33,757 nucleotides of DNA from a virus. This document shows positions 1 through 33,757 of this stretch, piece by piece (the stretch's first letter is position 1; each line of letters begins with the position of its first letter). A program made the translations under genes and the position numbers. Where the stretch lies: the IMG/VR virus record IMGVR_UViG_3300025168_000316, positions 1 through 33,757 of that record. One strand, given 5' to 3'. Below the pieces are notes generated by a model. The model did no database searches. It saw nothing but the letters and a program-made list of their open reading frames with translations, and was not told the DNA's origin.

Positions 1-1743
1 AAAAAACGATGTAACTCCACTAGATTTTACTAATGCAGCTATAAAATTATTACTGTCTTTGAAATATATTTGAATAAAATTATTTGCATCATTAATTAAA
101 CTTATATATCTAAAGTTACCACTATTAGCTAAAGCAGCCATCTCTACAAACAAAACACCCTCTGTACTATTAATCAAACTTGCTATACCATCTCTTGTAA
201 AGACATCTTTGTTTCTTGTAACTGTACTTCCTGATGTTGGTATGTATGATGTTGGGTAAGCACCTGCTTCTAATTGTGCGCCATAGATGTAAAGACCACT
301 ACTACCATTTCCTTGATACCTATTAGATACGTCATCTGGAGAGCCACTTGTATATGAATCTCCTAGTATGTATGCTTTGACTGTTGATGATGTATCTGCT
401 GTTTGAAACGTAAAAGAAATTTTATACCAATCATTTTCTAGTTGTGTTATTTTTGATGAAATCAATCCATTAGAATCAATTACTGAACCATTACTTAAAT
501 TAATTGTAATCCATTTGTTAGAAAAACCATCTCTTATACCAAACTTTGTTCGTTCTCCTAATTTAGCAAAAATACTTGTTGAGTAATTAGTTGCATTTGA
601 AACAGTTATAATTCTATTTATAATATGAAGATTATTGCTAGTATCTTCAACTAATTTAAAAGCATTTGAACTACCATCTGGAGAAGTAAAACCACTTGTA
701 ACAGTAGCACCACTCTTTGTCCAATAAGAATTACTAAAATCTTCACTATAAGTAACTATATTAGTCCTCTGTGGCTCTGCTAATATATGTGGACAACCTC
801 CTCCTGTGTAGTCTATACGAGGTACGTTGTTTTTGTCTGATTCTTTTACTGATACACTGTTTACATCACCATCAAAATTTCCTTGATGTGCAATGAAAAG
901 TCTACCATCTCCTGAGCTACCTGTTGTTGTAAAATAAGCAGTGTAAGTACCACTTGTTGTTTTATCGCCAAAAAAAGAAGAACCTGTCTTACCCAATATT
1001 AAAAATTTAAAAGTACCACTATCAACAGTTATATCATAGGTTATTTTGTAAGTTTTGACAGTAGTATGGTCATATACATTAGCTTGTGATAAATAATCAG
1101 CAGCAGGAGAAGCTGTAGCTTTGCCATTTGCTATATTCCACCCTGACCCAACAGTCCAAGCAGCATTAGGATTAGCACAAGAAAAATCACCACAAGTAAC
1201 TAACTCACTACCTAATACCTCAGCATAATTTACTAAACCATTCTCATCTACTCTTGTAGCAGCAGTTGCTCTAGTAACACTCATATCAGCACCTGTATCT
1301 TGTTTACAGGTTACATTGCCTACTTTAAATTCACAATCACCAGTTGCATACAAATAAAGAACAGTAGTATTAACTGTAGAAATAGCTGAGAAGTTATAAA
1401 CACCATCATCATCTACAGAACCTAAAACTTGACTAGCTCCAAATTGAAATTGAAAACCTCCTGAAACATAATCACTAATTTCAAAACTTACATTGTATTT
1501 TTTCCCAATTATTACAGCAAGTCCACTTTGAGTTAATGCAGTAGTTGAAGCATTATCTACAACAGCCTTATTATTTGCTATAGACCATCCTGCACCAAAA
1601 TTCCAAGCAGAAGAACCTGTAGGAAAATCTCCATCAGTTACTAATTCACTACCCTCAACATTAGTTGGTAAAACTGCATATAGTTTACTTGCCTTATATG
1701 CATTAGGCGTTACTACTATACTTACATCATCTAATAAACTCAT
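1..1743 (-). CDS. Tail fiber / receptor-binding protein, N-terminal 581 codons (cut by window edge)
   Basis: This open frame runs from the ATG at 1743 off the left edge with no stop. The first residues (MSLLDDVSIVVTPNAYK) and a later MSVTRATAATRVDENGLV segment (about 154-171) resemble the N-terminal attachment part of fibers from marine Bacteroidota phages. Two repeated modules then start with GSELVT-x-GDF (about 31-148 and 178-295) and share a GW-x-IANxKA motif, as in carbohydrate-binding beta-sandwiches. A third module follows TNIVTYSEDFSNSYW, and the GAQLEAGAYPTSYIPTSG motif precedes a LamG/concanavalin-like domain broken by the edge. The start overlaps the upstream stop as ATGA, so it is translationally coupled. 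The likely role is binding host surface glycans. The missing C-terminus appears to be the fragment at 33507-33757, giving about 662 residues in all. The exact ligand cannot be read from sequence. Confidence 0.8.
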   Translation of the reverse strand, partial: MSLLDDVSIVVTPNAYKASKLYAVLPTNVEGSELVTDGDFPTGSSAWNFGAGWSIANNKAVVDNASTTALTQSGLAVIIGKKYNVSFEISDYVSGGFQFQFGASQVLGSVDDDGVYNFSAISTVNTTVLYLYATGDCEFKVGNVTCKQDTGADMSVTRATAATRVDENGLVNYAEVLGSELVTCGDFSCANPNAAWTVGSGWNIANGKATASPAADYLSQANVYDHTTVKTYKITYDITVDSGTFKFLILGKTGSSFFGDKTTSGTYTAYFTTTGSSGDGRLFIAHQGNFDGDVNSVSVKESDKNNVPRIDYTGGGCPHILAEPQRTNIVTYSEDFSNSYWTKSGATVTSGFTSPDGSSNAFKLVEDTSNNLHIINRIITVSNATNYSTSIFAKLGERTKFGIRDGFSNKWITINLSNGSVIDSNGLISSKITQLENDWYKISFTFQTADTSSTVKAYILGDSYTSGSPDDVSNRYQGNGSSGLYIYGAQLEAGAYPTSYIPTSGSTVTRNKDVFTRDGIASLINSTEGVLFVEMAALANSGNFRYISLINDANNFIQIYFKDSNNFIAALVKSSGVTSFF

Positions 1744-1907
1744 GCTATATTATTTAAATTTTTTAATTGATTTACTAAACAGGTCTTAGCTTCAAATACT
1801 CCTAGATCAGCAATAACCCTATCCTCAAAGCTATTAACTTGTTTTTGAATAAGTGTAAGACCTCCCTTATTACTAGCTGGTAAAGATATTCCTAATGCTA
1901 ATTTCAT
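1740..1907 (-). CDS. Small tail-region protein, 55 aa
   Basis: The ORF begins at the ATG overlapping the upstream stop (TAATG at 1909-1905) and its TGA overlaps the fiber start (ATGA). This chain of couplings supports it as a real gene despite its length. It is a soluble, mixed helical peptide (MKLALGISLPASNKG at the start, then a segment with SFEDRVIADLGVFEAKTCLV). Short proteins with a similar F-x-x-R-V-x-A-D-G/L-G-x-x-E-A-x-x-C pattern often sit beside fibers in flavobacterial phages, but the function is unknown. It could help fiber folding or attachment; that is inference from position only. Confidence 0.7.
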   Translation of the reverse strand: MKLALGISLPASNKGGLTLIQKQVNSFEDRVIADLGVFEAKTCLVNQLKNLNNIA

Positions 1908-2194
1908 TATGCACTAGCATTACCATCATGCTCACTATAACCTATACCAATACCACTTGTTAAAGTTATGGCAGTTGTACGAAGAAATAATGTTGTTCCT
2001 GCATTCATCGTTTTACCATTTAAAGCAGTAATGTTAGTAGCATCTCCTGCTATAGTAGCAATTACCGAATCAACTGGAAAGAATATACAGTAAAAATCTT
2101 TAGCTGTCTGTGCAGCAGTTGTGAACACTTCAGTTCCACCACCTTTTCCCAACATCTCAAACAGTAGGGTATTGTCAGTATCGTATGTACTCAT
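1907..2194 (-). CDS. Small virion-associated protein, 95 aa
   Basis: The protein is rich in Thr, Ala and Gly with alternating hydrophobic residues, as in a small beta-sandwich. Its centre (VIATIAGDATNITALNGKTM, then GTTLFLRTTAITLTSG) resembles decoration or trimer-type beta proteins, and it has no signal peptide or membrane segment. It is the first gene after the 780-base gap and opens the run that continues into the fiber, so it probably leads the late transcript. The stop is shared with the next start (TAATG). The function is not recognised; a capsid decoration or fiber-base role is possible. Confidence 0.7.
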   Translation of the reverse strand: MSTYDTDNTLLFEMLGKGGGTEVFTTAAQTAKDFYCIFFPVDSVIATIAGDATNITALNGKTMNAGTTLFLRTTAITLTSGIGIGYSEHDGNASA

Positions 2195-2223
2195 TATATT
2201 ATGTTTTAATAATTAATTTTTTA

Positions 2224-2231
2224 CAAATATA
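2224..2231 (-). promoter_or_regulatory. Possible late promoter, -7 box only
   Basis: Minus-strand TATATTTG fits the Bacteroidota -7 element TAnnTTTG and lies about 30 bases upstream of the ATG at 2194, the first gene of the long late run. The expected -33 TTTG at 19 bases is not present (TATT instead). This could be an activator-dependent promoter or chance in an AT-rich gap. Confidence 0.35.
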
Positions 2232-2262
2232 TAATAATAACATATTTTTTAATACCTTATTT

Positions 2263-2400
2263 CTATATAAATATTAAATATAAAATTATTTCCAAAAACC
2301 ATGTGTTTATTAAATAAAAAAACAGTACCTTAACAAACTCTAAGAAGTAAACTAATATCTTCTTCTCGTTTGTAACTCTATAGAGATCATTGCTGCTCAT
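2263..2400 (-). CDS. Doubtful 45-aa membrane peptide ORF
   Basis: The frame starts at ATG 2400 and ends with TAG at 2263. It would give a polar N-terminus (MSSNDLYRVTNEKK) followed by about 30 very hydrophobic residues (ILVYFLEFV, FFYLINTW, then IILYLIFI). AT-rich non-coding DNA easily gives Phe/Ile/Leu-rich translations, and no coupling to a neighbour supports it. It is listed because several other tiny membrane genes occur in this genome. Confidence 0.25.
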   Translation of the reverse strand: MSSNDLYRVTNEKKILVYFLEFVKVLFFYLINTWFLEIILYLIFI

Positions 2401-2650
2401 ATCGCACCTAATAATCTTGAACAAAACATACTAATTATAAAATAGAACTTTGAAATTTTTTTAGCTACTATTATAGCCCTATAAAATATCTGTAATATAC
2501 TATTTATAAAATTGAACTTTGGTTTTGGTTATGTGGGTGTGTTTGGCTAAAAGCAGGTAGGTCTCAGATTGACGGAAAGTAAATCCTCCTCTATTAGTTA
2601 CAAAAAGTAACAGAACAATTACTGTCATTATGTCAGAACAAAAACTGGTT

Positions 2651-2709
2651 AAAGTTTGCGAAAGTTTGCGAAAAACTGTTGAAAGTTGGTTCTAGTTTGA
2701 ACCTAAACT
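2651..2709. repeat. Tandem 10-mers and adjoining hairpin
   Basis: Two perfect head-to-tail copies of aaagtttgcg occupy 2651-2670. They are followed at 2685-2709 by an inverted repeat whose arms ggttc and gaacc (2688-2692, 2699-2703) flank a six-base loop, with partly matching outer bases agtt and aaact. No ORF crosses it. The hairpin loosely recalls a tRNA T-arm, but no acceptor or anticodon arm fits. It may be a protein-binding or origin element. Confidence 0.5.
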
Positions 2710-2840
2710 GTAATAAATGGCTGAAATACTTTCTTTTTTTAGTCTGTTTGTATACAAATCAAGACAAAAAAATTAAAATACAATACTTTTAATTAACTAA
2801 GATTAACACAAACAAAACTAATTAACGTATATAAACAAAC

Positions 2841-2900
2841 GTTTAAATAACCTTTTAAAGCTGTTTAAAGACTGTTTAAAGCAATTAAATAATAGTTTAA
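2841..2900. repeat. Phased GTTTAAA repeat array
   Basis: Near-identical heptamers gtttaaa, tttaaag or agtttaa begin at about 2841, 2853, 2863, 2874 and 2893. Most spacings are 10-12 bases, close to one helical turn, with one double step. The copies at 2863 and 2874 sit in the longer unit ctgtttaaag. The tract is AT-only apart from the spacers and lies just past the terminator of the early genes. It could be an unwinding element, a binding array or simple low-complexity sequence. Confidence 0.5.
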
Positions 2901-2915
2901 TAGTAAAGTATAAAC

Positions 2916-2946
2916 AAAAAAAAAGATGCTAATAAATAGCACCTTT
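2916..2946 (-). terminator. Rho-independent terminator after the early genes
   Basis: On the minus strand AAAGGTGCTA (2946-2937), a TTTAT loop and TAGCATCTTT (2931-2922) form a 10-pair stem with one G-T pair, followed by a run of T. It lies just after the stop at 2978, the last gene of the early region, and would separate early from late transcription. Confidence 0.85.
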
Positions 2947-2977
2947 ATATTATTGTTGTTTAGTTATTTAATTAAGA

Positions 2978-3202
2978 TCAAAACAAAATTTCAATATCGT
3001 TTTTTTGCATATATAACTGTAATTCATTAGATAATGTTTGTTTATTCATATCTAAATGTTTATTTAATTCTAAATTGTTTTGATTTATAGAATATAATTT
3101 TAATTTATATTTTAGTTTAAAAATTTCTTTTTGATTATCTTTTATAATATCTAATAAATGTTTAAACTTATTATTTATTTCTTCTAATTGTTTTTTATTC
3201 AT
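2978..3202 (-). CDS. Small coiled-coil protein, 74 aa
   Basis: The protein is almost entirely charged and amphipathic helix, rich in Lys, Asn, Leu and Glu, with a heptad-like Leu/Ile pattern from about residue 6 to 50 (INNKFKHLLDIIK, then FKLKYKLKLY). It has no Cys, Trp or membrane segment. It is the last gene before the early terminator. No family is recognised. A small dimeric regulator or anti-host protein would fit, but nothing in sequence decides it. Confidence 0.65.
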   Translation of the reverse strand: MNKKQLEEINNKFKHLLDIIKDNQKEIFKLKYKLKLYSINQNNLELNKHLDMNKQTLSNELQLYMQKNDIEILF

Positions 3203-3221
3203 TTGTTTAATTGTTTAGTGT

Positions 3222-3431
3222 TTAAAATGGTAAATAAAATTCATTAATTAATTCTTTTATTTCTTTATTAGTATAATGTTTAGAGCTTCTTACAACGTTT
3301 ATTAAAGTTTTTATATTAGTTTTTTTATATAGTGTTGTTAGTTCTGTATTATCGTTTAATTTTTCTATGTCTTTTAATACTTGATAGCTCAATTCAAATA
3401 TTAAATTTCTTTTTTGTTTTGAAATATTCAT
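3222..3431 (-). CDS. Small helical hypothetical protein, 69 aa
   Basis: It is Lys/Asn/Leu-rich with predicted helices (RNLIFELSYQVLKDIEKL; IKTLINVVRSSKHY; NKEIKELINEFY) and a basic N-terminus. It lies 19 bases upstream of the preceding coiled-coil gene in the same run, with an A-rich leader containing ACTATAAAACAAA before the ATG. The function is unknown; the size and helical make-up fit a small DNA-binding or anti-host early protein. Confidence 0.65.
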   Translation of the reverse strand: MNISKQKRNLIFELSYQVLKDIEKLNDNTELTTLYKKTNIKTLINVVRSSKHYTNKEIKELINEFYLPF

Positions 3432-3455
3432 TTTGTTTTATAGTTTAATTATTAA

Positions 3456-4100
3456 TTAGTGTAGTAATAAACCTACTTTTTTATTATCTGTTATTGCGTT
3501 TAGATCATTATCACTTGCATTGATATATCCAGCACTTAATAAACTGTTAATGTCTTTAAAGATGCGTGAGTGTCTGTCTTTAGTAGTATTAATCAAATTA
3601 TCCTTTTTAGATCCCTCACTAAATATTATCTTTAGATTTTTAGGTAATAGCCAGTTATTGTTGTTTTCTTTAGTACGTTTAAAAAATGGTATTGATTTAG
3701 TATAAGCATAAAATATTACATCTTTGTTATCATTTGCAATTTGTATCCACTTATTTAAATAAGCAATACTGTAAAAGTCGCCAGAATCGTGCAAACGTAA
3801 TATATCAACCTTCTTTTTTTGTATTGACTCGTTCATTAAGTTAACAAAATTATCTTGCTTAGTTAGTAAATATCTGTTATTGTATGCTTCTTTTACTTTT
3901 GGCCACGCATATGCACCCTTTTGTGCATAACATTTATAATCAGCACCTAGACAACCTTTTGCAAATGGACAGGTACTTTTGCCTTCTAGACTCTTATTAG
4001 CTATAATTCCAAAATTAAAGACTCTTTTATTATTTAATTTGCTAGTCTTTTTTAATTTACTGTTTTGCGTCAATATCTGGTTAATGTTTAAGTTTATCAT
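3456..4100 (-). CDS. GP88-like phage protein with cysteine cluster, 214 aa
   Basis: The N-terminal part has a compact Cys cluster, C44-x5-C50-x6-C57 (TCPFAKGCLGADYKCYAQ), followed by the strongly conserved-looking RLHDSGDFYS (102-111) and YLNKWIQIA. The tail SAGYINASDNDLNAI and KVGLLLH completes the family pattern. Together these match the uncharacterised GP88 family (gene product 88 of mycobacteriophage L5, Pfam PF17338 as I recall). The arrangement recalls an enzyme with a metal or Fe-S site, since three Cys close together and an Asp/His-rich motif are kept across distant phages, but no activity is established. The ATG at 4100 follows an ACTAAAAACATG leader. The match rests on motifs read by eye. 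Confidence 0.65.
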   Translation of the reverse strand: MINLNINQILTQNSKLKKTSKLNNKRVFNFGIIANKSLEGKSTCPFAKGCLGADYKCYAQKGAYAWPKVKEAYNNRYLLTKQDNFVNLMNESIQKKKVDILRLHDSGDFYSIAYLNKWIQIANDNKDVIFYAYTKSIPFFKRTKENNNNWLLPKNLKIIFSEGSKKDNLINTTKDRHSRIFKDINSLLSAGYINASDNDLNAITDNKKVGLLLH

Positions 4101-4121
4101 GTTTTTAGTTTTAAATTAATA

Positions 4122-4265
4122 TTATATTTTATCTAATAAGCCCCCTAGCATTAACAAAGCAATTGAACCTATAAAAAATATTATAAAAATAAAAGTATTG
4201 TTTAATATATTTTTTAAAGTGTTTTTTTTATTTCTATTAATTGGTTTTTGTTTTTCTAATATCAT
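4122..4265 (-). CDS. Small single-pass membrane protein, 47 aa
   Basis: The product has a basic, Asn/Lys-rich N-terminus (MILEKQKPINRNKKN) and one membrane segment of about 20 residues (FIFIIFFIGSIALLMLGGLL), then DKI. The charge pattern predicts an inside N-terminus. It lies between two genes of the early run with a 22-base gap on either side. The function is unknown. Small membrane peptides of this sort in phages include superinfection-exclusion factors and host-membrane modulators. Confidence 0.6.
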   Translation of the reverse strand: MILEKQKPINRNKKNTLKNILNNTFIFIIFFIGSIALLMLGGLLDKI

Positions 4266-4287
4266 ATTATTTATTTTTATTATTAGT

Positions 4288-4506
4288 TTATTTATTTAAA
4301 TAATTATTTAAAATTTCTACAGCTTTATATTTTGATAAATAAGAATAACTAGAATGCGAATAGCCACATTTTAAATTTAATTCTACAGTCCAATATTTAG
4401 TAGTTAAATCTTTATATATATAAGCGCTTTTTGTTTTTCCCCATTCTCCGAATTTATTTCCAAAACCTGCTTTATTATTAATTTCTGTAGTTTTTATTAT
4501 TTTCAT
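4288..4506 (-). CDS. Hypothetical early protein, 72 aa
   Basis: It is a basic, aromatic-rich, beta-type small protein (GNKFGEWGKTKSAYIYKDL, TKYWTVELNLKCGYSHSS) with a C-terminal helix KYKAVEILNNYL. No family is recognised. The ATG at 4506 has an imperfect promoter upstream (ATTG-N18-TAATTTTA, 4511-4540), so it may start its own transcript covering the genes down to 2978. Confidence 0.6.
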   Translation of the reverse strand: MKIIKTTEINNKAGFGNKFGEWGKTKSAYIYKDLTTKYWTVELNLKCGYSHSSYSYLSKYKAVEILNNYLNK

Positions 4507-4660
4507 ATTGTAAAATTACACTTTTTAAACAATTAACAATAAAAAATGTTAATTAATTTTAATTTATTTTTATGTCGATTTGTCAGTTAATTAATTGATA
4601 TTTAACAAGTTACTAGATAAGACACTAGAAGAAAAGCACTAAAAATCTCTTGATCTTAGG

Positions 4661-4720
4661 CAGTTCCAACAGTTTCGCAACAGTTTCGGCAGTTTCGTAA
4701 CAGTTTCGTAACAGTTACAA
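4661..4720. repeat. Iteron-like CAGTTTCG array
   Basis: Six imperfect direct copies of cagtttcg(c/t)aa begin at 4661, 4670, 4681, 4690, 4701 and 4712. Spacings are 9, 11, 9, 11 and 11, a mean of 10.2 bases, so all copies face the same side of the helix. They lie in the 288-base gap between two genes and downstream of the terminator at 4742-4773. The outer copies are degenerate (cagttccaa, cagttacaa). The layout fits iterons for an initiator or sites for a cooperative regulator. Confidence 0.7.
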
Positions 4721-4741
4721 AAATATTTTTTAAAATTTTGT

Positions 4742-4773
4742 AAAAAAAAAGAGTATAAATTAATATACTCTTT
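4742..4773 (-). terminator. Rho-independent terminator
   Basis: Minus-strand AAAGAGTATA (4773-4764), a six-base loop and TATACTCTTT (4757-4748) form a perfect 10-pair stem that runs into a T tract ending at 4742. It lies 22 bases after the stop of the SH3-like gene. Confidence 0.85.
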
Positions 4774-4794
4774 AATATTGCTCTGTATAGCTTT

Positions 4795-5073
4795 TTAATC
4801 GCTTATAAGATACTTTTGCTTATTAGCTGACAAAGACACTAAGTTGTTGCAATTAATCATTCTATGGGCTTGTTTTCGCATATCGTATACAGTTATAAGA
4901 TTATGTTGTGCAGGATTAAAATTAAGTCCAACACCCTTAACACCTTTCTTAACTTCTAGTCTTGCATTCATTAGTCTATGCGTACCATCTTTTTTTATAA
5001 ACTCTACGTTAAATATTTTAGATTTAGTATCGTAAATTATTTTTTTTGCTTGATCTGTTGTTATTGTATTCAT
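4795..5073 (-). CDS. SH3/Sm-like WYL_2-type protein, 92 aa
   Basis: The motif series VEFIKKDGTHRLMNARLEV, GVKGVGLNFNPAQHNLITVYD and KQAHRMINCNNLV is typical of the WYL_2 Sm-like SH3 beta-barrel family (PF10902, formerly DUF2693). That family is common in phages and mobile elements of Bacteroidota. Length matches the family. The domain is thought to bind nucleic acid or ligand, but no specific role is known. The start ATG at 5073 follows a leader with ACTAAAAACAA, and a terminator follows the stop, so this gene ends a transcription unit. Confidence 0.7.
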   Translation of the reverse strand: MNTITTDQAKKIIYDTKSKIFNVEFIKKDGTHRLMNARLEVKKGVKGVGLNFNPAQHNLITVYDMRKQAHRMINCNNLVSLSANKQKYLISD

Positions 5074-5110
5074 TTTATTATTGTTTTTAGTTAGTTATTT
5101 ATAAGAGATA

Positions 5111-5166
5111 CCCCTAGTACCCCCCTGTACCCCCCTTGTACCCCCTATACCCCCCTAGCACCCCCC
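5111..5166 (-). repeat. Phased G-tract array, potential G-quadruplex
   Basis: The plus strand has C4, C6, C6, C5, C6, C6 runs beginning at 5111, 5120, 5130, 5141, 5150 and 5161, separated by 4-5 AT-rich bases. The transcribed-sense (minus) strand therefore carries six G runs, in a genome of about 30% G+C. Spacing is 9, 10, 11, 9 and 11 bases, a mean of 10.0. It overlaps the last codons of the 28-residue ORF and otherwise lies in the leader of the SH3-like gene. Four or more G3+ runs with loops of up to 7 bases meet the usual G-quadruplex rule in both DNA and RNA. Confidence 0.75.
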
Positions 5167-5241
5167 AAAGAGAATTGCTAGTATACATAAAAATGTAAGG
5201 GTAGTATCTGAAAAATTAGTTACTGGTAATTTGCCACTCAT
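5155..5241 (-). CDS. Tiny membrane peptide, 28 aa
   Basis: The ATG is two bases after the upstream stop (TAG-AT-ATG). The product is MSGKLPVTNFSD, then TTLTFLCILAILFGGC, a short hydrophobic segment ending in Cys. The TAG stop lies inside the first G runs of the array. Near-abutting position and a membrane-like sequence give some support, but the ORF is very short. At the final TTTGGGGGG a -1 slip would extend it with a Gly-rich tail through the array; this is speculation. Confidence 0.4.
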   Translation of the reverse strand: MSGKLPVTNFSDTTLTFLCILAILFGGC

Positions 5242-5243
5242 AT

Positions 5244-5462
5244 CTATTCTTTTATTTTATTTAACAAAGCATTGCTATATAAATCAAAGATATGATTAGA
5301 CATATTTTGTTGTTGCAATAAATCATCTTTGTAATTATCATTTTTAGCTATCTGAAAATATAAGTTGTCAATATCTTCATCTGATATATTTATAAATTGA
5401 TTAGTATAGTTTTGATATTGGTTAATTATCATTAACAAATCATTTTTTTTAAAGTTATTCAT
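5244..5462 (-). CDS. Small acidic helical protein, 72 aa
   Basis: It is Asn/Asp/Gln-rich and helical (LLMIINQYQNYTNQFI, DIDNLYFQIAKND, NHIFDLYSNALLNKIKE). It has no Cys or Trp and no membrane segment. The ATG at 5462 follows a leader with AACTAAAAACAATT. No family is recognised; it is one of a series of small early proteins that are usual sites of host-takeover functions. Confidence 0.6.
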   Translation of the reverse strand: MNNFKKNDLLMIINQYQNYTNQFINISDEDIDNLYFQIAKNDNYKDDLLQQQNMSNHIFDLYSNALLNKIKE

Positions 5463-5485
5463 AATTGTTTTTAGTTAGTTAGTTA

Positions 5486-5656
5486 TTATTTATTTATAAA
5501 GTTTTTAAAAGCAAACTCAAATGCTTCTTTTCTATCTTCGTTTATTGGCTTGTTATTTTCTTGGATTTCTTTAGTTTCTGTTGTGTTAATCACACCACTA
5601 AAAAAACCAAATCCATAAGTTGCAATTGCTAGTCCTACTGTTAATATAATATCCAT
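5486..5656 (-). CDS. Small N-anchored membrane protein, 56 aa
   Basis: The N-terminal 21 residues (MDIILTVGLAIATYGFGFFSG) form a membrane segment or uncleaved signal anchor. A hydrophilic tail follows (TETKEIQENNKPINEDRKEAFEFAFKNFINK). The intact frame has an A-rich leader (AAAAATAAATAAAATG). The layout, a short anchor plus a charged helical tail, is common among small phage membrane proteins. The function is unknown, and exclusion or envelope remodelling are only guesses. Confidence 0.6.
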   Translation of the reverse strand: MDIILTVGLAIATYGFGFFSGVINTTETKEIQENNKPINEDRKEAFEFAFKNFINK

Positions 5657-5696
5657 TTTATTTATTTTTAATTTTACTTATAAAAGGAAAAGTGGC

Positions 5697-5957
5697 TCAA
5701 GAATTAACCTGATCTTTGTTCTTCCACTTAACCTTTTTTTTATAATCCTTCAGCACATATTTTGACATATTGTTGTTTACAAAAATATTTTTACTAAAAT
5801 TATAATCTTCGTAAATTGTAGTAAATTTATTTTTTACTTCTTGTTTACCACTATATGCAAAATAGTCATTCAATTCAATTGTATTTTGTTTATACAATTT
5901 ATCTAGTTCTTGTTGTTGTTTAAGCTCGGCAATCACGTTGCATTTCTTTAAGTTCAT
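5697..5957 (-). CDS. Hypothetical basic protein, 86 aa
   Basis: The protein is Lys/Asn/Tyr-rich with an N-terminal helix (ELKQQQELDKLYKQ) and a basic C-terminus (VLKDYKKKVKWKNKD). The start ATG lies inside the upstream Zn-ribbon gene, with a 38-base out-of-frame overlap, so expression is probably coupled to it. A later internal start (Met64) would remove most of the protein and is less likely. No family is recognised. Confidence 0.55.
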   Translation of the reverse strand: MNLKKCNVIAELKQQQELDKLYKQNTIELNDYFAYSGKQEVKNKFTTIYEDYNFSKNIFVNNNMSKYVLKDYKKKVKWKNKDQVNS

Positions 5958-6198
5958 CTCTTCTTAATTGATCGTATTCGTATTCTTCTATTGGCTGACA
6001 AATTTCTTCGCATGAGTCACAAACTATTTCTTCTGTAACTTCGTTCTCTTCTTTACACACGATACAATAAGTACCATTGTTTATTATCTCGTTCTTTGAT
6101 CTATTGCCACAAGCATAACAAAACTCGTTTACTTCTTCCATAGTATCGCCACAACAGTTGCTTACCATGTCTATAAAATGTTGTTCGTAGTTGTACAT
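5920..6198 (-). CDS. Zinc-ribbon type protein, 92 aa
   Basis: Nine Cys are arranged as CC (15-16), C27-x2-C30, C45-x2-C48, C60-x2-C63 and C67, the pattern of two zinc knuckles plus a spare pair. Most of the other residues are acidic. Such proteins bind zinc and often nucleic acid or protein partners. It is the first gene of a transcript, since a consensus promoter sits just upstream (6216-6246). The acidic character makes direct DNA binding less certain, and a protein-binding role (for example host RNA polymerase) is also possible. The function is unassigned. Confidence 0.65.
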   Translation of the reverse strand: MYNYEQHFIDMVSNCCGDTMEEVNEFCYACGNRSKNEIINNGTYCIVCKEENEVTEEIVCDSCEEICQPIEEYEYDQLRRDELKEMQRDCRA

Positions 6199-6215
6199 AT
6201 TAATTGTTTTTTTGA

Positions 6216-6246
6216 CAAATATATAAAAAAATATTTAATAATCAAC
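6216..6246 (-). promoter_or_regulatory. Bacteroidota-type promoter for the Zn-ribbon operon
   Basis: Minus strand: GTTG (6246-6243), exactly 19 bases, then TATATTTG (6223-6216). This matches TTTG-N19-TAnnTTTG with one mismatch in the -33 box. Transcription would begin near 6210, about 12 bases before the ATG at 6198. Confidence 0.7.
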
Positions 6247-6285
6247 ATTAATTTAAAAAAAATGTTAATAAGGAAATATATATCT

Positions 6286-6314
6286 AAAAAAAAAGCACTT
6301 AAAAAGTGCCTTTT
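6286..6314 (-). terminator. Rho-independent terminator
   Basis: Minus-strand GCACTT, loop TTT, AAGTGC (6309-6295) with flanking A/T pairs and a tract of nine T (6294-6286). It follows the stop at 6330 by about 15 bases and closes a one-gene unit. Confidence 0.85.
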
Positions 6315-6329
6315 ATATTAATAGATAAA

Positions 6330-6653
6330 CTATTTTAAATAATCCGGAATAGGTGGTTTTACTCTATATATCCATTTATGGTAATACATACCATCATCTT
6401 CATCTCTTTGTAATTCAACCCATCCTTTACGATTTTTTAGCCAAATTATACCGGTAATTTGTACCATCATATCATTCAGTTCATTTAAGGTAACATCTTT
6501 CAGACTATCAACATCCCAATAATTATTAGTTCTTCCACTACCATCTCCCCAATGATCATTGTAATAATTGACTTCCATACAATCAATATTTGCTTTTAAT
6601 TCATCTAAATCTGTATAATCTAAACTATTTAATAAAACTTCTTGTAAATTCAT
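6330..6653 (-). CDS. Hypothetical early protein, 107 aa
   Basis: It is an acidic, Trp/Tyr/Asp-rich soluble protein (EVNYYNDHWGDGSGRTNNYWD; ITGIIWLKNRKGWVELQRDEDDGMYYHKWIYRV split by short gaps). The aromatic pattern suggests a compact alpha/beta fold. No family is recognised. It is alone between its own promoter-like region (6683-6717) and terminator (6286-6314), so it is likely separately regulated, which is uncommon in this genome. Confidence 0.65.
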   Translation of the reverse strand: MNLQEVLLNSLDYTDLDELKANIDCMEVNYYNDHWGDGSGRTNNYWDVDSLKDVTLNELNDMMVQITGIIWLKNRKGWVELQRDEDDGMYYHKWIYRVKPPIPDYLK

Positions 6654-6682
6654 AATAAAAAAATTTAAGGTTAATAATAGTG

Positions 6683-6717
6683 CAAATATAAATTATAAGT
6701 GTGCAACCTAATTGCAC
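6683..6717 (-). promoter_or_regulatory. Promoter -7 box with palindromic operator
   Basis: TATATTTG on the minus strand (6690-6683) is a full -7 match 30 bases before the ATG at 6653. At the place of the -33 box there is no TTTG; instead a perfect inverted repeat gtgcaa-cctaa-ttgcac spans 6701-6717. A dimeric regulator, such as the phage HTH proteins encoded upstream, could bind there. The binding protein is not known. Confidence 0.55.
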
Positions 6718-6777
6718 AGAAAAATACCGGCTATAATATAAAATTTGTGGTTAAAATGCCCTATGCAAAATACCTAG

Positions 6778-6810
6778 CAGTTTCACAGCAGTTTCACAGC
6801 AGTTTCATGT
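6778..6810. repeat. Three 11-bp direct repeats at the nuclease 3' end
   Basis: Copies of cagtttcacag start at 6778, 6789 and 6800 (the last reads cagtttcatgt). They cover the last codons and stop of the VRR-NUC gene and the bases just after it. The unit shares the core cagtttc with the array at 4661-4720 and has the same 11-base step. Confidence 0.6.
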
Positions 6811-7141
6811 ACCATTCTAAAGTTTCAATGCAGTCATCAAGACCTTTGCAAACAACAGCATAGTACCCTTCTTTGTTTAGATCTTCTATCCATTCCTTCT
6901 GATGTTTAGATGGGTAGCATTTCTTATCTGCTTTGACTTCTATAAACAATCCTGAATAATGTGAGTTAGTCTTTAGTATCTGCATATCAGGGAAACCCTT
7001 AACATAGCCAGTCTTTTTAGCGAGTATAGCCTGTTTCATAGAGGTTCTTATACCACCTAAACTGGCACAGTATCTTAGATTAGGGTATTGAAGTTGTATA
7101 TATGTACAAAATGCAGACTGTACTGTTGCTTCTTTATTCAT
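6794..7141 (-). CDS. VRR-NUC domain nuclease, 115 aa
   Basis: The PD-(D/E)xK core of the VRR-NUC family (PF08774) is visible: G49-F-P-D52, then G64LFIEVKAD with E68 and K70, followed by SKHQKEWIEDLNKEGYYAVVC and an amphipathic C-terminal helix. D52, E68 and K70 are the expected metal and catalytic residues. Length is that of stand-alone phage VRR-NUC proteins, which are thought to act on branched DNA such as Holliday junctions. The 8-base overlap with the upstream HTH gene suggests coupling. Likely roles are resolving recombination or replication intermediates before packaging. Confidence 0.8.
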   Translation of the reverse strand: MNKEATVQSAFCTYIQLQYPNLRYCASLGGIRTSMKQAILAKKTGYVKGFPDMQILKTNSHYSGLFIEVKADKKCYPSKHQKEWIEDLNKEGYYAVVCKGLDDCIETLEWYMKLL

Positions 7142-7343
7142 TGTAGGTTGTACCTTTGATTAGTTGGTACATGAGAGGTTGTGATACTTCGTATTTACGA
7201 GCAAGTGCTGAAACTGATATACCCCCCCTATGGTACTCCCCCCTTATCCCCTCTGCTTCTTGGAAGGTAAATTTTCTTTTAGAATAACCACCACCTCTGT
7301 TATCCTTTCTATCTGATGTTTTTATTTTTCTTATCTTAGGCAT
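7134..7343 (-). CDS. Resolvase-type HTH protein, 69 aa
   Basis: A very basic N-terminus (MPKIRKIKTSDRKDNRGGGYSKRK) precedes a helix-turn-helix of the Hin/resolvase class: EAEGIRGEYHRGGISVSALARKYEVS split around GGIS, ending LMYQLIKGTTYNE. Small stand-alone proteins of this type are frequent in phages as DNA-binding regulators. The gene contains G runs on the coding strand (7219-7246) that encode the GIRGEYHRGGIS segment. It sits between a DNA nuclease and small early genes, so it may regulate early transcription or position the nuclease. Confidence 0.65.
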   Translation of the reverse strand: MPKIRKIKTSDRKDNRGGGYSKRKFTFQEAEGIRGEYHRGGISVSALARKYEVSQPLMYQLIKGTTYNE

Positions 7344-7345
7344 AA

Positions 7346-7591
7346 TTAAAATCTATCTGTTGTAAACCCATACTGATCTTCCACCTCAACATCTGTTATT
7401 TTTATTACTACTTTTTCTAATTTCTTTTTGTTTAGATAGCAGATGCGATTATGTATCTCTTCATCTTTCTCTATCGTTTTTATATTGTCTGTTAATGCAA
7501 ATGTATCTATAACACCATTCTTACCTTTACCTGCAGTACCTTTGTTTCTAATATTGTATTTTACAAATACTCTAAAGATTGGCTTTTGCAT
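7346..7591 (-). CDS. Hypothetical protein, 81 aa
   Basis: The sequence looks like a small alpha/beta protein: a beta strand PIFRVFVKYNIR, a Gly/Lys loop (NKGTAGKGKNGVIDTFAL), a helix and a final strand KVVIKITDVEVED. It overlaps the DUF3310-like gene upstream by 20 bases and lies 2 bases before the HTH gene, so it is within a tightly packed operon. No family is recognised. Confidence 0.6.
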   Translation of the reverse strand: MQKPIFRVFVKYNIRNKGTAGKGKNGVIDTFALTDNIKTIEKDEEIHNRICYLNKKKLEKVVIKITDVEVEDQYGFTTDRF

Positions 7592-7958
7592 TACGATTAA
7601 TTTTTTCTAACTCAAATTCTAAATGAGCTATAGCTTTCTGCAAACAATCTATTGGAGTATCATGCTTGTGATAACTTCGTAAGATGTAAGTTGTTGCAGT
7701 AGCAAGGTGGTAAGGTAAATCAAAATTATCACATACCATACGAGCTTCATAACCATTCTTACCTTTGTAGTAATTTGGTACTCTGTTGTCAGACTTAGCA
7801 TCCATTGATCTAGTACCTGTTGGAAACAAACCACCAGTCCTTGTTATATGTTTTTCTTCTATACCTAATTCTTCCTTACTCATTTTCATTTTAGGGTTTA
7901 TTGTACTTGATGTTGAGTTTCTATCAAACTCGTAATAATATTTACTTTTTTCTGTCAT
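7572..7958 (-). CDS. DUF3310-like protein, 128 aa
   Basis: The C-terminal half (ARMVCDNFDLPYHLATATTY, then ILRSYHKHDTPIDCLQKAI and AHLEFELEKI) follows the DUF3310 pattern (PF11753), in which a DF-x-L-x-x-A-x-x-Y-I-L-R helix is followed by a K/H-x-x-P-I-x-D-x-x-K-A-I helix. The family is widespread in phages beside replication genes and has sometimes been labelled nucleotide kinase without proof. The N-terminal 60 residues are polar and probably disordered. The ATG at 7958 lies in the last codons of the small membrane gene. Confidence 0.6.
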   Translation of the reverse strand: MTEKSKYYYEFDRNSTSSTINPKMKMSKEELGIEEKHITRTGGLFPTGTRSMDAKSDNRVPNYYKGKNGYEARMVCDNFDLPYHLATATTYILRSYHKHDTPIDCLQKAIAHLEFELEKINRNAKANL

Positions 7959-8079
7959 TGTCTTTTTGTTTTTTGTTTAGATTTTTTAGTAATTGCTCGT
8001 TCTCATATTGAGATAGTTTGTTGTCAATATAAACTTTTACTAAACCACATATAAAAACTCCTATTAAAAAATAAATCAT
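7942..8079 (-). CDS. Small membrane protein, 45 aa
   Basis: The N-terminus MIYFLIGVFICGLVKVYI is a membrane anchor followed by a charged tail (DNKLSQYENEQLLKNLNKKQKDNDRKK). The stop lies 17 bases inside the next gene, a coupling that supports it as a true ORF. The layout, an anchor with a polar Lys/Asn tail, is like the 56-residue protein at 5486-5656. The function is unknown. Confidence 0.55.
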   Translation of the reverse strand: MIYFLIGVFICGLVKVYIDNKLSQYENEQLLKNLNKKQKDNDRKK

Positions 8080-8131
8080 ATTACAAACATAATATTTTTT
8101 TTTAAACTTAATTTTTTACAAAATATAGTTA

Positions 8132-8509
8132 TTAAGAATTATTTGTTAATTGTTTTGGTTCTGGTCTGTAATGTAATACTTTGCTAGGGTCAGCTCCTTG
8201 ATCTACTTTTGACCTAGCATCCCATATTAACTCCTTATGCTTTCTTAACCACTTCATGTATGTTGGTACGTTAAGATGTATAAAATCGCCATTGTGTTGT
8301 CCTCTAACACCTAAACTAAAAGCATTTTTAGCATCATCAAAATAAAAGTTTTTGTATACTCTTAATAAATCATCAGCTAAACTTTCTGCTAATACTTCTA
8401 ATGTTTCTTCTTCTACGTTATGCTGTCCTAACTCTATGTAGGTTTTACTTAATATGTCAATTGATCCTATAACCAATTCACCTCTATTCATTGTTTTAAT
8501 TAGTTTCAT
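8132..8509 (-). CDS. Conserved replication-region protein, 125 aa
   Basis: It is a helical soluble protein with FYFDDAKNAFSLGVRG, followed by HNGDFIHLNVPTYMKWLRKHK and a Pro-rich end (HYRPEPKQLTNNS). The pattern, a helical pair followed by G-x-R-G and an aromatic-rich helix, recurs in proteins next to initiators in flavobacterial phages and prophages as far as I recall. It overlaps the initiator gene by 14 bases. A helicase-loader or initiator-partner role is an inference from this linkage; no motif proves it. Confidence 0.55.
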   Translation of the reverse strand: MKLIKTMNRGELVIGSIDILSKTYIELGQHNVEEETLEVLAESLADDLLRVYKNFYFDDAKNAFSLGVRGQHNGDFIHLNVPTYMKWLRKHKELIWDARSKVDQGADPSKVLHYRPEPKQLTNNS

Positions 8510-9152
8510 ATTTTTGTTTTAGTTTTTGTTTAACATTCATGTTTTTCTGTAAATGTGAATGAATTTTACTCATACCCTTATCAGTTTTTTTTCTGTTTCT
8601 TTCCCAATTTCTTATTGCAGCTTTCCAGTCTTTCATCTTTGTCTTACCAACCATCCAACCTTTGCTCTGGTAAAAATCATAGAACTGTTCTGCATTAATT
8701 CCATTATCCCTTAAACGACAATAATCTTTTATTTCAATAACTTTAGGTACAATAAAATTTTTCTTTTTTATTATTTTTTCTTTTATTATACTTGTATTAT
8801 TAATACTTGTATTATTATCCTTAAAGTTTTCTTTAATACCCCCCTTTAAGTTTTCTTTAATACCCCCTTTAAGAATACTTATATACCTCTTATCAATTTC
8901 TTTACTACCCTCTTTATATGTGTAACTGGTTGATAGATAACCACTTGCAACTAATTCGCTTATCCACTTAGAAATAGTTACTTTACTCTTGTCATATAGA
9001 TCAGCAAAATATTTATTAGTTGCAAAGCAAAAGCCATTCTCATTAGTAAGGCAAGTTATTTCGCCATACAGCAGTTTCGCATTAGCTGATAAATTTTTAT
9101 CATATCTAACCTCAGCAGATATAATAGCATAGTAAGTTGGTTTCTGTTTCAT
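8496..9152 (-). CDS. HTH replication initiation protein, 218 aa
   Basis: The N-terminal 90 residues (TYYAIISAEVRYDKNLSANA, KLLYGEITCLTNENGFCFAT, then a winged helix KVTISKWISELVASGYL) match the HTH_36 (PF13730) type domain of phage and plasmid initiators. The C-terminal part has FYDFYQSKGWMVGKTKMKDW and AAIRNWERN, like the DnaD-type C-terminal motif that contacts the helicase. The two domains are joined by a Lys/Asn/Ile-rich linker that contains an exact duplication (LKGGIKEN twice). It probably binds the origin and loads the host helicase. The overlap with the downstream gene and with the HNH gene (ATGA) marks one operon. Confidence 0.75.
   Translation of the reverse strand: MKQKPTYYAIISAEVRYDKNLSANAKLLYGEITCLTNENGFCFATNKYFADLYDKSKVTISKWISELVASGYLSTSYTYKEGSKEIDKRYISILKGGIKENLKGGIKENFKDNNTSINNTSIIKEKIIKKKNFIVPKVIEIKDYCRLRDNGINAEQFYDFYQSKGWMVGKTKMKDWKAAIRNWERNRKKTDKGMSKIHSHLQKNMNVKQKLKQKYETN
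8824..8871 (-). repeat. 24-bp in-frame duplication in the initiator linker
   Basis: Two copies of a 24-base unit (minus strand, each with a G5 or G6 run followed by GTATTAAAGAAAAC) encode LKGGIKEN twice. The first codon is CTT in one copy and TTA in the other, so the G run differs by one base while the frame is kept. This is a recent-looking slippage duplication in a disordered linker. Confidence 0.7.
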
Positions 9153-9373
9153 TTAATTTTAATAGCCATGTTGTATAGCTGTATTAAATTATTTATTTCA
9201 TCTCTATCTAAATATCCTGTTTGATGTATAACAGTATGTACTTTTTTTGGTACAGCTATTAAATTATTAAAACTATTATTATCATGATTAAAATCTATAT
9301 GATGAATATCCCAATCTTTTGGTATTTCACCAATATTATTTATATATAGTTTTCTGTAATTTATTTTTTTCAT
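9149..9373 (-). CDS. Minimal HNH endonuclease, 74 aa
   Basis: The core W21-D-I-HH (24-25)-I-D-F-N-H, N37-L-I-A-V-P-K and H46-x3-H50 is a short HNH motif: paired His, middle Asn and final His. The Cys zinc ligands seen in larger HNH enzymes are absent, and length is close to the minimum for the fold. Many such genes are homing endonucleases, while others act with terminase in packaging. The position between SSB and the initiator, far from the terminase, favours a homing or DNA-metabolism role. It is coupled to the initiator by a 4-base overlap. Confidence 0.7.
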   Translation of the reverse strand: MKKINYRKLYINNIGEIPKDWDIHHIDFNHDNNSFNNLIAVPKKVHTVIHQTGYLDRDEINNLIQLYNMAIKIK

Positions 9374-9378
9374 AGTTT

Positions 9379-9446
9379 AAAAAAAGAGAGAGAAGGCAAA
9401 AAACATTTAATCATATTGTAGGCAAAATTGCCAACCTTCCCTCTCT
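9379..9446 (-). terminator. Long two-part terminator after SSB
   Basis: Minus-strand arms GAGAGGGAAGG (9445-9435) and CCTTCTCTCTC (9396-9386) pair with one mismatch. They enclose an inner hairpin ggcaa-aa-ttgcc (9421-9432) and are followed by seven T (9385-9379). It lies between the SSB-like gene and the HNH gene and should cut or attenuate the annealing-protein operon. Confidence 0.75.
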
Positions 9447-9453
9447 ATATTAT

Positions 9454-9708
9454 TTAAAATGGTAAGTCATCTTTAGTATCAGTATTGTCTACTGTTTCTT
9501 GTTTAGGTGGCTCGTATGTATTCTCATATGCATAGTGAGTAGCACCCTTCTCAGATGGTTCTTGTCTCTCGCATATTACAAGTGAACACCACCCTTTGTT
9601 TTCTATTGCTTTAAGCTCTTCCATTTTAAAATTAGCTACAAGCATAGAGCCATATTTAGTTTTAATTTCTTTAATACTACTAGGCAAATAATTTTTCTTT
9701 TTTGTCAT
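9454..9708 (-). CDS. Minimal SSB-like protein, 84 aa
   Basis: The C-terminus reads DTKDDLPF, the acidic-hydrophobic tip by which SSB proteins recruit partners. The body (KTKYGSMLVANFKMEELKAI, then KGWCSLVICERQEPSEKG) fits a shortened OB-fold, about half the usual 150-180 residues. It should bind single-stranded DNA during replication and annealing. It overlaps the DnaA-like gene upstream by 29 bases out of frame and follows the annealing protein in the same operon, as in many phage recombination modules. A non-SSB protein using an SSB-like tail is the alternative. Confidence 0.65.
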   Translation of the reverse strand: MTKKKNYLPSSIKEIKTKYGSMLVANFKMEELKAIENKGWCSLVICERQEPSEKGATHYAYENTYEPPKQETVDNTDTKDDLPF

Positions 9709-10120
9709 TTCTACGTTTTTTTAGGTTATATAATTTGGTTAATTCTAAATTGTTTACTCTGTTTTGTTTTTCCAGAGCATCAATCTTTTCATCTAATGTT
9801 ACACTTTCTATTCTACTTAAAATTTTCTTATACAGTTCTGAGTCAAGCACATAGATTTTTTGGTAAAATTCTACCTGTCTGTAGTGATACAGTACAGATG
9901 CATGATGCAGATTTGTTATATCTCCAATCTCATGTAGTGTTAAATCAAATATTGTTTTAAGAACAAAAATATACATACGTTTAGCTTGTATAAAGTTTTT
10001 CCTTCTTGATCCTAAAAATATTTCATCTTCGGCAACATTAAATTTCTTTACTAATTCTTTAATTATTACTTCATGAAAGTAATGACTAAATTTTAATTTT
10101 GTTTTGTTTTCTTCGTTCAT
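9680..10120 (-). CDS. DnaA domain IV-like DNA-binding protein, 146 aa
   Basis: Residues 20-85 follow the DNA-binding domain of DnaA: KKFNVAEDEIFLGSRRKNF, QAKRMYIFVLKTIFDLTL, HEIGDITNLHHASVLYHY. The motif HHASVLYH (72-79) stands where DnaA has the signature D/H-H-x-T/S-V-L/I-H. The AAA+ ATPase domain of DnaA is absent. The remainder is a basic coiled-coil-like helix (KIDALEKQNRVNNLELTKL). It could bind DnaA boxes to steer or block the host initiator, or act as the phage's own origin-binding factor. Confidence 0.7.
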   Translation of the reverse strand: MNEENKTKLKFSHYFHEVIIKELVKKFNVAEDEIFLGSRRKNFIQAKRMYIFVLKTIFDLTLHEIGDITNLHHASVLYHYRQVEFYQKIYVLDSELYKKILSRIESVTLDEKIDALEKQNRVNNLELTKLYNLKKRRNDKKEKLFA

Positions 10121-10125
10121 ATTTA

Positions 10126-10371
10126 TTATTTTAAATCGTATTCTATTATATCTATTACATCTTTTACACTCATATTAAAGTGTGTAGCAATAATATTCAT
10201 GTGATAGTATCTAAGCAATGTTGTGTCAAGTATATATCTTCTGGCAGTTACCTCACTTACATCAAGTAAAAAAGAAAACTGTCTTGTAGACATTCCTTTA
10301 ATCCTTAAAAATGCTTCAAACTCATTATGAGCTTCCCTGATATGTGAAAATTTATATTTCTTTGTCATCAA
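10126..10371 (-). CDS. XRE/Cro-like HTH protein, 81 aa
   Basis: The segment FLRIKGMSTRQFSFLLDVSE, TARRYILDTTLLRYYHMN and IIATHFNMSVKDVIDIIEY is a four-helix Cro/CI type HTH, with the turn at LLDVSEVTARRY. It is basic at the N-terminus and has no peptidase or dimer domain. It may be the early regulator whose site is the palindrome at 6701-6717, but this is a guess. It overlaps the acidic protein upstream by 20 bases, so it is made with the annealing operon. Confidence 0.6.
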   Translation of the reverse strand: MMTKKYKFSHIREAHNEFEAFLRIKGMSTRQFSFLLDVSEVTARRYILDTTLLRYYHMNIIATHFNMSVKDVIDIIEYDLK

Positions 10372-10618
10372 ACATTCCGTTTCTAGCCATTAATTTGTAT
10401 TGGTCTTTAGGGTCTGATGGTACTTGGTTTTGTAATATATCTAAAATAATGTCATCAGCTTCTTGTTCTGTAAAGTTTGCTAAATTGTTTATGATATACG
10501 ACTGTTCTTCTAAGGGTATTGCAGACCTATGTAATCTGGTTTCAATGGTAGCCATTTGAAATAATGTTATCTCAGATGGCTTACCATCAAGAACCTCATC
10601 TAACCAATCATCGTTCAC
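10352..10618 (-). CDS. Small acidic protein next to annealing protein, 88 aa
   Basis: It is strongly acidic and helical (NDDWLDEVLDG, TEQEADDIILDILQN) and shares one base with the end of the annealing gene (stop/start at 10618), so the two are coupled. It has no membrane segment or Cys. The linkage suggests a partner or inhibitor of the annealing protein or of a host nuclease, acting as a DNA mimic or adaptor. No family is recognised. Confidence 0.6.
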   Translation of the reverse strand: MNDDWLDEVLDGKPSEITLFQMATIETRLHRSAIPLEEQSYIINNLANFTEQEADDIILDILQNQVPSDPKDQYKLMARNGMFDDKEI

Positions 10619-11067
10619 TAATCTACCATCTCATCTTGACCAAAGGCACCTTGCTCATAAAACCCTGCTATCTTAAGAACAACACGACTCATAGCTCTCT
10701 TCTCTGCCATAGCAACTGGAAACTTTTTCGCACCACCCATTAAATTATTATCAGATGCTTCACCAAAAGACATCATATTAATTGGTTTATTATTTTTGCC
10801 TTGCATTGATGCAGCAGCTCTAATAACAACATTAATATTGTCCTTCTTTAATTCTAACAATAAAGGTTCGTATGCAACAGTAATACCTTGTTTGCTTACA
10901 ATTTTATCTATGCCTGATCTTGTTATAATAACGAAACCTCTTGGGTCTTTATGCACATCTTCTTTTACTAAACCATTCTCTAAAAATAGTCTTGTTAGTG
11001 CTTCCTTTCTAGTTTCTTTTATTTGTGGTTCTTTATTTTCTGTATTGTTTGTTTTATTTCTACTCAT
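10618..11067 (-). CDS. Probable single-strand annealing protein, 149 aa
   Basis: After a charged 40-residue N-terminus, the part RGFVIITRSGIDKIVSKQGI, a beta strand block and SFGEASDNNLMGG-x-KKFPV-MAEKRAMSRVVLKIAG follows the layout of Rad52-like annealing proteins. Those end in a G/E-A-S motif and a conserved M-A-x-x-R-A-x-x-R helix. Length is short for the group (usually 180-250). It would anneal complementary single strands in phage recombination. Evidence: promoter directly upstream, SSB in the same operon, a phosphoesterase nearby that could make the substrate. An unrelated phage protein remains possible. Confidence 0.5.
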   Translation of the reverse strand: MSRNKTNNTENKEPQIKETRKEALTRLFLENGLVKEDVHKDPRGFVIITRSGIDKIVSKQGITVAYEPLLLELKKDNINVVIRAAASMQGKNNKPINMMSFGEASDNNLMGGAKKFPVAMAEKRAMSRVVLKIAGFYEQGAFGQDEMVD

Positions 11068-11093
11068 TATATTTATTTTTAGTTAATAATAAG

Positions 11094-11124
11094 CAAAATT
11101 ATAAAATTGAATTAGACTACCAAA
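11094..11124 (-). promoter_or_regulatory. Consensus Bacteroidota promoter of the recombination operon
   Basis: Minus strand: TTTG (11124-11121), exactly 19 bases, then TAATTTTG (11101-11094), a full match to TTTG-N19-TAnnTTTG. The start site would be about 11087, 20 bases before the ATG at 11067. It lies in the 73-base gap after the phosphoesterase gene and should give strong transcription by the host primary sigma factor. Confidence 0.85.
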
Positions 11125-11140
11125 CTTTTTTAACAATATT

Positions 11141-12232
11141 TTAAAAATAATGTGTGATTCTTGCTACTTGACCAGATGTTTTCTCATGTAAAAACCCCTC
11201 TACAGCTTTAGGAACACCAGTATAACCTTTACGACTATGCCAACTGTCTGTGCCTGATGGACTTCTAAGATATTCTACAGTAACACCTACATAATCTTTA
11301 GCATCTAACCACTTGTGCTTTACCTTGTGATGTAAATGATGTAAGTAAAAATACCTATGTGTAGTTTCTGACCACATTTTAGGTCTTTCTTGTGCCATAA
11401 GCAGAGGTAGATTAACCATCTTAGCACCATCACCATGCTCTAAACCAATTAGATTACTACCATACTGGTAGTATTTTCTGTGTGCTACACTAATGTCAAA
11501 ATCTATATCATCAGCTTTTCTAAACCAACTCTTTAGTGCATGAGCTAAGTGAAAACCTGACTGGTAATCGTGATTACTCATACTATGTAACACATCTACT
11601 GGTGCAATATGTCTTAACATCTCTATACATTTAACGTATAGCATTAAAGCAATCTCAAAATGCTCCCACCACTTACCATCTACATCTTGTCTTGTACCTG
11701 CTGTAGTTTGGTTGTATACATTATCAATATGCAAAATATCGTTGCCTATGCAAAATAATACCTTTTCTATACCAAAACCTGCAGACTTCTCTAAAAGTCC
11801 TTGTATGCCCTCTAAAACCCTCTCTACAGCAGTTTCACAGTCATATCCATTACCTGTTTCTAATTCTTTAGCATATTTACCAATATGTATGTCGGCAGGA
11901 TTGATAACAAGTAGGTGATCATTTTCAAAATCTCTATCTATTTTTTTGTATGTTGGTGAGTAATCTTCTATTAGACTTTTTATTTTATCTAAAATTGCAT
12001 TTTCATCTAAACCATACTCTTGTTTTGTAACTATAGAGAATCTAAGTTCTCCACCCATGTTTTGCCAATGCTTAACACTAACAACATCTTCTTTGTTTAT
12101 ACCTCGTTCTTTTAAATGTAACTCTAAAGCTGTATTGCCATTGATGTTTTCTACATCTATACCCCTAGATTCATTTATTAATTCTACTTCTTCAGCAGAA
12201 AGTCTTAATCTTTTACCTTTTAATTTTGTCAT
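11141..12232 (-). CDS. Calcineurin-type metallophosphoesterase (probable nuclease), 363 aa
   Basis: All metal-binding blocks of the calcineurin-like fold are present: D114-x-H116 (NPADIHIGK), G163-N-D165 with H168 and D170, N220-H221-D222, H266-G-D268 and H299-x-H301. The N-terminal 100 residues are a separate helical, acidic region. The family includes SbcD/Mre11 nucleases and phosphatases, and phage copies next to annealing proteins are presumed DNases that make single-stranded ends. No partner ATPase of the SbcC/Rad50 type is visible in the window. The gene follows the terminator of the late operon, so it needs its own promoter; only a poor -7 match was seen there. Confidence 0.75.
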   Translation of the reverse strand: MTKLKGKRLRLSAEEVELINESRGIDVENINGNTALELHLKERGINKEDVVSVKHWQNMGGELRFSIVTKQEYGLDENAILDKIKSLIEDYSPTYKKIDRDFENDHLLVINPADIHIGKYAKELETGNGYDCETAVERVLEGIQGLLEKSAGFGIEKVLFCIGNDILHIDNVYNQTTAGTRQDVDGKWWEHFEIALMLYVKCIEMLRHIAPVDVLHSMSNHDYQSGFHLAHALKSWFRKADDIDFDISVAHRKYYQYGSNLIGLEHGDGAKMVNLPLLMAQERPKMWSETTHRYFYLHHLHHKVKHKWLDAKDYVGVTVEYLRSPSGTDSWHSRKGYTGVPKAVEGFLHEKTSGQVARITHYF

Positions 12233-12283
12233 GTTTTTTGATTTTTAGTTTTGCTAAATGTAAGCAAAATATTAAGTGCTTCT

Positions 12284-12314
12284 AAAACAAAAATGGGATG
12301 TTATTAACACCCCA
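12284..12314 (-). terminator. Terminator at the end of the late operon
   Basis: Minus-strand TGGGGTGT (12314-12307), five-base loop and ACATCCCA (12301-12294) form an eight-pair stem with one G-T pair, followed by TTTTTGTTTT. It lies between the holin candidate and the phosphoesterase, ending the long structural transcript. Confidence 0.8.
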
Positions 12315-12371
12315 CTCTTGAAACTAAAAACAATTATCCAACCAGAAAGGTTGATAGAAGCACAAATGTAA

Positions 12372-12656
12372 CTATTTTTTTGTATTACAATCGCCCTTCA
12401 CACAATTTTTTTCAAATACTGAAAACAGTAATGGTAAGACTGCTAAAAAACTTAAACCCAAATTCATAAATGTGATGCCATTTAACGATATATCTGCACT
12501 AGCAGCTATAACTAACACCCCACTTATTGTTCTCTTAGAAGAATACTTACCCTTAGTGTCTTTAAACAATTCTAAAACTGATTTAACTATTTGAGTAATT
12601 GGACTTATAGCTTGTTTAACCAAGCTACCAGTAATCATATCTACTATCTTGCTCAT
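12372..12656 (-). CDS. Holin candidate, 94 aa
   Basis: The protein has an amphipathic N-terminus (MSKIVDMITGSLVKQAISPI), a basic loop, then two membrane segments at about 43-58 and 62-81 (FMNLGLSFLAVLPLLFSVF), and a short Cys/Lys tail. Two membrane spans in under 100 residues next to an M15 peptidase fit a class II-type holin. Start overlaps the previous stop (TAATG). The 57-residue protein beside it may be the partner (antiholin or second holin). Assignment rests on topology and position. Confidence 0.6.
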   Translation of the reverse strand: MSKIVDMITGSLVKQAISPITQIVKSVLELFKDTKGKYSSKRTISGVLVIAASADISLNGITFMNLGLSFLAVLPLLFSVFEKNCVKGDCNTKK

Positions 12657-12829
12657 TATTTCTTGATGTCAGCAATTCCCTGACCTAGAATCAATGTAAG
12701 TATTGCATAGTAAACTTTCTCTACTTCTGTTTCTGATAAACCTAGCTTTGCTGCTGCAAATGGAACAAATACTGCAGATATTGCATACCAAAACTTTTTT
12801 GAGTCAAACATTTTTTTTAACATTTCCAT
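12656..12829 (-). CDS. Small phage membrane protein (holin-like), 57 aa
   Basis: The ORF has MEMLKKMFDSKKF, a membrane segment WYAISAVFVPFAAAKLG, a short amphipathic helix, then a second segment YAILTLILGQGIADIKK. The GQGIAD motif at the end occurs in small phage holin-like proteins. It lies directly between the peptidase and the holin candidate with overlapping stop and start, so a lysis cassette role is likely. Confidence 0.6.
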   Translation of the reverse strand: MEMLKKMFDSKKFWYAISAVFVPFAAAKLGLSETEVEKVYYAILTLILGQGIADIKK

Positions 12830-12852
12830 AATTTATTTATTTTAATTATTAA

Positions 12853-13212
12853 TTAATACAACCAGATAACTGGCTGAACCTTATCTTGATCTGAATCTAC
12901 ATGGATAAACCCACCTTCTTTACTCAAACCAATTCTTACAAATCCTGCTTCTGCTAGTCCACTTACAATCAATGCTCTCTGATAACTATCTTTACATTCT
13001 ATATCACAAGCTATACCTTTTATATGTGAACTGCTAGGATTTTTTATTGACAGGGGGTGATTTGGACACCTGTACCCTGATGTTATTTTATATTTAATAT
13101 TACTATAAGACCTAGCTCTATCTAAATCTTCTATAAAATCTAAGTCCATCATGTTAGTCTTACAACCACACTTACAAGTAAACTCACTTTTTTTAAAGTA
13201 GCTAAATGTCAT
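12853..13212 (-). CDS. M15 peptidase endolysin, 119 aa
   Basis: The zinc-ligand pattern of the M15A family (PF08291) is complete: H63-x6-D70 (SSHIKGIACD) and H104 (FIHVD), with SGYRCPNHPLS leading in. The N-terminus carries FTCKCGCKTN. The enzyme probably cleaves D-Ala or the peptide cross-bridge of peptidoglycan. It has no signal peptide, so it relies on a holin, and two membrane proteins follow immediately. Length is normal for the phage version. Lysis at the end of the late operon is the expected job. Confidence 0.85.
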   Translation of the reverse strand: MTFSYFKKSEFTCKCGCKTNMMDLDFIEDLDRARSYSNIKYKITSGYRCPNHPLSIKNPSSSHIKGIACDIECKDSYQRALIVSGLAEAGFVRIGLSKEGGFIHVDSDQDKVQPVIWLY

Positions 13213-13334
13213 TATTTACCTTGCCCTCTTTTTGGTTTTTTATAACCATTTTGACTTTTACTAGAATTTTTAGAATGTACTCCTTTACGTTTCTTAGTCT
13301 TAGTCTTTCTAAAAGTAAAAACTATTTTAGCCAT
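13212..13334 (-). CDS. Very basic 40-aa phage protein
   Basis: The product is MAKIVFTFRK, then mostly Lys, Ser, Asn and Gly (TKTKKRKGVHSKNSSKSQNG, YKKPKRGQGK). Short proteins with the RKGVHSKNSSKS-x-N-x-Y-KK pattern recur in phages of Bacteroidota at this late location. Start and stop overlap neighbours as TAATG. The strong positive charge suggests binding to DNA or RNA, or packing inside the capsid; the function is not known. Confidence 0.7.
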   Translation of the reverse strand: MAKIVFTFRKTKTKKRKGVHSKNSSKSQNGYKKPKRGQGK

Positions 13335-13335
13335 A

Positions 13336-13779
13336 TTAAGCTGTTACTGCAATAAATTCTACATCACAAGCTGCTGTATTTGCTTGTGCAGCAACTAAAG
13401 TAATATCTGCTAAAGCACCAAAACTTGTGCCAGTAATAGCATCCATTTCATTATTCATTAATAATAATGATTCACCTGCTGCTAATTTAAACCAGAAACT
13501 ATCTGCACCATTATATAATCTTAATGTTACAAAATTTGTATCATCTAAATTAGTTACTCTAAAATAAGCATAATCAGTTTTAACTCCTGTTCCTGCATCA
13601 TCTGCAGTAGACCAGTTAAATAAAGTCTTTTCGGAAGTAGCAACACTCATTATTCTTTGATCTACCTGTCCTTTAGATGTAAATGTTTTCTCTACAGTAT
13701 TACCATATACTACACCATTCAAAGTGTATGATTCTACTACTGTTACTGTTAAATTTGCTGCTGTTACTGTACTTGCCAT
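13336..13779 (-). CDS. Structural (beta-rich) virion protein, 147 aa
   Basis: It is a beta-rich Thr/Val/Ala protein, with YTLNGVVYGNTVEKTFTS, ATSEKTLFNWSTADDAG and YFRVTNLDDTNFVTLRLYN, then LAAGESLLLMNNEMDAI. The arrangement resembles small virion decoration or tail-associated proteins of flavobacterial and pelagic phages. There is no membrane segment. It lies between other virion genes and the lysis genes. The precise place in the particle is unknown. Confidence 0.65.
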   Translation of the reverse strand: MASTVTAANLTVTVVESYTLNGVVYGNTVEKTFTSKGQVDQRIMSVATSEKTLFNWSTADDAGTGVKTDYAYFRVTNLDDTNFVTLRLYNGADSFWFKLAAGESLLLMNNEMDAITGTSFGALADITLVAAQANTAACDVEFIAVTA

Positions 13780-13780
13780 A

Positions 13781-13936
13781 TTATTTTCTTGTTTTTGTGA
13801 ATTTATAAATTGAGAATCCTATTGCTATTAATAAAGAAACTGTTGTTAGTATTTCATTAAATGATGCTAACGATATTCCTATTGCTCCTGCATTCGCCAT
13901 TCCCACCTGTATCGTATCTTCAATTGTATCTTTCAT
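13781..13936 (-). CDS. Small membrane protein in late operon, 51 aa
   Basis: The segment MKDTIEDTIQVGMANAGAIG is amphipathic, followed by a membrane span ILTTVSLLIAIGFSIYKF and a basic tail TKTRK. It lies one base after the previous structural gene. It could be a third lysis-related membrane protein (holin or pinholin-like) or a virion-membrane contact; nothing further can be said. Confidence 0.6.
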   Translation of the reverse strand: MKDTIEDTIQVGMANAGAIGISLASFNEILTTVSLLIAIGFSIYKFTKTRK

Positions 13937-13949
13937 TGTATTTTTGTTA

Positions 13950-14585
13950 TTAATTGTCATATCCCACCTCTACACCTACTTTAAAATATGTTGTTGCTGC
14001 TGCTGATGCTTTTACCATTAGAAATAATACATCTCCTGCTGCTAAACTTGTTTCAGGAGCTAAGTTTCTAGTTGTTTGTAAATTATCGTTACTTGACTGT
14101 CCTGTTATTGACAATTCATTTAATTTTACTGGATCAATAGCACCAGTATTTCCTGCTACAAATGTCATCTTACATAAAGCTACTGTTATTGTTGCTCCTG
14201 AAGTAGCATTTGCCCATAAATATATTTTGTTTAAATTACAAGCACTATGCATTACAAATGATTTTGTTTTAAAAAAATCACCAATGTCTAAAGCACTTGT
14301 ACCAACAGTTCCTGAGCCATAATTTGTGCTGTATAAATATGAGCTAGTATCGCCACTAATATCTCCACCATAGTGATAGTTAGCATTACTTAATACAGCA
14401 TAACCTTGTATGTTAAATGTATCAGTTTTTATTAGGTTTTTCTTTGTCCATAACAAACTACCATCTGTGTTTCCTGTACCAGTACCTGTAGACTTACTAC
14501 ATAAAGTGTCATTACCTGCAGACTCAAAACCTTTTGGGTTGTGTCTGTTTACATCTGTTAAATTTTTGTGTTCGTTAGCAGCCAT
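13950..14585 (-). CDS. Virion structural protein, 211 aa
   Basis: The N-terminus MAANEHKNLTDVNRHNPKGF carries an LTDVNRHNP-x-GF motif that I have seen at the start of tail or decoration proteins of many environmental phages. The rest is a Gly/Ser/Thr-rich beta domain (SGDTSSYLYSTNYGSGTVG, KIYLWANATSGATITVALC). It overlaps the preceding cysteine-rich gene by 11 bases. No enzymatic motif. Likely a decoration, fiber or head-fibre protein. Confidence 0.65.
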   Translation of the reverse strand: MAANEHKNLTDVNRHNPKGFESAGNDTLCSKSTGTGTGNTDGSLLWTKKNLIKTDTFNIQGYAVLSNANYHYGGDISGDTSSYLYSTNYGSGTVGTSALDIGDFFKTKSFVMHSACNLNKIYLWANATSGATITVALCKMTFVAGNTGAIDPVKLNELSITGQSSNDNLQTTRNLAPETSLAAGDVLFLMVKASAAATTYFKVGVEVGYDN

Positions 14586-15036
14586 ATTTATTTAAGTAAT
14601 CTTTAAACCTATTATCTAATTTATTATTTTCTTTATCAATTTGGTCAAGTTTTTTTATTGCCCAATTAATACCACTAGTTCCTCCCCAACAATCCCACAT
14701 TAAAGCTCCACAACCTTCATCGTAAGGTACATCTTTATGTTGTTGGTGTCTTTTAAAAGATGCCATACGAGCTATAGTATCTCTTGATAAATTTTCTCTA
14801 TTTGCTAATTGCCTAGCTCTTTTTTTTCCAACATCAGTTCCACAAGAACCCCACCCATTTTCTTCTACCCACTTTAAAGCTCTCTTTGCATTGTTAGTTG
14901 CAGACTGTGGATAGTCGTTATATGTCTTTGCATAATAGTCTTTGTTGGCAGTTTCACACGATTCTTTAGAATCATACTGACAGCTACCAGTTTCTCCAAA
15001 TCTCCACATTCCATTTTCACATTCGTAACAAGGCAT
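14575..15036 (-). CDS. Conserved phage virion/maturation-type protein, 153 aa
   Basis: The first 30 residues hold CxxC and other Cys (MPCYECENGMWRFGETGSC). The main part ATNNAKRALKWVEENGWGSC, KKRARQLANRENLSRDTIAR, MASFKRHQQHK and ALMWDCWGGTSGINWAIKKL is a module often found joined to phage prohead proteases and head proteins: N-A-x-R-A, a R-A-x-x-L-A-N segment, R-M-x-S-F-x-R-H and W-x-x-W-G-G. It is stand-alone here. The Cys-rich N-terminus may bind zinc. The function is unknown; its place after the portal and connector fits head assembly. Confidence 0.6.
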   Translation of the reverse strand: MPCYECENGMWRFGETGSCQYDSKESCETANKDYYAKTYNDYPQSATNNAKRALKWVEENGWGSCGTDVGKKRARQLANRENLSRDTIARMASFKRHQQHKDVPYDEGCGALMWDCWGGTSGINWAIKKLDQIDKENNKLDNRFKDYLNKYGC

Positions 15037-15047
15037 ATCTTTATCTT

Positions 15048-15635
15048 TTAACAGTCATCACATGAACAGAAATCTCTCCAACTATTGTAATTGTACGTTC
15101 TTGGTCGTGAGTAAATACTGTCATACATTATTATTCCATGATTCTTGTAAGCATAACCTCTTGCAGGTCTGTCAGATTCGTATGTAGGATATAAACCATT
15201 CTGGTCAGAATCTTCCATGTAGTCTAACATATCTTTTAAATATATCTCAGACTTTCTATATGTGTCTTGCTTATATGCATTTAACTCTGAAGGGTCTACT
15301 ATAGTAGCAAACTCATCTACATTATGTACAATACCCATACTACTACTATTGCTTTGTACTTCGTTAATAACCTCAAATCTTACAAACCAACATAGACATC
15401 TTGTAAGAAAATCATCCATTAAAGTTTGATTTGCAGCAGTTAATGTACCATCATTATGCTGTTTCTTTATTTCTTCGTAAAACTTTTTACCTAAAGCAGG
15501 TTTTAGATGTGCTAATTCTGTAAGCAGAATAGTATTATTAGATATTAAAGCAGGGTCTGTATTAGCATTCGTAAAGCTATTACTGATAACTTCTCCTGCA
15601 CTTACTAAAGGTATATATTGATTTACGTTTGCCAT
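15048..15635 (-). CDS. Head-tail connector candidate (DUF6712-like), 195 aa
   Basis: It is a soluble helical protein with NTILLTELAHLKPALGKKFY early, FLTRCLCWFVRFEVINEVQS in the middle and a Cys/Asp-rich end (DFCSCDDC). The helical layout, size and position right after the portal match the phage connector-type family I recall as DUF6712 in Bacteroidota phages. It would sit below the portal in the neck. The assignment is by position and overall sequence, not by a decisive motif. Confidence 0.5.
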   Translation of the reverse strand: MANVNQYIPLVSAGEVISNSFTNANTDPALISNNTILLTELAHLKPALGKKFYEEIKKQHNDGTLTAANQTLMDDFLTRCLCWFVRFEVINEVQSNSSSMGIVHNVDEFATIVDPSELNAYKQDTYRKSEIYLKDMLDYMEDSDQNGLYPTYESDRPARGYAYKNHGIIMYDSIYSRPRTYNYNSWRDFCSCDDC

Positions 15636-15639
15636 ATTA

Positions 15640-16977
15640 TTATTCTTCGTTTTGTGATTCTACTTCAGTTACTTGTAATTCGCTTTCACTATCTCCAATA
15701 CCATCTTGGTCATCATCTCTTGTAACAATAATTTGTTCTCTATCTGTCAAGAACATATTGCCCTCTTCAAGCATTGGGAAATCTTCATCTAGCATTTTTC
15801 TTTGCTCGTTAATAGTAAGTATCTTAGTAGGATCAAGCTGTGTAGCAAATGATACTGGTGGTTCGTATTGTATTAATAACTCTTCTGAGATGAAACCCAT
15901 CTCTCTATTTAGTATGTCTTTTATACCATCTAAGATTAAATCAGAAGTATCTTTAATTACAGTTGTCATTGCCATATCATAAGCAATTCTAATCTCACTA
16001 CCTGTGTTGTTCATCTTACCAGAACTAACAATACCTGCAAGTGCAGGTTGCCATCTATGTGCAGTAATAATATTTTGGTCAGTAATCTTTTGTAAATCTA
16101 ACCAACTACCATCTTGGTCATCTTTTATAATAGAAACATTCGCAGGTGAAGTATCTCCATTCTTTACAATAAACATTATTTTACCATTGTTTCCTTCTCC
16201 AACAAACTTTTTCTGTGCTTCTTTAACCAGTTGTTTCGCTTCTGCTTCACCCATATCACCAGAGATTTCAACGATTGCAGATGGCTGAAAACCATTTTGA
16301 AATTTTGTATGATTCCACTTGCCGATTTCGTAATCAACTGCGATATGATCCAATGCAGCAACATAGTCAGGTAAGCCATAGTAAGTAAATGTTGGTTCAT
16401 AATCTTTAAAATGCATCACAAATCTTTTACCCTTTACATTTGGATATAGAGGTATAGTCTGTGTTTTGTCTTTCATAGTATTGTACTTTGCCCAATCTGG
16501 GTGTACATATACTTCTTTCTTGTTTTTAGCCATTCTAACAGTAGTTGCATCTATATGGTATAGGTTTACCCCACCATCATATAAAACACCTTCTACATAA
16601 GCATTTCCAAAAGTGTAATAGTCATCAGCTAATTTCTTATAAACTTGTCTTAAAGTTTCTTTATTAGCATTTACATCTTTTATGTATGCTTTTATTTCTT
16701 GATTGCTTGTAACAAACTTAGCACCACTTGTAAATACAGTCTTTTGTGCAAGTACACTTCTATGTGTAGATGATTTACGTTTAAGCTCTGCTAAATATTG
16801 TGGAAATAAATTGTTGTTACCAAAAGGTATATACTTAGTAAGTACCCTTGATATATCTTGTGGTTCTTCTACACTTTGTGGTACTGCTAAATCAAAAACA
16901 CCAAACTCAAAAGTATTACTCTTTTGTTGAGTCTGCTTTTTTACTTGACTTTTTCTTGCTTGTTTTTTCTGACTCAT
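15640..16977 (-). CDS. Portal protein, 445 aa
   Basis: The sequence follows the phage portal family (PF04860/PBSX-like): YLAELKRKSSTHRSVLAQK, then the wing/stem segment DYEIGKWNHTKFQNGFQPSA, and the crown-side helix TDQNIITAHRWQPALAGI followed by GSEIRIAYDMAM. Length is typical (400-500). The dodecameric ring would be the packaging vertex. The C-terminus is acidic and disordered (DDDQDGIGDSESELQVTEVE). Unusually, the gene is downstream of the capsid gene and about 14 kb from the terminase. The 62-base overlap with the preceding gene suggests coupling. Confidence 0.85.
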   Translation of the reverse strand: MSQKKQARKSQVKKQTQQKSNTFEFGVFDLAVPQSVEEPQDISRVLTKYIPFGNNNLFPQYLAELKRKSSTHRSVLAQKTVFTSGAKFVTSNQEIKAYIKDVNANKETLRQVYKKLADDYYTFGNAYVEGVLYDGGVNLYHIDATTVRMAKNKKEVYVHPDWAKYNTMKDKTQTIPLYPNVKGKRFVMHFKDYEPTFTYYGLPDYVAALDHIAVDYEIGKWNHTKFQNGFQPSAIVEISGDMGEAEAKQLVKEAQKKFVGEGNNGKIMFIVKNGDTSPANVSIIKDDQDGSWLDLQKITDQNIITAHRWQPALAGIVSSGKMNNTGSEIRIAYDMAMTTVIKDTSDLILDGIKDILNREMGFISEELLIQYEPPVSFATQLDPTKILTINEQRKMLDEDFPMLEEGNMFLTDREQIIVTRDDDQDGIGDSESELQVTEVESQNEE

Positions 16978-17185
16978 CTTTTGTTTTTGTTAATTTTTCT
17001 ATTAAATTATTTAAACCTGCTTCTTCATAAGCATAAGCCAATTCTTCTTGTGTAGCTGTTGCCCAAGAAATACTAAAATCTCCTTTGTAAGTAGAACCAG
17101 AAGATAATTTTGCTTTGTATGTTGCCATAATTGTATAAATTTTTAAGTGTGATAAATCTACAATTTTTTTGTTGCAATCACACAT
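16916..17185 (-). CDS. Small head-module protein, 89 aa (start uncertain)
   Basis: The core MATYKAKLSSGSTYKGDFSI, TQEELAYAYEEAGLNNLIEK and a Lys/Ser-rich tail form a compact N-domain with a basic C-terminus. An internal ATG at 17128 (70 residues) has a good A-rich leader and may be the true start. The longer form adds MCDCNKKIVDLSHLKIYTI, a Cys pair often seen in phage small proteins. The frame overlaps the portal gene by 62 bases. The function is unknown; a head accessory role is suggested by position between a structural protein and the portal. Confidence 0.6.
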   Translation of the reverse strand: MCDCNKKIVDLSHLKIYTIMATYKAKLSSGSTYKGDFSISWATATQEELAYAYEEAGLNNLIEKLTKTKDESEKTSKKKSSKKADSTKE

Positions 17186-17187
17186 AT

Positions 17188-17236
17188 TAAAAAAAGATAT
17201 TAATAGGATTTACAAAACCTCAGTTTCTACCTATTA
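17188..17236 (-). terminator. Possible terminator or attenuator before the 89-aa gene
   Basis: Minus-strand TAATAGG (17236-17230) and CCTATTA (17207-17201) pair across a 22-base loop that holds a second small stem (AAAC-TGAG-GTTT). This is followed by ATATC and seven T. The long loop makes it weak; partial read-through to the portal gene would be expected. Confidence 0.35.
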
Positions 17237-17251
17237 TGTATCTAATTATTA

Positions 17252-17833
17252 TTAAGCTGCAGTAGTTGCAGTTAAAGCTGCTGTATCAACAGTAATTGCA
17301 CCAATATATTTTCTTGGTAACTCAAACTGTCTTGCCATCAAACTAACTGTAATACCACTTTCATCAGAATAAGCTGCTCCAGTTCCACCTTCCATACTTG
17401 CTAAATTCAAGAATGTTTGATTTTTTGAAGGAACATCTTCGTTTGCATATTTTTCACTTACACCTAAAACCATTGCTGTACCATTAGTATCAATAGCAAT
17501 TCCCATCATACAAGTATCTAATAATGCTTGTAATTCTGCAAATTTTGTATTGTCTAGTTTTGGTAGCATAAATGATAAACCACATTCAAAAGCTGTTGAG
17601 CCATTTTCTTTAGTTGCATTTATAGTCATTGCAGGAGTTTCGTTTTTAAATTCAAAAACAAACCAAGCTGCTGCACTAGAACCAGTAAGAATACTGTCAA
17701 TGTCATGCTCACCTGCTGCATTACCATAAACTACTGCATCTGTAGGCGCCCATGATCTTAGAAGAATTTGCTTAATACCACCTGTTGCTTGTAAATCTGC
17801 ACAAGTAACACCTATACCTTTATCTATAGCCAT
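17252..17833 (-). CDS. Structural protein after capsid, 193 aa
   Basis: It is a beta-rich Ala/Thr/Gly protein with MAIDKGIGVTCADLQATGGI, a central block AMTINATKENGSTAFECGLS and an end RQFELPRKYIGAITVD. It has the size and composition of a tail-tube or minor head protein. It is placed between the capsid and the portal and flanked by terminator-like hairpins. A tail-tube role is possible because no other tube candidate is evident among the tail genes, but this is inference only. Confidence 0.6.
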   Translation of the reverse strand: MAIDKGIGVTCADLQATGGIKQILLRSWAPTDAVVYGNAAGEHDIDSILTGSSAAAWFVFEFKNETPAMTINATKENGSTAFECGLSFMLPKLDNTKFAELQALLDTCMMGIAIDTNGTAMVLGVSEKYANEDVPSKNQTFLNLASMEGGTGAAYSDESGITVSLMARQFELPRKYIGAITVDTAALTATTAA

Positions 17834-17857
17834 ATTATTATTTTTTTATATATTATT

Positions 17858-17894
17858 AAAAAGTAAAGTAGAGAGAGCTTTTACACTCTCTCTA
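17858..17894 (-). terminator. Hairpin terminator/attenuator after the capsid gene
   Basis: Minus-strand TAGAGAGAG (17894-17886) and CTCTCTCTA (17877-17869) form a perfect nine-pair stem with an eight-base loop, followed by CTTTACTTTTTAATA. It lies 16 bases after the capsid stop. The T tract is interrupted, so partial termination or 3'-end protection of the capsid message is likely. Confidence 0.6.
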
Positions 17895-17909
17895 TCTACA
17901 TTATTGTTA

Positions 17910-18956
17910 TTATACAATTACTCCCCATTGTACAAGAGAGTCGTATAAGTATTGTACACCTAACTTGAAGTAACCTCTAAAGTACATTTTTTCTTCTAAA
18001 TCATCATAGAATACTTTAAATGAACCTTCTGGGTCTGTAACATCTGAACCAATAATTAGGTTTTCAGTAGCTACATAACAAGCTCCGTTATTGTATTGTG
18101 TTGCACTACCACCTGATGGTGTGTGAGTAAACATTGCAGGGTTAAGGTCAGCTAAGATAGTATCCCACTCGTACATTGGAATTACTTGAACACCTCTAAA
18201 GCTAACTCTTGTGTAACCTTCAACTGTGTTTACAATAGCTAAATCTGCAGAAGAACCTTCTAAGTTTGCTAAGTAAGCATTAAAGATTTTTGGAGTTACA
18301 AAGAACTTCTTATCAGAAGAAGCTACTTGTTGTAAAGATGCAGGAGCTGTGTCATACATTTCTCTTAATAGAGCAATTGCTTGTCCTGCTGTTGGAGCTG
18401 CTTGAGTACCATCTAGTAAAGTTCTAGCTGCTAATATACCTGAAGTTGCCATTAATTTCATCCATCCATCAAATGCTTTGTAACCAGAATTTGCTGCAGC
18501 AGTAGTATCACCACCCCAACCTAATCTTACTACATCTTGTCCAATACCTTTAACTGCACGATTTACAATTGCATCAGCTAATTGAGTACCTTCTAGATTC
18601 ATTACATCTACACCACTTTTGTACATTTCTTCAATGTAAGTTCCAAAGAACTCATCAGTACATTGCTCTAAAGCTACTCTACATCTTCCTGCAGTAATTA
18701 CTTTATCATCAATATTAAAATCTACTTGACCAGAACCATCACCACTATTACTTGAAGAAGAACAAGCAGTATAAGGTCTTACTATTTTTGTTAGAGCAGC
18801 AGAAGTGTATACATTCATTTTATGCTTAACATTAGGGATAACTCTGTAGTTTTGCATTAAATCATCACTTCTAAATACTGGCTCATAAAAGATTTCGTTT
18901 AAGTTAGCACCACTATAAGTTGCTGCTATACTATTATTTGCTACGTTTGTTGCCAT
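17910..18956 (-). CDS. Major capsid protein, 348 aa
   Basis: It follows the protease-scaffold gene directly and has the size and composition of a HK97-fold capsid protein: an N-terminal arm (MATNVANNSIAATYSGANLN), a central block with ALEQCTDEFFGTYIEEMYKS and VNRAVKGIGQDVVRLGWGGD, KKFFVTPKIFNAYLANLEGS, then RVSFRGVQVIPMYEWD and the C-terminal AMYFRG-like block (KMYFRGYFKLGVQYLYDSLV). Such proteins in flavobacterial phages share this layout. The hairpin after its stop may raise its share of the late message. Fold assignment is by eye. Confidence 0.75.
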   Translation of the reverse strand: MATNVANNSIAATYSGANLNEIFYEPVFRSDDLMQNYRVIPNVKHKMNVYTSAALTKIVRPYTACSSSSNSGDGSGQVDFNIDDKVITAGRCRVALEQCTDEFFGTYIEEMYKSGVDVMNLEGTQLADAIVNRAVKGIGQDVVRLGWGGDTTAAANSGYKAFDGWMKLMATSGILAARTLLDGTQAAPTAGQAIALLREMYDTAPASLQQVASSDKKFFVTPKIFNAYLANLEGSSADLAIVNTVEGYTRVSFRGVQVIPMYEWDTILADLNPAMFTHTPSGGSATQYNNGACYVATENLIIGSDVTDPEGSFKVFYDDLEEKMYFRGYFKLGVQYLYDSLVQWGVIV

Positions 18957-18976
18957 TTTTATTTATTTTTTGATTA

Positions 18977-19381
18977 TTAATTATTAAATTTTGCTCTTAC
19001 TCTATCTGCCATTGCATTATAAAAACTTGCATTAGCATCAACAGTTTTATTTTCAACTACAGCAGGATCACCTTCAGTAACTACTTCAGTACCTTTAGCA
19101 TCTGCTTTGTTCAATAAAGCATTTAATCTTTCTATTTCAGTAGAAAGAGTTTCGTTTTCTCCTTTAGTAGAAGTTAATTCTTCTTCTAGAGAAACAATTT
19201 TTCCATTTAAGTCAGTTACACTTGCTTCAAAAGAAGATAATTTATTTGATATTTCTTCATTATCTGAAAGCATAACATTAACTTCAGTTACAACATCTTC
19301 TGACTTGTTGTCAGCTCCTTTTACAGAGTTTACAATTTCATCAACTTTGTTGTTAAACCAATTTTTTAACTCTTCAGTCAT
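18977..19381 (-). CDS. Possible nested scaffold protein, 134 aa
   Basis: An in-frame ATG at residue 210 of the protease gene (19381) follows an AACAAAAAA leader like those before true starts in this genome. It would give the coiled-coil part alone (MTEELKNWFNNKVDEIVNSV and onwards). In lambda, scaffold Nu3 is made this way from inside protease gene C. The alternative is that scaffold is made only by autocleavage near residue 200. Confidence 0.45.
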   Translation of the reverse strand: MTEELKNWFNNKVDEIVNSVKGADNKSEDVVTEVNVMLSDNEEISNKLSSFEASVTDLNGKIVSLEEELTSTKGENETLSTEIERLNALLNKADAKGTEVVTEGDPAVVENKTVDANASFYNAMADRVRAKFNN

Positions 19382-20008
19382 TTTTTTGTTATTTACGTTA
19401 ATATTTAATTTATTATGTATTTGTTCAGTAGTAATGTTTTTGAATTTAGAAACATCATACTTAGCTGCTACTTTAATAGAATCAGAAATAGAATCAATAA
19501 AACCTAATTCATATGCTTCTTTAGCATTTAACCAAGTTTCTTTATCCATCATTTCAATAATTCTATTTAACGACAATCTTGTTTTTCTCTCATAAATATT
19601 AGCAATTTCACCACTAATCTTTTCTAAGATAGATGCAGTCTTTCTCATATCTTCAGCTTCACCCATTGCACCACCCCAAGCATTGTGTATCATAAAAAGA
19701 GAATTTTCAGCCATGATAACCTCATCAGCAGCTAATGCGATAACACTACCCATACTTGCAGCTATACCCTCAATATAAGCAGTAGTTTTTGCTTCTCTCT
19801 TTTTTATTATATTGTACATCGCCATCCCATCAAATACATCACCACCAATACAGTTGATTCGTAAATTAACAGGAGTATCTTTGTACTCTTTCATCTCAGA
19901 AATAAAGTCTTGTGCAGTAATACCATAAGCACCAATTTCATCAAAGATGTAAACCTCTGCAACAGCATCTGTTGCTTTTCCTTGTATACTAAACCATTTC
20001 TTATTCAT
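18977..20008 (-). CDS. ClpP-type prohead protease with coiled-coil scaffold tail, 343 aa
   Basis: The N-terminal 180 residues match S14/ClpP phage proteases: NCIGGDVFDGMAMYNII, the nucleophile motif EGIAASMGS (S85), H108 in MIHNAWGG and a third acid after it (WLNAKEAYELGFID). The tail from 210 is a charged coiled coil (VTDLNGKIVSLEEELTS, TEIERLNALLNK) like a scaffold delta-domain. The protease would cut scaffold and capsid arms during head maturation. The capsid gene follows after 20 bases. A nested start at 19381 is described separately. Confidence 0.85.
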   Translation of the reverse strand: MNKKWFSIQGKATDAVAEVYIFDEIGAYGITAQDFISEMKEYKDTPVNLRINCIGGDVFDGMAMYNIIKKREAKTTAYIEGIAASMGSVIALAADEVIMAENSLFMIHNAWGGAMGEAEDMRKTASILEKISGEIANIYERKTRLSLNRIIEMMDKETWLNAKEAYELGFIDSISDSIKVAAKYDVSKFKNITTEQIHNKLNINVNNKKMTEELKNWFNNKVDEIVNSVKGADNKSEDVVTEVNVMLSDNEEISNKLSSFEASVTDLNGKIVSLEEELTSTKGENETLSTEIERLNALLNKADAKGTEVVTEGDPAVVENKTVDANASFYNAMADRVRAKFNN

Positions 20009-20065
20009 ACCTGCAAAATTAGAATCTAATTGATACTTTATCTACCTAATTTGTGGAAAAAACTT

Positions 20066-20389
20066 TTAGTAAGAGATATTCTCAGATGCTTTTGATTTTT
20101 TTCTGTATTTATACACTATATTTTGTGCTTGACTTTCACTTATCTTATATTTATGTGATAAGTCCATAAAGGTATGTGTTCTATTGCCTTTATTAAAAGA
20201 TAACCTTCTGTCAAAGTCTGCTATAATCATATAGTTCCTTAGTCGTTTAGGTTCTACCATACCCCTTTCTACTAAGTGTTTTAAAATATCTTTAGGTGTG
20301 GCAGTTTCACCGAACCTTTTAGAAATTTCAATATCTAATAACTCTAAGTAATCAAAAACTACATCTACTTTATTTTGTCTTTTTGACAT
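20066..20389 (-). CDS. HTH-like protein in the late operon, 107 aa
   Basis: It is basic and helical: DVVFDYLELLDIEISKRFG, TPKDILKHLVERGMV, then a second part THTFMDLSHKYKISESQAQN with IVYKYRKKSK, which is a HTH of the Mor/sigma-region type (helix, turn at KIS-ESQ, basic recognition helix). It lies between Zn-binding genes and the protease, an unusual place for a DNA-binding protein. It may be a late regulator or packaging partner; unassigned. Its start overlaps the 93-aa gene by 20 bases. Confidence 0.6.
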   Translation of the reverse strand: MSKRQNKVDVVFDYLELLDIEISKRFGETATPKDILKHLVERGMVEPKRLRNYMIIADFDRRLSFNKGNRTHTFMDLSHKYKISESQAQNIVYKYRKKSKASENISY

Positions 20390-20651
20390 TCTTTTTTTTC
20401 TTAGTGTTTTCTTTTAACCACTCTTCACACATTGTATTCCAGAACTTTACAACAGCATTTCTACAGGATGAACAATTTATATCTTGTTTTTGTGCAGGAA
20501 AATATTTATGCCACAAACTATACATATTATTTAAACTATCTACTTTGTGTCTGCTAAAATTAGCATTGTAAATTCTGTTTTCTTCAACAGATTTTTTTAT
20601 AAGCTCTCTGTCTGCCTTAATGACAGATTTAGCTATTTCTTGTAAATTCAT
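20370..20651 (-). CDS. Small basic CxxC protein, 93 aa
   Basis: The protein has a helical front (LQEIAKSVIKADRELIKKS), a middle with NCSSCRNAVVKFWNTMC (CxxC and a further Cys) and a basic end (ENTKKKKNVKKTK). It resembles small phage proteins with one zinc site. Its start is 13 bases after the Zn-ribbon gene stop and its end overlaps the HTH gene. The function is unknown. Confidence 0.55.
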   Translation of the reverse strand: MNLQEIAKSVIKADRELIKKSVEENRIYNANFSRHKVDSLNNMYSLWHKYFPAQKQDINCSSCRNAVVKFWNTMCEEWLKENTKKKKNVKKTK

Positions 20652-20664
20652 ATTGTTATTTTAA

Positions 20665-20859
20665 TTACCATTTGCCTTCTGGACACTTACCATACCAGTC
20701 TGCAGAGAGAGATGTCTTTGCATCTAGGAAACAAGTGCATTTAGCACATCTTGATCCCCAATTTATTACTGGTTTTTTAAGCATCAAAAAATTTCTGTAA
20801 AAAGTACATTTTTTACAGATAGATAATCTTTCTAACTTTGTTTTTTTATTAACAAACAT
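20665..20859 (-). CDS. Zn-ribbon phage protein (DUF6171-like), 64 aa
   Basis: Six Cys are arranged as C15-x2-C18, C38-x2-C41-x-C43 and C59, with RLSICKKCTFYR near the start and WYGKCPEGKW at the end. This is the pattern of small zinc-ribbon proteins commonly found after tape measure genes in phages (often called DUF6171). It probably binds one or two zinc ions. Role in tail assembly or regulation is unknown. It lies 10 bases after the tape measure gene in the transcript. Confidence 0.65.
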   Translation of the reverse strand: MFVNKKTKLERLSICKKCTFYRNFLMLKKPVINWGSRCAKCTCFLDAKTSLSADWYGKCPEGKW

Positions 20860-20869
20860 TTGTTTAATT

Positions 20870-23530
20870 TTAAATTGTTGCTTCTGCTTCTATAACTGAA
20901 ACAGTATTTTGTACAGTAGAAATATCTGATTCTACTACTACTACCCTTCCTCCTTGTCCTATTGCACCCATCATACCTGCCTGACCTGTTGCATTAAATT
21001 GTGATTGTGCAAACGATGGCATATTCATTAAACCACCATCAGCAAACTTCACTCCACCACCTGCTGCATTCATTGCAGATAATTGATTTCTAAACATAGA
21101 TGTACTACGTTTATTTATAACTGCTTCACCACCTTCTAACTCTACTACTCTACCACCTACTGCAAACTTCTCACCACCTTGTGCATGAGAATTTCCATAA
21201 ACCATACCACCATTTGCAAACTTGTCTGACATTAAAGACCTTGCATTAGCAACACCAGATGTTACTGCAGCTAAAACAGCAAGAATATTTATAACTTTTA
21301 AATACCATGGTGAATCTGCTGCTGCACTTGTAACAGCTCTTACAGCATCAATTGCAGCTTCAGCACTTTTTGCAACTGCTGCTGCTTGTGATATTTTTAT
21401 ACCAATCCTTTTTAAACCTATCAATTCTTTTTCTTGTTCACCAACCATTATAAGTTGTTTACCAATAGATTCCATATTAGCTATTTGTTCTTTACTTGAT
21501 TTTGCATCATCTTTAAGACCTTGAATTTTCAAATCATTTAACATTTTTTGAACTTTCATTTCTTCTTCTGCAGTTAAAGTAGAATTTTGTAATATGTTTT
21601 CTAATAAACTTATTTTTGTAGCAGCAAAATCTTTTTCAAAATTTAATAAATTCTTTTTATCTTCTAATATTTTGGCTTGTAGCTCTAATTCTGCCTTTAA
21701 ATTTTCAATTTTTATTAAAGAAAATATACTTTCTTTTTCTGCATCTCCATCTACATCTTCACCTGCTTCATCAGGTTTATCAACTTTTTTTCTAATTTTT
21801 GATTGTTCAGTAAGCAGTCTTTCTATTTCTAATTGATCCCAACCTCTTTCTGTTAGTAAAGCAACTATTTCTGCTTTTCTTTCTTGTGCTTCTGCAAGTT
21901 TTATATCACTAACTGCTAAGTCTGCCTGTGTATCTTCTAAATCTGTAGACTGGTCATTTGCAGATTGTATAGCATTTCCAAAAGCATCAAATGCTTGTGT
22001 GCTTTGATTTGTAGCATCTGCAACAGAAATAAAATTAGTTGAAGTAGTGCTTAATGTGTCTGCTGTGTCTTGTAATTCATTATTTAATTTTTGCTCTGCT
22101 TCTATTTCTTTATCTATATTTTGTATTTTATGGACTAATTTTAATGCTTCAGTATCAGCTAGTAAAGCAGTTTTTGCAATTACATCTTGTAAAGCATCTC
22201 TATTTAATATTAAAGAGTCTGTTTCTGCATCAATAGATATTACAGTATCACCTATTTCTTCTTGTAAAGTTTTTAAAATACCTTCTAACTCTTCATTTTC
22301 TTCTGCATTTCTATTTGTTATAGAATTTAGATCATCATATCTATTAATTAAATTTGTAAATTCTATTGTTTGGTTTTTGTACATAGCAGCAGTAGCAGCA
22401 ATCTTTTCATTTTGATTTTCAAAACCTTCTATTAACAAAGTCAATGTATTTAAAACTTCTGCACCTTTATCTATAAATGCTTGTAATGTTTTACCCACAA
22501 AACTTTCAAAAATTACAATAGAAAGACCTTCTACAGCAGAAGTTAATCTTTTAAAAGCACCTTCTAAATTATCACCCACAATGTCTGCCATTTCTTGTGC
22601 AGAACCAGAAGCAGTCATGTTTAAATTATGTAAATGTTTAATAGAGTCTGCTCCTTTAAGAATAGTTGTAAAAGCAGCTACTTGTCTTTTATCTACTACT
22701 TGTTGTATTTCAGAGTTTTTAAGATTTGAATTATTTAATATATCAATAGCTTTAAATAAATCTTTTGTGTTATTAACAGTAAAACCTATTTTTTTTGTTA
22801 ATTCAGATGTTGGGTCTTGCATTTTTAAGAATATATTTCTTAAAGATGTACCTGCAATAGATGCTTCAATACCTGCATCTGTTAATGTTCCCATTATGGC
22901 TGTTGTTGCTTCTAAACTAATATTTGCATTAGCAGCAATAGGTGCAACTTTAGTCATAGATGTTTGAAACTTTTCTAAATCTAAAGCAGAACTTGTAAAT
23001 GATGTAGCCATAACATCAACTACTCTTTGTGTTTCACTTGCATTTAAACCAAAACCTCTTACAGAAGCTCCTGCTACAATTGCTGCCCTAGCTAAATCAG
23101 ATTCTGTAGCTGTTGCTAATTGTAATGTAGCTTCTTGTGCAGCTAGTATTTCACTTGTTGTAAAACCTAGTTTACCAAAATTAGTTTGTAGTTCTGCAAC
23201 TTGCGATGCAGTAAAGAAAGTAGTTCTACCTAATTCTTGTGCAGTATCACTAAGAGCTTTTATTTGGCTGTCAGTTGAGCCAGTAATTGCTCTAACTTTA
23301 GACATTTGGAACTCAAAATCTTTAAATGTTCTTATGACACTAGCAGCCATTTTATTTACAGTTCTAAATGCTTGTACAGCACCTGCAACACCTGCAGTTA
23401 AAAGACCATATTGTTTTACCAAACCACCTACACCTTTTGTGGCTTTTTTAGTTGTTCCTTCTAAATTTTGTAAGTCTTTTTGTCCTTTAACGACTACCTG
23501 AACTACTATCTTTTCTGTATTTGTTGCCAT
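20870..23530 (-). CDS. Tape measure protein, 886 aa
   Basis: Residues about 90-320 form the TP901-type tape measure domain: AQELGRTTFFTASQVAEL, FGKLGFTTSEILAAQEATLQ, VAPIAANANISLEATTAIMG and SLRNIFLKMQDPTSELTKK. Long coiled coils follow (390-700), then a hydrophobic stretch and a Gly-rich C-terminus. The end holds the repeated FANGGMVYGNSHAQGGEKFA and VVELEGGEAVINKRS motifs of these proteins. From the usual 1.5 angstrom per residue rule the tail would be about 130 nm, which fits a siphovirus. The start ATG at 23530 follows ACAATAAAT. The length of the tail and DNA ejection are set by it. Confidence 0.9.
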   Translation of the reverse strand: MATNTEKIVVQVVVKGQKDLQNLEGTTKKATKGVGGLVKQYGLLTAGVAGAVQAFRTVNKMAASVIRTFKDFEFQMSKVRAITGSTDSQIKALSDTAQELGRTTFFTASQVAELQTNFGKLGFTTSEILAAQEATLQLATATESDLARAAIVAGASVRGFGLNASETQRVVDVMATSFTSSALDLEKFQTSMTKVAPIAANANISLEATTAIMGTLTDAGIEASIAGTSLRNIFLKMQDPTSELTKKIGFTVNNTKDLFKAIDILNNSNLKNSEIQQVVDKRQVAAFTTILKGADSIKHLHNLNMTASGSAQEMADIVGDNLEGAFKRLTSAVEGLSIVIFESFVGKTLQAFIDKGAEVLNTLTLLIEGFENQNEKIAATAAMYKNQTIEFTNLINRYDDLNSITNRNAEENEELEGILKTLQEEIGDTVISIDAETDSLILNRDALQDVIAKTALLADTEALKLVHKIQNIDKEIEAEQKLNNELQDTADTLSTTSTNFISVADATNQSTQAFDAFGNAIQSANDQSTDLEDTQADLAVSDIKLAEAQERKAEIVALLTERGWDQLEIERLLTEQSKIRKKVDKPDEAGEDVDGDAEKESIFSLIKIENLKAELELQAKILEDKKNLLNFEKDFAATKISLLENILQNSTLTAEEEMKVQKMLNDLKIQGLKDDAKSSKEQIANMESIGKQLIMVGEQEKELIGLKRIGIKISQAAAVAKSAEAAIDAVRAVTSAAADSPWYLKVINILAVLAAVTSGVANARSLMSDKFANGGMVYGNSHAQGGEKFAVGGRVVELEGGEAVINKRSTSMFRNQLSAMNAAGGGVKFADGGLMNMPSFAQSQFNATGQAGMMGAIGQGGRVVVVESDISTVQNTVSVIEAEATI

Positions 23531-23540
23531 ATTTATTGTC

Positions 23541-24035
23541 TTAAAATTGTTCTACTACTTTAGCATTTGTATTTTTTCTAATCTGCTCACTAATCATTAA
23601 AGCCACATCAACACCAATAGATGGTGCTAATTCTTGTGCTATCTTTTCTTTGTTTTTTCTTGCTACTATACCTGCAAAATCTGTTCTTTCTATTGTGTTA
23701 CCTTCAGACCAATAAACATAAGGTTTACCATAACCTTTGTTTTTTAATTTATTAAGTATTCTTCCTACTGCAGATACTGGTATTCTTTTTAATTTAACCC
23801 ACCTTAACAATTCATTATAATTGTATTTTTTAGCAAATTTTGGATTATTTACAGCTTTCCAATAAGCTACAGATGAAGTTATATTTAACACTCCATTTTT
23901 AGCTTTTGGTGATTTAAAACTTCTTAATAAATTACCAGATGCAATGTGTTGTTGTTGTTTTAATTCTTTTCTTAATGATAAAATTAAAGTACGACCAAAA
24001 TCATTTAACTTTCTTGTAGTGTGTTTTAGTTTCAT
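23541..24035 (-). CDS. Tail completion protein (HK97 gp10-like), 164 aa
   Basis: The protein is basic, with a helix (RKLNDFGRTLILSLRKELKQ), IASGNLLRSFKS, beta strands (VLNITSSVAYWKAVNNPKFA) and a charged C-terminal helix. This matches the general form of HK97 gp10-like head-tail joining proteins, which usually start with a helix, a conserved T/SGxLRxSI segment and two strands. The ATG overlaps the previous stop (TAATG). It should sit at the tail's head-proximal end. Confidence is limited because only the general pattern is seen. Confidence 0.6.
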   Translation of the reverse strand: MKLKHTTRKLNDFGRTLILSLRKELKQQQHIASGNLLRSFKSPKAKNGVLNITSSVAYWKAVNNPKFAKKYNYNELLRWVKLKRIPVSAVGRILNKLKNKGYGKPYVYWSEGNTIERTDFAGIVARKNKEKIAQELAPSIGVDVALMISEQIRKNTNAKVVEQF

Positions 24036-24214
24036 TAGCTTGACACTTTATTGTTTAAGTTTCTTCTTAATACTTTATGTGCATTGCCAAACTTATCTTC
24101 AGCTACTATAGGTATTAAAAATTCTTGTGAGTTTATAGTTACAGTCATATAAACTTCTAAACCACTTCTATTTGGCACACCACTATTTGTTATTTCTTCG
24201 TTTACTTTAGACAT
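24035..24214 (-). CDS. Small tail-operon protein, 59 aa
   Basis: The ORF begins 3 bases after the large tail gene's stop (at 24217) and ends overlapping the gp10-like start. It encodes a short beta-type peptide (GLEVYMTVTINSQEFLIPIV) with a basic tail (KVLRRNLNNKVSS). No family is recognised. The tight coupling on both sides supports it as a real gene. It could be a tail assembly factor. Confidence 0.65.
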   Translation of the reverse strand: MSKVNEEITNSGVPNRSGLEVYMTVTINSQEFLIPIVAEDKFGNAHKVLRRNLNNKVSS

Positions 24215-24216
24215 AA

Positions 24217-26925
24217 TTAAAATTCATAAATATTAAAAGATGTTGGACTGTTAGACCAACTACCATCGTTAGAGTTTACAGTTGGTATAGACGCAGCAAA
24301 ATCACCTAAAAGAGGAAACTCTATTAGCTCTACCTTTGTTGTAGAGTTAGACTGTGGCATATAATCTGAAATCTTATTTATTCTCCAATACACACCATCT
24401 AAATAAATTAACTTTCTAAAATCTAAATTAGCTATATCACTAATCTTTAAGTTAAGATTTGCTACTCTTACTCTTGGATTGTATTTATACATCTCAATCA
24501 TATTCTTGTAATAAGTTTCGTATAAACCCTTACCATAATCATATGCACCATAAGTATCATTAACATCATTAAAATCTCTTACATAAACATTACCATATGT
24601 TAAAATAGGACTTGTGCTGTCATCTCTATTTACAGATGTTGCTTGTGGGTATCTATCTGATAATACAAAACTTCCAGTTAATCCATTATTAGCTGATACA
24701 ATATCTTTTACACCTGCCCATGTTTGTACTGTTGCAATTTTACCAGTATCAAAAGTCAGTCCTGTTGGAGAGTAATTTTTCCAATACAGTAGTCTAGGTT
24801 TAAACTCAAAACCTTTATCTGGTCTAGCATAATCATTTGGCGATATAAAACCTTTCTCATCTTTTTCTTCCCATAAACAAGAAATAAATGGTGGTGAAGA
24901 TGAAGAGCCACTATCTAAATCTTTTGCATTAAAAGTACCTGCAAAGAATGGGTTTTCAAAAGTAGATGTACCTCTTTCAAACTCATCAGATAGGGTTTCA
25001 AAATATGGGTACTCATCTTCAATCTCTTTAAAATAATCTATACTTCTTTGTCTAACCTTTTCATCTTTACTATCTGTTTTGTATTTAAAAACTAAATCTC
25101 TTTTTATATCTACATTTAACCATTTATCTTGTATTTCTTGACCAATATCTAATTTATCTGTCCAGTCTATAGCTTCAGATAATGGTTGATAAAAAGTGTC
25201 AAATGGTTCTACATAAATAGTTTTAGATGCTGGATCAGATGTAAATTGTAAATTAAAAGCATGAGCAACACCTTTAATAAAATCTATTTGTTTATAGTCT
25301 TTATTAATAATATTTTTTAAATCAAATGTTTGACCATATTGTGTAAAATCTGGTTGTAATCCTATATCATAAATACCATCTCTTGCAGATATATTAGTAT
25401 TTCTTTGTGCGAACAATTGATAAGTGGCAGTTATAGTATTTGTAAAATTAGATTTATTTGGAAATGCTAATACTTTTAAATGTAATCTAACTTGATCTCC
25501 TTTGTTTAAATATTGTGATATTTCAAATGGTTTTATTTCTGCAGTATAATCTACAGCAGGTGTTTGTGTGTTTCCTGCAGGTAAAGCTAAATCTACTGCA
25601 CCTTCTGCATAACCTAAATCTTGCCAATGTGTCTGACCAACTGTTAGTTTTTGTACTTGAACTCTAACATATTTGTAAACTATATCAAAATTATTACCAA
25701 AAGATGTTGAATATCCATTAGAAATGTCTTTAATATTCATACACCAATTTTCTAATTGTATATCATACCTACCATATTCTGGTGCATACCATATGTCTTG
25801 TGATGTGTTGTATGAATTACCTCCATTTAATACAAAATCTATTCCACCTGCACTACCTGCAGTTGTTGTGTTTGGATATATAACCTCATCAAAAACTAAT
25901 GCTTCAGCACTATTTGTAAAAGATGTGCTTTTTGCACTACCATTATTATTAAAAACTCTTGCAGAATTTGCACCACGATTTAAATTAAATCTTATTTGTA
26001 ATGAATTATCATCATATCGTGTATCTGGATTATTATATTTAAAATTAGGCAAAGCAAATAGCAGTTGTTTAAACATATCTGTTTCTACAAAGTTTGAAAC
26101 TAATGTGTATTCTGATTGTAAAAATATTTCTTTAAATACATCGTATACCCATAGGCAAGGTCGCCAATCTACTACAGGATCAGGAGTTCCATAATTTGTA
26201 CCTGTATCATTTGTGCCTACATAACCTGCTCTTAATGGTTTTATAATACCTTGTCGTGCAAGATAATCTCTATTAGTATCAAGCAGTTGTATTGTTCTGC
26301 CAATACCTGATGAATTAAAATCACCATAAGAAGTTACAGGATAAACTAATGGTATATTATTAGTTGTATTGTTTTGGTTTTTATATACTGCATTGTCTTG
26401 TACCCAAGTAGATGTTATACCACTTTTATTTATAACTAAGTCCTTACCAGTATTTGTACCTTTTAAGTTATCCCAAGCATCACCATCTGTTCCTAAATCT
26501 TTTAATAATTTTTCACCTATATCACTTGCCCAAGTGATATTATTACCATAAAACACACAAGAATAAAATTGTGGTTTATCGCTTAAACCAACTGATTTTA
26601 GTTGTAGTAATCCAGTAATAGAATACAGGTTATTAATTATTATTCTACAAGGTTTTTTACTTGAAATATTATTTGTGCTAGTAGAGTTTACTATATATAC
26701 ACTCTTATATAATTGATTATTATTTTTTGTTGCAGGTATTTTAAAAGTCTTACTAAAACTACCTTTACGAGCATTAATATCTCTAATGTCTGATATAGAA
26801 AAAGTTAAGGCAAGAGGAAACTCAGAATGAGAAGATACTTCTAATTCACCAACAACACTCTTATCCCAGTCTATACTAGCACCATCATATACATAATCTA
26901 ATAACTCTATTGTAATATTACTCAT
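24217..26925 (-). CDS. Large tail protein (hub/baseplate type), 902 aa
   Basis: The N-terminus has ELEVSSHSEFPLALTFSISD and NARKGSFSKTFKIPATKNN, a beta domain seen at the start of large tail proteins in flavobacterial phages. It is followed by many beta-rich segments and a C-terminus (NLNLKISDIANLDFRKLIYL, VYWRINKISDYMPQSNSTTK) typical of tail-tip domains. No enzymatic motif is evident. It lies between another tail protein and the gp10-like gene, and is the largest protein in the genome. A tail-tip or central hub role is inferred from position and size. Confidence 0.65.
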   Translation of the reverse strand: MSNITIELLDYVYDGASIDWDKSVVGELEVSSHSEFPLALTFSISDIRDINARKGSFSKTFKIPATKNNNQLYKSVYIVNSTSTNNISSKKPCRIIINNLYSITGLLQLKSVGLSDKPQFYSCVFYGNNITWASDIGEKLLKDLGTDGDAWDNLKGTNTGKDLVINKSGITSTWVQDNAVYKNQNNTTNNIPLVYPVTSYGDFNSSGIGRTIQLLDTNRDYLARQGIIKPLRAGYVGTNDTGTNYGTPDPVVDWRPCLWVYDVFKEIFLQSEYTLVSNFVETDMFKQLLFALPNFKYNNPDTRYDDNSLQIRFNLNRGANSARVFNNNGSAKSTSFTNSAEALVFDEVIYPNTTTAGSAGGIDFVLNGGNSYNTSQDIWYAPEYGRYDIQLENWCMNIKDISNGYSTSFGNNFDIVYKYVRVQVQKLTVGQTHWQDLGYAEGAVDLALPAGNTQTPAVDYTAEIKPFEISQYLNKGDQVRLHLKVLAFPNKSNFTNTITATYQLFAQRNTNISARDGIYDIGLQPDFTQYGQTFDLKNIINKDYKQIDFIKGVAHAFNLQFTSDPASKTIYVEPFDTFYQPLSEAIDWTDKLDIGQEIQDKWLNVDIKRDLVFKYKTDSKDEKVRQRSIDYFKEIEDEYPYFETLSDEFERGTSTFENPFFAGTFNAKDLDSGSSSSPPFISCLWEEKDEKGFISPNDYARPDKGFEFKPRLLYWKNYSPTGLTFDTGKIATVQTWAGVKDIVSANNGLTGSFVLSDRYPQATSVNRDDSTSPILTYGNVYVRDFNDVNDTYGAYDYGKGLYETYYKNMIEMYKYNPRVRVANLNLKISDIANLDFRKLIYLDGVYWRINKISDYMPQSNSTTKVELIEFPLLGDFAASIPTVNSNDGSWSNSPTSFNIYEF

Positions 26926-28724
26926 TAGTTTCTTTGTGTTTGTACTTTATGCGATAGTGTATATTCTATATTAAACTTTACTAAACCTCCTTCTTGATTA
27001 ACAGTTTCAGCTTCACTATTAGTTATAATAACTGGTATGTATTCTTTTGTAGAAGGTCTTTGGTAAGGGTTTACTGTGTTACCTCTTGCAGTAGCATCTG
27101 TGTCCATTTCTATCCACACATTTGGTGAGGTCATAATTTCTTGTAACCACTCTGCTGTGTTTTTGTTTAATGGCTCTGTATATACACTGTTGTTTCTTTC
27201 AGCATTTACATTTAAAACCTCTCTACCACCCTTATACAGGTTACCACCTCTCATAGTGTTTGATATGTAGTCTGCATCTGGTATTGAAGTACCAAACCTA
27301 TCCTCGTTATCTTGATACCAAGTCCTATCTGCACTTTTTGTTTCTATTGTATCTCTGTTTACAGATATGCTTTCTAATACACTTCTCTTGGCTGTATAGC
27401 TATCTATACCACCCATTCTATTTAACCAATGAAATCTTACAAAATCATAAGGTAATTTCTCATCTTCTCTATCTATGTTAAACCATCTATATTCAGACAT
27501 TCTTGATTCAGTAAAACTTTCACTAGTAAACCATAAACTTATTGTGTAATAAGTTGTTGATGCTGTAATCTTATTACCAGTATATGCTGTGCCATCAGCT
27601 TGTTTTGCATTATTATTTAAATAATCTACAGAAACATTTTGAACACACATTTTGTTTTGTTTTTCATAATAACTATCAAATATTTGCAATTGTGTTTCTA
27701 AACAAGACTGAGATTCAAAAACCCCACCATCAGCAATAACTCTTGCTTGTAAAGCATTAGATTCTTGTGTAGATACATCATTAAAATCTAAATTATCTTT
27801 AAAATCATTTACATAAAATGTATTACCATCAGATGTAATTACTTTTAAATTTACTCTGTATGCTTCGTATGGTACTTGTAAGACAGTTTTAGCAGCTTTT
27901 CGTATATAAAAATATAACCACTCAGCAGTTTCATCAACTCTTACAGATTTTTTTTGTTTTGGCAAAAATGCAATAGAAGAACTATCGTTTGGACAGTAAC
28001 TTAAAAAACCACCTGCTCCAGTACCTATTACAAACCTATCAAATAACCATACTTCATCTTTTTCATATTGATGTACTGAGTTTATTACACATATAGGTTC
28101 AAAATTAATTGTTTCTGTTGCTTCTGCAACTAAACCTGTACTTAATATTACTTCTGGTTTTGCAACTACTTTTATATGTCTATAACTTCCATTTGGTGTT
28201 ACATTATATAGGCTTACATCTTCAGCAACATTATCTTGTTTTGTTTGTCCACCATTCATTCCTCCCCATAAACTGCTTTGCCATGTTCCTTTGTTTATTG
28301 GCACTAAACTATAAGATAATAAGTCTTGACATATCTGGCTAATATCTACAGTAAATCTTTGATGATCTAAAATATTATTACTATTATATTGTTTGTTTGC
28401 AATATCTCTAGATTTTTTTATTGTTGCTACTAAATCCCAATTGTTTAAATTAGCAGGAAAAACTCCATTTTCAAATTTTGTTGTTGCATAAACATAAAAA
28501 ACCATATTAATTATATCACCTGTGTTACTTGTACCATTTGCTTTAGAAGGTACAGTAGCTTCATTTAAACCTGCTGAAGGATTTGCCCACCTTACTTGGT
28601 ATCTTTTAGGCACATTAGCACTTACTAAATAATTGTTTCTCCAATTTTTACTTAAAGACTTAGCAGAATTAGAAAATGATATTGGGGAAAAAGAATCGTA
28701 AATATTTCCATTTATTGTAGCCAT
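26925..28724 (-). CDS. Tail protein, 599 aa
   Basis: The protein is beta-rich, with SISFSNSAKSL-type N-terminus, an RYQVRWANPSAG segment and late sequences KLPYDFVRFHWLNRMGGIDS and YTAKRSVLESISVNRDT. Such 'FHWLNRMGGIDSY' tail proteins are common in phages of Bacteroidota and probably form part of the tail tip. It shares its last base with the next gene's ATG (stop/start at 26925) and starts 3 bases after the upstream tail gene. No enzymatic motif is visible. Confidence 0.65.
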   Translation of the reverse strand: MATINGNIYDSFSPISFSNSAKSLSKNWRNNYLVSANVPKRYQVRWANPSAGLNEATVPSKANGTSNTGDIINMVFYVYATTKFENGVFPANLNNWDLVATIKKSRDIANKQYNSNNILDHQRFTVDISQICQDLLSYSLVPINKGTWQSSLWGGMNGGQTKQDNVAEDVSLYNVTPNGSYRHIKVVAKPEVILSTGLVAEATETINFEPICVINSVHQYEKDEVWLFDRFVIGTGAGGFLSYCPNDSSSIAFLPKQKKSVRVDETAEWLYFYIRKAAKTVLQVPYEAYRVNLKVITSDGNTFYVNDFKDNLDFNDVSTQESNALQARVIADGGVFESQSCLETQLQIFDSYYEKQNKMCVQNVSVDYLNNNAKQADGTAYTGNKITASTTYYTISLWFTSESFTESRMSEYRWFNIDREDEKLPYDFVRFHWLNRMGGIDSYTAKRSVLESISVNRDTIETKSADRTWYQDNEDRFGTSIPDADYISNTMRGGNLYKGGREVLNVNAERNNSVYTEPLNKNTAEWLQEIMTSPNVWIEMDTDATARGNTVNPYQRPSTKEYIPVIITNSEAETVNQEGGLVKFNIEYTLSHKVQTQRN

Positions 28725-28726
28725 AA

Positions 28727-29875
28727 TTAATATATTTTGTATTTAGTATTTAAGTAAGATTTTACATTAGCAATTTCAGCATCAGATAAAACAGAATTGT
28801 AGATAATCACTTCTTGTAAATTACCTTTTAAATAGTTTGTAGCTGCTGCACCAATCTTGTAACCTATCGTGTAGTCTGCATTATTAAAAGTATGTGAGTT
28901 GTCATAACCACTTTCTTGTACAGAATTGCTTAGTGTATTGTTATATTCTAAATATAATCTCTTGTTATGAAGTTTAGCCATTCCTATATGATAATTACCT
29001 GTTGCAGCACTTGCTAAAGACAACTCAGCACCATTACCACTTGCATCAGCAAATTTACCAGTAAACAAGCCATTCTTGCTTCCAAACTCTAAAATAGAGC
29101 TACCATCTATATAACTAAAGTATTTACCCTCATAACCTGCGCTTAATGTATTTTGTGCTACAAAAAACATTGTAAATGTACTAGCAATAGGACTATCACC
29201 ATTTGAAACAAAATAATTAGAGGTGCCATTAAATTCTATTCTTGCCTTATCATTAGCACCATCATAACCATATCTTAATGCTTGTTTAGATTTAGTAGCT
29301 TGTGCTACACTATTTGTATTGCCTGATTGATCTGCCCAAGCAGAAATCTTTTTAGTAGGTATGTCGAATGTCAATCCACTATCTGCTCTTAGCCATGCTA
29401 CTAAGTTAGCAATGTCAGAAGGGTATGTAGAAGTTGGTCTGAAACATTTAGAAAATGCACTCATAGTAAAAGTAAACTTAATCTGTACTAATCTATCGTT
29501 AGCAACCTCTTTTACTCTTTCTATCTCTACACTTTCATCATTTAGGTATACATCTACTACATTGTCCTGATAGTTTTTTAAAACCATGTCAAACCACTCC
29601 ATAGCCAAATCTTGTAGGTTATCCCATCTGTGTTGTAGTGTTACTGCAGACTGTGCAGCTTGTGGATATAGGTTGTAAAAGTTTATTTCAAACTCATACT
29701 CTTCTCTACCAGAATATATCTCTGGCATAGTAGATAGTGGTGGGTTAATTAGTAACAGAGGATATTGTGTGCTATGTGCTTCGTTTACCTCACCATCATA
29801 ACCAAACTTACTATCACCGAAAGTCCATTTGTTTTCAAATACTGTTACTATGTCTTTTAATCTTGTTATTGCCAT
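28727..29875 (-). CDS. Tail protein with C-terminal LamG domain, 382 aa
   Basis: Residues 1-150 look like a small tail protein (LLLINPPLSTMPEIYSGREE, YEFEINFYNLYPQAAQSAV), ending in an alpha/beta block. A linker SFTMSAFSKCFRPTSTYPSD leads to a concanavalin/LamG domain: NLVAWLRADSGLTFDI, SAWADQSGNTNSV, FNGTSNYFVSNGD, and LQEVIIYNSVLSDAEIANVK at the end. The second domain would bind glycans and sits on the tail body. The C-terminal motif resembles that of the fiber (LQVYKTALTDAQLTSL). Fusion of a tail-tube-type domain to a sugar-binding domain is unusual. Alternatively it is a small receptor-binding protein. Confidence 0.7.
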   Translation of the reverse strand: MAITRLKDIVTVFENKWTFGDSKFGYDGEVNEAHSTQYPLLLINPPLSTMPEIYSGREEYEFEINFYNLYPQAAQSAVTLQHRWDNLQDLAMEWFDMVLKNYQDNVVDVYLNDESVEIERVKEVANDRLVQIKFTFTMSAFSKCFRPTSTYPSDIANLVAWLRADSGLTFDIPTKKISAWADQSGNTNSVAQATKSKQALRYGYDGANDKARIEFNGTSNYFVSNGDSPIASTFTMFFVAQNTLSAGYEGKYFSYIDGSSILEFGSKNGLFTGKFADASGNGAELSLASAATGNYHIGMAKLHNKRLYLEYNNTLSNSVQESGYDNSHTFNNADYTIGYKIGAAATNYLKGNLQEVIIYNSVLSDAEIANVKSYLNTKYKIY

Positions 29876-29884
29876 ATATATATA

Positions 29885-30220
29885 TTACATTACTTTATTT
29901 GGGTTGTGAATCTTGTCATTTACTGCTATCTCGTAATCATTCTTAGCTGTATTCCAACTCAAATATGTTAAAACTTTATATAGATTAGTATTCTTTACAC
30001 TATCTACATCATTCATTCCCTCTACTCTAAAAATACCTTTCTCTGCAACCATATATAAGCTATTTAGCCAACCATATGGTTTTATGAACTTGGTATAGAG
30101 TCCAACTGTAGAAACTCTTCCTTTGCCTGTTCCAATTCTTCCCCTTCCTTCCCCAAAAACATTTGGAAAGTCCTTGTTAATTTTACGCTTTGCATAGTCA
30201 AAAAAAAACTGAACTCCCAA
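29885..30220 (-). CDS. Tail chaperone extension (-1 frame, TTG start only)
   Basis: The 111-codon frame begins with TTG, not ATG, overlaps the upstream 229-aa gene by 139 bases and is in its -1 frame. There is no ATG before residue 58. The overlap contains nine T (30208-30200), so ribosome slippage would join residues 1-190 of the upstream protein to about 104 residues from here (DYAKRKINKDFPNVFGEGRG onwards), giving about 294 residues. This is the G/GT arrangement of tail chaperones. Independent TTG initiation is the alternative. The product itself is basic at the start and mixed alpha/beta. Confidence 0.65.
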   Translation of the reverse strand: MGVQFFFDYAKRKINKDFPNVFGEGRGRIGTGKGRVSTVGLYTKFIKPYGWLNSLYMVAEKGIFRVEGMNDVDSVKNTNLYKVLTYLSWNTAKNDYEIAVNDKIHNPNKVM

Positions 30221-30771
30221 ACGATGTCCATAGTCAATTGCTTAAACTTATCACTTTTTGAGGATATAATATCATCATCGTATTCTTCATCTATCTTTCT
30301 GCATAATATCGCCATCTGTTCTGGTAAAACATCAAATTTACCATGCTTCATCATTTGTATAGTAGCATCTAACTGTGTAGACTCTATGTAATCTCCAAAA
30401 GTGTTTCTTTTTAGAAATTCCTTTGGGAAAAAGTACACATCACCATCAAATTCAAATCTATCTATACCTTGAGGTTTATATTCCTCCATCATTTGTCCTA
30501 TAGTTCCAACAGCAGTATTTACACTTTCTAAATCTAATTGATTTAGCATCGCATCGTTTATACCAGTAACATACTTAAATATTTCTCTGTTCATTCGTAA
30601 AACCTTAACCTCATCTAGCTTTGGCTCTACAACTTCTTCTTTTTCTTCTTCTTCAGCAGTTTCAGTATACTTTTTAATAATATTATATAGTCCACACCAA
30701 TACTCAAGTGTAATATCTTTCCACTCAGTTGGTATATCGTATTTTTCTTCTTTGATTTGAATTTCTATCAT
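30082..30771 (-). CDS. Tail assembly chaperone candidate, 229 aa
   Basis: It is an acidic helical protein beginning MIEIQIKEEKYDIPTEWKDI, a common opening of chaperone-like tail proteins, then LRMNREIFKYVTGINDAMLN and QLDLESVNTAVGTIGQMM. After residue 190 the frame diverges. Its gene is followed by a -1 overlapping frame across a T9 run, as expected of lambda gpG/gpGT-type chaperones that bind tape measure protein. It is not directly before the tape measure gene; several tail genes lie between. The first codons overlap the end of the 137-aa gene by 4 bases. Confidence 0.6.
   Translation of the reverse strand: MIEIQIKEEKYDIPTEWKDITLEYWCGLYNIIKKYTETAEEEEKEEVVEPKLDEVKVLRMNREIFKYVTGINDAMLNQLDLESVNTAVGTIGQMMEEYKPQGIDRFEFDGDVYFFPKEFLKRNTFGDYIESTQLDATIQMMKHGKFDVLPEQMAILCRKIDEEYDDDIISSKSDKFKQLTMDIVWEFSFFLTMQSVKLTRTFQMFLGKEGEELEQAKEEFLQLDSIPSS
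30200..30208 (-). promoter_or_regulatory. Slippery T9 run for -1 frameshift
   Basis: Nine T on the minus strand (AGT TTT TTT TTG in the upstream frame). A heptamer T-TTT-TTT is in register for a -1 slip, which would place the ribosome in the frame of 29885-30220. No obvious pseudoknot was traced, and the upstream frame continues open to its own stop, so both products are expected. Confidence 0.6.
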
Positions 30772-31181
30772 GATTCTATGTTTAGTTCTTCTATTATTTC
30801 TATTTTCTCTTTATTGTCAATCAGAATGTCAGTAAGCTCACCAGTTATGTTCTCAGTTTTCTTTGCTAACCTATCAATGCACATTTCTATATCTTTTGCA
30901 TTGTTTTTGTTCTTCAATCCAGTAAAAAACCCTACACTAAGGTAAAAAGCCATGTTTGGTATTAAAAACATAAATTCTTCTACCATATGCTTCTTTTTTG
31001 TCATGGTATCGTAAAAATTATTAGAATACATAAACACACTCTCTAATATCTCTGCATATTCCTGAAATTTCATGTTACCTGCATCTTCAGTAGCAAAATA
31101 AACTAACTTTTTTAAATACAGTACATATTGTTCCACAATAGCTTCATGTTCCTTATTTATGTACTTATTTTCAGACTCCAT
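30768..31181 (-). CDS. Tail-region hypothetical protein, 137 aa
   Basis: It is a helical, acidic-to-neutral protein (EAIVEQYVLYLKKLVYFATE, then KHMVEEFMFLIPNMAFYLSV) with hydrophobic patches that are too short for sure membrane spans. It is the first gene after the terminase in the transcript and starts 90 bases after it, with a promoter-like box in that gap. The 4-base overlap with the chaperone candidate suggests they work together. The function is unknown. Confidence 0.6.
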   Translation of the reverse strand: MESENKYINKEHEAIVEQYVLYLKKLVYFATEDAGNMKFQEYAEILESVFMYSNNFYDTMTKKKHMVEEFMFLIPNMAFYLSVGFFTGLKNKNNAKDIEMCIDRLAKKTENITGELTDILIDNKEKIEIIEELNIES

Positions 31182-31204
31182 ACCTTATTTTATTATAATT
31201 TCTT

Positions 31205-31222
31205 CAAATCTATGCAAAATTA
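31205..31222 (-). promoter_or_regulatory. Possible promoter between terminase and tail genes
   Basis: Two -7-like boxes on the minus strand, TAATTTTG (31222-31215) and TAGATTTG (31212-31205), lie 25-40 bases upstream of the ATG at 31181 in the only gap of this area (31182-31270). No TTTG stands at 19 bases from either. It could raise tail gene expression. Confidence 0.35.
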
Positions 31223-31270
31223 CATACAAGTGCATAAATTGATACACAATTTTTAGAATTTCAGAAAAAT

Positions 31271-32704
31271 TTAACTAAAGTATACTACTTTACCTTTTCC
31301 TGTCCAGATTTCTTTGTTTACAGCCATTACAAGACAGTCTACCATGTCATCGTGTTTAGCAGATGGGAATTTAGTCAATTGATCTAAAAATTCATTGTTC
31401 CATTTACCTTGTAACAGTCCTACTCTACCTGATTCTAGTGTTGCAGAAATATCTGCTACTCTTGCTACCTTATCTTTAGTTGGTGGTTTATCTTCTCTAA
31501 CATTTAAACCAGTTTCTCTAATTAGTGTTTGTACTATAGACTTACCTGATGCTTTTGGTTCTACAAATATTCTGCTCTTGTTTGTATAGCCATTTTTGGT
31601 TACCCATTGTGGTATAAATTTTACTAAGTCAGGAAATTCTTTGTAAACATTAGTACAATCTACTATTTGCCACTTATTATCTTTGTATATGTATGCTAGT
31701 AGTGCTGAAGGGTCGTTTTTTTGATTTGCAGTATATGCAGGGTCTATTACAAAGTTTACTACACCATCTTCTCTATATTTATCTATCTTAAACCACTCTT
31801 GTTTTATCATACCACTATCTAGGGGTGTTGGGGTTTGCATAAGCTGACCTGCATAGCCATAACTACCTAATGCTTTCTTATAGTCATCTAAAACATCTTG
31901 ACCAAACCTTTCATCCCAAAATAAACCATTGTCATCGTAAAAGTTTTCTAGCTTCTTTGGTTTTACATCACCATCTATAGTTGCAGGTATGCATATGTGA
32001 TTATAGTTTAATCTTGTTTCTCTATCAAGCAAAAAACCACTTAAATCATCTTCGTGTACTCTTTGCATAATAATTATTCTTACACCAATTTTAGGACTGT
32101 TTAATCTTGAATAAAATGTTGTTCTATACCACTCATTAGCATTATCTCTCTCTGTTGCTGAGTTTGCCATTTGTGGTGATAGTGGATCATCAACAATAAG
32201 AAAATCTCCTCCTTGTCCTGTTACAGTACCACCAACAGATGTTGCTCTTCGCATACCCATATGGTTATTCTCGTATCTTTCTTTTAGGTTTTGGTCTTTC
32301 TTAATATGAAATATTGTTCCCCACCTTGACTTAAACCACTCACTAAATATTATATCCCTACTCTTAGTAGCAAGTTCTATAGAAAGGTTAGCAGAATATG
32401 ATGAGGTTATAAATCTTAGTTTAGGGTCTTTTATCCATGACCATACTGGAAACATTACAGTAACAATAAGTGATTTAGTAGAACGAAAGGGTACGTTTAT
32501 TATTATGTCTTTAGTTTTGGGTTTCTTAGCAATTATCCTCTCTGCTTCTTCTTGCAGAGCATCGCAGATATATTTATGATGCCAATTACTAGATAATTCT
32601 ATAGCAGGTTCTACAATATGCCATGCTTGTTTAAAAAACTCATAGAAAGACATCTCACATAGAGTTTTGTTAAGTGCATATTTAAGCTCTTGCTTTTTAT
32701 TCAT
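31271..32704 (-). CDS. terL: Terminase large subunit, 477 aa
   Basis: The ATPase has a Walker A-like VPFRSTKS (71-78; K77, S78), Walker B FLIVDD (168-173) and the coupling motif QRVHEDD (214-220). The nuclease domain shows D321 (FVIDPAYT), E382 (VEPKASGKS) and a D452-D453-M-V-D456 cluster (HDDMVDC), the RNase H-like active site. Size is normal. The P-loop lacks the usual glycine before Lys, which is seen in some terminases with a R-x-T-K-S variant. It translocates DNA into the head and cuts it. Start overlaps TerS by 8 bases. Confidence 0.9.
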   Translation of the reverse strand: MNKKQELKYALNKTLCEMSFYEFFKQAWHIVEPAIELSSNWHHKYICDALQEEAERIIAKKPKTKDIIINVPFRSTKSLIVTVMFPVWSWIKDPKLRFITSSYSANLSIELATKSRDIIFSEWFKSRWGTIFHIKKDQNLKERYENNHMGMRRATSVGGTVTGQGGDFLIVDDPLSPQMANSATERDNANEWYRTTFYSRLNSPKIGVRIIIMQRVHEDDLSGFLLDRETRLNYNHICIPATIDGDVKPKKLENFYDDNGLFWDERFGQDVLDDYKKALGSYGYAGQLMQTPTPLDSGMIKQEWFKIDKYREDGVVNFVIDPAYTANQKNDPSALLAYIYKDNKWQIVDCTNVYKEFPDLVKFIPQWVTKNGYTNKSRIFVEPKASGKSIVQTLIRETGLNVREDKPPTKDKVARVADISATLESGRVGLLQGKWNNEFLDQLTKFPSAKHDDMVDCLVMAVNKEIWTGKGKVVYFS

Positions 32705-33113
32705 TTATTTCTTCAAAATCAATATCACTAGCACTATCTTGCTCTATTTCTTTGAGTTGTCTTTTAATATCTTCAAGAGTAGCACCATCTTCTAATTTGA
32801 TTTCAATTTTCTTATCGCCTTCGTGTTTTATTTCTGTAGAAGAAAGTTTAGGTACTGCATAGTTCAGCAGTTTCGCTATAGCATCAATGTAAGCTCTAGG
32901 GTCTTCATCAAACAACAAGTCTAAAGCCATCTTTATCTTTACTGGCTGTCCTTCTAAAGCATATGCTACAGAAGTCCTGCTAATCTTTGCCATCTCTCTA
33001 GCATGAGATTTTTTTGGTAGATTAGCTTTTGGGGTGTTATTATATACTTCATTAATTTTACCTCTTTTTGTTCTGGCAAGACCACCAAGTTCTTTGCTTT
33101 CTTGTTCACTCAT
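32697..33113 (-). CDS. Probable terminase small subunit, 138 aa
   Basis: The gene lies immediately upstream of the large subunit with an 8-base overlap, the usual TerS place. It is a basic N-terminus (GLARTKRGKINEVYNNTPKA), a helical central part (KIKMALDLLFDEDPRAYIDAI) and an acidic C-terminus (EQDSASDIDFEEINE) as in many TerS oligomers. A typical HTH at the N-terminus is weak (SHAREMAKISRTSVAYALEG). It would recognise phage DNA and stimulate TerL. Confidence 0.65.
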   Translation of the reverse strand: MSEQESKELGGLARTKRGKINEVYNNTPKANLPKKSHAREMAKISRTSVAYALEGQPVKIKMALDLLFDEDPRAYIDAIAKLLNYAVPKLSSTEIKHEGDKKIEIKLEDGATLEDIKRQLKEIEQDSASDIDFEEINE

Positions 33114-33142
33114 TAAGCAAATATAATAAAATTAAATAAATG

Positions 33143-33505
33143 TTATTCTTGATCTATTTCTACTTCAGGTTCTATATCAGTACCCTCAGCATTCTTCTCA
33201 TATCCTGCAAAAGAATGTACACAATCTGTTGGAAATATTTCATTAGTTCCAAAGTCAAATTCTTCTGTAGTCATTAAGTCGTAGTATACTCCTTCAAAAT
33301 AAACAGGAGGAGTAATCTCGTGTCCATCTTTATCATACTTTGCAGGTATCTCTACTATCTGTCCTATATAGACTATAGCTTGTGTACCATTAATGTAAAG
33401 GTCTTGAGTAACTCCTTCTTCAGTTACTACTTCATAAGTACCTTTAGATAGTAAGTCAGCATCTCCTGTTGCTTTTGTGTCGTAGTGTAATTTATATATG
33501 TTCAT
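33143..33505 (-). CDS. Hypothetical protein between fiber and terminase, 120 aa
   Basis: It is an acidic beta-rich protein: MNIYKLHYDTKATGDADLLS, TQAIVYIGQIVEIPAKYD, then GHEITPPVYFEGVYYDLM and an acidic end. A small protein with this IVYIG-x-I-V-x-x-P-A-x-Y-D pattern lies next to tail fibers in other environmental phages as far as I remember. It starts 1 base after the fiber stop region (33507) and precedes TerS by 29 bases. The function is unknown; fiber chaperone or accessory is a guess. Confidence 0.65.
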   Translation of the reverse strand: MNIYKLHYDTKATGDADLLSKGTYEVVTEEGVTQDLYINGTQAIVYIGQIVEIPAKYDKDGHEITPPVYFEGVYYDLMTTEEFDFGTNEIFPTDCVHSFAGYEKNAEGTDIEPEVEIDQE

Positions 33506-33506
33506 A

Positions 33507-33757
33507 TTAAGAAGTTAAAGAAGTTAATTGAGCATCTGTTAGTGCTGTCTTGTAGACTTGTAGTTGTTTTATTTTGCCCTCGAAATTATTACCACCATTA
33601 AAATCTAAAGCTAATTGTGAAAGTGAAGATGGAACATTACCACTTGTATCTGTTGCTACCTCAACACCATTTACCCATAAAGCAAAATCATCTTGTTTAA
33701 ACTTTATAGCTATTTTACTATAATTTGTAGCAGTTCCTACGTTGTGATTAGCAAAAA
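33507..33757 (-). CDS. Tail fiber C-terminus (82 codons, cut by window edge)
   Basis: The frame enters from the right edge (two bases of a split codon) and ends with TAA at 33507. It reads FANHNVGTATNYSKIAIKFK, then DDFALWVNGVEVATDTSG and LALDFNGGNNFEGKIKQLQV, ending with YKTALTDAQLTSLTS. This is the second half of a LamG-like domain (the W-V-N-G-V-E-V strand and the LQVYKTALTD strand). The first half is what breaks off at position 1 of the window. With a 5-base overlap of the two A-tracts the join is in frame, giving a protein of about 662 residues. Confidence 0.8.
   Translation of the reverse strand, partial: FANHNVGTATNYSKIAIKFKQDDFALWVNGVEVATDTSGNVPSSLSQLALDFNGGNNFEGKIKQLQVYKTALTDAQLTSLTS

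Follow-up and report, generated by a model that had tools for sequence, protein, structure and literature searches.

A conserved G-run array in an uncultured marine phage lineage and its possible recognition by an HTH_36 replication initiator

An array of six G-runs at positions 5111 to 5166 on the minus strand of a phage genome is a real, conserved and selected nucleic-acid element. It is found in every evaluable close relative, usually at a single place that is not tied to a particular gene. We tentatively propose that the array is a compact cluster of degenerate, iteron-like predicted binding sites for the HTH_36 initiator of the phage and acts as an origin or as an origin-linked locus of replication control, a reading that we prefer at a likelihood somewhat short of even. 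The sequence analysed, here called the window, is the IMG/VR viral record IMGVR_UViG_3300025168_000316 with 33,757 bases, 30% G+C and nearly every gene on the minus strand. Its terminase best matched that of the Croceibacter phage P2559Y (44%), followed by those of other Flavobacteriia phages. The source is a marine bacterial virus of a Bacteroidota phage group, and the lineage is abundant and uncultured. Since the truncated ORFs at the two ends of the record (1-1743 and 33507-33755) look as if one lectin-like gene had been split between them, the record may represent a complete, circularly permuted genome that was opened inside this gene.

The array in the window and among its relatives

The runs read as C on the plus strand and as G on the minus strand and are located at 5111-5114, 5120-5125, 5130-5135, 5141-5145, 5150-5155 and 5161-5166. 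Their lengths are 4, 6, 6, 5, 6 and 6 with start-to-start steps of 9, 10, 11, 9 and 11 (mean 10.0), and the linkers are TGCTA, TATA, TACAA, TACA and TACTA, written 5' to 3' on the minus strand. The six same-strand G4+ or C4+ runs per 56 nt were compared with 300 first-order Markov versions of the window, which gave a maximum of 3 and a mean of 1.8. This confirmed the original prediction that six regularly spaced runs are extreme for the base composition. Over the whole window, C4+ runs were ordinary in number (31, with 32 expected) and C5+ runs amounted to 10, with 5.8 expected. The anomaly is therefore the clustering of the runs, together with their length. The GC skew, taken as an origin marker, showed no change in the window, with all genes on one strand, and no DnaA boxes were found near the array. 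A small protein encoded at 9680-10120 consists mostly of a DnaA C-terminal (domain IV-like) HTH, PF08299, and was not detected in L024.

Conservation was analysed in two sets of relatives. Among the close relatives of the SH3-like gene (PF10902 WYL_2; 4795-5073, minus strand), which lies downstream of the array in the window, 18 of 18 held the array upstream, with 4-6 runs and altered linkers. To avoid selection by the array itself, 80 loci were fetched with a protein profile of the VRR-NUC nuclease (PF08774), whose gene is at 6794-7141 on the minus strand of the window. Five contigs ending before the site were left out, and two contigs end within the array. Each of the 78 evaluable loci contained a coding-strand array, which consists of G4+ runs except in L142, where it is weaker and made of G3 runs. 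The counts refer to distinct sequences and not to evolutionary events, as related contigs are not independent. In each of the 16 long records (up to 38 kb), the array was present at a single place with all runs on one strand, when three G-runs within the clade-A HTH gene are set aside. The original prediction had named kept runs with changed linkers as support for a function, and absence from close relatives as one possible refutation. In all comparable relatives the runs were kept and the linkers changed, so the array is functional by that criterion.

The position of the array differs between the clades. In clade A, to which the window belongs, it precedes WYL_2, as it does in a second group (L147, L148, L151, L155, L158). 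In the sister clade B it follows a small HTH gene and lies just upstream of VRR-NUC; clade C has it after VRR-NUC, with roughly half of the loci showing a reduced array or none. Such a change of place is expected of a genome-level site and makes a gene-specific leader function unlikely. The location in the leader of the SH3-like gene, 37 nt upstream of its ATG, thus holds for the window, whereas a role specific to this gene does not. Autoregulation of the SH3-like gene by the WYL_2 protein as the main role was rejected because in the sister clades the array is found at different genes and their WYL_2 homologue has none. Whatever the mechanism, a leader motif that seems gene-specific can be a genome-level element. 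Tandem repeats of 11 bp with the core GAAACTG (minus strand) were seen at 4667-4716 and 6776-6807, immediately 3' of the WYL_2 and VRR-NUC genes, and the same repeats (GAAACTGC) are found in L338-L341, again 3' of WYL_2.

The anatomy was compiled from 60 distinct arrays. The runs mostly had 5 G (163), followed by 6 G (78) and 4 G (50), the commonest linkers were TATA, CATA, ATA, TGCTA and TACTA, and the base preceding the run was A in 227 of 236 cases. The steps among the arrays of the relatives ranged from 6 to 13 with a mode of 9, and the best common period was 9.9-10.0 bp with modest coherence. At 10.5 bp the coherence was 0.67, compared with 0.55 for pooled random units, and a constant one-turn spacing was not observed among the relatives. 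Helical phasing is therefore loose. Of the phased protein-binding array that had been predicted, the protein-binding array may well hold, whereas the strict one-turn phasing does not.

Every member of the family that was seen came from an assembled viral contig, and no isolated phage carrying the array was found. Polaribacter phages gave a 37-base match restricted to the A+T-rich leader and not to the array. Four contigs (L101, L102, L030 and L037) end inside the array or within about 30 bases of it, which perhaps reflects population variation or a resistance of the array to assembly. In L335, L336 and L337, CCC(C) and a T7 tract come after the array, an arrangement that looks like an intrinsic terminator with a choice of G-runs as pairing partners. 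As an explanation of the array the terminator was rejected, since the C-run and T-tract follow only the arrays of L335 and L336, and similarly L337, and not that of the window.

Sites in the initiator gene and the linker word across phyla

The core of the array, A-GGGGG-TAY, recurs within the gene at 8496-9152 on the minus strand. It encodes a replication initiator, termed Rep36, with an N-terminal HTH_36 domain (PF13730, E 1e-10). Rep36 matches PHROG replication initiation families, and its N-domain is 45-57% identical to that of the initiators of many Bacillota phages. Two sites are present in the linker of the protein, 3.7 kb from the array. Site 1 is CTTAAA-GGGGG-TATTAAAG with its run at 8863-8867 (minus strand; encoding LKGGIKEN), and site 2 is CTTAAA-GGGGGG-TATTAAAG with its run at 8839-8844 (minus strand; LKGGIKE), 23-24 bp apart. 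The two runs sit in the codons of KGGIKENLKGGIKEN. Nearly all close relatives retain both AAAGGGGG(G)TATTAAAG sites at the DNA level. An AlphaFold model of Rep36 showed a winged-helix N-domain (mean pLDDT 70, linker below 50). In a fold search that relied on this one model of moderate confidence, RepA_N initiator domains ranked best (Z 9.7, rmsd 3.6 over 91 residues), and unrelated winged helices reached a Z of about 9. A profile search of solved structures with the initiator found no sequence relative at E 0.01, and a single-sequence search gave one weak match, Lmo1757 (4hn3, E 0.028).

The flanks of the array runs match those of the in-gene sites and differ from those of other G-runs, which we count in favour of the initiator. 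An A precedes the run in 0.87 of the array units and 0.97 of the in-gene sites, compared with 0.42 of the other coding-strand G-runs of the same genomes, and TA follows it in 0.54, 0.61 and 0.12, respectively. The core A-G(4-6)-TA is thus common to array and gene and enriched over other G-runs, while the outer arms of the in-gene sites are absent from the array and many of its units read CATA or ATA.

The analysis also covered, with no motif assumed, the initiator genes of the Bacillota phages and 68 distinct initiator genes that were fetched from bacterial genomes by protein. De novo counting of 6-mers over nt 251-460 of the 68 genes, relative to the rest of each locus, gave ATAGGG, TAGGGG, AGGGGT, GGGGTA, GGGTAT and GTATTA as the most enriched words, apart from those of A and T only. 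The enrichment was about 10-16-fold. The words assemble into ATAGGGGTATTA, with TTTAATAGGGGTATTAAA and TTCCATAGGGGTATGGAA as examples. They are found on either strand and in more than one codon phase, often inside longer dyads such as TTTAATAGGGGTATTAAA. The core of the sites in the window's initiator gene is therefore the enriched word of initiator linkers across phyla, where the in-gene sites are single G4 runs. In these initiator genes (L175-L254), the linker DNA showed an enrichment of about 15-fold for the dyad ATA-GGGG-TAT on either strand, which makes the dyad a candidate iteron of the HTH_36 initiator class as a whole.

The best-supported mechanism, which we infer from these features, has the initiator binding the array, the array acting as the origin and the strands opening after binding. 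The winged-helix N-domain of Rep36 would recognise the core A-TA-G(4-6)-TA(T/C), and several initiator molecules would load side by side on 3-8 sites that are 9-10 bp apart. Loading could occur on the array alone or jointly with the two sites in the initiator gene. The loaded initiators would open the adjoining A+T-rich leader, and their C-domain would recruit the helicase. In clades A and B, the array is universal where the HTH_36 domain is present. Clade C offers a natural domain swap, since its initiators (L318-L337) have the same C-domain joined to an unrelated N-domain without a Pfam match, and their genes lack in-gene G-run sites. In this clade the arrays are reduced or lost in many loci and kept in several.

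Several observations count against the initiator. The main ones are that L318 and L024 keep a five-run array though the N-domain of their initiator is unrelated, and that the outer arms of the in-gene dyads are lost from the array units. In addition, the array sites are spaced by 9-10 bp and the in-gene sites by 23-25, and many clade-B units read GGGGGCATA or GGGGGATA instead of GGGGGTAT. The array did not co-vary with the length of the in-gene G-runs, outgroup phages with the same N-domain had no array, and the GC skew showed no change that would mark an origin. The array was absent from the A+T-rich bacterial-genome loci of distant initiator relatives.

A broader proposal, which we regard as possible though doubtful, is a portable, dual-coding replication site. 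One array per genome would be read as DNA by the initiator, would have moved among at least three positions in the early region and would in one clade also be translated as a Gly/Arg-rich tail of the HTH protein. It would derive from the ATA-GGGG-TAT dyad, taken as the original iteron within the genes of PF13730 initiators throughout the bacterial phyla. If the initiator reading is right, the array shows where an abundant uncultured phage lineage replicates from, and ATA-GGGG-TAT is the predicted site for a large class of HTH_36 phage and plasmid initiators, most of them without a mapped origin. It would also be a DNA site under selection while it is translated and while it moves between genes.

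Reading frames through the array and competing explanations

The strongest rival is a structural one, which we consider rather unlikely but which could coexist with initiator sites. The G-runs on the non-template (coding) strand and in the mRNA would fold into a quadruplex or a hybrid RNA:DNA quadruplex stabilising an R-loop, and thereby prime replication, stall the polymerase or promote recombination. With six runs of 4-6 G and linkers of 4-5 nt, the window has at least four runs of at least three G with short loops and could form a G-quadruplex, as had been predicted. Among 71 distinct complete arrays, 64 have at least four G3+ runs, the coding strand holds the array in each clade, the runs stay while the linkers vary freely, and arrays persist in clade C without the HTH_36 N-domain. 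However, 7 of the 71 arrays contain fewer than four G3+ runs even with the flanks included, namely three. An intramolecular quadruplex is therefore not what is strictly conserved. The orientation is weak evidence, since G-runs outside the arrays are also biased to the coding strand (334:99). Moreover, a pure quadruplex does not need the non-random flanks, with A before and TA after the run, and the single G4 in-gene sites of other phyla are unable to form one alone.

Next, the array might act as an RNA leader element that controls translation of the following gene (WYL_2, VRR-NUC or a zinc-ribbon ORF), for example by a quadruplex block that is relieved by translation of an upstream ORF. We consider this improbable. 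A start codon follows shortly downstream of the array in every clade, at 2-64 nt in clades A and B and in the second SH3-type group. In clade B, the frame of the small HTH protein crosses the array and, in 38 of 39 distinct cases, stops at the end of the array beside the VRR-NUC start, which is the layout that translational coupling needs. Against this, the next gene differs from clade to clade, and the leader had no match in Rfam at the gathering threshold; tRNAs or known RNA families were not found either. The predicted folding was no better than that of shuffled sequences (z -1.09), in a scoring that leaves quadruplexes outside. In the window, an unlisted ORF of 28 amino acids (MSGKLPVTNFSDTTLTFLCILAILFGGC, then stop) extends over 5155-5241 on the minus strand. 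Its C-terminal half is hydrophobic, most clade-A relatives have the same ORF, and the 5'-most run (5161-5166) provides its Gly-Gly codon pair (LFGGC, then stop). A second unlisted small ORF, at about 4116-4260 on the minus strand, has a hydrophobic C-terminal segment with a Gly-Gly encoded by a G-run (LLMLGGLLDKI, then stop).

The translation of the array in clade B also underlies the reading that it primarily encodes protein, which appears more improbable still. The array would encode a Gly/Arg-rich (RGG-box-like) tail of the HTH protein, and the leader copy in the clade of the window would be a displaced relic. The C-terminal tail of the small HTH protein is indeed encoded by the array in the sister clade, and it is variable and RGG-like, for example GGIGGIGGYRG and RGGTRGYRGASRG (e.g. 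L048, L011, L138). The HTH frame is open far more often than each of the other frames (5 of 39), and when runs and linkers were shuffled it was open in 16 on average and in 23 at most. However, GGG makes up 63% of the Gly codons of the tail, whereas its share is 6% for the HTH body, 5% for VRR-NUC and 1.1% for the structural genes of the window. The nucleotides themselves are thus under selection in spite of being translated. No frame was kept open more than in shuffles in clade A, where the array is nonetheless universal. The -1 frame was open in 12 of 14 arrays, compared with a mean of 9.4 and a maximum of 14 after shuffling, and for this reason a programmed -1 frameshift joining the 28-amino-acid peptide to a Gly-rich tail was rejected for the clade of the window. 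The window's small HTH protein (7134-7343, minus strand) is without the tail and has three G-runs in its codons, at 7222-7228, 7238-7243 and 7248-7251, which encode GIRGEYHRGGIS.

The original prediction had pointed to further same-strand runs as a sign of a wider role. The wider pattern stands, as the sites in the initiator gene share the core of the array, with the correction that all of these runs are in reading frames: the run at 4141 in LLMLGGLL, those at 7222-7251 in the HTH protein and those at 8839 and 8863 in the initiator. Finally, a neutral minisatellite growing and shrinking by slippage would account for the differences between close relatives in the number of runs (3-8) and in their length (mostly 4-6). 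It is very improbable, since no evaluable relative lacks the array, even in clades with VRR-NUC proteins of only about 71-75% identity, and since the array occupies different sites and obeys frame and flank constraints.

Relation to known replication systems

The initiator gene shares two features with in-gene iteron origins of the DnaD/RepA_N-like type. Its product has an N-terminal winged helix, and repeated sites are found in the interdomain linker, two in the gene of the window and likewise in most relatives and across phyla. In phage lambda, the iterons of O are dyad sites inside the initiator gene; they differ from those of the window in sequence and protein family and have no G-runs. 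The G-rich R-loop elements of the mitochondrial CSB II type have clustered G-runs on the non-template strand, whereas the flanks of the array look like protein sites.

In the staphylococcal plasmid pSK41, the origin lies within rep and the linker that it encodes is dispensable, and in pPR9 an initiator with a pfam13730 (HTH_36) N-domain supports a working mini-replicon (PMC5703833). As is proposed or modelled for Rep36, the initiators of pSK41 (RepA_N) and pPR9 (pfam13730) combine an origin in rep, origin DNA that codes for the linker and a winged-helix N-domain. They have no second cluster of sites, and the likeness is one of fold and layout, with a fold match barely above that of unrelated winged helices. 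The replisome organizers ORF13 of TP901-1 and Rep2009 of Tuc2009 bind direct repeats inside their own genes, and these repeats act as the origin (PMC8965321). They resemble Rep36 in having a DNA-binding N-domain, repeats in the linker-coding DNA and a C-domain of the helicase-loading type. Their N-domains and repeats differ from those of the window, and an extragenic G-run array is not reported. We therefore rejected the rep genes of TP901-1 and Tuc2009 as carriers of the window's site.

A further likeness is found in the lactococcal phage phi31.1, which has an N-domain of the window's type together with GGGGGTATTAAAG repeats; TP901-1 shares only its C-terminus, without the repeats, a natural swap that we count in favour of the initiator. 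In both phi31.1 and phage 63301 the sites are present only in the gene, unlike in the window with its extragenic array. The N-domains of the phi31.1 Orf269 and the 63301 replicase are homologous to that of Rep36, at 41% over 132 aa in the case of 63301, and both genes share the GGGGGTATTAAAGAAAA repeats, which phi31.1 carries twice, in the same words as the window.
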